NCBI GenBank assembly: GCA_016183815.1
Contig: JACPDW010000007.1
Location: 186,001 to 250,000, forward strand
Origin: Flavobacteriia bacterium
GTDB lineage: Bacteria; Bacteroidota; Bacteroidia; Flavobacteriales_D; Crocinitomicaceae
Direction of reading: 5' to 3'
DNA length: 64,000 bases
Shown here: piece by piece, positions 1 through 64,000 of the stretch
Layout of the letters: each line of letters opens with the position of its first letter
How positions within the stretch are numbered: the stretch's first letter is position 1
Notes under the pieces: model-generated
What the model was told of the DNA's origin: nothing
Seen by the model: only the letters and a program-made list of their open reading frames with translations
Database searches by the model: none
Program-made: the position numbers and the translations under genes

Positions 1-184
1 TTGTTACAATTGCTATGGATGAACTTGTAAAGATAATCCACTTGCTATTAGAAAGAATCCAGTTTTTAAACCAAAAAGTTTTTGTAATAGACGCAGAAAT
101 TGATTGAAACAAAAGAGGATCAACAGGAACTTCCTGTTTTTTCATTTGTTCAATTAAATCGTCTAAAAAATCCTTTTCTTTCAT
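1..184 (-). CDS. Membrane-anchored anti-sigma-like protein (partial)
   Basis: Open frame on the minus strand from ATG at 184 to the left edge (about 61 residues seen). It begins MKEKDFLDDLIEQMKKQEVP, with an acidic amphipathic N-terminus followed around residues 48-61 by a hydrophobic stretch (WIIFTSSSIAIVT) that looks like a membrane segment. It starts 14 nt after the ECF sigma stop, in the usual sigma-then-anti-sigma order. The cytoplasmic part would hold the sigma factor until a signal arrives; that role is inferred from position and topology only. No zinc-binding ASD motif is visible in the part present. Confidence 0.6.
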   Translation of the reverse strand, partial: MKEKDFLDDLIEQMKKQEVPVDPLLFQSISASITKTFWFKNWILSNSKWIIFTSSSIAIVT

Positions 185-198
185 TTTATATTAATTAA

Positions 199-765
199 TC
201 AAATCTTTAACGATTCCCATAATTCTATTTTCTTTTTTAAATAAGCTCTAGCCCTAAAAAATTGCGATTTTGATGTTTCTTCACTTATTGAAAGTTTTTC
301 AGCTATTTCTTTATGAGAATACCCTTCGATTGCAAATAAATTAAAAATCAATTGGTATCCTTTTGGCATGGAATGAATCATTTTCAACAAAACATCAGCG
401 TTAATTTTTTCAATTACTGTTTCTTCTTTTGAAAAAACATGAAAAGAATCATTTAGTTCCAAATTAAACAAATCGCTTTTGTTTTTTCTTAAAAAATCCA
501 AGGCAGTATTCACAACAATTTTTCTTATCCATGCTTCAAAAACGCTATCAATATTAAAATCTTTCAAATGAGAAAAAATTTTAATGAACGAGTCTTGTAA
601 TACATCTTCCGCATTGTCTTTGTCCTTACAATATCTAAGACAAACGAACATCATTTTAGGGGCAAACTTGTCAAACAACTTTTTTTGAGCTAAGGAATTT
701 CCTTTGATACTTTCTTCTATCAAAGTTTTATCGTCCATATTTGCTCTATTGTTAATAAGACTCAT
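199..765 (-). CDS. ECF-type RNA polymerase sigma factor
   Basis: 188 residues, the usual ECF length. Region 2 covers roughly residues 25-95, with the DNA-melting/core-binding signature NAEDVLQDSFIKIF. Region 4 covers roughly 130-182, with a helix-turn-helix (YSHKEIAEKLSISEETSKSQ) followed by FRARAYLKKK, typical of sigma-70 region 4. It would direct core RNA polymerase to a small regulon. A second Met at codon 10 (738) could be the true start, because the first nine residues precede the conserved domain. The downstream gene on the same strand is a membrane protein, probably its anti-sigma factor. Confidence 0.92.
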   Translation of the reverse strand: MSLINNRANMDDKTLIEESIKGNSLAQKKLFDKFAPKMMFVCLRYCKDKDNAEDVLQDSFIKIFSHLKDFNIDSVFEAWIRKIVVNTALDFLRKNKSDLFNLELNDSFHVFSKEETVIEKINADVLLKMIHSMPKGYQLIFNLFAIEGYSHKEIAEKLSISEETSKSQFFRARAYLKKKIELWESLKI

Positions 766-822
766 TTTTTGTTAAAAAAGTTGCATTTAAAAATAAAAAA
801 TTAATTTAGCTAAAAATTTTTG

Positions 823-2052
823 ATGCGAATTTTATTTTTTTTTCTATGTTTTTTTCTGTTTATAAGTTCTAACTCTTCTGCTCAAAAATTGCCCAAAGTT
901 AAAAAAGGAAAATGGAATGCACACTTACAACTTACAGAAAGTGTACTTTTACCAGTTCGATTAGAAATAAATCAGAATAAATCCGAGGTTCAATTTTTTA
1001 TACATAATGCAAACGAAAAAATCATTTTAAACCAAAACACTTCTTTGGAAAACAATGATAGTCTTCAATTTGAATTTCCAAATTTTTCATCCTATTTAAA
1101 AGTCAAAATCAATTCTTCTAAAAATCTTTCTGGTTATTGGTATAATTTAAATAAAAACAATAATTATCGAATTCCCTTTTATGCAAGTTATAGCTCTGTT
1201 GATACAATTTGTAATTACAAAGATACATTAGCAATTAGTGGAAAATGGAAAACGCTTTTTAGTCCGAATACTAAAAATGAAGAAAAGGCTGTTGGGCTCT
1301 TTTCAAACGAAAAAAACAATAAAATAATAGGTACATTTTTAACTGAAACGGGTGATTATCGTTTTTTAGAAGGTAAAAATTGTCAATCTTCTTTTTATTT
1401 AAGTTGTTTTGATGGTTCACACGCTTTTCTTTTTACTGGACAAGTTAAAAACGATGAAATCAGTGGTGTTTTTTATTCTGGAATTCATTATCAATGTAAT
1501 TGGAAAGCAAGTAAAAATATGTCTTTTGAACTGAGAAATCCAGATTCAATCACCTATATAAAAAAAAGCTTACCTTTTCAATTTGAACTAAAAGATTTAA
1601 TGGGTCAACCATTTAGTTTTCCAAATGAAAATACACAAAACAAAGTAAACATTATACAAATTATGGGAACCTGGTGTCCGAATTGTGTAGATGAGAGTAA
1701 ATTTTTTAAAGAATTACAGGAAAAATATAAAAATAAAGGATTACAAATCATCTCTGTGGCTTATGAAACACCAGAAAATTTTGAAAAACAAGTGTCTATG
1801 GTACAAAAAATGAAAGAAAAATTAAAATTAGATTTTATTTTTTTAATCGGTGGGCAGGCAAATAAAAATGTTGCTTCTGAGCAATTTTCCATGTTAAATA
1901 CTATATGTTCATTTCCAACAAGTATAATTGTTAACAAAAAAGGGGAGGTTGTAAAAATTCACACAGGTTTTAATGGTCCAGGTACAGGAGATATTTATCT
2001 AAATTTTAAAAAGGAATTTGAGGATTTTATTATAAAACAATTAAATTTGTGA
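823..2052 (+). CDS. Secreted TlpA-like thiol-disulfide redoxin
   Basis: 409 residues from ATG 823 (a TTG lies directly upstream at 820). A hydrophobic signal peptide ends near SNSSAQ. The first ~240 residues are a beta-rich domain with no family I recognise. The C-terminal ~150 residues are a thioredoxin fold with the redox motif WCPNC and a later cis-Pro segment (SFPTSI), as in TlpA/ResA proteins, which reduce disulfides or handle cytochrome maturation in the periplasm. The next gene follows after 12 nt. The reductase role is inferred from the motif and the substrate is unknown. Confidence 0.85.
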   Translation: MRILFFFLCFFLFISSNSSAQKLPKVKKGKWNAHLQLTESVLLPVRLEINQNKSEVQFFIHNANEKIILNQNTSLENNDSLQFEFPNFSSYLKVKINSSKNLSGYWYNLNKNNNYRIPFYASYSSVDTICNYKDTLAISGKWKTLFSPNTKNEEKAVGLFSNEKNNKIIGTFLTETGDYRFLEGKNCQSSFYLSCFDGSHAFLFTGQVKNDEISGVFYSGIHYQCNWKASKNMSFELRNPDSITYIKKSLPFQFELKDLMGQPFSFPNENTQNKVNIIQIMGTWCPNCVDESKFFKELQEKYKNKGLQIISVAYETPENFEKQVSMVQKMKEKLKLDFIFLIGGQANKNVASEQFSMLNTICSFPTSIIVNKKGEVVKIHTGFNGPGTGDIYLNFKKEFEDFIIKQLNL

Positions 2053-2064
2053 TAAATTTGAAAC

Positions 2065-2715
2065 ATGAAAACAAAAATCTTTCTTTTATTTTTTTTTATG
2101 TCCTTGTTTGTTTTTTCACAAGAAAGAGCATATAAATTAGGTGATGAAGTAGAATATTTTGATGGAATCAATTGGGTTGAATCAAAGGTATTACAAGTTT
2201 CACCTGGAAAATGTTTGGTTTATCTAAACAACAATATGTCTCAGACAAAATGGTTTGACAATTCAGATATACAATTACTTTTCCCTGATAAACCTTTTGA
2301 GATGGAAAAAGTTGAAACACAAAAAGTTATTCTAACTGCAAAATACAAAGTCGGTGATCTAGTTTTTTTTAATTCTAATGGTAAAATAATAAGCAGTGAA
2401 ATCATCAATATTAATAGTAATAATTTCACATATTTAGTTTATATAGATGAGAACAAAAGTGTTGTAAAATGGTTGGAAGAAAAAGAACTTTCACAACAAG
2501 GAACAACGAAAACAGAAACTGTAATAACAAAAGAAGTAAGTACTTCTAATCAAATTATTATCTATACCATTGGCAATAAAATACTAATCAAAGTTGGAAA
2601 TGATTGGATTGAATCAGAAATTATTGATATTAGAGACGGTAAATTTCAAGTGTTTTCAGACAAAGAAAAAACGTTGACCAAATGGGTTGAACCGTCGGAA
2701 ATAAAAAGACTTTAA
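2065..2715 (+). CDS. Secreted protein with three tandem Tudor/Agenet-like repeats
   Basis: 216 residues with a clear signal peptide (MKTKIFLLFFFMSLFVFSQ). The rest is three copies of a ~50-residue unit at about residues 22-72, 94-145 and 164-216. Each begins with Y-x-(L/V/I)-G-(D/N)-x-(V/I), continues with a (W/x)-(V/I)-x-S-x-(V/I) strand, and ends in (T/V)KW(F/L/V)(D/E)xx(D/E)(I/L). This spacing resembles the small beta-barrels of the Tudor/Agenet group. I do not recognise a named family and no catalytic residues stand out, so a binding role is the most that can be suggested. A Bacteroidota-type promoter may lie at 2017-2049 (TTTG, 21 nt, TAAATTTG). Confidence 0.75.
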   Translation: MKTKIFLLFFFMSLFVFSQERAYKLGDEVEYFDGINWVESKVLQVSPGKCLVYLNNNMSQTKWFDNSDIQLLFPDKPFEMEKVETQKVILTAKYKVGDLVFFNSNGKIISSEIININSNNFTYLVYIDENKSVVKWLEEKELSQQGTTKTETVITKEVSTSNQIIIYTIGNKILIKVGNDWIESEIIDIRDGKFQVFSDKEKTLTKWVEPSEIKRL

Positions 2716-2718
2716 TTT

Positions 2719-3153
2719 TTAACAAGGAATTTTATCTATTCTAATTTGGTGTCTTCCTCCTTCAAAATTTGTATTCAAAAAAACTTCTATTATTGAATCC
2801 GTTTCATTTTCAGATAAAAAACGTGCAGGTAAAGCCAAAACATTTGCGTTGTTATGTAATCGAGCTAATCTTGCTATTTCTGAGTTCCAACATAAGGCCG
2901 AACGAATTCCTTGGTGTTTGTTTACCGTCATATTTATTCCATTTCCAGAACCACAGAAAACAAAACCAAAAGAATCTTCATTTTTTTCTACTTCAAGAGC
3001 AAGCAGGTGAGCATAATCTGGATAGTCAACACTATCGTTTGAATCACAACCTTTATCTTCTACTAAAAACCCTTTTTTTATTAATGAAGTTTCGACATGT
3101 TTTTTTAAATCAAAACCTGCATGATCAGAAGCTAAAAATATTTTTTTCACCAT
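2719..3153 (-). CDS. rpiB: Ribose-5-phosphate isomerase B
   Basis: 144 residues, the normal RpiB/LacAB length. It interconverts ribose-5-phosphate and ribulose-5-phosphate in the non-oxidative pentose phosphate pathway, in the cytoplasm. Visible family residues are the N-terminal SDHAG (Asp10, His11), the phosphate/active-site loop FCGSGNGINM with Cys67 (the base in type B enzymes), and His100 in LHNNANVL. It converges on the repeat-protein gene with 3 nt between the stops. A possible -7 box (TAAATTTG on the minus strand) lies just upstream of the start. Confidence 0.95.
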   Translation of the reverse strand: MVKKIFLASDHAGFDLKKHVETSLIKKGFLVEDKGCDSNDSVDYPDYAHLLALEVEKNEDSFGFVFCGSGNGINMTVNKHQGIRSALCWNSEIARLARLHNNANVLALPARFLSENETDSIIEVFLNTNFEGGRHQIRIDKIPC

Positions 3154-3624
3154 TTTTTTTCAACAAATTTATAAATCTTTCCACAAAACAAAATAATTTA
3201 ATTTTTAAGTGCTTGAAAATCAAAACGCAAAAAATAGAGTTTTCGACACTAATATGAACAATTTATTAAATTACGGTTAATAAAAAAGAAAAAGTTTCAC
3301 TTTGAAATGTCATTTAAATATTCATATATACAAAAAATTATATAAATAACGAAAAGTTTGAGCTAATTTTAATTTTTTTATACAAAGGTAATTGACAATA
3401 TATATTTTAAGATATAACAAAATTAATTTAATATAAATTTTTCATATATAATAAGTTATGTTCATTAGAACTCTTTTAAAAAGAAGAAAAATTTACTTTA
3501 TTAACATATTAACAAGCATAATAATAGTATTAAAATTTTTCAATTTATTTTTTTCTTAATTATTATATTTATATTTAATGTGAAAAATTTTAATAAAAAA
3601 AGAAATAACTAATTTTATTCTTAA
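3154..3624. other. Intergenic region (471 bp), very AT-rich
   Basis: Divergent spacer between rpiB and the large sensor kinase. It is extremely AT-rich with long A and T runs. I see no convincing ORF, hairpin terminator, riboswitch-like structure or RNA gene. It presumably holds the promoters of both flanking genes. The rpiB side has a TAAATTTG box read on the minus strand. I cannot place a promoter with confidence on the kinase side. Confidence 0.5.
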
Positions 3625-6600
3625 ATGAAAGGTAAAAAGAATAGAGACCAATTTAGTTCATATTATGAACAAGAAAACGATAATATTAGATTATCTAATT
3701 TATTATTGATTTTTTCTTTTTTCTTTTGTCCATTGTTTGCTTATTTTTTTTATTTTATACATTCTCCGACAGTTTATGTATATAGTTTGTTATCAGGTAG
3801 TTTTGTTTTACCTTTTTTTATTTTTATCAATCGTTTTATCACATTTTTTAAAGGTAAATTGCCTTGGATGTATTTTCTTTTTTTTATAGCAATTACACAA
3901 GCTGTAATTTTTGATTTGTATAAACAAAAGTTTGAAGAACAAGCAATTATATATTTTGTTTGCTTATTTTGTTTATTTAATTTTGCATTACAAAGATTAA
4001 ATTTTTCTCTTGTTTATTTTATAAGTTCTTTTTTGTCTCTGATTTATTTTTTATTAAAAATTGATGAGGAAAATTTTTTTTCTTATCATTTGTATTTGGT
4101 AGTTTTAATTGCTAGTTCTGGAATATTTTTTATGATAATCTATCGAAGTAGAAATTCTATGATTAATACCATAGAAGACAATAATTCTTATTTAAAAAAA
4201 TTAGTAAATCATCTTGGAAATGGAGTTTTATTATTGCAAAATAGATCTGGAATTTTTCAAGTAGTTGATTTCAATAAAATGAGCACTAAATTTTTTAAAA
4301 CAGACGATATTTTTGAGTTGTCCAATATCGTTGAAAAATTTGTAACAGAAAAAGAGTTGTACGCTCTTGATGTGCTAAATGAAGATGAATTTTACAAAAA
4401 GGAATTTACTTATGATGACAATACAATTTTTGAATTAAAAATGAACAAAATACAGCTTAAAAAAGGTATATATTATATTCTTTTGTTTGAAGATATCAGT
4501 CAAATTATTGAAGAAAAAAGAGATTTAGAAATAAACCAAAAGAAATATAAAAATTTATATGTTAGAAATCAAACTGGATTGTTTACTATTAATGAAAGTG
4601 CTGAAATTTTAGATTGTAATCCCACTTTTTTAAACATTTTTAAAATCAACGACTTCAAAGAAATAAAATTATTTACTGAAAAGGAATGGAAAAATTTAAA
4701 GGAACAACTAGTTTTAAATGGTTTTATTTCAAATTTTCAATACTCATATAAAAAAAGTATAGAAGAAAATTTTTATTTAGTCATCAATTTGTATTATGAT
4801 AAAGAAAGTGATTTGATTGAAGGAAATTTGGTTAATGTAACTGAATTAACTTTAAGCACTTATGAATTAGAAGAGAAAGAAAAGAAATATCGTTTGATTT
4901 ATGAAGAAAGTAAAGATGCAATTTTAATTTTAGAAGACGAAATAATTATAGATATAAATCAAAAAGGCCTTGAATTGTATGATTCAGAAAGAGAAAACGT
5001 ATTAGGAAAAAACATTTGGGACTTCACTTATCATCAAACCCCAGAACTTAAAGAAAGTTTATTCTTAAAATTTGAAGAATTAAGAAATCTAAAAGTAGTA
5101 AAATTTTCATGGAATTTTGCCAATAAAAATAATTTTGTTGAAACAAGTGTTACAATCGCACCAATACATATAGGTGAAAAGTTGTTGTTCCAATGTGTAA
5201 TTCATGATGAAACAGAGAGAAATAAATATTTGAATCAATTAGAAGAAAGTAAAAAATCATTTGAATCTATTATTGAAAATACTCCAGAAGGATTTTTAAT
5301 AGTAAGAAACAAAAAAGTGGTTTTTGCGAACAAAGAATTTTTTTCAATTTTTCAAATTGAGAAAAATCAAACAATTGAACTAGGTAAAGAGTTGTTTGGT
5401 GTAAATTATGAAAAAATTAATTTACTACTCAGACAAGCAGTTGAAGAAAAAAATAAAGTTCAAAAACAATTACAGTTTTTAATTAACAAAAAAGTTGTTG
5501 AAATAGACTTAACCATTGCTTCAATTATATTTGAAAAAGAAGACGACATTTTAATGATTTTCAAAGACATTTCGTATCAAAACAAATTATCAAAAGAACA
5601 ATTAAGAGCAGAATTAGCCGAAGAAACCAATAAAAGACTATCTAAAGAAATAGAAGAAAGAAAACTAGTGGAAAGAAAATTAGAAACAGAATTTTTGCGA
5701 ACCAAAGCAATTTTTGATAGTTCGGAAAACACTTTTTTAATGACACTAACACCTGATTTGGTCATTTCAAGTTTTAATGTGCACAGTAAACATTTTTTCG
5801 ATTTTCATACTCAAAAGGATTTGCAAGCCAATACAAATTTTGAAAAATATTTTGAAGAAATCATTTCAGCGGTTAAACTTCGATATTTCAGATTTATTTT
5901 AAGTTCAATTAAAAAGGGAAAATCTTATCAACTTCAACTCAAGTTCATCAATAAAAATCTACAAAGAAAATGGCTTGAAGTCTATCTAAATCCAATTATA
6001 GATTTAAATGGTGTTGTGTCTGAAATTTCTTTTGTTGCTCATGACATTACAGAAAAGAAAAACAATGAGAGGGAAGTATTACAATCATTAAAAGAGAAAG
6101 AAGTTTTATTAAAAGAAGTTCACCATAGAGTAAAAAACAATTTACAAATAATTTCAAGTATATTAAATTTACAAAGTACTTATGTTACTGATGAAAAGAC
6201 GTTAGAGATTATTGAAGAAAGTAGGCATAGGATTCGGACAATGGCAATTATTCATGAAAATTTATATCAGAACACTAATTTTTCTTCTATTAATTTCAAA
6301 AATTATTCAAGAGAGTTATTAAGAAATTTAATTTCTACCTATCATTTTAATCAAAAAATACCTGTTAAAGTTGTAGAAGAAGTGGATTTAGTTGAATTAA
6401 GTTTAGACCAAGCAATACCTTGTGGTTTAATTATTAATGAATTAATTACAAATTCCTTGAAATATGCTTTTAAAGAAAATAAAGGTGAAGGAGGAGAAAT
6501 TTATTTAGAATTAAAAGAAATAGAGGGTCAAATTCAATTAAATATTGGTGATAACGGAATAGGATTACCAAAAAGTTTTACAATAGAAAATGCAGAAACA

Positions 6601-6711
6601 CTTGGTTTACAGTTGGTTATTACTTTAGTTGAACAATTAGATGGAAATATTCGTTTAGAAAAAACGAATGGTATTAAATATTTTATTACTTTTGAAAAAC
6701 AAAAACTTTGA
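3625..6711 (+). CDS. Membrane multi-PAS sensor histidine kinase (HisKA_2 type)
   Basis: 1028 residues. About six hydrophobic helices lie between residues 25 and 180 (for example LYLVVLIASSGIFFMIIYRS). They are followed by about five PAS-like units up to residue ~815, recognisable by the repeated EEKEKKYRLIYEESKDA- and FLIVRNKKVVFANKEFF-like segments. The dimerisation/phosphoacceptor box LLKEVHHRVKNNLQIISS (His833) is the HisKA_2 class, followed by a GHKL ATPase with N, G1 (DNGIGLP) and G2-type boxes. The LytTR regulator starts 4 nt after the stop, so this is a kinase-regulator pair. The N-terminal membrane region has no ligand-binding domain I can name. Confidence 0.92.
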   Translation: MKGKKNRDQFSSYYEQENDNIRLSNLLLIFSFFFCPLFAYFFYFIHSPTVYVYSLLSGSFVLPFFIFINRFITFFKGKLPWMYFLFFIAITQAVIFDLYKQKFEEQAIIYFVCLFCLFNFALQRLNFSLVYFISSFLSLIYFLLKIDEENFFSYHLYLVVLIASSGIFFMIIYRSRNSMINTIEDNNSYLKKLVNHLGNGVLLLQNRSGIFQVVDFNKMSTKFFKTDDIFELSNIVEKFVTEKELYALDVLNEDEFYKKEFTYDDNTIFELKMNKIQLKKGIYYILLFEDISQIIEEKRDLEINQKKYKNLYVRNQTGLFTINESAEILDCNPTFLNIFKINDFKEIKLFTEKEWKNLKEQLVLNGFISNFQYSYKKSIEENFYLVINLYYDKESDLIEGNLVNVTELTLSTYELEEKEKKYRLIYEESKDAILILEDEIIIDINQKGLELYDSERENVLGKNIWDFTYHQTPELKESLFLKFEELRNLKVVKFSWNFANKNNFVETSVTIAPIHIGEKLLFQCVIHDETERNKYLNQLEESKKSFESIIENTPEGFLIVRNKKVVFANKEFFSIFQIEKNQTIELGKELFGVNYEKINLLLRQAVEEKNKVQKQLQFLINKKVVEIDLTIASIIFEKEDDILMIFKDISYQNKLSKEQLRAELAEETNKRLSKEIEERKLVERKLETEFLRTKAIFDSSENTFLMTLTPDLVISSFNVHSKHFFDFHTQKDLQANTNFEKYFEEIISAVKLRYFRFILSSIKKGKSYQLQLKFINKNLQRKWLEVYLNPIIDLNGVVSEISFVAHDITEKKNNEREVLQSLKEKEVLLKEVHHRVKNNLQIISSILNLQSTYVTDEKTLEIIEESRHRIRTMAIIHENLYQNTNFSSINFKNYSRELLRNLISTYHFNQKIPVKVVEEVDLVELSLDQAIPCGLIINELITNSLKYAFKENKGEGGEIYLELKEIEGQIQLNIGDNGIGLPKSFTIENAETLGLQLVITLVEQLDGNIRLEKTNGIKYFITFEKQKL

Positions 6712-6715
6712 CTTT

Positions 6716-7471
6716 ATGAATCCAGTTAATGTATTAGTCGTTGAAGATGAATCTATAGTATCTAAGGACATACAACATAGTTTAAAAAAGTTAGGATATA
6801 ATGTTGTAGGAGCAGCAGCAACGGGAGAAAAAGCACTTGAACTAGTAAGATCAGAGGGTCCAGATATCGTTTTGATGGACATTATGCTAAAAGGTAGCAT
6901 GAATGGTATTGAGGTATCAGAAGTTATCAAAAAAGAATTCAATTTACCTGTTATATTTTTAACTGCTTATGCCGATGAATCTACTTTGAGTAAGGCAAAA
7001 GTTACCGAACCGTATGGATATATAATTAAACCGTTTAAAGAAATTGATTTACATACTTCAATTGAAATGGCTTTATATAAACATAAAAAGGTCTTAGAAT
7101 TAGAAAGAGAGAGGGATTTTTTGTATTCTTTAGTTGATGGAAAAGAGAATTTAGATGGTTTTGTTTTTGTAAAGTCCAATCATAAGTTGGTAAAAATTAA
7201 TACAAAAGACATCTTTTTCATAGAAGCGTTAAAAGATTATGTAGTTATCAATACAATAGATACAAGATATACAATACATTCAACGATGAAAGAGATTGAA
7301 CAAAAAATGGGTAGTGTTGAGTTTATTCGTGTTCATCGTTCATTTATTGTTAGAATAGATAAAATTGCTGCAATAGATTTTCCAAATCTTATTTTAGAAA
7401 ACGACAGAAAAATTATTCCGATAGGTGGATCATATAGAGACGATTTAAACAATCGTTTGAGAATGGTTTAA
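6716..7471 (+). CDS. LytTR-family response regulator
   Basis: 251 residues from ATG 6716, chosen over an in-frame start at 6668 because it lies 4 nt after the kinase stop and begins directly with the receiver domain (NVLVVEDES). The receiver has the acidic pair (Glu10, Asp11), phosphoacceptor Asp55 in LMDIML, Thr in LTAYA and Lys in IIKPF. Residues ~145-250 are a LytTR DNA-binding domain (KDIFFIEALKDYVVI, FIRVHRSFIVRIDKI). It would bind direct repeats upstream of target genes when phosphorylated by the kinase ahead of it. Confidence 0.95.
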   Translation: MNPVNVLVVEDESIVSKDIQHSLKKLGYNVVGAAATGEKALELVRSEGPDIVLMDIMLKGSMNGIEVSEVIKKEFNLPVIFLTAYADESTLSKAKVTEPYGYIIKPFKEIDLHTSIEMALYKHKKVLELERERDFLYSLVDGKENLDGFVFVKSNHKLVKINTKDIFFIEALKDYVVINTIDTRYTIHSTMKEIEQKMGSVEFIRVHRSFIVRIDKIAAIDFPNLILENDRKIIPIGGSYRDDLNNRLRMV

Positions 7472-7486
7472 TATTACATCAATAAT

Positions 7487-8218
7487 TTATTCAATCATAA
7501 TCGCAACTTGGTAGTAATTATTAACTGAACCAATTAGTTTATATTTTACGTAAAAGGATTCAGTATAGATTTTAAAAGCAAAATATTCATGATTTGGAAC
7601 ATTAAACTCATCAAAAATTAAAATATCACCTTTTTTGATATAAAAAGCTAATGTAGTTAAAGTAAAAATTGTTGAAGAAAATAAATCTGCATCCAAATGA
7701 ATTATTTTTCTTCTTTCTTTATCAATTGTTTTATTTTCTATAAACACTGGTAAAGTGTCTTGAAATAATCCTTTATACAATTTAGATCTATCGTCGTTAA
7801 TGTCAGGTAATTTTGCTAACATTTCTCCTTTTTCATAAGTTCCCCATTGTTCAGGTAAACCCTCAAAAGTATCAAAACCATAAAATTTATGATTAATATT
7901 TTTACATCTATTTAACCACCATTTAAAAGAATTTCCTTCAAAAACACCAAATTCTAAATAATCAAAAGGATTTTCGTCTAATTTATATTTATTAATAATA
8001 TATTCGTGTAAAACATACTTTTTTGCATAATCACGTTTTGAGGTATAAAAATCGTTTAAAATGTCTTTTTTTTCTTGATTATGAATCCATTTTGATAATT
8101 GTACAGTATTATAAATGAACAAAAAATGTTTTGTTAGCCAATTTAAATAAAGATGAGGTCTAACCATTATTATCAAACCCTTAACAAAAACACTAATTTT
8201 AATAAGTAATCTTTTCAT
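7487..8218 (-). CDS. TylF/MycF-like SAM-dependent methyltransferase
   Basis: 243 residues. It has a Rossmann SAM-binding start (YLEFGVFEGNSF), a second motif FYGFDTFEGLPE, and the TylF-type metal/substrate segment HLDADLFSST with the later LIFDEF. Family members O-methylate sugars or phenolic compounds. The first ~25 residues are hydrophobic and basic. It converges with the response regulator and is not in an obvious operon, so the substrate cannot be read from context. It could act on a cell-surface glycan. Confidence 0.8.
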   Translation of the reverse strand: MKRLLIKISVFVKGLIIMVRPHLYLNWLTKHFLFIYNTVQLSKWIHNQEKKDILNDFYTSKRDYAKKYVLHEYIINKYKLDENPFDYLEFGVFEGNSFKWWLNRCKNINHKFYGFDTFEGLPEQWGTYEKGEMLAKLPDINDDRSKLYKGLFQDTLPVFIENKTIDKERRKIIHLDADLFSSTIFTLTTLAFYIKKGDILIFDEFNVPNHEYFAFKIYTESFYVKYKLIGSVNNYYQVAIMIE

Positions 8219-8382
8219 ACAAAAAATAAATTTGTCTAAATTAAAAATTATTGTTTAATTTAGTCTTTTATATTAATCATTTTTCATTGAAAAGTTGTAT
8301 ATGCTAGTTAATAATAGAGTAATGAACATTTATTTATTGTTGAATGAAAAGGTTTAATTATTATTGTTTAAAATTTATTTTC

Positions 8383-10767
8383 ATGAAAAAACTTTCTTTT
8401 ATCACTTTCATGCTAATTTCTTTAGAATTATTTTCACAATCTACTATTATATTAAAACCAAATGGGTTAGGTGGAAAAGACGCTTTTTATTATGTAGAAA
8501 TATCAGATGGTTATGAGTTATTAAATACCGCCAACTCTCCAATATTAATTGCTAACGCTTGGACTTTTAATTCAGTTTTTGGTATAATTCGTTCAGCAAT
8601 AGATTTTAATTGGTCTTTAATACCAGAAAACGCAACTGTTTCAAACGCGACTTTAAAATTATATGCAAATAATGGAGACGGAGGTAGTCAAGAGTTTCAC
8701 TCTACTTTATCTGGATCAAATGAGTCAATTTTAGAAAGAATAATTTCTCCATGGAGTGAAAACACAATATCAGGAATAAATCAGCCGATAACAACCTCAA
8801 CAAATAGTGTTAATATTCCTTCAACAACCAGTGAAAATGATGACATTATAATTAATGTTACATCATTAGTCAATGACATCTTGCAAAATCAAAATGAAGG
8901 TCATGGATTTTTGTTGAAACTTCTAACAGAACAAAATTATAGACGATTAGGTTTTTGTTCTAGTGACAATTCAGATCCGAACAAATGGCCTGAAATAAGC
9001 ATTACTTTTGAAGCTCCTGGTGTTACTGGAAAAGTTTATCATGATATTAACTATAATTGTTTAAATGAAGAAAATGAGCTTGGTTTAGCTAATCAAATGA
9101 TTGAAATTCAACCAGGTAATTTTCTTGTACAAACAAATGATGCTGGTTTGTGGCATATTGATTTACCTCCAGGAAGTTATACGGCTACTTTAATTGAACT
9201 CTCAAATAATTGGTCGTCTTCTTGTAATTTAAGCACTACATTTACTGTAAACAGCACAAATGAAGCGGTTTACCCTTCAAATTTTGGTCTTTATTCAAAT
9301 GTTAATTGTACTCAACCGAATGTTTCTATTTATTCAAATATTATCAGAAGATGTTTTTCTGAACAAGAAATTTATGTTTCTGCTTCAAATACCTTTTTAG
9401 CAACGGATACTTTGTTTAATGCTTACACTGAAGTTGAATTAGATCCGTTATTTACTTTAGACAGTGCGAGCATTAGTTTCACTTCAATTGGAAACAGTAC
9501 GTTTTCTTTTGACTTAGGTTCTTTAGCACCAAGTGAAACAAAAAACTTTACACTTTATGTTACCTTAAGTTGTGATGCTGTTTTGTTAGAAACTTTGTGT
9601 CATGAAGCTAATTTATTTCCAGCTGAATCCTGTGTTTTTGATACTATTCCTGCTACACCCACAGGGGAAGTTACCCCATGTACTCTTCCTTGGGATCAAT
9701 CGAGTTTGAGTGTAGAGGGTTGGTGTGCCAATGATTCGATTTATTTTTCGATTACTAATACAGGAGATTTTGGTGAGGGTGATATGGAGTGTTATAGTCC
9801 AGTAAGAATTTATGTTGATGGTCAATTAATTATATTAGATTCTATTTTGTTAGAAGGTGGAGAAACGTTTACTTATGTGTTTTTTGGTACAGGACAAACT
9901 TGGGTTTTAGAAGCCGATCAGCACCCTTTACATCCTGGAAATTCTCATCCAAATGCTCACGTTGAATTATGTGGTAATGCGTCAAATTGGACTCCAGAAA
10001 TTATAAACAATTTCCCACAAGACGATGCTGACCCTGTGAAGGATATTTTTTGTACCGTCACGAATGGATCGTATGATCCAAATGATAAAAGAGGATTTCC
10101 AACAGGAATTACTGATAATCATTTTATACAATCAAATCAAGATTTAGAATACATTATACGTTTCCAAAATACTGGAACAGATACGGCTTTTACTGTTGTT
10201 GTAAGAGATACACTTGATATTGATTTAGACATTACTTCTGTTATTTTAGGAAATATTAGTCATGATTATTCTTTTAGAATATACGGTCAAAGGATATTAG
10301 AATGGACATTTGATAATATTTTACTAGTTGATAGTACAACAAATGAACCAGGAAGTCACGGCTTTATACAATTTCAAGTTAAACAAAATAAAGATTTACC
10401 CGAAGGAACAATAATAAATAATGAAGCGGATATTTATTTTGATTTTAATGAACCAGTTATAACCAATTCAACGTCACACATCATCAATTCCGCGGTTTAT
10501 CACAATCTTTTGGATATAAAAGAGAAAGAAAATAATTTAGACCAAATTTTTGTATATCCTAATCCAGTTTTAAAAGATTTATTTATTAGTTCAAAAGATA
10601 ATTTGTCCAAAAACTTTGAGATAAAAGATATTACAGGTAAAATTATTTTAAAAGGAAAATTAGCGAATTCTAATCAAATTAATCTAAGTCAATTAAATTC
10701 AGGAATATACATTTTAACCATTTTTGATAAAGGAAACAATAAACAATTTAAAATCGTAAAAAATTAA
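8383..10767 (+). CDS. Type IX secreted multidomain surface protein
   Basis: Start taken at ATG 8383 (MKKLSFITFMLISLELFSQ signal peptide) rather than the in-frame ATG at 8344, giving 794 residues. Domains in order: a DNRLRE-like beta-sandwich (residues ~20-210); an SdrD-B/carboxypeptidase-regulatory-like module starting VTGKVYHDINYNC; a CARDB/invasin-like middle; a conserved C-proximal domain containing SYDPNDKRG and YIIRFQNTGTDTA (DUF7619-like); and a C-terminal sorting domain (VYPNPV...LNSGIYILTIF...KIVK). The last predicts export through the type IX system and attachment or release at the cell surface. An adhesive or structural role is inferred; no catalytic site is seen. Confidence 0.88.
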   Translation: MKKLSFITFMLISLELFSQSTIILKPNGLGGKDAFYYVEISDGYELLNTANSPILIANAWTFNSVFGIIRSAIDFNWSLIPENATVSNATLKLYANNGDGGSQEFHSTLSGSNESILERIISPWSENTISGINQPITTSTNSVNIPSTTSENDDIIINVTSLVNDILQNQNEGHGFLLKLLTEQNYRRLGFCSSDNSDPNKWPEISITFEAPGVTGKVYHDINYNCLNEENELGLANQMIEIQPGNFLVQTNDAGLWHIDLPPGSYTATLIELSNNWSSSCNLSTTFTVNSTNEAVYPSNFGLYSNVNCTQPNVSIYSNIIRRCFSEQEIYVSASNTFLATDTLFNAYTEVELDPLFTLDSASISFTSIGNSTFSFDLGSLAPSETKNFTLYVTLSCDAVLLETLCHEANLFPAESCVFDTIPATPTGEVTPCTLPWDQSSLSVEGWCANDSIYFSITNTGDFGEGDMECYSPVRIYVDGQLIILDSILLEGGETFTYVFFGTGQTWVLEADQHPLHPGNSHPNAHVELCGNASNWTPEIINNFPQDDADPVKDIFCTVTNGSYDPNDKRGFPTGITDNHFIQSNQDLEYIIRFQNTGTDTAFTVVVRDTLDIDLDITSVILGNISHDYSFRIYGQRILEWTFDNILLVDSTTNEPGSHGFIQFQVKQNKDLPEGTIINNEADIYFDFNEPVITNSTSHIINSAVYHNLLDIKEKENNLDQIFVYPNPVLKDLFISSKDNLSKNFEIKDITGKIILKGKLANSNQINLSQLNSGIYILTIFDKGNNKQFKIVKN

Positions 10768-10777
10768 AATCTTACAG

Positions 10778-10809
10778 TTTGTGCTTTGATATAAAAATTC
10801 TTACTTTTG
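10778..10809 (+). promoter_or_regulatory. Bacteroidota-type promoter of the zinc-ribbon gene
   Basis: TTTG at 10778-10781, 20 nt spacer, then TACTTTTG at 10802-10809, which matches the -33/-7 (TTTG ... TAnnTTTG) pattern of the primary sigma factor in Bacteroidota. The ATG at 10815 is only 5 nt past the -7 box, so the transcript should have little or no leader. Confidence 0.6.
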
Positions 10810-10814
10810 TTTAA

Positions 10815-11186
10815 ATGAAAGAAGAGGAAAGTAGAATTTGCTTAGAATGTTCATCAAAACTCAGGGGTAGAAAAGACCAACGCTTTTGTTCTGATTTTTG
10901 TCGAAATGCCTTTAATAATCGTTTAAACGAAGACGCAAATAAATATGTACGAAGAATTAATTCTATTTTGAGAAAAAATAGACGTATTTTAGAAAGTTTA
11001 AATCCGACAGGAAAAACAACAATTGATGGATTGATTTTAGCTGAAAGTGGATTTAATTTTCATTATTACACTAACATTTATTCAACTCAAAAAGGAACAG
11101 ATTATTACTTTTGTTACGATTATGGGTATAGAAAAATAGACAATAATCAATATCTTTTAATCGTGAAGCAGAATTATGTTAAATAA
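10815..11186 (+). CDS. Small zinc-ribbon protein
   Basis: 123 residues. The N-terminus has four cysteines in C-x2-C ... C-x3-C arrangement (CLECS at 10-14 and CSDFC at 25-29), a treble-clef or zinc-ribbon-like site, followed by a basic helical segment (NKYVRRINSILRKNRRIL) and a beta-rich tail. I recognise the architecture as a common hypothetical protein of Bacteroidota, but no function is established. Nucleic-acid binding is possible. It converges on the ketosynthase operon with 21 nt between the stops. Confidence 0.75.
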   Translation: MKEEESRICLECSSKLRGRKDQRFCSDFCRNAFNNRLNEDANKYVRRINSILRKNRRILESLNPTGKTTIDGLILAESGFNFHYYTNIYSTQKGTDYYFCYDYGYRKIDNNQYLLIVKQNYVK

Positions 11187-11207
11187 GGATTTAACATTAT
11201 TTTATAA

Positions 11208-12266
11208 CTACTCTCTTGTTCCTTTTTTTAATAAAAGGATAGAATGTTCCTTTGAATTATAATGATTATAAATTAGAACGTATTCTCTTATGTTCTGTGA
11301 AACCTTTTTAATACAAGACAAAGGAAGCTCTTTGTTTTTAAATAGTTTAATTCCCATCCATAAAGCAAAAGAAACTGAAGTAGGATATTCACCTGTTAAA
11401 TGTTTATAAGCATAAATATTCGAATTCTCAAAAAACAAGGAGAGGGAGTCGTAATTTTGTTGTGTCTCTTGATCACCATTATACCCCAAAATTAAATCTG
11501 AAATGGCATTTTTTTCTAAATTTTCTTTATTTAACATGGATTCAATTTCTTCTAATATTTCATCTGCACTAGAATTTTTTTGAATAGTAAAAAAAGAAAT
11601 TATTTCAGCTTCGTAATTTTGTGAGTGAGGACTAAGGTAAAACATAGCGGCACCTTCGCCACAAATACTACCTTTTGATTTTGTTTTTAATAAATCTAAT
11701 GAAGAAATAAAAGTATCTTTATATAATCCAGCCAACTGATTTATGTTATAATTATAAGAAGAAATTTCTTCAACGCAGCCAAGTAAACAAGAAGATGTTT
11801 TACCTTCATTCATTAGTAATTGGGCATCTAATAGAGCATCTAAAAAAGAGTTGGCTCCATTTACATGTGTTGTGTTGTAAGAAGAATTTTTGGTCAACAA
11901 AGCCAAACTACCGGCAATAGCATTTGGGGTAGATTGGACAAAATTTGTCGGGGTTAATGTACCTTCTTCATAAACATAAATTTGATTTAAAAACTTAATA
12001 CAATCTTCCAAACCGCCAACAGCCGATGAAAAGATGATTGCATTGGGTTGAAGATTGTTTTTAATACACATTTCCATTGCTCCACCAACACCTAATCGAA
12101 CAGCTCTTCCCATTCTTCTCAATAAATTTAAAGGTATTGCTTCATTGTATTTAGGTTCAATAACCTGTAATTGATTGTTCGTATAATTAATGGCTTGAGA
12201 ATCTAAAAAACAACTTTCATCATAAGTTTTTTGAGGAGAAATAGCGTATGAAAATTCGATGAACAT
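11208..12266 (-). CDS. Ketosynthase-like chain-length factor (no catalytic Cys)
   Basis: 352 residues from ATG 12266, which overlaps the stop of the upstream ketosynthase by one base (TAATG); an upstream in-frame start at 12293 would extend into that gene. The fold is thiolase-like (SSAVGGLEDC, QSTPNAIAGSLALL), but the nucleophile elbow reads THVNGANSFL, so the active-site Cys is absent and the HGTGT motif is not seen. That is what chain-length factors and KS-beta partners look like. It most likely forms a heterodimer with the KS encoded just upstream to set polyketide length in the aryl-polyene branch. Last gene of the ten-gene operon. Confidence 0.85.
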   Translation of the reverse strand: MFIEFSYAISPQKTYDESCFLDSQAINYTNNQLQVIEPKYNEAIPLNLLRRMGRAVRLGVGGAMEMCIKNNLQPNAIIFSSAVGGLEDCIKFLNQIYVYEEGTLTPTNFVQSTPNAIAGSLALLTKNSSYNTTHVNGANSFLDALLDAQLLMNEGKTSSCLLGCVEEISSYNYNINQLAGLYKDTFISSLDLLKTKSKGSICGEGAAMFYLSPHSQNYEAEIISFFTIQKNSSADEILEEIESMLNKENLEKNAISDLILGYNGDQETQQNYDSLSLFFENSNIYAYKHLTGEYPTSVSFALWMGIKLFKNKELPLSCIKKVSQNIREYVLIYNHYNSKEHSILLLKKGTRE

Positions 12267-13453
12267 TATCTTTGTAAAATTATAGAGGTACAATTTCCAT
12301 TAAAACCAAAAGCATTTGACATAGCATATTTGGCTTCAAAAGGTTGATTAATAAGGTTTGGTGGATAATTAATTTCTTCAATGGCTTGTTGAAAATTTAA
12401 GTTAGCATAAATTTCTTTGTTTTTTAAAGCCAATAAACAGGTAACAATTCCAAACGCTCCACTTGCGGCTAAAGTATGACCGACGTAGGTTTTACTGGAA
12501 TAAAAAGGAAGATGTCGCTTAAAAAGTGTTTTCATTGTTTTAGTTTCTACTAAGTCATTGTTTGGTGTTCCAGTTCCGTGAGCTTGAATAAAATCTATGT
12601 TTTCAAATGAAAGTTTTGCTTTTTCTAAAGCGGAAGTAATGGCTAAAGTTATTCCCTTTCCATCATCTGACAAAGCAGAGGGGTGAAAAGAATCGTTGGC
12701 ATTACCACCACTTATAATTTTCCCGTAATAATTTTTTGTGTTTTTGCTCTCTTTCTCTAAACAGAGATAAACCGCCGACTCACCTAAATTTAATCCGTCT
12801 CTATTTTGATCAAATGCCTTACAATATCCTTGTGATAAAATCGAAAGTGAAGAAAACCCATTGATTGTGAACTTGGAAAGCGAATCAACTCCTCCAACAA
12901 TTGCCCTATCAGCATACCCTTGTTCAATCATACGTTGAGCCAATAATATTGCATTTGAAGAAGAGGAACAGGCAGTATTAATTACAGCGGTTTTACCTTT
13001 GATTTCATACCTTTCTACAATTTTTTTTGCATGAGCACTAAACGCATAAGATTGTATAAAGACACTTGGATTGGTCTTATGAATGGCATCATGATAAAGT
13101 TCATCTATTTCGCTCATCCCTCCGACAGTACTCGAAGAGATGAAACATGTTTTATTTGATTGAATGCATTCATGACTCCAGCCAGCATCTTGAAAAGCTT
13201 GTTGAAAAGCAATTTCTGCTAAAATATCTGTTCTTGTATAATCTTCCGATAATGACAAAGAGTATTTTTTTATTAGTTCTTGATTTGAAAATGGAATTTC
13301 ACCAAATAAAAAATTTTCTTTGTATTTAGACTTTAAAATTTGAGCTCTTTTTATTCCACAAATTCCGTTTTTTAATGAAAAATGAATTTCTTCTATATTG
13401 TTACCAATTGCACTGATTATACCAATACCGCTAACAACAATAGAACCAGACAT
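12266..13453 (-). CDS. Beta-ketoacyl-ACP synthase (FabF-like)
   Basis: 395 residues, a normal KAS II length. The catalytic triad is visible: Cys162 in NTACSSSSNA, His292 in AHGTGTPNND, His326 in KTYVGHTLAASGA (with Lys321). It condenses malonyl-ACP with a growing acyl chain. It starts 2 nt after the ACP gene and is translationally coupled to the Cys-less partner downstream, so a KS/CLF pair extending a chain on the adjacent ACP is the natural reading. Confidence 0.93.
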   Translation of the reverse strand: MSGSIVVSGIGIISAIGNNIEEIHFSLKNGICGIKRAQILKSKYKENFLFGEIPFSNQELIKKYSLSLSEDYTRTDILAEIAFQQAFQDAGWSHECIQSNKTCFISSSTVGGMSEIDELYHDAIHKTNPSVFIQSYAFSAHAKKIVERYEIKGKTAVINTACSSSSNAILLAQRMIEQGYADRAIVGGVDSLSKFTINGFSSLSILSQGYCKAFDQNRDGLNLGESAVYLCLEKESKNTKNYYGKIISGGNANDSFHPSALSDDGKGITLAITSALEKAKLSFENIDFIQAHGTGTPNNDLVETKTMKTLFKRHLPFYSSKTYVGHTLAASGAFGIVTCLLALKNKEIYANLNFQQAIEEINYPPNLINQPFEAKYAMSNAFGFNGNCTSIILQR

Positions 13454-13455
13454 AA

Positions 13456-13722
13456 TTATTTAACCTTAGAATGTTCTAAAATATAATCTGCCATGTGATT
13501 GATGTCAATTAGCACTTTTCTTCCTTCTTGTGGATTTTCTATTTTAATACCATATTCTCTTTCTAAAAGAACAATCATTTCTAACGAATCAATAGAATCT
13601 AAGCCCAATTCAGAACCAAAAAAAGGTACATCGTCGGGAAATTTATCTACACTCATGTCCATTAAATTGAGATATTGAATAATTTGTTCTTTTAATTGAG
13701 TTTTTAATTCTTCTTTTGTCAT
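13456..13722 (-). CDS. Acyl carrier protein
   Basis: 88 residues with the phosphopantetheine site GLDSIDSLEMIV (Ser in DSI) flanked by acidic helices. It carries acyl intermediates as thioesters. It sits between the ABC permease and the ketosynthase with 1-2 nt spacing, so it is dedicated to this operon rather than being the housekeeping ACP. It could fill the DarC role of dialkylresorcinol pathways, serve the KS/CLF pair, or both. Confidence 0.95.
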   Translation of the reverse strand: MTKEELKTQLKEQIIQYLNLMDMSVDKFPDDVPFFGSELGLDSIDSLEMIVLLEREYGIKIENPQEGRKVLIDINHMADYILEHSKVK

Positions 13723-13723
13723 G

Positions 13724-15007
13724 TTATCTTTTTTTAATATATCCTAATCGAACCAATTTAAAGGTTATCAATAGAATAAAACTAATATTCATCAAAAGTA
13801 ATACTAATATTGGAAAAAACATTTCTTTCCATTCGGCATTTTTTAAAAAGATGACATAAAAATTTTCCATACACCAATATAAAGGAGAAAATTTTCCAAT
13901 AAATTTGAAATAATCAGGTAAAATATAAAAAGGAACCCAAATCCCTCCTAAAACAGCAAAAATTATGACAGATAATGCCCCAAAACCATTTGCTTGTTCG
14001 GTAGTTTTACTGAATGTACCTATTAAAAGAGAATAATTAACTGCGGAAAGTCCACAAAGAAAAACTGCAAAAAACAAAGTATCTAAACGTTGAGGAAAAT
14101 TTAAGACTGGTAAAGAAAGATAGGGAAACAAAAATTGTGAAACACTAAAAATCACTCCAATTTGTAACATAGAAATTAAACAAAACAAAATTATTTTTGA
14201 AGCTAAAACATAAGCAAAACTACTTGGCATAGTTAATAATCGGTCAAAAGAACCATTGTTTCTTTCTCTCACAAAATTACTTGCAACAGAGACTACCATA
14301 AAAAACATAGCAAAAATTGACCAAGCTGGTACATTGTGCTGGCTTACGTTGGGAATCTCATTATTGTGATTGTTTTGTCCAGAAATTTGTACGTCTAATT
14401 TTAGTTCATTCCATTTAATTTGTGATAACACATCGCTTTTTAATCCTAAAGCTGAATTTAATTCAGACATAAATTGTTTTGTCTGTGTTTTAATGATTAA
14501 AGTGTTGATTACTTGTGAAATGGACTCATAAAAATTTTTTTGAACAATAGGATTAAATAAAAGTTTGATATTATTTTGTTTTTCAGCTGATAATTCCTTT
14601 GAAATTAATGTACCATTTAATTCCGCCATCAAATTATCAATTTTTTGTTTATTAAATTGAGTTGTTTGATTACCAAACTCTTTAGGAATATACAAACCAA
14701 AAGGTACTTCACTTTGATTATGAACTTTAATTTTCAAATCTGAAAATGAATTTTGTTTTAATTTAATAATAGAAAACATACCGCTTTCTTTTACATCTTT
14801 TATCAATTGTTTACTTAAAACAGATTGATCTAAATCAACTACGTAAAGAGATATGTTGTTCTCATTTACAATTTTAACTGCACTATTTTGTACAACGGTT
14901 ATAATAATTACAAGTAAAATAGGTAAAAAAAACATCATTGATAAACCCATTTTATCATTTAATAATAATAAAACCTCTTTGTAAATTGAAATGCCTAATT
15001 TTTTCAT
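13724..15007 (-). CDS. ABC-2 type transporter permease
   Basis: 427 residues. There is one N-terminal membrane helix (MMFFLPILLVIIITVV), a ~190-residue extracytoplasmic domain, then about five C-terminal helices (for example WSIFAMFFMVVSVASNFV and LSAVNYSLLIGTF), the YhhJ/DrrB-like ABC-2 layout. A conserved cytoplasmic loop RERNNGSFDRLLTMP precedes the second helix bundle. With the ATPase two bases upstream it would move the pathway product, or a lipid-linked intermediate, out of the cytoplasmic membrane. Confidence 0.92.
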   Translation of the reverse strand: MKKLGISIYKEVLLLLNDKMGLSMMFFLPILLVIIITVVQNSAVKIVNENNISLYVVDLDQSVLSKQLIKDVKESGMFSIIKLKQNSFSDLKIKVHNQSEVPFGLYIPKEFGNQTTQFNKQKIDNLMAELNGTLISKELSAEKQNNIKLLFNPIVQKNFYESISQVINTLIIKTQTKQFMSELNSALGLKSDVLSQIKWNELKLDVQISGQNNHNNEIPNVSQHNVPAWSIFAMFFMVVSVASNFVRERNNGSFDRLLTMPSSFAYVLASKIILFCLISMLQIGVIFSVSQFLFPYLSLPVLNFPQRLDTLFFAVFLCGLSAVNYSLLIGTFSKTTEQANGFGALSVIIFAVLGGIWVPFYILPDYFKFIGKFSPLYWCMENFYVIFLKNAEWKEMFFPILVLLLMNISFILLITFKLVRLGYIKKR

Positions 15008-15009
15008 TA

Positions 15010-15735
15010 TTAAATAGTCAAAAGAAGAGATTCAAGATCGTTCATTTGATTGTCTTTTAAAACTTGTTGAGTTGTTCCAGTACAAATTAAAGAACCATTA
15101 TTAAATAGTGAAACATGGGAACAAAATTCTTGTGCCTCTTCCATTTGATGTGAAGTGTATAAAATGGTTTTCCCTTCTTTGTTTAAGTTAATTAAATGTT
15201 GAAGGATTTCTGTTTTACTTTTAATGTCAATGCCTACCGTAGGTTCGTCTAAAATAATCACTTCTGGATTATGTAACAAACCCAAAGCCAAATTGACTTT
15301 TCTTTTCATTCCACCTGAAAAATGTTTAATCTTTTTATCGGCATGTTGTTCAAGTCTTAAAAAAGGTAAAAGTTCTTCGTATCGATTTAAAATAGATTTT
15401 TTATCTAAATTATACATTGTTCCAAAAAACAAAAAGTTGTTCCAAATAGTTAAATCCTCATAAAAAGCAAAATCTTGTGGAACATAACCAATGATAGATT
15501 TAACGTTTTTTTTTGGCAGGACTTCATTTTTTTTATTTAAAAATAAAACTTCTCCAATACTAGGTTCAATAACATCACAAATGGTTTTAATTAAAGTAGT
15601 TTTTCCTGCACCATTAGATCCTAAAATTCCATGTGTTGTTCCAGCTTTAATACAAAAATGAACTCGTTTTAAGCTAAAAGGACTTTTTTTACTGTATTTT
15701 TTAGAAAGTTGATTTATTTGAATTTCTTTTAACAT
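15010..15735 (-). CDS. ABC transporter ATP-binding protein
   Basis: 241 residues. Walker A GSNGAGKTT, Q-loop YVPQDF, signature FSGGMKRKV, Walker B VIILDEP and H-loop YTSHQMEEA are all present, so it is a competent ATPase of the drug/polyketide export type. It is coupled to the permease downstream (2 nt gap). The pair belongs to the dialkylresorcinol operon and probably exports the pigment or its precursor. Confidence 0.95.
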   Translation of the reverse strand: MLKEIQINQLSKKYSKKSPFSLKRVHFCIKAGTTHGILGSNGAGKTTLIKTICDVIEPSIGEVLFLNKKNEVLPKKNVKSIIGYVPQDFAFYEDLTIWNNFLFFGTMYNLDKKSILNRYEELLPFLRLEQHADKKIKHFSGGMKRKVNLALGLLHNPEVIILDEPTVGIDIKSKTEILQHLINLNKEGKTILYTSHQMEEAQEFCSHVSLFNNGSLICTGTTQQVLKDNQMNDLESLLLTI

Positions 15736-15750
15736 CGAGTGTTCAAATAG

Positions 15751-16758
15751 TTACTTAACAAGATTTCTTAATTTTAAGAATGCTTCTTTTTCAATTTCTT
15801 TTATTTGAAACATTCTTTCAGCTACCTCATCAAAATCTTTTTGTTCCGTATTTTTTCCTTTCATAATCGAAGCCATGGCAACTGCACAATTCCTCCAACT
15901 ATCACCAGATTTTGTGAAGTCTTCAGATACTAAAGAAATTTTGTCGTTTTGCAAATAAGAATGACTCTGTTCTAAAAAAGCAGCATATATATACCTAAAA
16001 CCACCACCACCAGTACCAATTTCTTCTTGCATACGAATAATTTGACCTAAATATAATCCCGCTCTGCGTGGACCCAATTTGTTTCTCCAGGATTTTATTT
16101 TATTTGCAGTATATCCAATTCCTCTCACACCTGTTAATCGACTTGGAATATACAACATATCTCTTGCATTTCTTTTTATACCTTTTAAAATAGCATTTGA
16201 TATTTGTTCATTAGTGGGATTTTTCTCGATAATTGGATAATATAATCTTCCTTTTGGTGCTAATGCTCCTTTAGCAAAACGCACTCTTGATAAATCTTCT
16301 TCTGAAATTAAAGTTGTTTCTTCCATTACAGGGTCGCTGACTTGATATTGATTACCTTGTTTTCCAAAAACAATTAAATTGTGTGCGTTAAAATGAAACC
16401 TATATTGTAAAGGAAAATAGGGAAGGTGATAAACACCTACTTGACAACCGACCCAGCTATTTTTTGCAAGTTCTGTATCTAAAGCCAATTGTGCTTTCTG
16501 GGGAGATGAAAAAGTTTTTTGATAAACGCCTATACCTAAATTTTTGCAATTTCTTTTAAAAACGGTACCAGGAACAGAACGAAAAGAAATAGCAGGACCA
16601 TTGTTTATTTTAATAAAAGGAAGGTGGATATAAAACAATCCAGAACCTATTCCAAAAGCAAGCGGTTCAGTAATCTCCTCAAAACCATTATTATAAAAAA
16701 GACTGCTGGTTACTCCATTCTCACAATGAGCACTTTGAATGTGTTTAAATTCTTTCAA
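15751..16758 (-). CDS. BtrH-like acyltransferase/cysteine-protease-fold protein
   Basis: 335 residues with an N-terminal BtrH domain and a DUF4872-like C-terminal part. A papain-like triad can be proposed: Cys12 (AHCENGVTSS), His126 (NAHNLIVFG) and Asp142 (QVSDPVM). In butirosin synthesis BtrH moves an acyl group from a carrier protein to the acceptor. By analogy this protein may transfer the polyene acyl chain from the operon's ACP to another molecule, such as the resorcinol hydroxyl. That is an inference from family and context. Its start overlaps the upstream gene by 4 nt. Confidence 0.82.
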   Translation of the reverse strand: MKEFKHIQSAHCENGVTSSLFYNNGFEEITEPLAFGIGSGLFYIHLPFIKINNGPAISFRSVPGTVFKRNCKNLGIGVYQKTFSSPQKAQLALDTELAKNSWVGCQVGVYHLPYFPLQYRFHFNAHNLIVFGKQGNQYQVSDPVMEETTLISEEDLSRVRFAKGALAPKGRLYYPIIEKNPTNEQISNAILKGIKRNARDMLYIPSRLTGVRGIGYTANKIKSWRNKLGPRRAGLYLGQIIRMQEEIGTGGGGFRYIYAAFLEQSHSYLQNDKISLVSEDFTKSGDSWRNCAVAMASIMKGKNTEQKDFDEVAERMFQIKEIEKEAFLKLRNLVK

Positions 16759-17171
16759 TTCTTTTCTTTTTTTGTGTTTTGGAATTCGATTAATTCTTCA
16801 ATAGGTATTTTAAATGCAAAAGCGTATTTTTCTAGACGAATTTTTGATAATTTTTTGTAAACCTTTGGATTAAAATGTTTTTTTATAGTAATTTTCCAAA
16901 ATCCTGTATAACCCGACAAAATAGATAAAGTCATTAAATTTTTAACCATTAAATAATAAATAGGACTTTTAATTCCATTTTCCAATAATTCTTTTGCTTT
17001 GTTAATATCTTCTTCAATATCACTCCAAGCTTCATTCAAGGCTTCAGTTTTTATATCCCAGCCAGAGCTTAAAGTACTCTGGTATTCATTGTTGTCATTT
17101 TTGGCGTATAAAATTTCTTTAGTGAAATTTTCAAGTGGGGTTTTGTCTTGAGGAACTTCTTTAAGTTTCAT
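16755..17171 (-). CDS. Small conserved protein of the dialkylresorcinol operon
   Basis: 138 residues, mostly helical and charged, with no signal peptide and no motif I recognise. One moderately hydrophobic stretch (YYLMVKNLMTLSILSGYTGF) and a basic helix (KKHFNPKVYKKLSKIRLEKY) are visible. It lies 1 nt after darB and overlaps the BtrH-like gene by 4 nt, so it must be made together with them. Function unknown; an accessory or scaffold role in the pathway is a guess. Confidence 0.75.
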   Translation of the reverse strand: MKLKEVPQDKTPLENFTKEILYAKNDNNEYQSTLSSGWDIKTEALNEAWSDIEEDINKAKELLENGIKSPIYYLMVKNLMTLSILSGYTGFWKITIKKHFNPKVYKKLSKIRLEKYAFAFKIPIEELIEFQNTKKEKN

Positions 17172-17172
17172 A

Positions 17173-18312
17173 TCAACAAACTGTTAACATGGTAAAAGTA
17201 TAGGAAAAACGAGCACTTTCTGGAACCATTAATAATACTTTCTCACCTTTTTTTAATCGACCTTTTTCAAGTAGTTCTTCTATCATTAGAAAAACAGAAG
17301 CAGAGCCAATATTTCCTTTACTTTTTAGATTAGAAAACCATCTATTTAAAGGAATTTCTATATTGTTTTCTACCAACGATTCATATATTTTATCTTGAAA
17401 ATAATAACTTGAAAGATGGGGTAAAAACCAATTTACATCTTCCACCTTAAAATTCTTTTTCTCTAACAAATCTAACAAAAAGAAAGCACCGTATTTTACA
17501 ATACTCTCCCCTAGCAATTTCGTATCTTGTTTAATAGAAAAAAGTGAATTGGGCATATATTCGGAAGGTTCATAATTTTTATAGCTAACGAATTTACCAT
17601 TTACTTTATCCCCACCCATATACATACAAACCTCTTCTTGGTCAGCATAAGATCTATACTCAATCCACTCAATTTTTAAACTTAAACCCTCTTTGTTTGG
17701 AGTTTTTTCCAATAAAAAAGCACCTGCACCGTCAGAGAGCATCCATCTTATAAAATCTTTTTCAAAGCCAATAATGGGTTCTTTTTGTAATTTTTCCAAT
17801 TTAACGGCTTCTTCTTCATAAGATTCAGCTCTTAAATTTCTAGATAAATACTCAGAACCAGTTACAATAGCTTTGTTTTTATCACCACTTCTCAGGGATA
17901 AAAAGGCATATTTTAAGGCCTGTAAACTAGTACAACAATTACCTGATGGACTTACCACATCTAAAGAACCTAATTCTGGTAATAAACCATGAACCATTAC
18001 ACCATGTGAAGGCATTAATTGATCAGGAGAAGCGGTTCCACAACACAATAAATCGACATTTTCTAATGCTTTTTTGTCTTGAAGTAAAATATTTTTAACT
18101 GCATTAGCGGTCATTTCTGCGTTTGAATGCGTTGCTTTGCCCTTTTTATCAATAGCATAATATCTTTCTTCTATTTTATTGTTTCTTAAAATTAAGCTTT
18201 TTGTTTTTGAATTTTGTTCTTTAACTAAACCGAGATATTCTTCGATTTCATCGTTATTCACTGCTTTGTTTGGTAAAAAACTGCTTGCTTTGGTAATGTA
18301 AATATCAAACAT
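17173..18312 (-). CDS. darB: Beta-ketoacyl synthase III, DarB-like
   Basis: 379 residues, FabH-like but longer. The nucleophile region is SPSGNCCTSLQAL (Cys126/Cys127), with a His in WFLPHLSSYY and an Asn-Gly loop KGNIGSAS completing the KAS III triad. In dialkylresorcinol and flexirubin pathways DarB joins two beta-oxoacyl thioesters head-to-head and cyclises them. The neighbour DarA (next gene upstream in the operon) supports this assignment over a housekeeping FabH. Confidence 0.85.
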   Translation of the reverse strand: MFDIYITKASSFLPNKAVNNDEIEEYLGLVKEQNSKTKSLILRNNKIEERYYAIDKKGKATHSNAEMTANAVKNILLQDKKALENVDLLCCGTASPDQLMPSHGVMVHGLLPELGSLDVVSPSGNCCTSLQALKYAFLSLRSGDKNKAIVTGSEYLSRNLRAESYEEEAVKLEKLQKEPIIGFEKDFIRWMLSDGAGAFLLEKTPNKEGLSLKIEWIEYRSYADQEEVCMYMGGDKVNGKFVSYKNYEPSEYMPNSLFSIKQDTKLLGESIVKYGAFFLLDLLEKKNFKVEDVNWFLPHLSSYYFQDKIYESLVENNIEIPLNRWFSNLKSKGNIGSASVFLMIEELLEKGRLKKGEKVLLMVPESARFSYTFTMLTVC

Positions 18313-18325
18313 GAATTAATAAAAA

Positions 18326-19225
18326 TTAAAAATGCAAAATTACATTTTTTTTTTGACTTTCAGATTTCAACATAAAAGGTCTGAAAACTAAAGCATAAAT
18401 ACTAATTACTATGGGTGAAATTGTAAATAATGCAACATACAAATAAATTCGATAAAGAAACAAGAAAAAATTTCTTTTAAAAGGGTTTTTTCCTTTATTT
18501 AAAATTAAAGAAGCCCATAATCTAAACATTTTTTTGCCTCTTTTTTCAATAAAAAGCACATCCCATGGTATATTAATTTTGTTTTCGTCTAATATGGCTT
18601 TTTGTAGAGAATTTTCTTGTTTGCTAAGTAATTTTTCACAAATTATTTCACCGTACTTTGTAGAAAAAAGGATGTCTTCTTCGCTAATTCCAGGTTTTGG
18701 AAAGATTCCCCACATTTTATCTTTTTTCCCAGTAAACACCCAATATTGAATGGTTATTGCACTAATGTAGTTTGCATTTCTATCAACTAAAGGAATGTTT
18801 CCGATAATCTTGCATCCATTTTCTTCGATTAATTTTTTGGAGTCTAAAAATGCATTTACCCACATATTTCTTGCTCCAATAACCGTAATAAATTTAGCAC
18901 CACGTGTTCTTTTTTTAAATTCGTCATCTTGTAAAAGGGAAGAACAAGGTCTGCTTAAAGATAAAAACCAAGACTGAAAACCAAAAATTACTAAGTCATA
19001 TTTTTCTTCTTGATAATGAATTGGTGAAAGAGGCATTTTTTTCATCAATACTGTTTCTGGCATTGTATCAAAAAAATTCTTTTTTCCCCAAGGAAAAGTG
19101 TAAGCGTCATTATCAGTAAACCGAACTTCGTCAATAGTAAAGCATTTTTTTATGGGACTTAAAATTTGTTCCATAATTTGAGTTAACTGTCCAGTTTGTG
19201 AATAATGGATAGATAATATTTTCAT
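18326..19225 (-). CDS. darA: Flavodoxin-like DarA aromatase of dialkylresorcinol synthesis
   Basis: 299 residues. The N-terminal ~200 residues are a flavodoxin-like fold starting KILSIHYSQTGQLTQIM, with the SQTGQ phosphate loop typical for FMN. The C-terminus has a hydrophobic segment (YLYVALFTISPIVISIYALVF) that would tether it to the membrane. It matches the Bacteroidota 'dialkylresorcinol condensing enzyme' family, thought to aromatise the cyclohexanedione made by DarB. It overlaps the methyltransferase stop by 4 nt and precedes darB by 13 nt. Confidence 0.83.
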   Translation of the reverse strand: MKILSIHYSQTGQLTQIMEQILSPIKKCFTIDEVRFTDNDAYTFPWGKKNFFDTMPETVLMKKMPLSPIHYQEEKYDLVIFGFQSWFLSLSRPCSSLLQDDEFKKRTRGAKFITVIGARNMWVNAFLDSKKLIEENGCKIIGNIPLVDRNANYISAITIQYWVFTGKKDKMWGIFPKPGISEEDILFSTKYGEIICEKLLSKQENSLQKAILDENKINIPWDVLFIEKRGKKMFRLWASLILNKGKNPFKRNFFLFLYRIYLYVALFTISPIVISIYALVFRPFMLKSESQKKNVILHF

Positions 19226-20280
19226 TTTTTCATTTTTATATGCAGAATTGTATGATAACCTCCTCCAATCAAAGGATATTGTTCAACTAATTCAAAACCC
19301 GCTTTATCTATGATATATAAAAAGGAAGAAAGTGAATACATTTTACTATTTCCATTTGCCATAACAGTAAAATACAAAGAAGTAGCGACTAATGAAAATG
19401 TAGCTGCTGGAAATGTTTGATTGTCGATAAAAGTTTCCATGATATAAACATCTGCATCGGGCTTCATAGTTTTTTTAATTTTTTTCAAAATCATTTCTAT
19501 TTCATGTTCACCAAAACAATCTAAAAACTGACTCATCCAATAAGCATCAGCACCAGCTGGTATTTCAGATTCAGGATTTAACATATCAATGGCAAAAAAA
19601 GAGACTCGTTCCGCAATTTTCCCTTTGCTATGTATATTTTCTTGAGCAATAGCAATTTGACCAGGCAAATCAAGCAATTTAACTTGAATATCTGTGTTGT
19701 AATTGGTTGCTGCAATTGCCCATTTTCCAGTATTACCACCAATATCATACATTAACTTAGGTTGGTATTTAAAAATGATTTTTAATGCATCGTCAAAGGA
19801 ATGATCTGAATAATAATGGTCAAAATCAAACCATGATTTTTTTTGTTTGTCTGTCAATTTTGAAAGTCCGATATATATCGTTTGCCAATCACCTAACATT
19901 TTAAGACCTGCTGGTTTTCCTGTTGTTATTGCTTCTTTTAGATGGTATAATCCTTCATAACAAATGTCGTTTGTAAAATGAAGATTCACTCTTGTCATTT
20001 TATCCATCAACAAAAACAATCCCGTTTTAGACAATGTAAGCTGTTTATTTTCATTCTCTTCAAGAATTTCAGCAGAAACAGCCATTTCTACCAAAACTTT
20101 AACTCCATATTCGGAAAGATTAAGTTTTTTAGCAATGTCCACAATTGTTACAGGATTAATTCTTTTGTTTTCATTGATAAATTCTAAAATTCCCAATTCA
20201 ATAAGACAAACTGCTGTTTGAAAAACAAAAGGACTAAATGCTATTTTTTGTGCTTCATTTTTTGCTTCAAGTGCATTCAT
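19222..20280 (-). CDS. SAM-dependent O-methyltransferase, first gene of the operon
   Basis: 352 residues from ATG 20280 (MNALEAKNEAQ); an upstream in-frame start at 20331 would add a hydrophobic stretch foreign to the family and lie on the promoter. It has an N-terminal winged-helix dimerisation domain (SEYGVKVLVEMAVSA) and a C-terminal Rossmann domain with SAM motif I YDIGGNTGKWA and a later acidic motif. The family methylates small phenolic or polyketide hydroxyls. The substrate may be the aryl ring or the resorcinol. Its stop overlaps the darA start by 4 nt. Confidence 0.85.
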   Translation of the reverse strand: MNALEAKNEAQKIAFSPFVFQTAVCLIELGILEFINENKRINPVTIVDIAKKLNLSEYGVKVLVEMAVSAEILEENENKQLTLSKTGLFLLMDKMTRVNLHFTNDICYEGLYHLKEAITTGKPAGLKMLGDWQTIYIGLSKLTDKQKKSWFDFDHYYSDHSFDDALKIIFKYQPKLMYDIGGNTGKWAIAATNYNTDIQVKLLDLPGQIAIAQENIHSKGKIAERVSFFAIDMLNPESEIPAGADAYWMSQFLDCFGEHEIEMILKKIKKTMKPDADVYIMETFIDNQTFPAATFSLVATSLYFTVMANGNSKMYSLSSFLYIIDKAGFELVEQYPLIGGGYHTILHIKMKK

Positions 20281-20298
20281 GATGTAGATATAAAAACA

Positions 20299-20331
20299 CA
20301 AAATTACTTTTTTTAAAGTTAAATAACACAA
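20299..20331 (-). promoter_or_regulatory. Probable promoter of the dialkylresorcinol operon
   Basis: Read on the minus strand: TTG (20329-20331), 22 nt, then TAATTTTG (20299-20306), a good -7 box with a slightly long spacer. The first ATG is 18 nt downstream of the box. Everything from 20280 to 11208 could be one transcript, since no gap exceeds 15 nt. Confidence 0.45.
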
Positions 20332-20469
20332 GTTTTTGTCAAATCAAATGAGTTAAAAATAAAGATCTTTGTATTTTTGCATAAATTCAGTTAAAAAGAT
20401 TTCAATACTGTTTAATAAATGTAGTATTCCTTGATTAAAAAAAAGAACAATACTATTAGCTAGTAAAAA

Positions 20470-21639
20470 ATGGAAAAATTAAAAGTACTTTTTCTAATTC
20501 CCACTTACAACAATCAAAAAACACTTAAAAAAGTTTTAGAGGAGGTGCTGTTTTATGCTAAAGGAAGTGAAGTGGTGGTTGTTAATGATGGTTCAACAGA
20601 CCAAAGCAAAGAAATATTATTTTCTTTTGGTACAACAATAACTTTATTAGAAAATGAGAAAAATTCAGGAAAGGGTGTTGCTTTAAGAAATGGAATTACC
20701 TATGCAATAAAAAGAGGAGCAGACTATGTGATAAGTATTGATTCAGATGGTCAACATTTTCCATCAGATATTCCATTGTTTTTGGAAGAAATTGTAAAAA
20801 ACATGGGTTCAATGATTATGGGATCAAGAAACATGAAACAAGAAGGTGTTCCTGGAAAAAGCTCTTTTGGAAATCGTTTTTCCAATTTTTGGTTTTATAT
20901 AGAAACAGGAATAAGTTTGCCCGATACTCAAACAGGATTTAGGGCCTATCCAGTTCAGGCAATGAAAAAAATGAGATTTTTTACAAAAAAATTTGAGTTT
21001 GAAATTGAAATCATCGTTCGCCTAGCTTGGAAAAAAGTGCCTTTTAAAGCCATTCCTATAAAGGTATTATACGATGAAAAAGAAAGAGTTTCTCATTTCA
21101 GACCTTTTAAAGATTTTTTTCGTATAAGTGTTTTAAATAGCATATTAGTATTTTTGGCTCTTCTTTGGTATTATCCACTTAAACTTTTTTCAAGAAATAC
21201 TTTTAAAACTATAAAAAGTGAGTTTTATAAAAAGGAAGAAAGTAATTTAAAAAAAGCTCTTTCAATTTCATTTGGAGTTTTTATGGGTATATTTCCAATT
21301 TGGGGTTTTCAATTGTTGATAGGCATTCCTTTGGCTGTTTTTTTTAGGTTAAACAAAGTGCTTTTCATAGCGGCCGCAAACATTTCTATTCCTCCAATGA
21401 TACCTTTAATTTTGTTTGTAAGTTATTTTTTTGGAAGTTGGTTTGTTTCTAATCCTTTAGATCTAATGGAAATGAAATTCAATTCACTTGAAAGTATTCA
21501 TTTACACTTCGTTCAATACTTCATAGGAGCCGTTTTGTTCTCACTCTTTTCTTTTTTTATTGTTTTTTCAATTTCTTACTTTCTTTTAAGATTGTTTAGA
21601 AAAAAAAGTGATGTAAGAAGAGGAAATTTTTATTCTTAA
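20470..21639 (+). CDS. Family 2 glycosyltransferase fused to DUF2062 membrane domain
   Basis: 389 residues. Residues 1-230 are a GT-A glycosyltransferase (FLIPTYNNQ, VVNDGST, IDSDGQH with the DxD-type metal site, TQTGFRAYP). Residues ~265-380 are a DUF2062 membrane domain (SFGVFMGIFPIWGFQLL and two or three further helices). The same fusion is found beside flexirubin-type clusters in Flavobacteriales, and here it is divergent from the dar operon across 189 nt. It may glycosylate a lipid carrier or the pigment; the substrate is not evident. A -7-like box (TATTTTTG) sits at 20372. Confidence 0.88.
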   Translation: MEKLKVLFLIPTYNNQKTLKKVLEEVLFYAKGSEVVVVNDGSTDQSKEILFSFGTTITLLENEKNSGKGVALRNGITYAIKRGADYVISIDSDGQHFPSDIPLFLEEIVKNMGSMIMGSRNMKQEGVPGKSSFGNRFSNFWFYIETGISLPDTQTGFRAYPVQAMKKMRFFTKKFEFEIEIIVRLAWKKVPFKAIPIKVLYDEKERVSHFRPFKDFFRISVLNSILVFLALLWYYPLKLFSRNTFKTIKSEFYKKEESNLKKALSISFGVFMGIFPIWGFQLLIGIPLAVFFRLNKVLFIAAANISIPPMIPLILFVSYFFGSWFVSNPLDLMEMKFNSLESIHLHFVQYFIGAVLFSLFSFFIVFSISYFLLRLFRKKSDVRRGNFYS

Positions 21640-21818
21640 TTTTTCATAGAAAAAACAAAACCATTAAAATTTGTGAAAAATTTCAATTAAAATTTCAGAA
21701 TTTGAATATTGTAATTAATTAATAAATTAACAAAAAAATAAATATTTGTAACTTTTTTTCCATGAAAGCGTATATTTTATCGACAATATAATTATATTTG
21801 TCCCTAATAAGCTGTTGA

Positions 21819-22376
21819 ATGGAGCTCGGAAACATATACAACCTTTATAAAACCATGGAAAAAGAGAATATATTACTCTCTTTTAAAGGCGTGGTAACTT
21901 CAGATTTGCTGACTTCAGTTTTGCAAATTATGGAAACTAAGATGGATTATTTGGAAGAATCTCCAAAAACCAAGAAAAAAGTTTTTAATGTATTGGTAGA
22001 ATGTTTACAAAATTTATATCATCATATTGATGTAAACGATGATATTGGAGTACAAAGAGAAATCATCGAAGCAAAATCCGCTCTTTTTCTTATTGCAAAA
22101 GAAGACACTTATTTTCATATAAGAACAGGAAATTATGTTGAAAAGCAAAACGCACTTGATTTGGCCGAAAAATTAGAAAAAATCAATGGCATGGATAAAG
22201 ACGAGCTAAAAGCATATTATCAAGAAGTATTAAATAATGGTAGTATGTCAGAAAAAGGCACCGCTGGTTTAGGAATGATAGATATTGCTAGAAAATCCGG
22301 AAATAAATTAGAATATCGATTTTTAGATGTTTCTCCTACAACTAGTTTTTTCTGTTTAAATGTAAAAATTGATTAA
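21819..22376 (+). CDS. siaB: SiaB-family protein kinase
   Basis: 185 residues, a single GHKL-type ATPase fold with N-box (NVLVECLQNLYHHI) and glycine loop (GTAGLGMIDIARKSG). In Pseudomonas the SiaB kinase phosphorylates SiaC on a threonine and thereby controls the diguanylate cyclase SiaD. The next gene is the matching SiaC homologue (35 nt apart), which makes the assignment strong. No SiaA-like phosphatase or SiaD-like cyclase is present in the window. A TATATTTG box is at 21793-21800. Confidence 0.88.
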   Translation: MELGNIYNLYKTMEKENILLSFKGVVTSDLLTSVLQIMETKMDYLEESPKTKKKVFNVLVECLQNLYHHIDVNDDIGVQREIIEAKSALFLIAKEDTYFHIRTGNYVEKQNALDLAEKLEKINGMDKDELKAYYQEVLNNGSMSEKGTAGLGMIDIARKSGNKLEYRFLDVSPTTSFFCLNVKID

Positions 22377-22411
22377 TTTTGTAAAAAGAATTGAAAAAAA
22401 TATAAAATAAC

Positions 22412-22795
22412 ATGGAAAATTTAATTTTAGAGGGCTCTGCAAAAACTCCATCGGTAAAATTTGATGCCGGTGCAGGAAAATTAGAATTAAAAGGTAGATC
22501 AATTCCTGAAAATTCCGTGGAGTTTTATAAACCATTAAACGATTGGATTGATCAGTATGGGTCGTCTCCAAAAACTCAAACCTCTGTTGATATAAAATTG
22601 GAATATTTTAATACTTCCTCTTCAAAGTGTATTTTAGATTTATTTAAAAAACTGGAGAGCATTAATGGAAAAGGAACTCAAGTGAGCATTAATTGGTTTT
22701 TTGAGGAAGATGATGAAGATATGCAAGAAGCAGGTCAGGATTATCAAGCCATCATCTCACTTCCTTTTGAAATTATTGAAGTAGAAGAAATTTAA
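22412..22795 (+). CDS. siaC: SiaC-family regulatory phosphoprotein (DUF1987)
   Basis: 127 residues. It contains the conserved segment LEYFNTSSSKCILDLF, with Thr68 at the same position number as the threonine phosphorylated in Pseudomonas SiaC. It acts as a phosphorylation-controlled partner protein in the cytoplasm. It follows siaB by 35 nt and precedes coaE by 7 nt, so all three are probably co-transcribed. Confidence 0.9.
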   Translation: MENLILEGSAKTPSVKFDAGAGKLELKGRSIPENSVEFYKPLNDWIDQYGSSPKTQTSVDIKLEYFNTSSSKCILDLFKKLESINGKGTQVSINWFFEEDDEDMQEAGQDYQAIISLPFEIIEVEEI

Positions 22796-22802
22796 GAAGT
22801 TT

Positions 22803-23375
22803 ATGCTCTCCATTGGCATCACAGGAGGCATCGGTTCTGGAAAAAGTTTGGTTTGTTCTCTTATAGAAAACATGGGTTATCCAGTTTTTTACTCTGATTT
22901 AGAAGCCAAAAAAAACATGCTACATAATCTAGATTTAATATCTCAAATCACAAAAAGTTTTGGAAAAGAAAGTTATGTAGAAGGTAAAATAAACACGACT
23001 TATTTATCTTCCCTGATTTTTTCAGATCCAAATGCAAAAGAACAATTAAACAAACTGGTTCACCCCTCTGTATATCAATCCTTTGATTTGTGGAAAGAAA
23101 AACAACATTCAGCTTTTGTCTTTAATGAATCAGCTCTTTTAATTGAAACTGGCAGTTTTCACCGCTTTGATAAAATTGTTCTTGTTAGTGCACCTACAAA
23201 TCTAAAGATCAGAAGAATAATGAAAAGAGATACTTGTTCAAAAGAGGAAGCAATAAAAAAAATGAAGGCCCAATGGTCAGACGAACAAAACAGAAAACAT
23301 TGTTTTTTTGAAATAATAAATGATGAAAAATCAGCACTTTTACCCCAAATATGGAAATTGATAACTTCTCTATAA
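22803..23375 (+). CDS. coaE: Dephospho-CoA kinase
   Basis: 190 residues, the usual length. The P-loop is GITGGIGSGKSLVC, followed by the CoA-binding segment FYSDLEAKKN and a lid region KIRRIMKRDTCSKEEA. It phosphorylates the 3'-hydroxyl of dephospho-CoA, the last step of CoA synthesis. Its stop overlaps the convergent MerR gene by 6 nt. Confidence 0.95.
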   Translation: MLSIGITGGIGSGKSLVCSLIENMGYPVFYSDLEAKKNMLHNLDLISQITKSFGKESYVEGKINTTYLSSLIFSDPNAKEQLNKLVHPSVYQSFDLWKEKQHSAFVFNESALLIETGSFHRFDKIVLVSAPTNLKIRRIMKRDTCSKEEAIKKMKAQWSDEQNRKHCFFEIINDEKSALLPQIWKLITSL

Positions 23376-23684
23376 AGAGATTAAGTTTTTCAATTTCTTT
23401 TTTATTGACTCCAATTTCTCTATAATTTCATCTTTTGAAAAATCATCTGTAAGATGACCGTCATTGTTTTTGTCAAGTTCTTTTTTCGCTCCATCAATGG
23501 TGTATCCTTTTTCTTTTAACAAAATATATATTTCCGTTAAAACGCCTATTTCACTTACAGTATAAAACCTTTTTCCAGCCTTAGATTTTTTTTCAATTTT
23601 AATTTTAAACTCTTTTTCCCAATACCTTAACAAAGAAGTGTTTACATTAAGCAGACTGGCGACTTCTCCTATTGAGTAGTACAT
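23370..23684 (-). CDS. MerR-family transcriptional regulator
   Basis: 104 residues from ATG 23684 (MYYSIGEVASLL); an in-frame start at 23717 adds 11 residues outside the domain. The N-terminal MerR winged helix (YSIGEVASLLNVNTSLLRYW) is followed by a short coiled-coil tail (ILLKEKGYTIDGAKKEL). No cysteine cluster for metal binding is seen. It overlaps the 3' end of coaE by 6 nt in convergent orientation. Homologues of this size are common single-copy regulators in Flavobacteriales with no known ligand. Confidence 0.9.
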   Translation of the reverse strand: MYYSIGEVASLLNVNTSLLRYWEKEFKIKIEKKSKAGKRFYTVSEIGVLTEIYILLKEKGYTIDGAKKELDKNNDGHLTDDFSKDEIIEKLESIKKKLKNLISL

Positions 23685-23772
23685 TTTTTTTAATTCGTGG
23701 AGTTTAAATCTTAACAATCTTTTAAGTTTTTTTTTGCCTAAAAATCAATAACTTTGCCTTCTTATAAAAAGC

Positions 23773-24327
23773 ATGACAAACATACAACTTTTTTTGAAAA
23801 ACATATTATTAAAAAGAATTGTTGTGTCATTTTTTTTTTCAACTATTATTTTTTTTAATTCCTTTACTCAAGAGAATAGTCTTTTAGATACTTTAAAAAA
23901 AGCTAACAATTCTAATCAAGTAGATGTGTTAATAACTTATGCAAAAAAATATTTAGGAACACCCTATCGTTCTGCTGGAACAACTCCATCAGGTTTTGAT
24001 TGTTCTGGTTTTATCTCTTTTGTTTTTTCAAATTTTGGAATTCCTTTAGTTCATTCAAGTTATGGTATGGCAGAATTTGGAGAAACAGTTAAACTTGCTG
24101 ATATTAGGCCTGGAGATTTGATGTTTTTTAAAGGTCGAAATGTAAACTCCTCTCGAATCGGTCATGTTGCAATGGTTGTTGATGTTAAAGAAGACGGAAT
24201 ATACTTCATTCATTCGTCTAGTAGTAATGGGGTAATTATCAATAATTTTAAAACTAGTAAATATTATATCGCTCGTTATGTAACCACAAAAAGATTAGAT
24301 TTTGGTCAAAAATTCCAAAAAAAATAA
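23773..24327 (+). CDS. Secreted NlpC/P60 peptidoglycan endopeptidase
   Basis: 184 residues with an N-terminal hydrophobic signal or anchor (RIVVSFFFSTIIFFNSFTQ). The C40 peptidase domain covers residues ~55-175: catalytic Cys in GFDCSGFISFVF, His in RIGHVAMVV and a third polar His in YFIHSSSS. It would cut peptide stems of the cell wall during growth or separation. A TAACTTTG -7 box lies at 23749-23756, 16 nt upstream of the start. Confidence 0.92.
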   Translation: MTNIQLFLKNILLKRIVVSFFFSTIIFFNSFTQENSLLDTLKKANNSNQVDVLITYAKKYLGTPYRSAGTTPSGFDCSGFISFVFSNFGIPLVHSSYGMAEFGETVKLADIRPGDLMFFKGRNVNSSRIGHVAMVVDVKEDGIYFIHSSSSNGVIINNFKTSKYYIARYVTTKRLDFGQKFQKK

Positions 24328-24367
24328 AATTCAATTACTTTTGTTCAACCTTTTTTAATTTCTATTA

Positions 24368-25354
24368 ATGAAAATTTTAATACTTCGTTTTAGTTCAATC
24401 GGTGATATTGTTTTGACAACACCCTTATTAAGAAGCATTAAAAATCAAAAACCAGAAATAGAAATCCATTATCTTCTCAAAAAGAAGTACAAAGAAATAC
24501 TTCAACTCAACCCAAACATTTCAAAATTATACAGTTTTAGTTCTTCAATAAAAGAAGTTACTGTGGAATTAAAAAAAGAAAATTATGACTTAATTATCGA
24601 TTTACACCACAATTTAAGAACTTTGATTTTAAAAACAATTCTTAAAAAACCTTCGAATTCTTTTCCCAAATTGAATTTCTATAAATGGTTACTGGTTCGT
24701 TTCAAAATCAATAAACTACCTAATATTCATATTATCGATCGTTATTTTTCAACACTTCGTACATTAAATATTTTCCCAGATAATAAAGAATGCGAATATT
24801 TTTTACATGATTTTACCGATGAAGTCAAAAATATTCTTTCAGAAAATTATATCGCCGTTTCTATTGGAGCTCAATTTTTTACGAAGCAAATCCCGATAGA
24901 TAAATTAAAAGAAATTATTCAACTTTTACCTCAATATAACTTTATATTATTAGGAGATAAAAACGATTTTCAAAAAGGTGAAAACTTAATTTCCGAATTA
25001 AATTCGCAATATTTAATTAATTTATGCGGAAAAACCTCACTAAATTCAAGTGTACATGTTCTACAAAAAGCAAAAGTTTTACTTACAGGTGATAGTGGAT
25101 TAATGCACATAGCGACCTGTTTTAAAGTTCCAATTGTTTCTCTTTGGGGAAACACTGTGCCCGATTTCGGAATGTCGCCTTATTATCCTAACAATCAAAA
25201 CCTATCTTCTATATTTGAAGTAAAAAATCTATCTTGTCGTCCTTGTTCAAAAATAGGATTTAAAGCATGTCCAAAAAAACATTTTTCTTGCATGATGAAA
25301 CAAGATACTAATAAAATTGCAGAACAGATAAAAAAATATGTTGAAAAGAATTAA
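24368..25354 (+). CDS. Family 9 glycosyltransferase (heptosyltransferase-like)
   Basis: 328 residues. It has the GT9 start MKILILRFSSIGDIVLTTPLL, an ADP-heptose binding segment in the C-terminal half (KVLLTGDSGLMHIA, PIVSLWGNT) and a C-terminal cysteine patch (CRPCSKIGFKACPKKHFSC), which is shared with the second GT9 at 31913. The family adds heptose or a related sugar to lipopolysaccharide core. Its end overlaps the next gene by 17 nt. Confidence 0.88.
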   Translation: MKILILRFSSIGDIVLTTPLLRSIKNQKPEIEIHYLLKKKYKEILQLNPNISKLYSFSSSIKEVTVELKKENYDLIIDLHHNLRTLILKTILKKPSNSFPKLNFYKWLLVRFKINKLPNIHIIDRYFSTLRTLNIFPDNKECEYFLHDFTDEVKNILSENYIAVSIGAQFFTKQIPIDKLKEIIQLLPQYNFILLGDKNDFQKGENLISELNSQYLINLCGKTSLNSSVHVLQKAKVLLTGDSGLMHIATCFKVPIVSLWGNTVPDFGMSPYYPNNQNLSSIFEVKNLSCRPCSKIGFKACPKKHFSCMMKQDTNKIAEQIKKYVEKN

Positions 25355-26177
25355 AGGAGTTTTGTTTTTATTTATTTTCTTTACTTTTTCTACAAAAGCA
25401 CAGCAAAAGCAAGTTTTATCAAAAGAATTAAAAGAAATATCAGGATTAGAAATATATTATGATTCGCTTTTACTTTGTCACAATGATAGTGGAAACAAAT
25501 CGATTTTATATGTAATTAATGTTAAAGGTAAAGTTTTGAAAAGGGTTTTTGTCCCAATTAAAAATACAGATTGGGAAGACCTTTGTAAAGACAATAAAGG
25601 CAATTACTTTTTAGCTGATGTGGGTAATAATTTACTCAACAGAGACACCTTACAAATACTTTCATGGAATGAAAAAAATATGATAGGTGATACCTTGTTT
25701 GAATTTTCTATACATCGATTTCAATATTGCAATTACAAAGGAGAAGCTCTACGATTGAATTGTGAAAGTTTATTTTATTACGACAATTCCTTGTTTTTAT
25801 TGACAAAAATTGAAAACAAAAAAGATTCTATACAACTTTTCAAGTTAAAAATTGACCGTAAGTTTCAAAAAGCAGAGTTTATTTGTTCATTTAAAATTCC
25901 AAAACAACGTTCCATCTTTTTTGATGCAGTATGTTCAGCTAAATGTTTTTATGAAAAAGTCTATTTTCTTACTTATTCAGCTTTATATGAAATTTCTATA
26001 AACGATTTAATTTCAACAAATTCCACAAAAAAAATGAAAAAGATACGTTCATTTCCTTTTCTTTCACAAAAAGAGGCACTTTGTGTACACGAAAACCAAC
26101 TTTATATAGCAAATGAAAGAAGCACTTTTATTAGAAGGCAAAAATTACATCGAGTCAAATGGAAAAAAACAAAATAA
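25338..26177 (+). CDS. Secreted beta-propeller-like protein of unknown function
   Basis: 279 residues with a signal peptide (GVLFLFIFFTFSTKAQQ). The body has repeated beta-strand pairs and the segments LLLCHNDSGNKSILYVIN and NYFLADVGNN, as in the secreted proteins of Bacteroidota that look like partial beta-propellers. No catalytic motif is seen. It overlaps the GT9 upstream by 17 nt and the HAD phosphatase downstream by 19 nt, so the three form one translationally coupled unit. The role is unknown. Confidence 0.7.
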   Translation: MLKRIKGVLFLFIFFTFSTKAQQKQVLSKELKEISGLEIYYDSLLLCHNDSGNKSILYVINVKGKVLKRVFVPIKNTDWEDLCKDNKGNYFLADVGNNLLNRDTLQILSWNEKNMIGDTLFEFSIHRFQYCNYKGEALRLNCESLFYYDNSLFLLTKIENKKDSIQLFKLKIDRKFQKAEFICSFKIPKQRSIFFDAVCSAKCFYEKVYFLTYSALYEISINDLISTNSTKKMKKIRSFPFLSQKEALCVHENQLYIANERSTFIRRQKLHRVKWKKTK

Positions 26178-26830
26178 ATATAAATGATTATTCTGCGGTC
26201 ATTTTTGACATGGACGGAGTATTGATTGATTCAGAACCTTTGTGGAAAATTGCTATGGAAGACGTTTTTCAATCCATTGGAGCTAATCTCCATAAAAAAG
26301 ATTTTGAAAAAACAGTAGGACTTCGAATAGATGAGGTAATTTCGTATTGGTACGAACAGACAAAGTGGGAGGGGGTTTCTCCAAAAGAAGTTTTAAACAG
26401 GATATTAGACAACATGTTGATTTTAATTGAAAAACATGGAAAACCATTGATTGGAGTTGTTGAAACTTTGTCTTTTCTACAAAAAAAAGGATTAAAAATT
26501 GGTTTATCTACTTCTTCTTACGAAGTATTAATTCAAAAAGTAATAGAAAAACTAGAGATAAAAAATTTTTTTAACGCCACACATTCGGCTGAAAAAGAAC
26601 GATATGGAAAACCACATCCCGATGTTTATTTACATACTGCAAAATTGCTTAATGTTTCTCCGCTCAAATGTTTAGTTATAGAAGACAGTTTAACAGGAAT
26701 TATTTCTGGAAAAGCTGCCCGTATGCAAGTTGTCTGTATCCCTGAAAAAACACATCAAATAAACCCAAAAATCCAGTTAGCTGATTTTATTTTTGAAAGT
26801 ATGAAAGAGTTCTTAATAGCAATTCAATAA
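26159..26830 (+). CDS. hxpB: HAD phosphatase, HxpB/beta-phosphoglucomutase-like
   Basis: 223 residues. Motif I VIFDMDGVLIDSEP (nucleophile Asp and acid/base Asp), a four-helix cap, motif II LSTSSYE, Lys in RYGKPHPDVYL, and the acidic motif VIEDSLTGI are all present. This is the subfamily that dephosphorylates hexitol or 2-deoxyglucose phosphates. The gene symbol follows family likeness; the real substrate cannot be told from sequence. Confidence 0.85.
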   Translation: MEKNKININDYSAVIFDMDGVLIDSEPLWKIAMEDVFQSIGANLHKKDFEKTVGLRIDEVISYWYEQTKWEGVSPKEVLNRILDNMLILIEKHGKPLIGVVETLSFLQKKGLKIGLSTSSYEVLIQKVIEKLEIKNFFNATHSAEKERYGKPHPDVYLHTAKLLNVSPLKCLVIEDSLTGIISGKAARMQVVCIPEKTHQINPKIQLADFIFESMKEFLIAIQ

Positions 26831-26938
26831 TCAATATTATTGTAAATTTAAAAATTTATCATTGACTTATTGCTAAAGTTAATTAAATCATTTATAAAGA
26901 AGAGTCATCTAATGAGTAAAATGTAAATTACACAAAAA

Positions 26939-27757
26939 TTAACCAAATAAAACACTTGATCCATAAGGGCTTTCAATTGGATTAACTATTAAAGTTGGAA
27001 TTTGAGCATCGTTTGTGATGATGTATTGTTCGTAATTTGCTGTTATTACCCCAAATAAATTATTTTGATTTAAATTCATGATTGCTATTAAATCCGCATC
27101 AACGGCAACAGCATGTTTTACAACTTCTTTATCAAAGCCACTTGAAGGGACAATTTTTGTTGTCATTTCCAAATTTCTTTCATTAAAAAATCTCTGAGCA
27201 AACTGTAAACTTGCATTGATTTGATGTTTTAAATACTCATCACTTTCATCAGGTGTAATAACGTGTACTTTTGATTTAAAATATTTTGCAATATTTGCAA
27301 CATAAGCAAGTTTTTGTTTGGTTTCTTTATTTAAATCAAGAGGCACAACAATATCGTCATATCCTGTAGGTTTGATAACTCTTTCTTGAACTACTATAAA
27401 AGGAACACTTGAATTAGTAATTACTTTTAAAGCGTGACTTCCAGTAATATGTTGCCACCCATGTCTTCCATGGGTACCCATAAAAATCAATTCAGCATGA
27501 TGTTCTGAAGCGACCTCTCCAATGTCTTCAAATATGTTTCCAACTCGAACAATTGGTTCAATTTCAATTGTTGTATCTTTTTGTTTGATTAGTTGATTTA
27601 ATTTATCTTCTGCTTCTTTAATTTTTTTATCCTTAGCCACTACGTGAAGTAAATATATTTTTGCCGATACAATTTTTGCTGTGGCAAGAGCATGGTCAAA
27701 AGCATTATCTGCGACAGATGAAAAATCGTGAGGAACTATAAAGTTTTTATTTTTCAT
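26939..27757 (-). CDS. Universal stress protein, two tandem Usp domains
   Basis: 272 residues made of two UspA folds (about 1-140 and 145-272). The first has the ATP-binding type loop GTHGRHGWQHITGS followed by VPFIVVQ. The second is less conserved (IAIMNLNQNNLFG). Tandem Usp proteins are common in Bacteroidota and respond to stress or energy limitation. It stands alone; a TAATTTTG box read on the minus strand lies about 45 nt upstream. Confidence 0.9.
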   Translation of the reverse strand: MKNKNFIVPHDFSSVADNAFDHALATAKIVSAKIYLLHVVAKDKKIKEAEDKLNQLIKQKDTTIEIEPIVRVGNIFEDIGEVASEHHAELIFMGTHGRHGWQHITGSHALKVITNSSVPFIVVQERVIKPTGYDDIVVPLDLNKETKQKLAYVANIAKYFKSKVHVITPDESDEYLKHQINASLQFAQRFFNERNLEMTTKIVPSSGFDKEVVKHAVAVDADLIAIMNLNQNNLFGVITANYEQYIITNDAQIPTLIVNPIESPYGSSVLFG

Positions 27758-27840
27758 AAATGGTGTTTTAAAATCAATAGTTTAATTTAAAAAACTTGTA
27801 CAAAATTAGGTATAATTCTTAAATCTTTTATTTAGTTTAA

Positions 27841-29142
27841 TCAGTTAATAAAAATTTCATCTAAGCCATTACAAATAATCTTTGATGCTTCATTCAACTT
27901 TTCTACGGTATGAGCTGCTGAAACAAAACCCACTTCATAGGCACTTGGACCAAAGTAAACACCATTGTCTAATAACTTATGATAAAGCAAATTAAATTGA
28001 CTAGTATCACCAGAAATTTCTTCTGCGGTGTAAATGTGTTTTTTAGTACTGAAATTAAACCAAAAAATAGAGGCAATACTCATCATATTAACAGGATAAG
28101 CGTTTTTTTGACAATGAGATTGAATACTTTCAACAAAGTATTTTGTTTTCTTTTCTAACTCCTCATAAAAATTAGGTTTTAAACATTCTTCTAATTGAGC
28201 TATTCCTGCCGACATAGCTACAGGATTGCCAGATAGAGTACCCGCTTGATAAACAGGGCCATCAGGAGAAATATTTGACATTATCTCTTCAGAAGCACCA
28301 TACGCTCCAACAGGCAAACCACCACCAATTATTTTACCATAACAAACAATATCAGGTTTTATATCGTAATATCCTGCAGCACCAGTAAATCCTACTCTAA
28401 ATCCTGAGATTACTTCATCAAAAATCAGTAAAGAATTTTCTTCTGTACAAAGTGTTCTTAATTCATGTAAATACTCTTTATCTTGAATTAACAAACCGTT
28501 ATTTGCAGGTATTGGTTCAATGATTATACAGGCAATTTCATCTTTATTTTCCTTAAAAGCTCTTTTAACTGTTTCAATATCATGGAGAGGTAAAACAATA
28601 GTTTGATTAGCAAAAGATTCAGGGACTCCAGCACTTGAAGAAGTACCTAAAGTTACTAAACCACTTCCAGCTTTTACAAGTAATGAATCGGAGTGTCCGT
28701 GATAACAACCATCAAATTTTATAATTTTATTTCTTTTGGTAAATCCTCTTGCTAATCTGAGTGCAGACATTACAGCTTCTGTTCCAGAACTTACAAAACG
28801 TAATTTATCAATAAAAGTGATTTCCTTTAAAATTAATTCAGCCAATTCATTTTCCAAGTAAGTAGGAGCTCCAAAACTAGACCCGCTTTTTAAAGTGTAC
28901 ACAATTTTTTCAAAAACCTTAGGGTGATTGTGTCCTAAAATTAAAGGTCCCCAGCTACAACAAAAATCAATGTATTGATTGTCGTCTTCATCCCATATAT
29001 GGCAACCCTCTCCACTTTTAATGAATAAAGGGGTTCCACCCACCGATCTAAAAGCCCTAACAGGAGAGTTTACCCCCCCAGGAAAATACTTTTTAGCTTT
29101 GATAAATAACTCTTCAGAGTTCTTTTGAATTCTTTTTTCCAT
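27841..29142 (-). CDS. hemL: Glutamate-1-semialdehyde 2,1-aminomutase
   Basis: 433 residues, full length. A PLP-dependent class III aminotransferase fold with Lys270 in CYGKIIGGGLPVGAYG, the phosphate-binding SSGTEAVM segment and LIFDEVISGFR with the conserved Asp. It converts glutamate-1-semialdehyde to 5-aminolevulinate in the C5 pathway to tetrapyrroles. It is transcribed alone from a strong promoter (29151-29183). Confidence 0.97.
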   Translation of the reverse strand: MEKRIQKNSEELFIKAKKYFPGGVNSPVRAFRSVGGTPLFIKSGEGCHIWDEDDNQYIDFCCSWGPLILGHNHPKVFEKIVYTLKSGSSFGAPTYLENELAELILKEITFIDKLRFVSSGTEAVMSALRLARGFTKRNKIIKFDGCYHGHSDSLLVKAGSGLVTLGTSSSAGVPESFANQTIVLPLHDIETVKRAFKENKDEIACIIIEPIPANNGLLIQDKEYLHELRTLCTEENSLLIFDEVISGFRVGFTGAAGYYDIKPDIVCYGKIIGGGLPVGAYGASEEIMSNISPDGPVYQAGTLSGNPVAMSAGIAQLEECLKPNFYEELEKKTKYFVESIQSHCQKNAYPVNMMSIASIFWFNFSTKKHIYTAEEISGDTSQFNLLYHKLLDNGVYFGPSAYEVGFVSAAHTVEKLNEASKIICNGLDEIFIN

Positions 29143-29150
29143 ATTCTCTG

Positions 29151-29183
29151 CAAACGTACTATTTTTTTAATATTAAAGCAAAA
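29151..29183 (-). promoter_or_regulatory. hemL promoter with near-leaderless start
   Basis: Read on the minus strand: TTTTG (29179-29183), exactly 20 nt, then TACGTTTG (29151-29158), a textbook Bacteroidota -33/-7 pair. The hemL ATG begins 8 nt after the box, so the mRNA leader would be only a few bases. Confidence 0.7.
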
Positions 29184-29299
29184 TTAACTGAAAATATACT
29201 TAAAACCGAATCTTTGTTTTAATGTCTTTAAACATTTTTTCTAAATGAATATAAGTATTAAATAATCTAAAATTGATAATTTTGTGGTTTTTAAAAAAC

Positions 29300-29941
29300 A
29301 TGAAAATCGACAAACAAACTTTTGATCACGCAGAGGCAATTTTATTTGATTTAGGTGGAGTGATTTTAAATATTGATTACAACAAAACAGCGGAAGAGTT
29401 TAAAAATTTAGGATTAACACAATTCGACGAGTTGTATTCCCAAGCAAAACAAGAAGGTTTGTTTGATGAGTTAGAAATGGGCAAAATTAATGGTCAAACT
29501 TTCGTTCAACATATAAAAAAACTTTCACCTTCACAGGTAAATGAATTTCAAATAATTCATGCTTGGAATGCTATGTTGCTTGATTTACCAAAAGAAAATT
29601 TAGCGTTTTTATCTCAAATAAATAAGAAAAAAAGATCTTTTTTATTTAGTAATACCAACGAAATTCACTTGCTTGAGTTTAATAAGAAAATAAAAGAAAA
29701 TCATAGCGTTCCTAACCTTAATTCTTTTTTTGAAAAGACCTATTATTCCCATATTTTTGGTCATCGCAAGCCAAACCCTGATGGTTTTATTGCAATTTGC
29801 AAAGAAAACAAACTTGAGTTTGACAAATTAATTTTCATTGATGACAGTATTCAACACATTGAAAGTGCTAAAAAGTTGGGAATAAATGCTTTTTTATTTG
29901 AAAAAACAGATAAATTGACTTCTATTATTGAGTTAGATTAA
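29300..29941 (+). CDS. HAD-superfamily hydrolase (YihX-like)
   Basis: 213 residues from ATG 29300; an in-frame TTG at 29273 is less likely. Motif I ILFDLGGVILNID, motif II FLFSNTNE, Lys in HRKPNPDGF and FIDDSIQHI are all present, with an alpha-helical cap of the HAD-IA type. These enzymes remove phosphate from small sugar phosphates such as glucose-1-phosphate. Its 3' end overlaps dxs by 4 nt in convergent orientation. A TAATTTTG box lies at 29277-29284. Confidence 0.88.
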   Translation: MKIDKQTFDHAEAILFDLGGVILNIDYNKTAEEFKNLGLTQFDELYSQAKQEGLFDELEMGKINGQTFVQHIKKLSPSQVNEFQIIHAWNAMLLDLPKENLAFLSQINKKKRSFLFSNTNEIHLLEFNKKIKENHSVPNLNSFFEKTYYSHIFGHRKPNPDGFIAICKENKLEFDKLIFIDDSIQHIESAKKLGINAFLFEKTDKLTSIIELD

Positions 29942-31890
29942 CCTGCTTGAGATTGTATTTTTTTCAAAGAAAATTGAAGCATTTTGTCGATTTGTTTGAT
30001 TATTCCTTTTTTATCAAAACCACATTCTGCTTGTAATTCTTCTGGTGTTCCATGATGGATATATTGGTCTGGAATACCTAATCGTGCAACTTGAGCAGAA
30101 TAATTTTGATCTGCCATAAATTCCAAAACAGCACTTCCCATGCCTCCCATCAGACAACCATCTTCAACACAAATGACTTTATTAAACTTAGTGAATACTT
30201 CATGTAGCAACACCTCATCTATGGGTTTGACAAATCTCATGTCATAATGTGCTATCGATAAATTATTTGTTTGACTCAATTCTTCGATGGAATCAGCGAC
30301 TGTATTACCCACATGACCGATACTTAAAATGGCTAAATCTTGACCATTTTTAATTCTTCGACCCGTTCCTATTTTTATTTCTTTAAAAGCTTTTTTCCAA
30401 TCTGTTAAAACGCCATTTCCTCTTGGATAACGTATAGAAAAAGGCCCATTATTGTTTAGTTGAGCGGTGTACATTAAATTTCTTAATTCTTCTTCATTCA
30501 TTGGAGCACTAACAATCATATTTGGAATGGAACGCATGTAAGCCAAATCGTAAGCTCCATGATGAGTTGCTCCGTCAGCACCAACTAGTCCACCACGGTC
30601 AAGACAAAAAACTACATGAAGGTTTTGTAATGCGACATCGTGAATAACTTGGTCGTAAGCCCTTTGCATGAAAGAAGAATAAATATTACAAAAAGGTATT
30701 AGTCCTTGAGTTGCCAAACCAGCAGAAAAGGTAACGGCATGTTGTTCGGCTATTCCCACATCAAATGTTCTGTGAGGCATGGCTTTCATCATTAAGTTTA
30801 ATGAACATCCAGAGGGCATCGCTGGTGTAATACCCATTATCTTTTCATTTTTTTCTGCCAACTCAACTATAGTATGACCAAAAACATCTTGATATTTAGG
30901 CGGTTCAGGTGATTTAGGAATAATTTTTACAATTTCTCCAGTTTCTTTATTAAAAACTCCAGGAGCATGCCATTTTGTGGGATTTCCTTCTTCAGAAAAT
31001 TTATATCCTTTTCCCTTCACTGTTAAACAGTGTAAAATTTTTGGACCTGGAATGTCTTTTAAATCTTCTAAAACTTTTGCTAGACCAATTACATCGTGTC
31101 CGTCAACTGGACCAAAATATCTAAAATTTAATGATTCAAATAAATTACTTTGTTTTAATAATGTGGCTTTTAAAGCGTGGGTAATTTTTGATGCAACAGA
31201 ACGTGCGTCTGGACCAAATTTCGATATTTTACCTAATAATTTCCACACCTCATCTTTCATTTTATTGTAAGTGTGAGAAGTGGTAATGTCCGTTAAATAC
31301 TCTTTTAATGCACCTACATTTGGGTCAATAGACATACAGTTGTCGTTTAAAACGACCAATAAATTTGCGTCTTTTTCAAAACCTGCATGATTTAAACCTT
31401 CAAAAGCAAGCCCAGCAGTCATGGCTCCGTCACCAATAACTGCAATATGTTGTCTTTTTTTATCCCCTAAATAACGATTAGCAACAGCCATTCCTAATGC
31501 CGCTGAAATTGATGTTGAAGAATGACCCACGCCAAAAGTATCGTATTCGCTTTCAGAACGTTTTGGAAATCCAGAAATACCTCCTTTAATTCTATTTGTA
31601 GAAAATTGGTCTTTTCTTTCACAAAGGATTTTATGACCATAAGCTTGGTGACCAACATCCCAAATCAATTGATCATAAGGGGTTTGAAATATGTAATGCA
31701 GTGCAACAGTAAGTTCAACAACGCCAAGACTTGCACCAAAATGACTATTTCCTATTTCAGAAATAACATCAATAATATACTGCCTCAATTCATCTGACAC
31801 TTGTGGTAAATCTTCTTTTTTAAACTTACTTCGTAAATCTAAAGGAGTTTGAATTTGACTTAAAAGTGGCCCGGCAATATATTTAGACAT
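29938..31890 (-). CDS. dxs: 1-deoxy-D-xylulose-5-phosphate synthase
   Basis: 650 residues, full length. It condenses pyruvate and glyceraldehyde-3-phosphate to DXP, the first step of the non-mevalonate isoprenoid pathway. Visible marks are the TPP-binding GDGAMTAGLAFEGLNHAG, WDVGHQAYGHKIL, the transketolase pyrimidine domain with GIAEQHAVTFSAGLA, and the C-terminal IRYPRGNG. A -7 box (TAATTTTG on the minus strand, 31908-31915) overlaps the stop of the GT9 gene upstream, so dxs may have its own start as well as read-through. Confidence 0.97.
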   Translation of the reverse strand: MSKYIAGPLLSQIQTPLDLRSKFKKEDLPQVSDELRQYIIDVISEIGNSHFGASLGVVELTVALHYIFQTPYDQLIWDVGHQAYGHKILCERKDQFSTNRIKGGISGFPKRSESEYDTFGVGHSSTSISAALGMAVANRYLGDKKRQHIAVIGDGAMTAGLAFEGLNHAGFEKDANLLVVLNDNCMSIDPNVGALKEYLTDITTSHTYNKMKDEVWKLLGKISKFGPDARSVASKITHALKATLLKQSNLFESLNFRYFGPVDGHDVIGLAKVLEDLKDIPGPKILHCLTVKGKGYKFSEEGNPTKWHAPGVFNKETGEIVKIIPKSPEPPKYQDVFGHTIVELAEKNEKIMGITPAMPSGCSLNLMMKAMPHRTFDVGIAEQHAVTFSAGLATQGLIPFCNIYSSFMQRAYDQVIHDVALQNLHVVFCLDRGGLVGADGATHHGAYDLAYMRSIPNMIVSAPMNEEELRNLMYTAQLNNNGPFSIRYPRGNGVLTDWKKAFKEIKIGTGRRIKNGQDLAILSIGHVGNTVADSIEELSQTNNLSIAHYDMRFVKPIDEVLLHEVFTKFNKVICVEDGCLMGGMGSAVLEFMADQNYSAQVARLGIPDQYIHHGTPEELQAECGFDKKGIIKQIDKMLQFSLKKIQSQAG

Positions 31891-31912
31891 TTTTCACTTT
31901 GAATACGCAAAA

Positions 31913-32902
31913 TTACAAAAATTTTTTAATATGCTCGTAAACCGATTGCATATTAAGTTCTCCACACATAAAATGCTTTTTAGGACAAGCTTTAAAACCG
32001 TGTAATCCACAGGGTTTACATGAGGGTTTTGGTGTTTTCTCAAAAATAAATGAAAGGTCACTTAATGGGGTAAAACCAAATGTAGTTGATGTTGAACAAA
32101 AGAAAGCTGTACATGGAGCGTTCATTGCTGAAGCTATATGCATTGGCCCTGAATCGTTTACGAAATTCATTTTTGCTGTTTTCACCAATGAAGCAACTTG
32201 CAAAAGAGTAAAAAATCCAGAGATGTTTTCACTGTTGCTATGAGTTGTTTTTGCCTTAATTTCTTCACACAAATCAAAATCAGATTTTGAACCCAAAAGA
32301 AGTATTTTTATTGAAGAATCGAAATGGTTACATAATTCAATCCACTTTTCTTTTGGCAATTGTTTTGTAAACCAAACAGAAGCTGGAAAAATACAGATAT
32401 AGTTGTTTTTTCTATACTTTTCTACGGCATTATCGTCTTGAATTGAAGGAAATAAACTTGGTTTTTTGGAAGAAAAATTCCCATGGTGTTGAATACAACA
32501 CAAATTTCTATCAACTTCATGCCAATTTTCTTTATATTGATGAATAATTTTGTGTTGATAAAAAATTGAAAACGGATTTTTTTTAAATCCAGTTAGATTT
32601 TTTGCACCTGATAAAACGCTAATTAAACCACTACTTCCAAAGCGATGGAGATTGATTATTTCATCATATTTTCTACTTCTAAATTGTTTAATTAATGAAA
32701 ATAGAGCTTTCCATTTGTTTTTTTTATCAAACGTATATACTTGCCTTAAATTCGGATTATTTGCAATAATTGATTCGTTGCCCTTCCTTAGTAAAAAATC
32801 TATTTCACAGGCTGGATATTTTTCAGCAAGAGCAGAAATTAGAGGCGTTGCTAATATAACATCGCCCAAAAATGCGGTTTGTATAATTAAAAACTTTTGC
32901 AT
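31913..32902 (-). CDS. Family 9 glycosyltransferase (heptosyltransferase-like)
   Basis: 329 residues, a paralogue of the GT9 at 24368. It starts QKFLIIQTAFLGDVILATPL, has the nucleotide-sugar site region MNFVNDSGPMHIASAM and the same C-terminal cysteine patch (CKPCGLHGFKACPKKHFMC). It probably acts in lipopolysaccharide core or other surface glycan assembly. It lies 22 nt upstream of dxs on the same strand. Confidence 0.88.
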   Translation of the reverse strand: MQKFLIIQTAFLGDVILATPLISALAEKYPACEIDFLLRKGNESIIANNPNLRQVYTFDKKNKWKALFSLIKQFRSRKYDEIINLHRFGSSGLISVLSGAKNLTGFKKNPFSIFYQHKIIHQYKENWHEVDRNLCCIQHHGNFSSKKPSLFPSIQDDNAVEKYRKNNYICIFPASVWFTKQLPKEKWIELCNHFDSSIKILLLGSKSDFDLCEEIKAKTTHSNSENISGFFTLLQVASLVKTAKMNFVNDSGPMHIASAMNAPCTAFFCSTSTTFGFTPLSDLSFIFEKTPKPSCKPCGLHGFKACPKKHFMCGELNMQSVYEHIKKFL

Positions 32903-33006
32903 TATATCATGTAAAATTAGATTAAAAAATGTTGAAACGAGATTATGTAATTAAATTAAAAAAATTTTCTTTATGTTTGCATGATTTGTAAATCAAAAAC
33001 AAAAAA

Positions 33007-33636
33007 ATGTTAGACAAACTAAACGAAATAGAAATCAGGGTATTAGGTGTTTTAATAGAAAAAAGTAAAACAACACCTGAGTATTATCCTTTAACTTTAA
33101 ATGCCTTAATTACAGCGTGTAATCAAAAAACGTCAAGAAATCCTGTGATGCAATTAGCCGAAGAAGAAGTTATTGAAGCTTTAGATTCATTAAAGAAAAA
33201 ACAACTTATTGCTCATGTTATTGGGGCTTCAGGAAGTAGAGCATTAAAATATAGACATACTCTTGCAGTAAAACACCCTTTAGATCCCGCTGAAATAAGT
33301 GTTCTTTGTTTACTTTTTTTAAGAGGCCCACTTACTTCAGGGGAGATAAACAGCAATTCATCGAGATTGTTTGAATTTGATTCTTTACAAGAAGTACAAG
33401 AAACAATTGAACAATTAAAAAATTACACACCACCATTTGTATTGACTTTAGAAAGAAAACCTGGTCAAAAAGAAGATCGTCACTTTCACTGTTTTACTGA
33501 TGAAATTCCTCTTATTAGTGAGTCCAATCATTATGAAGACTCAACAAAAAATGAAAAAATTTTGGCTTTAGAGACTAAAGTTCAAGAATTATCAGAAAAA
33601 ATAGAAAAAATATACCGTGAGTTAGGGCTGGAGTAA
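33007..33636 (+). CDS. yceH: YceH-family protein (DUF480)
   Basis: 209 residues with two winged-helix-like halves typical of YceH: LNEIEIRVLGVLIEKSKTTPEYYPLTLNAL near the start (given here only as position 4-33 in outline) and LDPAEISVLCLLFLRGPLTSGEI in the middle, ending in a coiled coil (LETKVQELSEKIEKIY). The family is conserved and soluble; its biochemical role is not settled. A TATGTTTG box at 32972-32979 lies 27 nt upstream. Confidence 0.92.
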   Translation: MLDKLNEIEIRVLGVLIEKSKTTPEYYPLTLNALITACNQKTSRNPVMQLAEEEVIEALDSLKKKQLIAHVIGASGSRALKYRHTLAVKHPLDPAEISVLCLLFLRGPLTSGEINSNSSRLFEFDSLQEVQETIEQLKNYTPPFVLTLERKPGQKEDRHFHCFTDEIPLISESNHYEDSTKNEKILALETKVQELSEKIEKIYRELGLE

Positions 33637-33673
33637 CTAATCAAACAGTGAAGCATACATAAGTTACTAAGGA

Positions 33674-35026
33674 TTATAGATTGTCCAAAAGATAGATAAA
33701 TGAGGTAATTGCAGCACACCCCAGTTCTAATTCTCGTTTGTTTACAGCTTCAAAAACATCACTTTCTGCATGATGGAAATCAAAATATCTTTGAGAATCA
33801 GGCACAAAACCAAAGAGTAAAATATCAGGATACATTTTTTTAAGGGGATTGATGTCAACACCACCGTATCCCTTTTCAAACTCATATACTTCGTATGGTT
33901 TATATAAAGAATACAAATTTATTTTTTCTTTGATCAGATTAAAATTTCCATCACAACTAAACCCTTTCGGCGTAAACCCCCCCCTGTCACTTTCAAGGGC
34001 AAAAATATGTTTTTCTCCTTTATTTTTTACCCATTCAGCATATCCTAATCCACCTTTGTTGCCGTTTTCTTCATTCATAAAAAAAACGACTCTTAAAGTA
34101 TGTTGAGGTTTGTAGTTTAATGCTTTTAAAACACGTAATGCTTCAAGGCAATGAATGACACCAGCCCCATCGTCATGCGCACCTTCTCCCACATCCCAAG
34201 AATCCAAATGCCCACCAAAAGTGATAATTTCATTTGGCAATTTTGTTCCTGTAATTTCAGCAATAACATTATAACTTGTAACCTCTTCACCTGAAAAGCA
34301 ATCCATTTCCCAAAACAGTTCAATTTTCCCAATAATATTTTGAAGCAGTTCTGCATCGGAGGTACTGACAGCAGCGGCTGGGATTTTTTTTACATTATCG
34401 TCATAATGCATAGACCCAGTATGAGGATGAGTATCAATCCCAGAGGCCAAAGAACGAATTAAAACCCCTTTTGCTCCCTTTTTTGCTCCTTCGATGGCAC
34501 CCTCTCCTCTAATGGAATAACAACCACCGTATGCTTTGAAAGTATTGATGTCTTTTTGATCAAAAGTTTGATTTAAAAATACAATTTTCCCTTCTACATT
34601 TTTTGGATTTGCTTTTTTTAATTCATCTAAATTTTGAAAAATGACAAGTTCGCCAGAAAGTAAACCATTGGTAGAAACGGATCCACCTAAAGCTAGGATA
34701 TGTAAGGGTATCCATTCTTTTTCTTTTTTTATCCAAGCTGTTTCCTTATTGCCTCTTTTCCAAACGGGAACTTTAATTTCTTGTTTATATACTTTATCAA
34801 AGCCATATGAGTTCATTTTTTCCTCACTCCAAAACACGGACATTTGTGCTTGTGGTGAACCTGAAAGTCTTGGACCAATTTCCTTACATAATGAACGTAA
34901 ATCTTCATAGGAATGACCTTTTTCTAAACACTCATCGTAAATCTTTCGTATAAAAAGAGAATCATTCTGAGAAAACTCTAAAAAGGGAAGAAGAATTAAG
35001 ATTAAAATCCAATTTTGTTTTAACAT
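33674..35026 (-). CDS. Secreted M28-family zinc peptidase (carboxypeptidase Q-like)
   Basis: 450 residues with a signal peptide (NWILILILLPFLEFSQ). It has a PA-type insert near the middle and a M28 catalytic domain. Zinc ligands and catalytic residues appear in order: His/Asp in GGHLDSWDVG, Asp in GAHDDGAG, Glu pair in FMNEENGNKG, Asp in ALESDRGG and His in DFHHAESD. It resembles plasma glutamate carboxypeptidase-type dipeptidases that feed peptide uptake. It converges on yceH with 37 nt between the stops. Confidence 0.92.
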   Translation of the reverse strand: MLKQNWILILILLPFLEFSQNDSLFIRKIYDECLEKGHSYEDLRSLCKEIGPRLSGSPQAQMSVFWSEEKMNSYGFDKVYKQEIKVPVWKRGNKETAWIKKEKEWIPLHILALGGSVSTNGLLSGELVIFQNLDELKKANPKNVEGKIVFLNQTFDQKDINTFKAYGGCYSIRGEGAIEGAKKGAKGVLIRSLASGIDTHPHTGSMHYDDNVKKIPAAAVSTSDAELLQNIIGKIELFWEMDCFSGEEVTSYNVIAEITGTKLPNEIITFGGHLDSWDVGEGAHDDGAGVIHCLEALRVLKALNYKPQHTLRVVFFMNEENGNKGGLGYAEWVKNKGEKHIFALESDRGGFTPKGFSCDGNFNLIKEKINLYSLYKPYEVYEFEKGYGGVDINPLKKMYPDILLFGFVPDSQRYFDFHHAESDVFEAVNKRELELGCAAITSFIYLLDNL

Positions 35027-35119
35027 TTTTATTTCAAAATTATTATTAAATCTTTTAGTGAAGATAAAAACAACTAAAAATAAGTAATATGTACTATTGA
35101 AAATTGAATATGGGGCAAA

Positions 35120-35440
35120 AATTTAGCCACGGATTACACAGATTTACACGGATTAGGTTTGTAGAATGAGTATTTTATTACATAAGATTAAATCGCAAAA
35201 TTTCCTTGATTACATTGATATTATTTGTTTCTGCGAGTATCTGCGAAAAGAATCTGCGAGTATCTACGGGAAAAAAATTTAGGTTCTCCCGCTGATTACG
35301 CTGAAAAAAGACGTTGAAAAACGCAGATTAATTAAATATTGCCACGGATTACACAGATTAAAACGAATCGAAAAAATTGGGTAATGGAATTAACGATTGA
35401 AATTATTTTTGCTACGAATTTCACAGATTGAAAGAGTTTT
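35120..35440. repeat. Cluster of interspersed 'gccacggattacacag' repeats
   Basis: Within the 693-bp gene-free stretch 35027-35719, at least five related short units follow each other: gccacggattacacagattt at 35126, a ctgcgagtatctgcgaaaag unit with a second partial copy near 35232-35270, ctcccgctgattacgctgaa near 35286, gccacggattacacagatta at 35341, and a degenerate gctacgaatttcacagattg near 35411. Two further copies in reverse orientation lie at 39576 and 40251. Such GC-richer, stop-rich units stand out from the AT-rich surroundings. I recall similar repeats scattered in many Bacteroidota genomes. They are non-coding and no transposase is near. Confidence 0.8.
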
Positions 35441-35466
35441 GTGGATAGGAGTTATATAAGATATCT

Positions 35467-35593
35467 TTAAAATTTCATTTTCAAAAAAGCAATCATTTCA
35501 TCTTTTTCTTTAAGGCGGTTTTCATATTGTTCAATCAGTTTTTCAGGTATCATCACAAAATAACTGTTAATAATCACATAAAAATCTCTTCTT
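35467..35593 (-). pseudogene. Short remnant of a helical protein tail
   Basis: On the minus strand an open stretch ends in IPEKLIEQYENRLKEKDEM and a few more residues before the stop at 35467. About 40 nt further upstream a second frame reads HDAFYEKEEIFM. The two may be parts of one reading frame joined by a frameshift. The charged coiled-coil end resembles the tail of some helix-turn-helix regulators, but only a short piece remains and the identity is uncertain. Confidence 0.35.
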
Positions 35594-35719
35594 TTTCATA
35601 AAAAGCATCATGCAAAATAAAAATTTTTACCAATTTTACAGTTTAATTATTGAATTTTTTAAAATTCATTATCTATTTGAAGATAGAATTTATGAAAGAT
35701 TTACAAAAATATAACTTTT

Positions 35720-37708
35720 TTACTCCACATATAAAATATAAGATTTTTGACTATCAACTGTATAAGAAAAGTTTAACGTTTTACTTTGATTTTTAGGCAA
35801 TAAAAAATCCCAAGTTATTATTCCAGAATTTTCATCTTTTTTTCCTTCAGGAAGATCTAAGTCTTTAATTTTAATATCTTCATTTTGAGAAATTGGAAAC
35901 TGATCTTTAACTAACATTGGTATTTCTGCCCCACCATTATTTCTGATTTTGATTTCCCATGCGATATCTGTTTTTTGTCTATTTCCTGAAATTTTATTTT
36001 TCGATTTTTCAGAAATTTTTGTTCTCAATACTTGAATTTTAGCATCTTTCCCTAAAGAAAATGCCAATGTATCTTTTGTTGTATTTACATCTAAATATGA
36101 TTTACCAATAAAAGTACCATCAAAATAAATGTTTGATTCTCCATTTAATAAATTCAATTTTTCCCAACCAGAAACTTTTGCAACTAAATAAACTGCTGGA
36201 TCAATTTTTGGAATGGAGTGATATTCATAACTTGATGGCAAATCATTTGATGCAATTTGTACACGTTGATCAAAGCCATCACTTTTTAATGAAAATTTTG
36301 ATTGAATTGTAAATTCTACCCTTAAATCTTTTTGCACAATTTGAACAGCAGCATATTGTTGTTGTGATTTTTGTTCTTGTAATTTAGAGGCTTCAAATTT
36401 ATTTTTAGATTTTAATTTTTTATTCAAAACACCACTTTTTCCTGCTTGAATAGTTACTATATCTTCTTGACTGATGGTATTATCAGAAACAGGGAATTCA
36501 TTTATTTCAGACGCTAAAGAATGGCCCTCAAACATGTCAACTACACCTAATTCAACACCTTGTGGAGTAAGAAAAAATTTAATGTAAGGAGAATTAATGT
36601 ATTGTTGATTGTTATCGTATCCAACAAAACTTGCATTTAAATAATTTTCCCCGTTTGGAACCGTAATTTCAAATTTCCCTTCAAAATCACTTACAACATT
36701 AATATTAGGATTATTAGAAAATGCAATTTTAGCAAATGAAAGTGATTCACCAGTTGAAGCATCAATAACTTCTCCTCTTATTTTTTGTCCTGTAAAATTA
36801 AAAGTAGGTAAAGTTCTTGTTGAAACATATTTTTGATTTGGGTAATTATTGTAGTTTAAATACCATGGACTTATGACTGGTTCAGAAGAATTTTAATAAG
36901 GATCATTTGTTGAAAGAACTAAATCAATGTTTTCCCATTCAATTCCAGTTGATTGATTTACAAAAGCTTTAGATTCAAGTTTAATGGGTAATAAAACTCC
37001 GTTACTTCTCAAATCGTAATACGGTTTCCAAGACGCATTAGGAGATAAATAATTGATTGAAATCGAGGAGGAGGTGTTTTCTTTGACATCAACTTCTACT
37101 AAAATTTCTGAATAGTTTATTACTGGTTTTCCCCTTTGAGAAATTATTTCCTGTTCTGTTTTATCCATTTCAGTTTTCAATTTTTTCAATCTCTGTTCGA
37201 TTTCAGATTCTCTTTTTGTAATTTCAACCAATCGAGCATGAATAAAACCATAAGCTTCTTTAAGTTCAGCAACTTTTACCCCTAGATCATTTCCCCTTAA
37301 ATTGCTGTTTATTTTTAATAAATTTTTATCTGTCTGAAGAATAAAGTATTCATCCTTTAAATTAGTTTCTTCAAGTTCTAAAAGATCAAATTTTTCATTT
37401 AATTTTTTGATTTCTTCATTTGAAATTCGTTTATCTTCGAAATTTTTCCGAGCAGACACAGATAAAATAGTTAATTCTCCAGAAGCTTTTACTTGAATCG
37501 AATTAATGTCTAAAAAAGCAGTAATTTTTTCAAAAACTAAAATTTGTTTCCCTTTTTGAAGCGTAATTTCTTTTTTATGCTCCAATTGTACACCTTGAAA
37601 AAAAACGATTGCTTTATCAACTTTTGAAGATATTAGTGTTTCTTTACTGGTTTGTACAAAAATAAAATGACTTATTATGGTGAAAAGTAAAATGTTTATT
37701 TTTTTCAT
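35720..37708 (-). pseudogene. MuiA/DUF4139-family gene interrupted by one in-frame TAA
   Basis: Reading from ATG 37708 (MKKINILLFTIISHFIFVQ signal peptide), the frame stays open for 271 codons, meets a TAA at 36893-36895, and continues in the same frame without any shift to 35720 (662 codons in all including the TAA). The part before the stop has the DUF4140-type N-terminal region, a long coiled coil and the start of DUF4139 (SPNASWKPYYDLR). The part after it continues with NSSEPVISPWYLNYNNYP, a carboxypeptidase-regulatory-like insert (GEVIDASTGESLSFAKI) and the rest of DUF4139 (AWEIKIRNNGGAEIPM). Family length and continuity show one gene. Either a nonsense mutation (for example AAA to TAA), a sequencing error or read-through explains it. 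Confidence 0.88.
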
Positions 37709-37932
37709 ATACAAATTTATTTTATTTACAACTGATATTGATAAAAGTTCAAATTGATAATTTTGTTTTACAAAAATAACAATAAAAATCCTTAATTTTT
37801 TTTTAAATATACATAAACATACAATAAAATTAGAAATTTATAAATTTTACGTTCAATTGTGTGAAATCTTTGTAAAAAAGATATAATTTATTAGATGTAA
37901 TAAAAAATAACAAACCTAGCTTTAAATCCAAG

Positions 37933-38471
37933 ATGGAAATAAAACAATACTACCTGATGAATTCGTTCTAGCTAAGATTCATTTCATCAGAAACCAAAAA
38001 GTTATGTTAGATCGTGATTTGGCTTTGCTTTATGGTGTGCCGACAAAAGTATTAAACCAAGCCGTATAAAGACATTTAAAACGTTTCCCTGATGATTTCA
38101 TGTTTCAATTAACTAAAAATGAACTTGAATCTTTGAGGTCACAATTTGTTACCTCAAAGAAAGGTGGCTTAAGATATCTACTTTTCGCCTTCACAGAACA
38201 AGGTGTTGCGATGCTTTCGAGTGTTTTAAACAGTGAAATTGCTATTGATGTCAACAAACAAATCATTCGAATATTTACCAAAATGAGGGCTTTAATGACA
38301 ATCAACACCGAAATCTTATTAACATTGGAACAAGTTCAGCGTCAATTAATTAAAAATAAGGAAAAAACAACCCAACATGATGAGGAAATAGCATTAATTT
38401 TTAAATATTTAAAGAAATTATTGAACTCGACAAATACTGAAAGAACAAAAATTGGGTTTAAAATTGATTAA
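37933..38471 (+). pseudogene. ORF6N-domain gene broken by a frameshift and a TAA
   Basis: After ATG 37933 (MEIKQ) the family sequence continues only after a shift of frame near 37945-37950: LPDEFVLAKIHFIRNQKVML, then LDRDLALLYGVPTKVLNQAV. A TAA at 38067-38069 falls where family members have a basic residue before RHLKRFPDDFMFQLT. The rest is open to 38471 and shows FTEQGVAMLSSVLNS and a C-terminal HDEEIALIFKYLKKLL. ORF6N proteins are DNA-binding-like proteins of phage or mobile-element origin. The remaining open part (from ATG 38100, 123 codons) could still be translated, but would lack the N-terminal domain. Confidence 0.85.
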
Positions 38472-38668
38472 AGTGCCCACTTCTGCTATATTCATATCGT
38501 ACTTTCCTAAACTCTTACTAACGAATCAATAAACTTTAAAAAATTTTTATCAAAATTTGCAGATTGTAAATCTATTTTTGTGTTGAATTTTTAAATTTTA
38601 AAAATCTTTATAATTTTAATCTTCATTAAAAAAAATAAATCCGAGCATCTGGTTAAACTTTTCATTTG

Positions 38669-38700
38669 TTTGTGGTTTATACAATTATTTTCTAACTTTG
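38669..38700 (+). promoter_or_regulatory. Promoter of the AbiEii-type toxin-antitoxin pair
   Basis: TTTG (38669-38672), 20 nt, TAACTTTG (38693-38700), an ideal Bacteroidota promoter. The ATG of the first gene is at 38710, 9 nt downstream, again implying a very short leader. Confidence 0.65.
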
Positions 38701-38709
38701 TGTTTATCT

Positions 38710-39015
38710 ATGAATATCAATAATCAAATTAATTCATTTTCACCTTATCTATTTTGGGATGTTGATCCAATAAAATTAGACCTCATAAAAAATAAAGAAC
38801 AAATTATTAATAAAGTCCTTGAATTTGGTTTAATGAAAGATTGGATTTTACTACAACAACTTTATTCAGAAGATATAATTAGAAAAGTAGTAGTAAATTT
38901 AAGAAACCTTGATAAAGTTACGCTTTCTTTCGTTTCTCATATTTATAAGATACCTAAATCAGACTTTAGATGTTACCAAAACAATCAGTCAGCCCAAAAC
39001 TTCTGGAACTCTTAA
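38710..39015 (+). CDS. DUF6922-type protein, probable antitoxin of an AbiE-like system
   Basis: 101 residues from ATG 38710 (MNINNQINSF); the in-frame TTG at 38698 lies inside the promoter. The core FSPYLFWDVDPIKLDLIKN followed by VLEFGLMKDWILLQQLYSED matches a small family that precedes AbiEii nucleotidyltransferases in Bacteroidota. The last 46 nt overlap the toxin gene in another frame. Role as the protective partner is inferred from this pairing. Confidence 0.78.
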   Translation: MNINNQINSFSPYLFWDVDPIKLDLIKNKEQIINKVLEFGLMKDWILLQQLYSEDIIRKVVVNLRNLDKVTLSFVSHIYKIPKSDFRCYQNNQSAQNFWNS

Positions 39016-39575
39016 GTTTTGTGATGAAAAAAGAGGAGTTCAACGACTTTATATTAGTCGGCGGAACCTCATTAGCATTACAAATGAATCATAGAATTTC
39101 GATTGATATTGATCTTTTCGGTAAATCAGAATTAGATGAAGAGTTATTTTTTGATATTTTATCTGAATTTGGAAAGACCATACTATTAAAAAAGAGTAAA
39201 AATATTTTGATTTTTTCGGTTGATAATATTAAGATAGATTTTGTAAATTATCGTTATCCTTTGATACAAAAACCAATGTTAAAATATGGTTTTCGTTTAG
39301 CTTCACAAATGGATATTGCTGCTATGAAATTAAATGCTATTGCTTGCAGAGGATCTAAAAAGGATTTTATCGATTTGTTTTATTTACTGAAAAAATATTC
39401 ATTGCAAGACATGATGGAGTTTTATAAACAAAAATATCAAGATGGTTCTGAATTTATGGTCTTAAAAAGCTTAACTTATTTTGACGACGCTGATAAAGAA
39501 GAGTCGCCTATTGTTTTTGAAAAAGTATCTTGGGAAACAATAAAAACAGAAATTTTGTCACATATTAAATGGTGA
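38970..39575 (+). CDS. AbiEii/AbiGii-family nucleotidyltransferase toxin
   Basis: 201 residues. The nucleotidyltransferase core is clear: VGGTSLALQMNHRISIDIDLF has the GG(T/S) loop and D-x-D-x-F-like acidic site (split here as GGTSLAL and SIDIDLF). It continues with MDIAAMKLNAIACRGSKKDF, the conserved helix carrying Lys and Arg/Asp. AbiE-type toxins modify tRNA or other targets and stop growth on phage infection. It overlaps the upstream partner by 46 nt, so translation is coupled. Both genes look intact, unlike their neighbours. Confidence 0.85.
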   Translation: MLPKQSVSPKLLELLSFVMKKEEFNDFILVGGTSLALQMNHRISIDIDLFGKSELDEELFFDILSEFGKTILLKKSKNILIFSVDNIKIDFVNYRYPLIQKPMLKYGFRLASQMDIAAMKLNAIACRGSKKDFIDLFYLLKKYSLQDMMEFYKQKYQDGSEFMVLKSLTYFDDADKEESPIVFEKVSWETIKTEILSHIKW

Positions 39576-39626
39576 TTTTTTCAGTGTAAATCTGTGATAT
39601 TCGTGGCTAATTTTGAATCCAAATAG
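39576..39626 (+). repeat. 51-bp direct repeat, copy 1
   Basis: Begins ttttttcagtgtaaatctg and ends ttttgaatccaaatag. It is nearly identical to the unit at 40251-40302 (two central mismatches and one extra T) and its reverse complement belongs to the gccacgaat...cacagatttacac family at 35126. It starts right after the AbiEii stop. Confidence 0.85.
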
Positions 39627-39674
39627 TATTAATGTATTCAATAGCTATTTAACAAACTATTATAATCAAAAATT

Positions 39675-39704
39675 TTTGAATTAAATGCAATTTCATTAAC
39701 TTTG
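39675..39704 (+). promoter_or_regulatory. Probable promoter of the small antitoxin gene
   Basis: TTTG (39675-39678), 18 nt, TAACTTTG (39697-39704). The ATG follows at 39730. The spacer is slightly shorter than the usual 19-21 nt. Confidence 0.5.
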
Positions 39705-39729
39705 TATTTCATTTATATCTTATTTTATT

Positions 39730-39945
39730 ATGATCCAAATAACAATAAAAGAAAATAATAAAGCAGCTAAGGCTTTTCTTGCATTTGCAAAAACACTTTC
39801 TTTTTTGAAAATTGAGCAAATTGAAGTGGAAAAACCTAGGTATAACGTAGAAACAGAAAAAGCGATTAAAGATTTTAGGGAAGGTAGAGGGAAAATTATT
39901 AAAGCAAAAAACGCAAAGGAACTTATTGAAAAATTAAATGCCTAA
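39730..39945 (+). CDS. Small antitoxin-like protein (DUF2683/RelB-like)
   Basis: 71 residues. An N-terminal strand-helix (IQITIKENNKAAKAFLAFAK) is followed by a flexible charged tail (TEKAIKDFREGRGKIIKAKN), the pattern of antitoxins that pair with YafQ/RelE toxins. It overlaps the ATG of the downstream toxin remnant (TAATG). The toxin is destroyed, so this is an orphan antitoxin that could still neutralise related toxins or repress its own promoter. Confidence 0.75.
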   Translation: MIQITIKENNKAAKAFLAFAKTLSFLKIEQIEVEKPRYNVETEKAIKDFREGRGKIIKAKNAKELIEKLNA

Positions 39946-40215
39946 TGTACAAGGTAGAATCTAGAAATCGTTCAAAAAAGATTATAAACGTGCTTTAAAA
40001 AGAGGTTTAAATGCGTAATTAATTAATGAGGTAATTCTTTTACTTGAAAAAGATGGTAAATTATCTCCTAAATACAAAGCACATGTTTTAAAAGTAATTA
40101 TGCTGGTTTATGGGAGTGTCACATACAACCCGACTGGTTATAAATTTGGGATCAAAACGAAACAATAAAACTTATATCTTTAATCAGAACAAGCACACAT
40201 TCAGATTTGTTTTGA
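39945..40215 (+). pseudogene. YafQ/RelE-type toxin, multiply broken
   Basis: Starting at the ATG that overlaps the antitoxin stop, pieces in different frames line up as one toxin: MYKVESRNRSKK, then KKDYKRALKRGLNA, TAA at 40016-40018, LINEVILLLEKDGKLSPKYK, then after another shift NYAGLWECHIQPDWL, TAA at 40141-40143, and IWDQNETIKLISLIRTSTHS before a stop at 40213-40215. At least two frameshifts and two nonsense codons are needed. The late WECHI..DW and LIRTSTHSDLF-like ends are typical of the mRNA-cleaving YafQ family. Clearly inactive. Confidence 0.88.
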
Positions 40216-40250
40216 GTAAAAAATTTAAAAACCTACTTATCTGAGTTTAA

Positions 40251-40302
40251 TTTTTTTCAGTGTAAATCTGATATATTCGTGGCTAATTTTGAATCCAAAT
40301 AG
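40251..40302 (+). repeat. 51-bp direct repeat, copy 2
   Basis: Second copy of the unit at 39576-39626, in the same orientation, 0.67 kb apart. Together they bracket the antitoxin and broken toxin. The bracketed segment could have been inserted, or could be lost, by recombination between the repeats. Confidence 0.85.
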
Positions 40303-40340
40303 CAAAATCTATACAATAACATTTTTGTTAAAAAATCATA

Positions 40341-40377
40341 ATACTATCATATAATAATAGTAATACTTTTACATTTG
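40341..40377 (+). promoter_or_regulatory. Possible promoter/operator of the TetR-led export operon
   Basis: A -7-like box TACATTTG lies at 40370-40377, 16 nt before the TetR ATG. Just upstream an imperfect inverted repeat (ATACTAT at 40341-40347 and ATAGTAaT at 40357-40364) could be the TetR operator. No clear -33 box is present at the right distance. Weak evidence. Confidence 0.3.
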
Positions 40378-40393
40378 CACATAAAACAATGAA

Positions 40394-41086
40394 ATGATAA
40401 ATTCAAATTTGACGATTTTAGTTGCAAATGATTTGTACATAAAGGATCCAAATTCTTCTGAATTAGGAAAAAAAATACTCAAAGAGGGTCTTGTTTTATT
40501 AGACGAAATGGGCTTAGAAGATTTTACCTTTAAAAAGTTAGCCCTCAAAATTAAAACAACAGAAAGCACTATCTATCGATATTTTGAAAGTAAAAATCAA
40601 TTTTTGTTTTATCTTTTTAATTATTATTGGTCATGGATGGAGTATAATTTACATCTTTGTATTACAAATCTAACAAGTCCTAAAACTAAATTAAGAAATG
40701 TTGTTAAACTTTTAACAAAAACCTTAAAGAATAGTGAAAAAACCACGTTTATTAATGAATGTATTTTACAAAGAGTTTTAATGCTTGAACTATCCAAAAC
40801 ATTTTTATCTAAAAAAGTTGAAGAAGAAAATAAGTTAGGGTATTTTAAACAATATAAACGTTTTGTGAATTTATTAAGTGAAATAGTACTTGAGATAAAC
40901 CCAAAATACCCTTATCCTCACACAATCATTTCTACTTTAATCGAAAGTGTTTTTCATCAGAGATTTTTTGCTAAACATCTTCCTAGTTTAACCGACGATT
41001 TGGGTAAAGAAGATAAATTAGAAGATTTTTTTTATCAAATGACAGTACAAACTATTTTTAACTACAATAAGAATGGAAAAAATTAA
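40394..41086 (+). CDS. TetR/AcrR-family regulator
   Basis: 230 residues. An N-terminal TetR helix-turn-helix at residues ~28-70 (FTFKKLALKIKTTESTIYRYF), followed by a helical ligand domain. It overlaps the ABC gene by 14 nt and leads a four-gene export operon, so it most likely represses that operon and responds to its substrate. The first ~20 residues precede the domain and could be trimmed if a later start were used. Confidence 0.9.
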   Translation: MINSNLTILVANDLYIKDPNSSELGKKILKEGLVLLDEMGLEDFTFKKLALKIKTTESTIYRYFESKNQFLFYLFNYYWSWMEYNLHLCITNLTSPKTKLRNVVKLLTKTLKNSEKTTFINECILQRVLMLELSKTFLSKKVEEENKLGYFKQYKRFVNLLSEIVLEINPKYPYPHTIISTLIESVFHQRFFAKHLPSLTDDLGKEDKLEDFFYQMTVQTIFNYNKNGKN

Positions 41087-42785
41087 TCCTGTAAAACGAT
41101 TGTTTCGTTTATTAAAATTAGATAAAAAAGAAATTAGTCAGATTTATCTTTATTCAATATTTATTGGTTTATTAAATTTAAGTTTACCTTTAGGAATACA
41201 AGCCATTGTGAATTATATTCAAGCGGGTCAAGTTTCAACTTCCTGGATAGTTTTGGTAATTTTAGTTGTATTAGGTATCATTTTAGCTGGTGTAATGCAA
41301 GTTTTTCAGTTGAGAATAACTGAAAACATTCAACAAAAAATATTTATACGTTCCTCCTTTGAATTTGCTTATCGAATTCCACGTTTTAACTTAAAAAACA
41401 TTCAAAATGCTTTTGCACCAGAATTGGTCAATCGTTTTTTTGATACCATGACTATTCAAAAAGGCCTTCCTAAAATGATAATTGATTTCTCAACGGCAAT
41501 TCTTCAATTGTTTTTCGGCTTGATACTTTTATCCATTTATCATCCTTTTTTTATTGTTTTTAGCTCAATTTTACTTGTCGCACTATTGTTTTTACTCTAT
41601 TACACTGGAAAACAAGGACTTTCTACAGCGATAAATGAATCTAAATACAAATATAAAGTGGCGTATTGGCTTGAAGAATTGGCACGCACAATGAATTCTT
41701 TTAAACTTGTTGGAAATTCTCCTTTACCTTTAGAAAGAACAAACGATTTGGTAGAACTTTATATTAAAGAACGTGAAAGTCATTTTAAAGTGATTTACCG
41801 CCAATTTGCACAATTAATTGGTTTTAAAAGTTTGATTGCTCTTTTTCTTCTCTTAATAGGTGGATTTTTAGTTATCGAACAACAAATCAATATCGGACAA
41901 TTTATTGCCGCAGAGATTATAATTTTATTGGTGATAAACTCTGTCGAAAAAATCATTATCAATATTGAAACTATGTACGATGTTTTAGCTGCTATTGATA
42001 AAATTGGAATGGTTACTGATATACCAATTGAAGAAGAGGGTGGAAAATTAGTGAATATTGAGAACCCAAACGGTCACGCTTTGTCAATCAAAAATTTAAG
42101 TTTTCAGTTTTCAAAACAAAACGATTTTATTTTCAAAAATTTTAACTTAGAAATACAATCAGGTCAACATACTGCTGTAATTGGTGACGACGGATCGGGA
42201 AAAACGACTTTACTACATTTGATTGGAAACCTTTTTCCTTTGAATTCTGGAAGTATTTCATTCAATAATGTTCCTTCAGTGGATTTAAATTTAGAGTATT
42301 TGAGAAGTACTATTGGAGATTATGTATCAGAACAACGATTATTTATGGGCACTATTGAAGAAAACATCACCATGAATCGACCTGGGGTTGATTTTAATGA
42401 TCTTCTTTGGGCTTGTGAGAAAGTAAAATTAATGGACTATATACAATGTTCAAAAAAAGGATTTTCAACTTATATCGACCCCAATGGCAAAAGTTTTTCA
42501 AGAAGCGTTACACAAAAAATATTGTTAGCAAGATGCATTGTGAATCGACCTAAATTATTACTTATGGACGATCAACAACGTTTTACATCAAATTCAATGA
42601 AAAATGTGGACCATTTAACTGAACTATTGTTTGATTTAAATGCAACTTGGACATTAATTGCTACAACAAAAAACGAACAATTACTGAAACTGTTTAAACA
42701 AATAATAAAATTAGATGACGGTAAAATAGTGTTTCAAGGTTCTTATGCTGAATATCAAAAACATTTAACTTCTCAAAAAAATTAA
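41073..42785 (+). CDS. ABC exporter (membrane + ATPase domains) with degenerate motifs
   Basis: 570 residues. Six helices in the first ~300 residues form an ABC exporter domain (IYLYSIFIGLLNLSLPLGIQ, SLIALFLLLIGGFLVIEQ), followed by an ATPase domain at ~345-570. Walker A is intact (IGDDGSGKTTLL). The other motifs are not: the signature reads FSRSVTQKILLARC where LSGGQ is expected, Walker B ends MDDQQ (Asp for the catalytic Glu), and the switch region reads IATTKNE with Thr for His. The gene is otherwise whole and coupled to TetR upstream and HlyD downstream (2 nt). Similar to type I secretion transporters without a peptidase domain. Confidence 0.85.
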   Translation: MEKINPVKRLFRLLKLDKKEISQIYLYSIFIGLLNLSLPLGIQAIVNYIQAGQVSTSWIVLVILVVLGIILAGVMQVFQLRITENIQQKIFIRSSFEFAYRIPRFNLKNIQNAFAPELVNRFFDTMTIQKGLPKMIIDFSTAILQLFFGLILLSIYHPFFIVFSSILLVALLFLLYYTGKQGLSTAINESKYKYKVAYWLEELARTMNSFKLVGNSPLPLERTNDLVELYIKERESHFKVIYRQFAQLIGFKSLIALFLLLIGGFLVIEQQINIGQFIAAEIIILLVINSVEKIIINIETMYDVLAAIDKIGMVTDIPIEEEGGKLVNIENPNGHALSIKNLSFQFSKQNDFIFKNFNLEIQSGQHTAVIGDDGSGKTTLLHLIGNLFPLNSGSISFNNVPSVDLNLEYLRSTIGDYVSEQRLFMGTIEENITMNRPGVDFNDLLWACEKVKLMDYIQCSKKGFSTYIDPNGKSFSRSVTQKILLARCIVNRPKLLLMDDQQRFTSNSMKNVDHLTELLFDLNATWTLIATTKNEQLLKLFKQIIKLDDGKIVFQGSYAEYQKHLTSQKN

Positions 42786-42787
42786 TT

Positions 42788-44143
42788 ATGTTAAACATTT
42801 CTAATATAAAAATTAATCATAGAATTGATAAAGAGAAATTATCTGTTTTTCAACGATTTAACAAAAAACCAGGAAAAAGTTTGTTTTTAAAACTATTATT
42901 TTACTCCTTTTTGCTTTTTTTAATTGTTTGTTTTTTACCCTGGACACAAAATGTACAATCAAAAGGATATGTCACCACTTTATATCCAGACCAACGTCCA
43001 CAAACCATCAATTCAATAATTGCTGGCAAACTAGAAAAATGGTTTGTAAAAGAAGGTGATTTTGTTAAAAAAGGAGACACTATTTTGTTCATAAGTGAGG
43101 TAAAATCAGAATATTTTGACCCTGAATTATTAAATCGAACTACAAATCAAATACAAAACAAAGAAAAATCCATTCAAGCTTACGATGGAAAACTGAATGC
43201 GATGAATCAACAATTATCGACCTTTAGAAAATTAAAAGATTTAAAACTAGAACAAGCAAAAAACAAATTAAAACAAGCACGATTAAAAGTAAAAGGGGAT
43301 AGTGTTGATTTTTTAGCTTTTGAAACACAATTTAAGATTGCAGAAAAACAATTCAAACGAACAGAGGATTTATACAAACAAGGGTTAAAATCCATGAGGG
43401 AATTAGAAAATTCAAACTTAAAAGTACAAGAAGCGATGGCAAAAGCCGTTTCACAGGAAAACAAATTGTTGGTTAGTAGAAACGAAGTCGTTAATGCCAT
43501 GATTGAGATTTCCAATATTCAAAACGAATACCTAGAAAAAAGCACAAAAGTTGAATCAGAGCAGTTTTCTGTAAAGTCTGAACAATTGGATGCAACATCA
43601 AATAAAGTAAAACTTCAAAATCAGTTTTCTAATTATCAAATCAGACAAGGTTTGTATTATATTACTGCTCCAACAGATGGTTATTCAACAAAATTAATCC
43701 GTTCTGGAATTGGAGAAACAATAAAAGAGGGTGAAGAATTGATGACTATTATGCCTTCAAAATATGATTTAGCTGTTGAGTTTTATGTAGAACCAATTGA
43801 TTATCCTTTAATTAAAAAAGGTGAAAAAATTCGTTTATTATTTGATGGGTGGCCCGCAATATTTTTTCGAGGGTGGCCTAACACCTCTTTTGGGACTTAT
43901 GGTGCTGTTGTTTTTGCTATAGATAATTTTACCAGTCCTAATGGGAAGTTTAGAGTAATGGCAATCCCAGACCCAAAAGATAAAAAATGGCCTAATGGAA
44001 TTAGAGTAGGAGGGGGCGTTAAATCGTTTGCATTACTTAATGACGTGCCTGTTTGGTATGAATTATGGAGAAATCTAAATGGTTTTCCGCCCGAATATTA
44101 TGAAGGAAATCAACAAAACCACCAACTAACAAAGAAAAAATGA
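42788..44143 (+). CDS. HlyD-family membrane fusion protein
   Basis: 451 residues. One membrane helix near residues 35-57 (LLFYSFLLFLIVCFLPW), a biotinyl-lipoyl half (GKLEKWFVKEGDFVKKGDTI), a long coiled-coil hairpin (about 105-285) and the second lipoyl half plus beta-barrel (TAPTDGYSTKLIRSGIGETI). It links the inner-membrane ABC protein to the TolC-like outer-membrane protein. It starts 2 nt after the ABC gene and overlaps the TolC gene by 4 nt. Confidence 0.92.
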   Translation: MLNISNIKINHRIDKEKLSVFQRFNKKPGKSLFLKLLFYSFLLFLIVCFLPWTQNVQSKGYVTTLYPDQRPQTINSIIAGKLEKWFVKEGDFVKKGDTILFISEVKSEYFDPELLNRTTNQIQNKEKSIQAYDGKLNAMNQQLSTFRKLKDLKLEQAKNKLKQARLKVKGDSVDFLAFETQFKIAEKQFKRTEDLYKQGLKSMRELENSNLKVQEAMAKAVSQENKLLVSRNEVVNAMIEISNIQNEYLEKSTKVESEQFSVKSEQLDATSNKVKLQNQFSNYQIRQGLYYITAPTDGYSTKLIRSGIGETIKEGEELMTIMPSKYDLAVEFYVEPIDYPLIKKGEKIRLLFDGWPAIFFRGWPNTSFGTYGAVVFAIDNFTSPNGKFRVMAIPDPKDKKWPNGIRVGGGVKSFALLNDVPVWYELWRNLNGFPPEYYEGNQQNHQLTKKK

Positions 44144-45522
44144 GAACTTGTTATATTTTAATTTTTATTTTGTTAAACAAAAGTTTTTTTGGACAAAAAA
44201 TACTTGATTTTGAAATGTTTAAAAATAGAGTATTGACCTATCATCCAATTGTAAAACAAGCTAAAAACAAAGTAGAAATTGGAGAAAATGAGTTGATGAA
44301 AGCCAAAGGAAATTTAGATCCTAAATTTGAAACAGAGCTATCAAACAAAGAATTTCAAGGAAAAGAATATTATCGATTATCAAACTCAGGTCTAAAGTTT
44401 CCCACTTGGCTTGGAATTGACTTTAAGGCGGGGTATGAGAATAATAATGGAGTATTTATTAACAATGAACACAGCACGCCTTCAAGCGGATTATGGTACG
44501 CAGGTGTTGAGTTTCCTCTCGGTGAAGGATTGTTATTTGATGAAAGACGTGTAGCAATTCAAACGGCTAAAGTCATAGAAAAAATGGCCATAAATGAAAA
44601 GGAGTTGATTTTAAACGACCTATTGTTAGATGCTTTTTCAAGTTATTGGACTTGGTATGAAAGTTATCAAAAATTAAAGATTACTGAAGAAGGACTTGAA
44701 TTTGCAAAAATTCGCTTTAATGGAGTGAGGGAAAACGCCTTATTAGGTGAAGTACCTTTTATTGACACAGTAGAAGCCAAAATTCAGTTAGACAGTAGAA
44801 AATTTGAGAAAACTCAAGCAGAGTTCGAATATCAAAATGCAACATCAATTTTAAATTTATATCTTTGGACTGAAAACAATCTACCCTTAGAATTGGAAGA
44901 CTCCACAATTCCTATTAAAACTATTCAAAAAGTGTACATTAAGGACAATTTAAAGCTTCGATTCAATGTTGAAAATAAAAACGATTTACCTTTAATCTTA
45001 AATTCACTTTATAAATTAGACCAATTAAAAATTGAGGAAAAATGGAAAAGAGAGCAACTAAAACCAGAATTAAACATTGCTTATAATCCTATTTCACAGC
45101 CAGTAGGAAACAATCCAATTCAAAACTTTTCGCCACAAAATTATAAGTTTGGTTTAACGGCCAGTATGCCTTTGTTTTTAAGAAAAGAAAGAGGAGCACT
45201 TTCTCAAACAAAATTAAAAGTTGAAAATGCAAAGCTAGATATTTCATTAAAAATGAACGAGATTCAACAAAAGGAAATACAAATTCGCAACGATTTATTT
45301 CGTTTTTATGAGCAAGTTGAGATTCAACAAACCCAAGTCATACAAGCAAAACTTTTAAGAGATTCAGAGCAAACACGTTTTGATTCAGGAGAAAGTTCAC
45401 TTTTTTTAGTGAATAGTCGAGAAATGACGTACTTACAATACAAAATAAAATTAGTAGAATTAGAATCTAAAATGAAAATCACTGAGGCGAAGTGGCTTTG
45501 GATTTATAGTGCTTTGGATTGA
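44140..45522 (+). CDS. TolC-family outer-membrane channel
   Basis: 460 residues with a signal peptide (YILIFILLNKSFFGQ). Two OEP-type repeats rich in helices (ENELMKAKGNLDPKFETEL near the start, QKEIQIRNDLFRFYEQVEI near the end) form the periplasmic tunnel and barrel. It completes a tripartite export system with the ABC and HlyD proteins. Last gene of the operon; followed by a hairpin terminator at 45775. Confidence 0.92.
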   Translation: MRTCYILIFILLNKSFFGQKILDFEMFKNRVLTYHPIVKQAKNKVEIGENELMKAKGNLDPKFETELSNKEFQGKEYYRLSNSGLKFPTWLGIDFKAGYENNNGVFINNEHSTPSSGLWYAGVEFPLGEGLLFDERRVAIQTAKVIEKMAINEKELILNDLLLDAFSSYWTWYESYQKLKITEEGLEFAKIRFNGVRENALLGEVPFIDTVEAKIQLDSRKFEKTQAEFEYQNATSILNLYLWTENNLPLELEDSTIPIKTIQKVYIKDNLKLRFNVENKNDLPLILNSLYKLDQLKIEEKWKREQLKPELNIAYNPISQPVGNNPIQNFSPQNYKFGLTASMPLFLRKERGALSQTKLKVENAKLDISLKMNEIQQKEIQIRNDLFRFYEQVEIQQTQVIQAKLLRDSEQTRFDSGESSLFLVNSREMTYLQYKIKLVELESKMKITEAKWLWIYSALD

Positions 45523-45774
45523 TTCAATTTTCTTTTTTAAATCATCTAATCAGACCTATCAGTAATCCATTTAACAAAGCTAAAGAACTAAATCTTAAAA
45601 ATGGAGAAAGTGCAAGTAATGAAAGGGATAAAAAAACGAAAACACTTCAACACACAGCCCGACAAACTAAGCAGACAATGATAAGAAAACTCAACATTGA
45701 CAAAATTACAGTACCAAGAAAGAAGTAAGGCCTGTAGGCAACATTTATCCGATTACTCGATAAAAGTTTAAAAA
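45523..45774. other. 3' spacer after the TolC gene
   Basis: About 250 bp before the terminator. One open frame from a TTG at 45519 (69 codons) is basic and low-complexity, has no recognised domain and starts inside the TolC stop region, so I do not call a gene. Nothing else is apparent. Confidence 0.5.
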
Positions 45775-45800
45775 AAAAGCAGTTCAATTGAACTGCTTTT
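45775..45800. terminator. Bidirectional hairpin terminator
   Basis: A perfect 26-nt palindrome: AAAAGCAGTTCAA followed by TTGAACTGCTTTT, with A-runs before and T-runs after on both strands. It lies between the TolC operon (+) and the lipoprotein gene (-), so it can end transcription from both sides. Confidence 0.85.
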
Positions 45801-45823
45801 CTTTATTATGAAAATTAAAGATT

Positions 45824-46627
45824 TTATTTTAAAGTAATGGTTTTTGTTTTTCCATTTCTTGTAACAACAGCTTGATTGTCACATTCTCCATCTCCAAAAT
45901 CAATAGTGCCAACTTTATCCTCAACAGTTTTAGAAATAACTCCTGCTTTTATCCATTTGCAAGCAACCTCTTTGATTAAGTTTTCAGTAATTAGTAAAGA
46001 ATAATTTTTGCCTTTTGCATTTACACCACTGGCACTTCCAGAAATTTCGTAAGTATCGTCGCCTCTAAAATCTGGTGTTTCAATTCCTGCTATTTGAACT
46101 CTATCTCTTTCTGAATTCCAAGTAATTGTTCCTCCATTATCCGCTTTGATGATTTCCCAATTGGCAACAATGTGATGACTTAGGTTTCCAACATTAGTAA
46201 CTGTTTTGCTGCCAATAATTTGATTGTCATTAACAAAATAATTGTCTGTAGTTTTAGTTTTCACAGACCCTTCTTCGAAATAGGATCCTTCATAAGTTAC
46301 TATCACTTTACCTCTTCTGTATTTCCCATCTTCACACAAGCAGTTTTCTGGACCAAAATCAATAATTATAGATTTTACAGCAGACAAAGAATCATAAGTA
46401 ATGTTCACACAACTAGAAGAATAACTAACGAAAGCCATCTTTCCAGCGGCAGCTTCATCGCTTATAGTTTCAACCTCTTCAGAAGTGTTTTCAGCCAATG
46501 AATTGTCGGCTGCAGAAGCAGTGTATTCTTCAATGTTTTCTTTGTCTTGTTTTTCTTTTTTACAAGAAAATACAACCAAGAGAATAAATATTAGACTCCA
46601 GATTTTCATTTTTTCATTTGTTTTCAT
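45824..46627 (-). CDS. Lipoprotein of unknown function
   Basis: 267 residues. The signal sequence ends in a lipobox LVVFSCKK (Cys22 from the first Met; a second Met at residue 7 is an alternative start). A Glu/Asp/Ser-rich linker precedes a beta-rich domain with paired cysteines (ENCLCEDGKYRRGK). A second beta region carries VQIAGIETPDFRGDDTYEI. The family is widespread in Bacteroidota but uncharacterised. Probably outer-membrane anchored. Confidence 0.8.
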   Translation of the reverse strand: MKTNEKMKIWSLIFILLVVFSCKKEKQDKENIEEYTASAADNSLAENTSEEVETISDEAAAGKMAFVSYSSSCVNITYDSLSAVKSIIIDFGPENCLCEDGKYRRGKVIVTYEGSYFEEGSVKTKTTDNYFVNDNQIIGSKTVTNVGNLSHHIVANWEIIKADNGGTITWNSERDRVQIAGIETPDFRGDDTYEISGSASGVNAKGKNYSLLITENLIKEVACKWIKAGVISKTVEDKVGTIDFGDGECDNQAVVTRNGKTKTITLK

Positions 46628-46751
46628 GACTTTTAAATTTAATAGTTAAACATTTGCTTTATAAACATAGATGAGGATAATTAAAAAAAAGTTGGGTATA
46701 AAATAAATTTTTTTTATTTTTACACTTATTTACTTTTTATTTTTAAAGAAA

Positions 46752-48509
46752 ATGAAGTTATTGAACGTAAGCACACTCTTTGTTTTGAGTATAATTTATC
46801 TATCCTCATGTAATGAAAAAATAAACAAAAAACTTTCTGAAAATGCAGGAGGAACATTTAGTATGTGTATTGCTGAAGCTCCTTCTTCCTTTGTTCCTAG
46901 GAATGTTACAGACGTTCATAGTCAGATGGTTTTGAACCAAGTTTTTGAAGGTTTAGTTACTTTTAATCCAGAAGACATGAAGGTTAGACCACAAATTGCT
47001 TCATCTTGGAAAGTGTCTCAAGATTTGCTAACATATACTTTTCAGATTAGAAAAGACATTTACTTTCACCCTTCAGACGAGTTTTCTTTAGAAGAGAGAA
47101 AATTAACACTCGATGATATCTTGTTTTCCTTTGAAAAAATAGCTCAAAAAGACGCAAAAGGAAATCCAAGTGCTGCATATACTTCTTTTTTTAAGGGCTT
47201 AATCAAAGGATTAGATGAATACCATGAAGGAAAACAAAAAAATATTTCTGGAATTCAAATGGATAAATCCAAAAACACTTTTTCAATCACTCTCACACAT
47301 GCTGACGGTAATTTTTTAAGCAAATTGTCTAACATCAATGCCAGCATTTGCTCGAAAAAAATGTGTTCATTAGGTAGAGAAGACAGAATGATTGGGACTG
47401 GTCCTTTTTGCTATAAAGGGATTGAAAATGGAATTATTCCAAAAATTGTACTAGTTAAAAATGAAGACTATTATCTCACAGACAAAAAAGGAGAAGCTTT
47501 ACCTTATTTAAATCAAGTTGTTTTTTATATTGAAAACAAAAAATTAAATGAATTAGAAATGTTTGAAAATGGTGAGATTGTTTTTATCTCTTCATTGCCA
47601 ACGAGCAGGATTTCTGCGATGTTAGAAGGGCGTTTAAAAGATTTTAATGGGGCTCCGCCGTTATTCATTTTAAGAAATAACCCCTTATTAGCCACGAATT
47701 ACTACTTTTTTAATATGAAAGACAAAAGATTTTCAAATAAAAAGGTAAGACAGGCCTTTAATTATGCCATTAATAAAAATAAAATTACACAAGATGTTTT
47801 AAAAGGTCAAGCTTATGAAGATGGGATATTTGGAATTGTTCCTCCATTATCTTCCTATTTCAGAAAATATGATTTTTCTGCCTTAAAAAATGCAGCTTAT
47901 CAATACAATCCTGTGTTGGCAAAAAAATTATTGGCTGAGGCAGGTTACCCTAATGGTAGTGGCTTTGGAACGGTTGATTTAAGGATTAATATTGGAGATT
48001 TAAATTCGTCTGTGGCAGAAGAAATTGCTAAACAAATTTATACTGAACTCGGAATTCAAGTGAATATTGACGCTTCTAGTTTTGATCAAAAGAATGAAGA
48101 CGCCAATTTTTTAAAAGGTGATTTGTTTAGAATTGCTTGGTTTGCAGATTATATCAGTCCAGAATCTTTTTTGACAAATTTTTATGGAAAAATAGTACCT
48201 TCTTCTTTAAACGAACCCTCAATGATTAATCAATCACGTTACCAAAATCCTACTTTTGATAATCTATTTGAAAAAGCAAAAAATGAAGAAAATTTTACAG
48301 AACAATTAATTTGGTACAACAAAGCAGAAATTGAACTAATGAAAGATCCCCCTTTTATTCCATTATGGTACAATGGTGATTTTCAAATAGTATATTCAAA
48401 AGTAAGGAATTTTCATGAAAATCCATTAAATTATATATATCTTAAAGAAGTATATTTAAAGGAATGGTCAAAGTCTGAATACGAAGAGTTTATGAAAAAG
48501 AATCAGTAG
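46752..48509 (+). CDS. Oligopeptide/nickel-type ABC substrate-binding lipoprotein
   Basis: 585 residues with lipobox YLSSCNEK (Cys20). The SBP_bac_5 domain covers most of the protein: DVHSQMVLNQVFEGLVTF near the start, KVRPQIASSW, YFHPSDEF, and the later KKVRQAFNYAINKN. It should bind oligopeptides for an ABC importer in the periplasm, but no Opp permease genes are next to it, so the partner genes must lie elsewhere. Confidence 0.9.
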   Translation: MKLLNVSTLFVLSIIYLSSCNEKINKKLSENAGGTFSMCIAEAPSSFVPRNVTDVHSQMVLNQVFEGLVTFNPEDMKVRPQIASSWKVSQDLLTYTFQIRKDIYFHPSDEFSLEERKLTLDDILFSFEKIAQKDAKGNPSAAYTSFFKGLIKGLDEYHEGKQKNISGIQMDKSKNTFSITLTHADGNFLSKLSNINASICSKKMCSLGREDRMIGTGPFCYKGIENGIIPKIVLVKNEDYYLTDKKGEALPYLNQVVFYIENKKLNELEMFENGEIVFISSLPTSRISAMLEGRLKDFNGAPPLFILRNNPLLATNYYFFNMKDKRFSNKKVRQAFNYAINKNKITQDVLKGQAYEDGIFGIVPPLSSYFRKYDFSALKNAAYQYNPVLAKKLLAEAGYPNGSGFGTVDLRINIGDLNSSVAEEIAKQIYTELGIQVNIDASSFDQKNEDANFLKGDLFRIAWFADYISPESFLTNFYGKIVPSSLNEPSMINQSRYQNPTFDNLFEKAKNEENFTEQLIWYNKAEIELMKDPPFIPLWYNGDFQIVYSKVRNFHENPLNYIYLKEVYLKEWSKSEYEEFMKKNQ

Positions 48510-48514
48510 TATAT

Positions 48515-49444
48515 TTATTTCCAATTCAACAGATTAAATTCTTTCTCTTTTAAATTAGCAAATTGACTCTTAAGAAAATTAATTAACTCATTCATCTCTG
48601 CTCTTTTTCTGTTTTTTGGCGAACTTAATGACAGTATTGTTCTTGCTGGATTAATAGTAGTTTTCTCAGAATAAAGATGTTTTAATCCTTTGTTTTGAAG
48701 CAAATAACTTTCCTTATAAAAATATGGAATCAAAGTATATCCTCCAAACATATTTACCATTTTTATTAACATTTCTAAATTTCCACCTTCGTAATTCCAT
48801 TCGCTTTGTTTTTCCTCACTTAATTGGCAAAAATTTATCATTTGAGTTCGCAGACAATTTCCAGCTGTTAATAACCAAGGTTGTAAAACTTCTAACTCGC
48901 TCACATGTAAATTGTCTTTGTTTGTTTCAGGATAATACAACATTATTTCTTCATTATATAAAGGCGTTATGTCCAAATCTTCAGAATAATAAGGCCCTGC
49001 CATAATCCCCATATCAATCTTTTTTTGTTGAAGAGCAACAAGTAAATCCTCTGACTTTAACTCAATTAATTCCCATTTTATTAAATGCTTAAACTTTGCT
49101 TTATTTGAAAATAAAGCTGGTACTAAATAAGCTGCAATAGTAGGAATAATACCTATTTTTATCTCATTTTTACTTACTCCATTTTTTCGATTTGCATATC
49201 TTTTTACCTCTTCTAAATCAGCTTTTAAGTCATATAAATAAGGCAAAATTTGTTTACCATCGTCACTCAATTCAATAGGGTTTGACTCTCTATCAAACAA
49301 AGCAAAACCTAAAGTTTCTTCAGCTTTTTTAATTTGCATGGATAGAGTGGGCTGCGTAACAAAACATTGTTTTGAGGCCTTTCCAAAACTTTTTTCTTCA
49401 GCTAATGCGATGATGTAACTAATCTGTTGAAAACTTAACTCCAT
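48515..49444 (-). CDS. oxyR: OxyR-like LysR hydrogen-peroxide sensor
   Basis: 309 residues. LysR winged helix (FGKASKQCFVTQPTLSMQIK) followed by a co-inducer domain containing the redox pair AGNCLRTQMINFCQL: Cys197 and Cys206, nine residues apart as in Escherichia coli OxyR (199/208). Peroxide would form the disulfide and switch on target genes. It is divergent from ahpC, its expected target, across 130 nt. Confidence 0.93.
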   Translation of the reverse strand: MELSFQQISYIIALAEEKSFGKASKQCFVTQPTLSMQIKKAEETLGFALFDRESNPIELSDDGKQILPYLYDLKADLEEVKRYANRKNGVSKNEIKIGIIPTIAAYLVPALFSNKAKFKHLIKWELIELKSEDLLVALQQKKIDMGIMAGPYYSEDLDITPLYNEEIMLYYPETNKDNLHVSELEVLQPWLLTAGNCLRTQMINFCQLSEEKQSEWNYEGGNLEMLIKMVNMFGGYTLIPYFYKESYLLQNKGLKHLYSEKTTINPARTILSLSSPKNRKRAEMNELINFLKSQFANLKEKEFNLLNWK

Positions 49445-49501
49445 AGATATTATTTATGAGAGTATAAATTTAATCAATAAACTTTTACTTAAACAAGCAT
49501 T

Positions 49502-49509
49502 TAATTTTG
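49502..49509 (+). promoter_or_regulatory. ahpC -7 box
   Basis: TAATTTTG at 49502-49509, 65 nt before the ahpC ATG. No TTG/TTTG box is found about 20 nt upstream, which fits a promoter that needs an activator such as OxyR. Confidence 0.45.
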
Positions 49510-49574
49510 TATTAAATTATTTCAATAACAAGATAAATTATTAAATTCATACAAAATTTTAAAAACATACAACA

Positions 49575-50207
49575 ATGTCAGTATTAGTAGGAAAAAAAGC
49601 ACCGAAATTTAAAGCGAGTGCAGTAATAAATGGAATGGAAATCGTAAAAGATTTTTCTCTTGATTCGTATATCGGAAAAAACCATGTTGTATTTTTCTTT
49701 TATCCAAAGGATTTTACTTTTGTATGTCCCTCAGAATTACTCGCTTTTCAAGCCAAATTATCAGAATTTGAATCTAGAGGGGTGAAATTAGTTGCTTGTT
49801 CAACAGACACTGAGGAAAGTCATTGGGCGTGGTTACAAACTCCTAAAAACAAAGGAGGAATTGAAGGGGTAAAATATCCGATAGTAGCCGACACTAGTAA
49901 AACCATCTCTGAGGCTTTTGGAGTTTTGGCAGGAGAATATGATTATGATGAAGAAGGAAATTGGGTGGCAAATGGACCAATGATTGCATATAGAGGACTG
50001 TTTTTAATCAATAAAGAAGGAATTGTGATGCATCAAACTGTTAATCACTTTCCATTAGGAAGAAATGTGGATGAGGTTTTAAGAATGGTAGATGCACTTC
50101 AGTTTAATGAAGAAAACGGTGAGGTTTGTCCTGCGAATTGGCAAAAAGGTGAGGAAGGCATGAAAGCAACATTTGATGGTGTAGCAGATTATCTATCAAA
50201 ACATTAA
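49575..50207 (+). CDS. ahpC: Peroxiredoxin AhpC (typical 2-Cys)
   Basis: 210 residues. Peroxidatic Cys51 in YPKDFTFVCPSEL and resolving Cys185 in GEVCPANWQKG. It reduces hydrogen peroxide and organic peroxides in the cytoplasm. The length and both motifs place it in the Prx1/AhpC group. Divergent from oxyR and followed by a strong terminator. No ahpF is adjacent, so the electron donor must be another disulfide reductase, for example thioredoxin. Confidence 0.96.
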   Translation: MSVLVGKKAPKFKASAVINGMEIVKDFSLDSYIGKNHVVFFFYPKDFTFVCPSELLAFQAKLSEFESRGVKLVACSTDTEESHWAWLQTPKNKGGIEGVKYPIVADTSKTISEAFGVLAGEYDYDEEGNWVANGPMIAYRGLFLINKEGIVMHQTVNHFPLGRNVDEVLRMVDALQFNEENGEVCPANWQKGEEGMKATFDGVADYLSKH

Positions 50208-50260
50208 TTAGAAAACAACAAGAACAACAAACATAACAATTAACAACAAGTTCAGTAAAC

Positions 50261-50293
50261 AAAAAAACCGAGAAAAATTTCTCGGTTTTTTTT
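50261..50293 (+). terminator. ahpC terminator
   Basis: CCGAGAAA (50268-50275), 2 nt, TTTCTCGG (50278-50285), flanked by an A-run and an 8-T run. A strong intrinsic terminator 60 nt after the ahpC stop. Confidence 0.85.
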
Positions 50294-50346
50294 ATTCTTT
50301 TTTTTTATAAAGAAAAAAATCGTAAGTTTGCTTAAAATATTTTAAA

Positions 50347-50703
50347 ATGAAAAAGCTATCATTATTAATTTTTGTTGCATTTTTTTGTTTCCTTTCTTAT
50401 TCTCAAAAAAATGCTCAAAAAAAACCTAAAGAACACTTTGAACATATGGCCAAACATTTAACTAAAGAGTTAAATTTGACTGGAAAACAAAGCAAAGAAT
50501 TACATGCCTTATTAAAAAAATCTTTTGATGAAGCAGACTTAGTTAGATCAAATCCAACTATTCCAAAAGAGGAAAAGAAACAAAAGTTGACTGATATTTA
50601 TTCTCAAAGAGAAAAAAATATTAAGTCTATTTTAAACGATGCTCAAAAAGTTAAATTCGTTCAAATTAAAGAAGAGAAGAAAAAAGCTCATAACAGCAAA
50701 TAA
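50347..50703 (+). CDS. Small CpxP/Spy-like periplasmic protein
   Basis: 118 residues. Signal peptide (KLSLLIFVAFFCFLSYSQ), then a basic, all-helical body with an LTxxQ-like motif (LTKELNLTGKQSKELH) and a second helix LTDIYSQREKNIKSIL. This is the layout of Spy/CpxP-type chaperone-like proteins. TAAGTTTG at 50323-50330 is a likely -7 box. Confidence 0.75.
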   Translation: MKKLSLLIFVAFFCFLSYSQKNAQKKPKEHFEHMAKHLTKELNLTGKQSKELHALLKKSFDEADLVRSNPTIPKEEKKQKLTDIYSQREKNIKSILNDAQKVKFVQIKEEKKKAHNSK

Positions 50704-50724
50704 GTTGTTTTTTACCTCTCTTAA

Positions 50725-52815
50725 GTGAATTTTAAATCATTTATTTATCTATTTTTTCCATTATTAAGTCTCTGTCAAGAAATGAAGGAACCATTTGCTG
50801 AAAAAATTCCTCATACCCTTCTTATACATGGTCATGAAAGGATTGACCCTTATTTTTGGATGAATCAAAGAGACAGCAAAAAGGTTCTAGACCTTATTGA
50901 AAAAGAAAATCAATATTCAGAACATTATTTTAATAAGTATAAATCATTAGAGGACAAATTATTAGAGGAGTTTGAACAAAGAATTAATCCAAACGAAGAA
51001 GAAGCACCTTTTAAAATTTATGGGCGAACTTTTCAATATAAATACATCGAAAAGCTAGATTATCCAATTTTGTATGAAATTTTATCTGATAAAAAGAAAA
51101 TAGAATTTTTTAATGAAAATAAAAGAGCTGAAAACCAGTCTTATTACGAAAATGGGTATTTAGAACTTTCCCCTAATCAAAAAATATTAGCTTTTTCAGA
51201 AGATTTTGTTGGGAGAAGAAAATACACCATTCGCTTTAGAGAGGAGAAAACAGGTAAATATTTAAATGACATTATTAACAACACAGATGGTTCGTTTGTT
51301 TGGGCGGCCGACAGTAAAACAATTTTTTATCTTAAAAAAGATACCATTTCTTTGCGTGAATATCAAGTGTTCAAACACATTCTTGGTACACCTTGTGATT
51401 CAGATATACTCTGTTATGAAGAAAAAGACGAAAAGTTTTCTTTGAGCATTTATAAAACCCATTCAAAAAAACACATTTTAATTCATTCTGAAAGTAGCAC
51501 AACAACAGAAATATTATATCTTTCATCAAATAATCCTAGTAGTGAATTTCAGATTCTATTAAAAAGAGAACAAGGTCATTTATACCAATTTGAAGAAAAC
51601 GATAATACTTTCTTTTTATTAAGTAATAAGTTGGCTGAAAACAATAAAATTTTAACTTTTTCATCACTTGATCAAGTCCAAAATGGGGTCGAACTCCTTG
51701 CACATAATCCTGAAAGACAAATAGAAAACATCACTTCAAATAAAGATTTTTTACTTTGTAAATATCGTCAAAATGCTTTAGATGGTTTTTTGATTTATGA
51801 ATATAAAATTCAACAATGGCATGAAGTTTTATTTGAAGAAGAGTTGTATTCAATAGATGAGGTTGAAGAATTTGATTACGAGTTGCCGTATTTTAGTTTT
51901 GCGTATCAATCAATGACTACACCGTATAAATATTTAAAATATCATGTTCAAGAAAAGCAACAGAGCGTTTATTTTGAAAACAAATTAATAGATCAGTCAT
52001 TTTCACCAAATAATTACATCAGTAAAAGAATAGAAATTCTTTCTTATGATGGAGAAAAAATCCCAGTTTCTTTGGTTTATTCAAAAAACACAAATCCTAA
52101 AGATGCACCTCTTTTATTATATGGCTACGGTTCGTATGGAGTGAGTCTCTCACCTGTTTTTAGTGCAACTAGACTAAGTTTACTTGATAGAGGCTTTATT
52201 TTTGCTTATGCACATGTACGTGGGGGTAAAGAGAAAAATGAAACCTGGTATCAAAATGGGAAATTATTAAAGAAAAAAAACACTTTTTCTGATTTTATCT
52301 CCTGTGCTGAATCACTGCCATTATTAGGGTTTGGAAATAAAGACAAGGTGTATGCAATGGGTGGTAGTGCTGGGGGATTATTAATGGGAGCTATTTGCAA
52401 TTTGTCCCCCTACCTTTGGAAAGGTGTGGTTGCACAAGTTCCATTTGTAGATGCCGTTACAACGATGTTAGACAAGACAATACCCTTAACAACAGGTGAA
52501 TACGAAGAGTGGGGAAATCCTGAAAATAAGGAACATTACTACTATATGTTATCTTATTCCCCTTATGACCAAGTTAAAAAAATGAATTATCCAGCATTGT
52601 ATATCACAACAGGATATCATGATTCACAAGTACAATATTGGGAACCATTAAAATGGGTTTCTAAACTTAGAGATTGTCGAACAAACAGGAATCCTTTATT
52701 GTTTGAATGTTCAATGGATGCAGGTCATGGTGGAGGAAGTGGACGAACAAACTCAAGGAAAGAAATAGCAAGAGAATTTGTCTTTTTGTTAAGTTTAGAA
52801 GGGGTAAAAAATTAA
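50725..52815 (+). CDS. S9 prolyl oligopeptidase-family peptidase (oligopeptidase B-like)
   Basis: 696 residues from a GTG start (21 nt after the previous stop) that supplies a signal peptide (SFIYLFFPLLSLCQE; the Cys could be a lipid site). An N-terminal beta-propeller (residues ~25-430) is followed by the hydrolase domain: Ser548 in AMGGSAGGLLMG, an Asp in TTGYHDSQVQ and His668 in DAGHGGGSGR. Such enzymes cleave short peptides after basic residues. If the GTG start is wrong, the next Met (residue 20) gives a cytoplasmic enzyme. Confidence 0.9.
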   Translation: MNFKSFIYLFFPLLSLCQEMKEPFAEKIPHTLLIHGHERIDPYFWMNQRDSKKVLDLIEKENQYSEHYFNKYKSLEDKLLEEFEQRINPNEEEAPFKIYGRTFQYKYIEKLDYPILYEILSDKKKIEFFNENKRAENQSYYENGYLELSPNQKILAFSEDFVGRRKYTIRFREEKTGKYLNDIINNTDGSFVWAADSKTIFYLKKDTISLREYQVFKHILGTPCDSDILCYEEKDEKFSLSIYKTHSKKHILIHSESSTTTEILYLSSNNPSSEFQILLKREQGHLYQFEENDNTFFLLSNKLAENNKILTFSSLDQVQNGVELLAHNPERQIENITSNKDFLLCKYRQNALDGFLIYEYKIQQWHEVLFEEELYSIDEVEEFDYELPYFSFAYQSMTTPYKYLKYHVQEKQQSVYFENKLIDQSFSPNNYISKRIEILSYDGEKIPVSLVYSKNTNPKDAPLLLYGYGSYGVSLSPVFSATRLSLLDRGFIFAYAHVRGGKEKNETWYQNGKLLKKKNTFSDFISCAESLPLLGFGNKDKVYAMGGSAGGLLMGAICNLSPYLWKGVVAQVPFVDAVTTMLDKTIPLTTGEYEEWGNPENKEHYYYMLSYSPYDQVKKMNYPALYITTGYHDSQVQYWEPLKWVSKLRDCRTNRNPLLFECSMDAGHGGGSGRTNSRKEIAREFVFLLSLEGVKN

Positions 52816-52828
52816 AAAGGATTTAACA

Positions 52829-53278
52829 ATGAAAACACTTGTTTTATTTACATTTCTTTTTTTGCTGAATCAATTTTATGGGCAACTAGACACATTAAAT
52901 CAAATAATAGATGGTTGGCATAAAGCTGCTTCAGATGCTCGTTTTAATGATTATTTTGATTTAATGTCTGAAAATTCAATCTTTATTGGAACCGCACCAA
53001 ATGAAAGGTGGAATAAAAAAGAATTCATGGAGTTTTCTAAACCTTATTTTGACAGAGGAAAAGCTTGGGATTTCAAAGCAAAAAACAGAACATGGAGCAT
53101 CTCGTCAGATGGAAAGGTGGCATGGTTTGACGAGGAGCTTGCTACTTGGATGGAATCTTGTAGAGGGAGCGGGGTGGTCGTGAAAGAAGGCGAACAATGG
53201 AAAATAGTATTTTACGACTTACATGTACAAATTGAAAATGACAAAATCAAAGAATTTATTCAATTAAGAAAAAAATAA
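52829..53278 (+). CDS. Secreted NTF2-like (SnoaL/DUF4440) protein
   Basis: 149 residues with a signal peptide (VLFTFLFLLNQFYGQ). The NTF2 cone fold is recognised from IIDGWHKAASDARFNDYFDL, SENSIFIGTAPNERWNKKEF and WFDEELATWMES. These domains bind small ligands or act as isomerases. The specific role is unknown. It is 13 nt after the peptidase and probably co-transcribed. Confidence 0.82.
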   Translation: MKTLVLFTFLFLLNQFYGQLDTLNQIIDGWHKAASDARFNDYFDLMSENSIFIGTAPNERWNKKEFMEFSKPYFDRGKAWDFKAKNRTWSISSDGKVAWFDEELATWMESCRGSGVVVKEGEQWKIVFYDLHVQIENDKIKEFIQLRKK

Positions 53279-53291
53279 GGTATTTGACTTA

Positions 53292-53322
53292 TTGTATATT
53301 GATTAATTTTTATTTACCTTTG
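53292..53322 (+). promoter_or_regulatory. Promoter of the MopE-like secreted protein gene
   Basis: TTG (53292-53294), 20 nt, TACCTTTG (53315-53322), matching the Bacteroidota -33/-7 pattern. The chosen ATG is 21 nt downstream, which supports 53344 over the in-frame codon at 53284, as the latter lies upstream of the box. Confidence 0.6.
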
Positions 53323-53343
53323 CTGAAATTTAAAAATTATTTT

Positions 53344-55734
53344 ATGAAAAAAAGTTTACTTATCTTATCTGCATTTACTCTGCTAATTGGAGGAAAAACA
53401 ACGGCTCAAGAATTGGATTTTATGCAAGTATTTGATCCAATTGCCACTCCTTATGTATTACCTGCGAACGCTTTTAATACTTTGTATTTAGGTCATCCAA
53501 GTGTGGTGGATCAAGATTTAATCAATTCAACATGGACAAATGTGGAAAAAATTTCTAATCCTAAAAATGCACAGGGTAATTACACAGAAATGAAAGTTTA
53601 TGCATGGAATTCTACTTCTTCTGCTTGGGAATTAAGTGAAACGGATTTGTCTTTTACTTACACATATGATGGCAGCAATAAATTAACTTCTTTTATTCGA
53701 ACTTATAACGATTTATCTACTGGTGATATAATGAAAAGAGTTGCTACTAGTATGACTTATAATGGTAGTAATCAATTAACTCAAATTGTATTTATTGATT
53801 CGTTGTATGATGTAGCAAATGGTTCATGGTTTGCACTTGATGGCACTGATGATTTTGTATATGCTGGGTCATTACTTTCAGAACGTACAACCATGTATTC
53901 TTATATGGGAATCTCAATACCTGTAAGCAAAAAACTATATTCTTATAATGGTAATAATTGTATAGAAGAGTTAACTCAAGCTGATGATAATGGCACTTGG
54001 GTTGATGATGAAAAACTTACATTTACTTATACAGGAAATAATATGACAAACATAACTAAAACTGTTTATAATACCGACATTAGTGCTTGGGAAACTGAAA
54101 GCACCACCATTTATACTTATGATGCTCAAAACAGAGTTTCTACAGGTGATTTCGATGGTGACACTCATGCTTATACTTACAATGCCAACAACAAGATTTC
54201 AGAAGTATTAATTGATGAATTTGATGGAACAGCAATGGTTAAAAGTAAAGTTGAGGTAACTTATGATGCAAATAATATGCCTGAGATTGCTTATTCCTAT
54301 GCATGGAACGGAACTGGCTATGAAACAGAGTCTTTTGAAAGAACTTTATGGTCAGATCCAAATCCAATAATTGATTTAGATGGAGATGGAGTAAGTAGTA
54401 CTTCAGATTGTAACGATAACGATCCAAATGTTTATCAAAACTTAACAGTATATATTGATGTTGACGCTGATGGTTATGACAATGGAAGTTCAACAATTTG
54501 TATGGGAGTTGCTCCACCTTCTGGATATATCCTAAATACTTTAGGTTCTGATTGTAACGATAATGATGCTGCAATTAATCCTGGAGCAACAGATATTCCT
54601 GACAATGGTATAGATGAAGATTGTAATGGGTCTGACGCAACTTCTTCACCAGTAGATAATGATGGGGATGGTCATGATAATACCTCTGATTGCGATGATA
54701 ATGATCCAAATGTATTTCAAAATCTAACCGTTTATATAGATAATGATTTAGATGGTTATGACAATGGAACAGCTTTAATTTGTATGGGCACAACTCCTCC
54801 TTCTGGCTATAGCTTAAATTCACTTGGGATTGACTGTGATGACTTTAATTCAAATGTAAATCCAGGGGCTACAGAAATTCCAAACAACGGTATTGATGAC
54901 GATTGTCTTGGTGGAGACGAAACAACTATTGATGCAGATGGTGACGGTTATGATAGTGTCTCTGACTGTGACGATAATGATCCTAGTGTTTATCAAAATG
55001 TAGCAGTTTTTGTAGATTACGACGGTGATAATTATGACAGTGGAACTCAAACTATCTGTATGGGAGACTTGCCACCAATTGGATACATCCTTATTACTAT
55101 GGGTAGTGATTGTAATGATTCCGAAATATCTATTAACTCAGGAGCAACTGATATTCCTGACAATGGAATAGATGAAGATTGTAATGGTTCTGATTCATTA
55201 AGTATTCCAAATGCTCCAACGGATTTAGTTGTTGTACCTGTTAAAGCTAATCAAACGTTAAGATTAACTTGGACGGACAATGCAGACAATGAAACTGGTT
55301 TTAAAGTTGAAAGAAGTACAGATGGTACAAACTTTACTTTGTTAGCTGATTTAACAGCTGCCAACACAACTACTTATGACGATACTAATCTTCCTGATGC
55401 AACAACTTATTATTATAAAGTGTTGGCGTATAACACTACTGGAAACTCAGCGTATTCAAATATAGTACAAGCTACTTCAAGTGGAGCTTCTTTATTTGAT
55501 GTGGTTTTAGAAAATGTAACTGTTTACCCAAATCCTTTTGAAAAAGAATTTACTGTAAATTGGAATTCTGATGCTACTTATATGATTTATTCACTGAATG
55601 GAAATATTGTGAAAGAAGGTAAAATTTCGACAGGAACAAATACTATTTCATTATCTACTGTTCAATCAGGTAGTTATTTCCTAAAAATTGTTTCTAAAGA
55701 CGGAGTTTCTACTTCTATTTTAAATAAACAATAA
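53344..55734 (+). CDS. Type IX secreted protein with three Cys/Asp-rich MopE-like repeats
   Basis: 796 residues from ATG 53344 (MKKSLLILSAFTLLIGG signal peptide). Residues ~30-335 are Tyr-rich YD-like units (TYTYDGSNKLTSFI). Residues ~340-620 hold three ~90-residue repeats of the putative metal-binding MopE type, each with DGDG-x(5-8)-DCDDNDP, a Cys-Met pair (ICMG) and NPGAT(D/E)IPDNGIDEDC. An Fn3 domain (~620-712, DLVVVPVKANQTLRLTWTDN) and the type IX sorting domain (~725-796) follow. Calcium or copper binding at the Asp/Cys repeats is inferred. A paralogue lies directly downstream. Confidence 0.88.
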   Translation: MKKSLLILSAFTLLIGGKTTAQELDFMQVFDPIATPYVLPANAFNTLYLGHPSVVDQDLINSTWTNVEKISNPKNAQGNYTEMKVYAWNSTSSAWELSETDLSFTYTYDGSNKLTSFIRTYNDLSTGDIMKRVATSMTYNGSNQLTQIVFIDSLYDVANGSWFALDGTDDFVYAGSLLSERTTMYSYMGISIPVSKKLYSYNGNNCIEELTQADDNGTWVDDEKLTFTYTGNNMTNITKTVYNTDISAWETESTTIYTYDAQNRVSTGDFDGDTHAYTYNANNKISEVLIDEFDGTAMVKSKVEVTYDANNMPEIAYSYAWNGTGYETESFERTLWSDPNPIIDLDGDGVSSTSDCNDNDPNVYQNLTVYIDVDADGYDNGSSTICMGVAPPSGYILNTLGSDCNDNDAAINPGATDIPDNGIDEDCNGSDATSSPVDNDGDGHDNTSDCDDNDPNVFQNLTVYIDNDLDGYDNGTALICMGTTPPSGYSLNSLGIDCDDFNSNVNPGATEIPNNGIDDDCLGGDETTIDADGDGYDSVSDCDDNDPSVYQNVAVFVDYDGDNYDSGTQTICMGDLPPIGYILITMGSDCNDSEISINSGATDIPDNGIDEDCNGSDSLSIPNAPTDLVVVPVKANQTLRLTWTDNADNETGFKVERSTDGTNFTLLADLTAANTTTYDDTNLPDATTYYYKVLAYNTTGNSAYSNIVQATSSGASLFDVVLENVTVYPNPFEKEFTVNWNSDATYMIYSLNGNIVKEGKISTGTNTISLSTVQSGSYFLKIVSKDGVSTSILNKQ

Positions 55735-55780
55735 TAAAACACTTATATTAAAAAAGACAGCTAATTTTGGCTGTCTTTTT
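55528..55780 (+). repeat. Sorting-domain plus terminator duplication, copy 1
   Basis: About 250 bp from ccaaatccttttg to the end of the hairpin; more than 95% identical in DNA to 56866-57119. It covers the last 69 codons, the stop and the terminator. Confidence 0.9.
55751..55780 (+). terminator. Hairpin terminator, copy 1
   Basis: AAAAAGACAGC, loop taattttg, GCTGTCTTTTT, with a T-run. It ends the MopE-like gene 17 nt after its stop. Confidence 0.85.
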
Positions 55781-55804
55781 TGTTTTAAAAATAATTATAT
55801 ATTT

Positions 55805-57073
55805 ATGAAAATATTTTTTTCAATATTTTTTCTAATAATAATAAATATTTTTGGAAAAACCTCGTCTCAAATTTTTAACTCTATTGATGATTTTACAGAT
55901 CCAATCCCAAAACCATATACTTTACCAAAAAAACCAATGGACAACCTTTTTAGAGGTTCAAATGTTATTTATCAAGAATTATATGGAGATAATTGGAAAA
56001 ACATTTCTATAACTTCAAGTATAATTAATGATCATGGAAATTTTTTAGAGGATGTTTATTATTTTTGGAGTAATACTAGTAACTCATGGATTTTAGCAGA
56101 TGAAATTAAATATTTCTTTCTTTATGACTTAAACAGCAACATTATAACTTATAATAAATTGATTAATAATTACATATCAGAGTCTTCTAAAAAAATTCTA
56201 GCAACTAATGTATTATATAATAGTTTAAATACAATTAATCAAATATATTATACTGATTCAGTATATTCACCATCCATGAATACATGGTTTTCAAAAACTG
56301 GCGTTGAAGAATTTATTTATTATGATTCAAAATTATCTGAAAGAATTACAACTATTACATCAATGGATGGATTTCCTATAACTTTAACTTCAGGAAAAAT
56401 TTTATACACTTATGAAGGGAATAACGTTGTTGAGGTATTAACTCAAAAACTTTTAGACACTGCGTTGGTAAATATAATGAGATTTACTTATACTTATTCT
56501 GGAAATAAAATGTCAAGTATTCAAAAAGATAATTTTAATGTAAATTTTAATAATTGGGAAGAGGAATATAAAGTTGAATATACTTATAATGAATTTGATA
56601 ATATTATAGAAGAGAATTATAATAATTCAAGTTATGTTATATTTTATACTTATGATGAGAATAATAACATGATCGAATCTATCGAAATAGGAGATGAAAT
56701 AAATAGAAAAATTGTAATTAGTTATGATTTGAATAATTTACCGATTATTGCAAATGCTTATAATTGGGAAAACAACAATTATTCTTCAACTTCAAAAGAA
56801 AGGTGGATTTGGAATGCATTTTTGAACTTAAATTTTAATCCTGTTTTATTTAAAAATCAAACACAACCAAATCCTTTTGAAAAAGAATTTACTGTAAATT
56901 GGAATTCTGATGCTACTTATATGATTTATTCATTGAATGGTAACATTGTGAAAGAAGGTATAATTTCAATAGGATCAAATACTATTTCATTATCTACTGT
57001 TCAATCAGGTAGTTATTTCCTAAAAATTGTTTCTAAAGACGGAGTTTCTACTTCTATTTTAAATAAACAATAA
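55805..57073 (+). CDS. Type IX secreted paralogue of the MopE-like protein
   Basis: 422 residues with a signal peptide (FFSIFFLIIINIFGKTSSQ). The body aligns with the N-terminal YD-like region of the protein upstream (for example PIPKPYTLPKKPMDNLFRG against PIATPYVLPANAFNTLYLG, and FTYTYSGNKMSSIQK), but is strongly diverged. The MopE repeats and Fn3 domain are missing. The last ~70 residues are almost identical (DNA too). A secreted surface protein made by duplication, with the MopE and Fn3 modules lost here or gained there. More AT-rich than its paralogue. Confidence 0.87.
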   Translation: MKIFFSIFFLIIINIFGKTSSQIFNSIDDFTDPIPKPYTLPKKPMDNLFRGSNVIYQELYGDNWKNISITSSIINDHGNFLEDVYYFWSNTSNSWILADEIKYFFLYDLNSNIITYNKLINNYISESSKKILATNVLYNSLNTINQIYYTDSVYSPSMNTWFSKTGVEEFIYYDSKLSERITTITSMDGFPITLTSGKILYTYEGNNVVEVLTQKLLDTALVNIMRFTYTYSGNKMSSIQKDNFNVNFNNWEEEYKVEYTYNEFDNIIEENYNNSSYVIFYTYDENNNMIESIEIGDEINRKIVISYDLNNLPIIANAYNWENNNYSSTSKERWIWNAFLNLNFNPVLFKNQTQPNPFEKEFTVNWNSDATYMIYSLNGNIVKEGIISIGSNTISLSTVQSGSYFLKIVSKDGVSTSILNKQ

Positions 57074-57119
57074 TAAAACACACTTATATTAAAAAAGACA
57101 GCTAATTTTGGCTGTCTTT
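56866..57119 (+). repeat. Sorting-domain plus terminator duplication, copy 2
   Basis: Second copy of 55528-55780 with about eight substitutions and a 2-nt insertion (cac). Identity continues through the stop codon into the terminator, so it is not protein-level selection alone. Confidence 0.9.
57091..57119 (+). terminator. Hairpin terminator, copy 2, next to the EamA start
   Basis: AAAAAGACAGC, loop taattttg, GCTGTCTTTC. It ends 5 nt before the EamA ATG at 57124. The loop TAATTTTG at 57103-57110 also reads as a -7 box for that gene. Confidence 0.75.
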
Positions 57120-57123
57120 CTTT

Positions 57124-58035
57124 ATGTGGAAAAAATATCAAACACATGTTTTCCTTCATCTAATCATCTTTATCTGGGGATTTACTGGAATATTAGGCAA
57201 ATTGATTCATTTAGAAGCATTTGTGCTTGTTTGGTTTCGTTTATTGATTGCTTTTTTATCTTTAGGATTGTATCTAGTTTTTTTCAAAAAAATACAAATA
57301 ATAAAAAGTAAAAAGGATTTTTATTTAACCGTATTTACAGGGATTTTAGCTTTAGTTCATTGGCTAACCTTTTATAAATCTATACAATTGTCCACAGCTT
57401 CTTTAGGAATCCTATGTTTATCTACTGCAACCATTCACATTACATGGATGCAACCCCTCTTATTAAAAAAGAAATTTTCATGGATTGAGTTTTTGATGGC
57501 TTTGTTTATCATTTATGGAATTTATTTTGTATCAAATGATTTTTCTGCGACTGAATATGAAGCTTTGTTTTATGGATTGTTTTCTGCTCTTTGTGCTTCT
57601 GGATTTAATGTGTTGAACGAAAAATTAGTTCAAAATATTTCTTCAGGAACATTGACTTTTTATGAGTTGTTAAGTGGTTTTTTAGTCCTTACGACCATTC
57701 TTGTTTTTCAAAATAAAATGAACTTATCCATTTTTGATATGAGTTGGGGAGATTTTTACTGGTTATTGTTTTTGGGTATTGTTTGTACTTCTTTAGCATT
57801 TCTTTTTACTATTGATATAATAAAAAAATTAGGTTCATATACCGTATCTTTAAGCATAAACATGGAGCCAGTTTATACTATAATTCTAGCTGTAATCTTG
57901 TTGAATGAACATACTTTGTTAAACACTTCTTTTTATATTGGAGCTGTTTTTATAATAATTATCGTGTTTGCTAACGCAATTATTAAAAATTATCAAAGAA
58001 AAAAAAATGAAAAAATTTTACAAAAACCCGATTAA
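57124..58035 (+). CDS. EamA/DMT-family transporter
   Basis: 303 residues and about ten hydrophobic helices in two EamA halves (for example FLHLIIFIWGFTGILGKLIH and LGIVCTSLAFLFTIDIIK). Drug/metabolite transporters of this family export or import amino acids, nucleosides or similar small molecules. The substrate is unknown. The start lies directly behind the duplicated terminator, and its 3' end overlaps rodA by 4 nt in convergent orientation. Confidence 0.9.
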   Translation: MWKKYQTHVFLHLIIFIWGFTGILGKLIHLEAFVLVWFRLLIAFLSLGLYLVFFKKIQIIKSKKDFYLTVFTGILALVHWLTFYKSIQLSTASLGILCLSTATIHITWMQPLLLKKKFSWIEFLMALFIIYGIYFVSNDFSATEYEALFYGLFSALCASGFNVLNEKLVQNISSGTLTFYELLSGFLVLTTILVFQNKMNLSIFDMSWGDFYWLLFLGIVCTSLAFLFTIDIIKKLGSYTVSLSINMEPVYTIILAVILLNEHTLLNTSFYIGAVFIIIIVFANAIIKNYQRKKNEKILQKPD

Positions 58036-59429
58036 ATCAACATATCGTTTCTTTGACTATCTAATTTTAATAAAATAAATACCATAACTGTAAATGACAT
58101 TAAAGACGAACCACCATAACTAAAAAAGGGTAAAGGAATTCCTATTACAGGAGCGAAACCAATATTCATTCCAATATTAATTGCAAAATGGTAAAATAAT
58201 ATCATTGCCGTACAGTAAGCATAAACCCTATTAAAGGTTGATTTTTGTCTTTCAGCAAGAAAAATAATTCTTAACAAAAGGAATAAATACAAAGCGATTA
58301 GAAGTGCACTTCCAACAAAACCCCATTCTTCTGCAAATGGACAAAAAATAAAATCAGTTTCACTTTCAGGAACATGATTTGCTTCAACGCTAGCTACACT
58401 GGCATTCTTATATCCTTTGCCTGTTAAAGCTCCGGAACCAACGGCCGCCATTGCTCTATTTCGATTATAGTCTTCGCCATCAGGGTCTTCTTTTAAACCT
58501 AAAAACAATTCTATTCTTTCTTTTTGGTGAGAGGCTAAACTTTCAAATCCATAATTAACGGTTATAGATAAGCTACAACATAAAATAAAACCTAATAAAA
58601 CAATGATATTAACTTTTTTTCTTTCTCTTTTTGCTGAAATTCTTCTTAATATCCATAGAAAAATTAAGGAAAGTAAAAATAAAAAGACAATTACGCCCCA
58701 AACTCCAGAAATAAAAACATTTGGAAAAAAAGGTAAAGAAATTAAATTTCTACTTAATACCAATGTGGTGAGTGAGAGGACAATTAACACAAAGGATATT
58801 GGAATAAAATGTGTTCCTATCCAAGTCTCCTTAAATTTAACTTTTGGTAAAAGGTTGACAAAACTTAAAATTAATGGATCATAGGTTACCCCTTCTCTGT
58901 ACAATACAAATAAAAATGATGTAAAAACCACAAATGTTCCAGCATCTGGTTGTAATAATATTAGACCCATTGGAACGAGTAAAATTAAATTTGAAATAAT
59001 GACTGTTTTGCTGTTCTGCATTTTTGGGTTCCATTTGTTTAAATAACTTCCCAACGCAATTGCTGTTCCAATTTTAGTAAACTCAGCTGGCTGAATCCCT
59101 AAATTTCCTATTCCCAGCCATGCATGAGCCCCATTTACACTTGGCATAAACAAAACAATAACTAACAATAAGATACAAAAAATATAAATAGGAATAGCAA
59201 ATTTTCTATAAATACTTGAATCGATTAAAAAGACTAAAAATCCTAAAAAGCAAGAGAAAATAACCCATAAGACCTGTTTTCCATATTTTTGAGAAAAATC
59301 AAATAAATTTGGATGTTTTTCATTGTATGCAGCAGAATATACTGTAGCAACGCCCATAATTAAGAGTAGAAATAAAACTATTAATAAGCTCCAATCCAAA
59401 TTTTTATATAATGTTTCTTCTCTTTTCAT
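58032..59429 (-). CDS. rodA: Rod-shape SEDS glycosyltransferase RodA
   Basis: 465 residues, about ten membrane helices. SEDS marks include QPDAGTFVVF, SETDFIFCPFAEEWGF and the C-terminal GIPLPFFSYGGSSLMSF. It polymerises glycan strands for lateral wall growth together with PBP2, whose gene is 5 nt upstream. It is longer than E. coli RodA (~370) because of a loop insert in the middle (residues ~220-310), which is common in Bacteroidota. Confidence 0.95.
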   Translation of the reverse strand: MKREETLYKNLDWSLLIVLFLLLIMGVATVYSAAYNEKHPNLFDFSQKYGKQVLWVIFSCFLGFLVFLIDSSIYRKFAIPIYIFCILLLVIVLFMPSVNGAHAWLGIGNLGIQPAEFTKIGTAIALGSYLNKWNPKMQNSKTVIISNLILLVPMGLILLQPDAGTFVVFTSFLFVLYREGVTYDPLILSFVNLLPKVKFKETWIGTHFIPISFVLIVLSLTTLVLSRNLISLPFFPNVFISGVWGVIVFLFLLSLIFLWILRRISAKRERKKVNIIVLLGFILCCSLSITVNYGFESLASHQKERIELFLGLKEDPDGEDYNRNRAMAAVGSGALTGKGYKNASVASVEANHVPESETDFIFCPFAEEWGFVGSALLIALYLFLLLRIIFLAERQKSTFNRVYAYCTAMILFYHFAINIGMNIGFAPVIGIPLPFFSYGGSSLMSFTVMVFILLKLDSQRNDMLI

Positions 59430-59434
59430 TTGAG

Positions 59435-61321
59435 TTAATGGATAGTATATTTGTCTTTTTTCTTTTTAACATTGAGCAAATTGGTTTCTTTAATAGTTTG
59501 AGCTTTTAATTTATTTTCAATTTCCCGTTTCAAATATTTTTCTATCATCAATTGAGCTATTGGAGCGGCCCACGACCCACCCCAACCCGCGTTTTCCACA
59601 ATCACAGAAATCGCAATTTTAGGATTATCCATTGGGGCAAAGGCTATAAACACAGAATGATCCTCTCCTTGTGAATTTTGAACTGTTCCTGTTTTTCCAC
59701 AGACAACAATATCTTTCATTCTTGCTTTTGAACCAGTTCCACCAGCTTCATTAACAACCCTTCTCATTCCTTCAATAATCGGGTCAAAATGAATGGCTTC
59801 AACCATGGTTTTGTGTTTTTTTAAAAATTCAATTTTTGCTTTGTCCTCTCCAATTTTTTTAACAAAATGTGGAGTATAATACCATCCTCTGTTTGCAATA
59901 ATAGCGACAATATTTGCCATTTGTAAAGGTGTTATTTTTACTTCTCCTTGACCGATTGAAATTGACCGAATGGTACTAAAAGCCCAAGTATGATGACCAT
60001 ACCATTTGTCATAAAATTTTGAATTAGGAATTAGTCCAGCTCTTAAACCGAAAATGTCTGTTTCAAATTTTGTTCCAAGTCCAAAACTATTCATATATTC
60101 TGCCCAAACATTTAATCCCAATTCAGCATCACGATAAAAATTTTTATTTCGCCCTTTATGAATAATTCGCCTTACTGTATAATAAAAATAAGGGTTACAT
60201 GAATATTGAACGGCTTTAATAATGTCAGTAGCCATAGGATGATTGTGACAGCCAACCATTGCTTTGTTACAAGGAAAACCTGATTTCACAGTTATAACCC
60301 CTTCTTGTAAACCTATTAGAGCTTGTACTAACTTTAGTGAAGATCCTGGTGGATATTCTGCTGCTAAAGGTCTAGGATATAGTGGTTTGTCTGGGTCATT
60401 AATCAATTTTGGATAGTTCTCGGTGATATTTCTTTTACCAATAAATTTATTTGGGTCGTAACTAGGGGCCGACACCATGGCTAAAATTTCTCCTGTTTGT
60501 GGTTCAATCGCAGTAATACTACCTCTTTTATTTTGCATTAATTCTTCCCCAAAAACTTGTAATTCAATGTCAACACCCAGCCTTAATTCAGGTCCTTGTT
60601 TGGCAGTAGTATCAAATTTTCCACCTGCATATGGTTCAATAGCATTATTTAAGGCGGAAGTTACGATATAATGTACTCCTTTTTTTCCTCTTAATTCATT
60701 TTCATAAACTTTTTCAACTCCAGTTCTTCCGATATTATCCCCAGGACGATAAAATTTGTCCTTATTAATTTCTTCTTGCGTTACCTCAGCACAATACCCT
60801 AAAATATTTGCTCCATTTGGATAAGGGTAGGTTCTCATATCAGTAACTTCTTCATAAAAACCAGGGAAATCATCTAAATGTGGAACGATTCTAATAATTT
60901 CTTCAGGAGATAGTTCTTTTACAAAGGCATACGGTCTTACTTTTTGATAATTAGAAGTTCTTTTATGTGTGTGCTTGTTATAATATGTTCCTTCACCTTT
61001 TCTTAATTCATAAAAACGGTTTTTAACTTGTTGAGGAGTCCAACCCAATAATTTTGCTAATTTATTTGTGTCTAAATATTTAATTTCTGCTTCAACCATC
61101 ATTAAATTATAATAGGTTTTATTGCTGACGATTTTAATTCCATTACGGTCGTACATCACTCCTCTTGGAGGGGTTATTAATTTTCTTTTTTCAGCAATTT
61201 CTTGAGCTCTTAAAGCCCAACTTTCATCAATAACTTGCATGTATAAAAGTCGAAAAAAATAAATAACACCCACCAATATTATAAAAAATTGTATAATGTA
61301 TTTGCGATTATTGGAGAGCAT
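59435..61321 (-). CDS. mrdA: Penicillin-binding protein 2
   Basis: 628 residues. One N-terminal membrane helix (YIIQFFIILVGVIYFFRLLY), a pedestal domain (LITPPRGVMYDRNGI), and a transpeptidase with the active Ser in YPPGSSLKLVQA, SxN-type motif (YSCNPYFYY) and KTGT in VCGKTGTVQN. It cross-links the peptidoglycan of the elongating cell. Its ATG overlaps the mreD stop by 1 nt. Confidence 0.95.
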   Translation of the reverse strand: MLSNNRKYIIQFFIILVGVIYFFRLLYMQVIDESWALRAQEIAEKRKLITPPRGVMYDRNGIKIVSNKTYYNLMMVEAEIKYLDTNKLAKLLGWTPQQVKNRFYELRKGEGTYYNKHTHKRTSNYQKVRPYAFVKELSPEEIIRIVPHLDDFPGFYEEVTDMRTYPYPNGANILGYCAEVTQEEINKDKFYRPGDNIGRTGVEKVYENELRGKKGVHYIVTSALNNAIEPYAGGKFDTTAKQGPELRLGVDIELQVFGEELMQNKRGSITAIEPQTGEILAMVSAPSYDPNKFIGKRNITENYPKLINDPDKPLYPRPLAAEYPPGSSLKLVQALIGLQEGVITVKSGFPCNKAMVGCHNHPMATDIIKAVQYSCNPYFYYTVRRIIHKGRNKNFYRDAELGLNVWAEYMNSFGLGTKFETDIFGLRAGLIPNSKFYDKWYGHHTWAFSTIRSISIGQGEVKITPLQMANIVAIIANRGWYYTPHFVKKIGEDKAKIEFLKKHKTMVEAIHFDPIIEGMRRVVNEAGGTGSKARMKDIVVCGKTGTVQNSQGEDHSVFIAFAPMDNPKIAISVIVENAGWGGSWAAPIAQLMIEKYLKREIENKLKAQTIKETNLLNVKKKKDKYTIH

Positions 61322-61827
61322 TAATGAACCTTTTTAAAGAATATTTTTTGAATAATCACAATCAATGCTAAAGAACAAGGCATGCTTAAAAGTGTTTTTT
61401 GTATGATAAATAAAAATTCTGTCCATTTAAACATCTCAAAGCTAAAAAACCAAAGATGATGTAATAATATTAAAAACCCTTGTAATATTGCGATTTTAAA
61501 AAATCCCAACTGAGAAATGCTTAACTCTTCCATTTCTTCCAAATCTTCTTTAGATTCTATTAATTGATACCAATAATTTCTAACTGCAGCAATAAAAACG
61601 GCTGAAGAAGCGTGTAAACCAAAAGTGTTACTAAAAATGTCAATACTTATTCCTAATAAAAAAGACAAAAACAACAACCAAAATATAGGAGTTTTTATAG
61701 GTAATAAAAAAATAAATAAAGGATAAATCATCCATTGTATTCCCAAACCAACTTCAATTTGGTTTAGCAAAAAAGATTGGGCTAAAACAATTAAAAAAAA
61801 ACGTATAATATGCCTTATGATATTCAT
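61321..61827 (-). CDS. mreD: Rod-shape protein MreD
   Basis: 168 residues with four to five hydrophobic helices (IIRFFLIVLAQSFLLNQIE and LLFLSFLLGISIDIFSNTFG). Size, topology and its place between mreC and mrdA identify it. It helps hold the elongasome in the membrane. MreD sequences are poorly conserved, so the call rests largely on position. Confidence 0.88.
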   Translation of the reverse strand: MNIIRHIIRFFLIVLAQSFLLNQIEVGLGIQWMIYPLFIFLLPIKTPIFWLLFLSFLLGISIDIFSNTFGLHASSAVFIAAVRNYWYQLIESKEDLEEMEELSISQLGFFKIAILQGFLILLHHLWFFSFEMFKWTEFLFIIQKTLLSMPCSLALIVIIQKIFFKKVH

Positions 61828-61829
61828 TA

Positions 61830-62672
61830 TTAATCTTCTACTTTATCTTGTGGGATTTTTCTTATAAGTTCTTCCAATTCATTTTGCATTAAATGTTTGA
61901 TTACAAACACATATTGGGTGGTTCTAAAATCTTCTGAAAACAGTACTTTAATTTCCCAAAGTGGCTTTCCTTCTATTGCTTTTATTTTTGCAATTTTTCC
62001 CACTTTTAACCCTTTAGGAAAGATTCCTGATTCTCCTCTTGTAACAATTTCGCTCCATTTTTTTAATTTAATGTCGTTTGAAACACCATAAATAGTACCA
62101 AATCTTGGATGTTTTCCGTCCCATTTTAAAATCCCAAACGCTCCTGTTTTTATATTCATCACATCTAAGTTGATGTTTTCCGTAAGAAGTGATTTTACTA
62201 CTGAAAAATGTGTTCCTGCAATACTTACAACTCCCACCACTCCTTTTGTTGAAAACACCCCCATGCCTCTCTTTACACCTTGTTTTTTTCCAACATTTAT
62301 AGTAAAATAATTATTTCTTTTTGCCCATCCAGATTGAATAATTTCTCCTGATATGTAATTATATCTTTGTTTGTATAATGTATCTTCGATTTTATAGTAT
62401 TGTCGATTAATTTGATGAAAACTAACTGGATTTTTCTCTTTTAAATGAGCGTATTCTTTTTGTAATTGTCTGTTTTGATTGCCTAAATCAAATAAACTCG
62501 TAAAATATTTTTCCCATGAAAACAACCATCCATTAATGTTAGAAGCGGAAGTAAGGTATTGACTTTTAGGGAAATTTACATTGGAAAAATAAAAACTCAA
62601 TGAAATTCCTTGTAACAATACAAAAAATAAAAAAATTTGAAAACGCTTAATAAAAGCTAAAAATTCTCTCAT
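61830..62672 (-). CDS. mreC: Rod-shape protein MreC
   Basis: 280 residues. An N-terminal membrane helix (FQIFLFFVLLQGISLSFYF), a short coiled coil (NRQLQKEYAHLKEK) and the periplasmic beta domain with NYFTINVGKKQGVKRGMGVF, VVGVVSIAGTHFSVVKSLL and a later VTRGESGIFPKGL. It links MreB to PBP2. It is the first gene of the operon; mreB, usually just upstream in related genomes, is not found before 62820. Confidence 0.93.
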   Translation of the reverse strand: MREFLAFIKRFQIFLFFVLLQGISLSFYFSNVNFPKSQYLTSASNINGWLFSWEKYFTSLFDLGNQNRQLQKEYAHLKEKNPVSFHQINRQYYKIEDTLYKQRYNYISGEIIQSGWAKRNNYFTINVGKKQGVKRGMGVFSTKGVVGVVSIAGTHFSVVKSLLTENINLDVMNIKTGAFGILKWDGKHPRFGTIYGVSNDIKLKKWSEIVTRGESGIFPKGLKVGKIAKIKAIEGKPLWEIKVLFSEDFRTTQYVFVIKHLMQNELEELIRKIPQDKVED

Positions 62673-62819
62673 GACATGAACTCTTTTTCAAAATTAGTAC
62701 AATTTAACGATTTGCATACTAAAACAGAACATGTTTTAATGTTTTTGAACAGAAATCGATTTTTAAACGCTTAAGTAAACACGATAGTTTTGTATTTTTG
62801 CCTTTCAAACAAATAAGAA

Positions 62820-63152
62820 ATGAAGACATATTATAATCCAGAAGACCTTAAAAAGTTTAGTTCAATTGGTGAATTTGAACCTCGTTTAGCAAAAAAATTT
62901 TTCGATTACTATGGAGAGGTTTTTAAAGAGGGTGCATTAACAGAAAGAGAAAAATCATTAATTGCTTTAGCCGTTGCCCATACCATTCAATGCCCTTATT
63001 GTATAGATGCTTATACTCAAGATACATTAGAAAAAGGTTGTGATGAAGCCCAAGTAATGGAAGCTGTTCATGTGGCTTCCGCTATTCGAGGAGGTGCTAC
63101 ATTAGTACATGGTGTTCAAATGATGAATAAATTTAAGGAACTGTCAATGTAA
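62820..63152 (+). CDS. AhpD-like protein of arsenosugar biosynthesis
   Basis: 110 residues of the carboxymuconolactone-decarboxylase/AhpD fold: LTEREKSLIALAVAHTIQ followed by the redox pair CPYC (C58 and C61 region) and the HVASAIRGGATLVHG helix. It matches the small family that accompanies the radical SAM protein ArsS. Its partner starts 7 nt downstream. The exact role in arsenosugar formation is not established. A TATTTTTG box lies at 62793-62800. Confidence 0.85.
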   Translation: MKTYYNPEDLKKFSSIGEFEPRLAKKFFDYYGEVFKEGALTEREKSLIALAVAHTIQCPYCIDAYTQDTLEKGCDEAQVMEAVHVASAIRGGATLVHGVQMMNKFKELSM

Positions 63153-63159
63153 TACTATA

Positions 63160-64000
63160 ATGTTTCTAAAATTTTCTAAACAATTAGACCTTCATGGTTT
63201 AAATCCGTATTTGCCAAAAAATATAGAAATTTTACAGGTGAATCTCGGTAAAATGTGCAACCAAACTTGTAAACATTGTCATGTGGACGCCGGACCTCAT
63301 CGAAAAGAGATAATGGACATGGATACCATGCAATATTGTTTAAACGCTTTAGATGTTTTACAATGCAAAACGGTGGACATTACAGGTGGGGCTCCAGAAA
63401 TGAATTCAAATTTTAGATGGTTTGTTGAAGAATGTTTTAATAAAGGAGTTAAAATTTTGATTAGGTGTAATTTAACAATTATTGAAGCCAATAAAAAATA
63501 TTATGACTTGCCTCATTTTTATAAACAGGTCCAAGTCGAAATTATTTCTTCTTTACCTTATTATTTACCTTCTAAAACAGATGCTCAAAGGGGAAAAGGC
63601 GTGTTTGATAAAAGTATTTCGGCTCTAAAAAAATTGAACGAAATTGGTTACGGCAAAGAAAATAGTGCATTAAAATTGCATTTGGTCTATAATCCAACGG
63701 GAGCATTTCTTCCAGGAAATCAAAAAGCCTTGGAGTCTGAATTTAAAATTAAATTGAAAAATTTATACGGCATTGACTTTTCCTCTTTGTTTACTATAAC
63801 TAATGTTCCCATTAATAGATTTTTACAGTATTTAAAAGATTCTGGAAATTATGGCCATTACATGGAAAAACTTCTACAATCATTTAATCCGAAAGCTGCT
63901 GAAAATACTATGTGTAGAAACACTCTCTCTGTTTCATGGGACGGATTTTTATACGATTGTGATTTTAATCAAATGCTGGATTTAAAAGTAAATTCTTCCG
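63160..64000 (+). CDS. arsS: Arsenosugar biosynthesis radical SAM protein ArsS (partial)
   Basis: Open from ATG 63160 to the right edge (280 codons seen; the family is about 330-350). Radical SAM motif CNQTCKHCHVDAGP carries the CxxxCxxC cluster ligands, followed by ITGGAPEMNSNFRWF and RCNLTI. The C-terminal part shows LHLVYNPTGAFLPGNQ and a second cysteine region (MCRNTLSVSWDGFLYDCDFN) typical of the DUF3641 extension. It is proposed to join a 5'-deoxyadenosyl group to arsenic on the way to oxo-arsenosugars. The partner gene is 7 nt upstream. Confidence 0.9.
   Translation, partial: MFLKFSKQLDLHGLNPYLPKNIEILQVNLGKMCNQTCKHCHVDAGPHRKEIMDMDTMQYCLNALDVLQCKTVDITGGAPEMNSNFRWFVEECFNKGVKILIRCNLTIIEANKKYYDLPHFYKQVQVEIISSLPYYLPSKTDAQRGKGVFDKSISALKKLNEIGYGKENSALKLHLVYNPTGAFLPGNQKALESEFKIKLKNLYGIDFSSLFTITNVPINRFLQYLKDSGNYGHYMEKLLQSFNPKAAENTMCRNTLSVSWDGFLYDCDFNQMLDLKVNSS

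Follow-up and report, generated by a model that had tools for sequence, protein, structure and literature searches.

A dar operon in a Flavobacteriia genome is probably the dialkylresorcinol module of a flexirubin pathway dispersed over seven loci

Results

We analysed a 64,000-nucleotide stretch (the window; C13:186001-250000) of a 3.24-Mb draft genome. With a probability of roughly 0.93, its ten-gene operon is one part, the dialkylresorcinol (dar) module, of a flexirubin pathway, and the polyene genes of that pathway are spread over six further loci in the same genome. Flexirubin is a yellow-orange bacterial pigment. The pathway is ordinary but unusually scattered, and is of mild interest for the extent of its dispersal and for the strict association of DarB, DarH and FlxA.

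Organization of the dar operon

Ten ORFs, all open and without internal stops, run on the minus strand from 20280 to 11208 of the window (Table 1). In the 5′ to 3′ direction, the methyltransferase and DarA genes overlap by 4 nt, gaps of 13 and 1 nt follow before the DarB and DarG genes, and the DarG and DarH genes overlap by 4 nt. The spacing continues with gaps of 15 nt (DarH to ATPase), 2 nt (ATPase to permease), 1 nt (permease to ACP) and 2 nt (ACP to KS), and the KS and KS-like genes overlap by 1 nt, provided that the KS-like protein starts at the ATG at 12266. Re-listing of the ORFs reproduced the coordinates, gene order and tight spacing given in a preliminary description of this DNA. 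Its gene names also hold, most through HMM matches and DarA through synteny with darB and the homologues in relatives.

Table 1 Probable flexirubin genes at positions 11208 to 21639 of the window and at other loci of the genome (contig and kb).
Feature	Position	Strand	Remarks
FlxJ-family methyltransferase	19222..20280	-	First gene of the operon; best family NF053543, 447 bits (under cut-off 560)
DarA, aromatase acting on the DarB product (cyclohexanedione)	18326..19225	-	Synteny; role as named in PMC3949708
DarB ketosynthase/cyclase	17173..18312	-	NF053539, 559.5 bits (cut-off 550)
DarG-family dialkylresorcinol biosynthesis protein	16755..17171	-	NF053536, 152 (above 70); NF053545, 157 (below 170)
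DarH, BtrH_N + DUF4872, proposed acyltransferase	15751..16758	-	NF053550, 452.5 (above 300)
ABC ATPase	15010..15735	-	PF00005; position conserved among relatives
ABC-2 permease	13724..15007	-	PF12698; position conserved among relatives
dar-cassette acyl carrier protein (ACP)	13456..13722	-	PF00550
dar-cassette FabF-type ketosynthase (KS)	12266..13453	-	PF00109/PF02801; active site intact
Cys-less KS-like partner, chain-length-factor type	11208..12266	-	PF13723
GT2-DUF2062 protein	20470..21639	+	Divergent to the operon; in the flexirubin gene set by synteny in relatives
FlxA, FlxB reductase, KS, ACP, LPLAT-type acyltransferase	C16:225.1-229.7k		Grouped together; FlxA (tyrosine ammonia-lyase, TAL) NF053541, 780 bits (cut-off 700); FlxB 380 bits (cut-off 340)
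FabZ-like dehydratase, hotdog thioesterase, KS, 198-aa KS-like, ACP, KS	C16:127.7-131.6k		One operon
KS-like protein, polysaccharide deacetylase, LolA, second FabZ-like dehydratase	C25:83.3-86.0k
FlxY (4-coumarate ligase)	C43:202.3-203.6k		NF053551, 561 bits (cut-off 520)
1272-aa MMPL exporter, FAD oxidoreductase	about C16:344.6-350k		MMPL (346-350k) 40 % identity over 1272 aa; oxidoreductase 43 % over 421 aa
FAD-dependent halogenase-like protein	C29:240.5-241.7k		48 % identity

Proteins encoded by the operon

Apart from the FlxJ-family methyltransferase, the genome has no FlxJ homologue of note; the probable substrate of this enzyme is the aryl ring of the polyene. The protein is 60-63 % identical to the methyltransferase adjoining flxA in several relatives; where the cluster is contiguous, this gene adjoins flxA. 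For DarA, the HMM search gave no Pfam or NCBIfam match; its homologues (28-49 % identity) directly adjoin darB in all 20 relatives of the order examined. DarB has a crystallised relative in the StlD ketosynthase (PDB 5gk0, E 2e-98), and the DarB residues C126, H299 and N328/N334 are invariant in 21 sequences. C12, H126 and D142 of DarH are likewise invariant (18 sequences). Searches of the PDB with DarA and with DarH returned nothing useful.

The dar KS has an intact Cys162/His292/His326 set that is invariant in the alignment with relatives. Its KS-like partner has no Cys at the KS active-site position when the translation is read by eye, no Cys is invariant among 13 sequences (the window and 12 relatives), and it matches PDB 6qsp chain B weakly. 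The KS, ACP and KS-like proteins are 41 %, 51 % and 29 % identical, respectively, to their polyene-block counterparts, and this mirrored composition suggests that the two cassettes arose by an old duplication. The dar cassette may feed DarB rather than build a third chain, as the preliminary description had it.

Flanking genes

Both flanks had been placed outside the operon, and this stands for the zinc-ribbon neighbour only. The zinc-ribbon gene was found in 9/9 genomes searched, two of which are of the same genus and have neither DarB nor FlxA; it is outside the pathway. In one genome of the same genus without DarB and FlxA (G100), the left flank is syntenic and the dar operon is absent from the site. 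By contrast, the GT2-DUF2062 protein belongs to the flexirubin gene set: its gene lies between darA and the dehydratase/LolA block in seven relatives with contiguous clusters, and it occurred in 7/7 sampled flexirubin genomes (the window included) and in 0/12 genomes without FlxA and DarB. Between this gene and that for dephospho-CoA kinase, at 21819-22795 on the plus strand of the window, are two small genes that resemble SiaB/SiaC-type signalling genes on reading of their sequence.

Polyene genes elsewhere in the genome

We searched the genome with the gene families one by one. The absence of polyene-modifying genes noted earlier is true of the window locus and not of the genome, in which six further loci carry nearly all of them (Table 1). 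The polyene fatty-acid-synthase set is present in all its parts (reductase, dehydratases, KS, KS-like, ACP and thioesterase), and the counterpart of one flavin oxidoreductase in the canonical cluster is weak (24.6 %). Of the two explanations offered in the preliminary description, a pathway split over several loci is thus the one borne out, since FlxA, FlxB and FlxY exceed their cut-offs and the other genes lie in conserved blocks.

Clustering in one or two places is no biochemical requirement for the flexirubin pathway. In this genome, the genes occupy seven loci (dar included) on five contigs rather than one or two clusters. Six of the seven (all but that on C29) sit tens of kb inside contigs 138-403 kb long, and contig breaks therefore do not account for their separation; on this ground, assembly fragmentation was rejected as the source of the scatter.

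Several other candidates were rejected. The second PF00221 match (C43:226k) is HutH, a separate lyase and not a second TAL, and the AMP ligase found at C28:25k resembles MenE and is not FlxY. As flexirubin exporter, the 1272-aa protein at C16:346-350k is a better match than the HAE3-type MMPL at C33 or the MMPL at C16:146k. No flx genes adjoin the LolA gene at C20:12k, which probably encodes a general LolA.

Gene order in relatives

Comparison of gene order, as had been proposed, located the operon within a larger arrangement. The dar and polyene blocks form a single contiguous, collinear cluster in six genomes of this family (G139, G127, G157, G192, G073 and G198), and its dar genes follow the order seen in the window. 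The cluster reads KS-like, KS, ACP, permease, ATPase, DarH, DarG, DarB and DarA, then the divergent GT2-DUF2062 gene, then dehydratase, LolA, deacetylase, KS-like, KS, ACP, KS-like, KS, thioesterase and dehydratase, and then LPLAT, ACP, KS, FlxB, FlxA and FlxJ. Its end, seen in full in G139, consists of FAD oxidoreductase, MMPL, FAD oxidoreductase and FAD/halogenase-like genes followed by FlxY. A Flavobacteriales MAG (L032) from a DarB-based scan for related loci confirmed the contiguous order. The window operon corresponds to the left end of this cluster, with FlxJ beside DarA. The breaks in the source genome fall between the blocks of the relatives, and the blocks are internally intact.

On one contig of G179, about 395 kb separate dar from flxA, and G088 has the two on different long contigs; splitting of dar from flx therefore recurs. 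In the genus of G088 and G019, dispersal reaches inside the dar operon: darB-darA stand alone (L062 and L065, respectively) and DarH is on another contig. In some relatives (L061, L063, L068-L070 and L075), DarG and DarB are separated by an additional pair of dehydratase-like genes. A Tannerellaceae MAG locus of 21 kb (L035) holds two adjoining DarB-type ketosynthases, 44 and 48 % identical to the window DarB, and no other gene of the dar or flx panel.

Co-occurrence of DarB, DarH and FlxA

DarB proper was found in 30 of 299 genomes of the order (28 over the cut-off, one 1 bit below it and one cut by a contig end; two genomes with only a longer DarB-like protein of about 620 aa were left out). 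DarH exceeded its cut-off in the identical set of 30, and FlxA was present in 34, namely these 30 and four more. The co-occurrence is highly significant when relatedness among the 299 genomes is ignored (Fisher p < 1e-36). In addition, DarB or DarA distances correlate with those of FlxA, FlxB and KS (Mantel rho 0.72-0.82, 14-15 genomes). Missing flexirubin genes elsewhere and a matching phylogeny, which according to the preliminary description would make this an ordinary split cluster, were both found.

The longer DarB-like protein, with an open frame of about 620 aa and scores of 368-392 bits, occurs in G003, G155, G133 and G181, alone or beside a normal DarB, and perhaps belongs to another resorcinol or aryl-polyene lineage. 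Bacteroides ihuae, used as a control genome, matches the FlxA and FlxJ-type models, matches the DarB model below its cut-off and lacks DarH.

Discussion

Proposed pathway

DarB would join two fatty-acid-type thioesters into a cyclohexanedione, which DarA would aromatise to a 2,5-dialkylresorcinol, as established for the homologues of Chitinophaga pinensis. The dar KS/KS-like/ACP cassette is likely to provide DarB with an acyl chain or to lengthen one for it. For the other half, FlxA is expected to deaminate tyrosine and FlxY to activate coumarate, activities shown biochemically for the C. pinensis proteins (PMC3992019). FlxB, two FabZ-like dehydratases and the KS/ACP sets would then build the aryl polyene, with FlxJ as the putative ring methylase. 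The ABC pair, MMPL, LolA, deacetylase and GT2-DUF2062 proteins may move the pigment or place it in the envelope.

BtrH transfers an acyl group from an ACP to an acceptor. By analogy, DarH may form the ester by moving the ACP-bound polyenoyl chain onto a hydroxyl of the resorcinol. This role is plausible because, besides that analogy, Cys12, His126 and Asp142 are invariant and DarH exceeds its cut-off in the order only where both halves of the pathway occur. The strict co-occurrence fits such an ester-forming acyltransferase, and the case gains strength from DarB and DarH being found in exactly the same genomes, each of which also has FlxA. We found no published experiment on the ester-forming step of DarH in the open literature searched.

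Comparison with known systems

Split dar/polyene architecture has already been published (PMC3992019, PMC3949708): in C. pinensis, flxA-Y (Cpin_1853-1877) and darB/darA (Cpin_6850/6851) are apart, as dar and flx are here, and dar lies within or beside the polyene cluster in only 9 of 16 DAR-containing genomes (PMC3949708). C. pinensis shares with this genome the TAL FlxA, ligase FlxY, FlxB, several KS, two dehydratases, deacetylase, LolA, GT and exporter (PMC3992019). However, its flx genes form one cluster, whereas here they occupy six loci and FlxJ sits in the dar operon. The 37-kb flexirubin cluster of Flavobacterium johnsoniae represents the same pathway, contiguous there, as described in PMC3992019, and dispersed here.

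The dar operon of Azoarcus sp. BH72 (arcuflavin; PMC3949708) has the same order as the window operon, darA-B-D-E-F-I-C-J-K: darA, darB, small protein, BtrH-like, ABC ATPase, permease, ACP, KS and a last gene in the KS-like position (Table 1 of PMC3949708). In both, polyene genes are unlinked to dar. Unlike the window operon, that of BH72 contains two inserted toxin-antitoxin-like genes and is not headed by a methyltransferase, and a chorismatase (3-HBA) replaces FlxA as the starter enzyme (PMC3949708).

Alternative readings

A decaying pathway, scattered, incompletely co-regulated and no longer yielding pigment, appears quite unlikely. The spread over seven loci, the weak oxidoreductase counterpart and the joint lack of DarB and FlxA in two genomes of the genus, at least one of them without the dar operon at this site, could be read in this way. 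However, the open frames, the conserved active sites of DarB, DarH and KS, and breaks that spare the interior of the blocks speak against decay. It is similarly improbable that the dar module, besides its part in flexirubin synthesis, makes and exports a second resorcinol ester with a non-aryl-polyene acyl chain through its own KS/KS-like/ACP, DarH and ABC pair.

The least probable reading is the second one of the preliminary description, a "coherent minimal unit" that exports a free dialkylresorcinol or short non-aryl ester through the ABC pair: the operon does have its own KS, ACP and transporter, and darA and darB alone can yield a free resorcinol heterologously in work that PMC3992019 cites, but all 30 genomes of the order with true DarB also have FlxA and DarH, a gene of an aryl-polyene methyltransferase family (FlxJ) lies in the operon itself, and nearly all remaining genes of the canonical cluster are elsewhere in the genome.

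As the dar module of a flexirubin pathway, the operon illustrates that a conserved contiguous pigment cluster can be broken up into seven unlinked blocks and lose almost none of its genes. Genome mining that relies on clusters would mistake such an operon for a novel minimal pathway.
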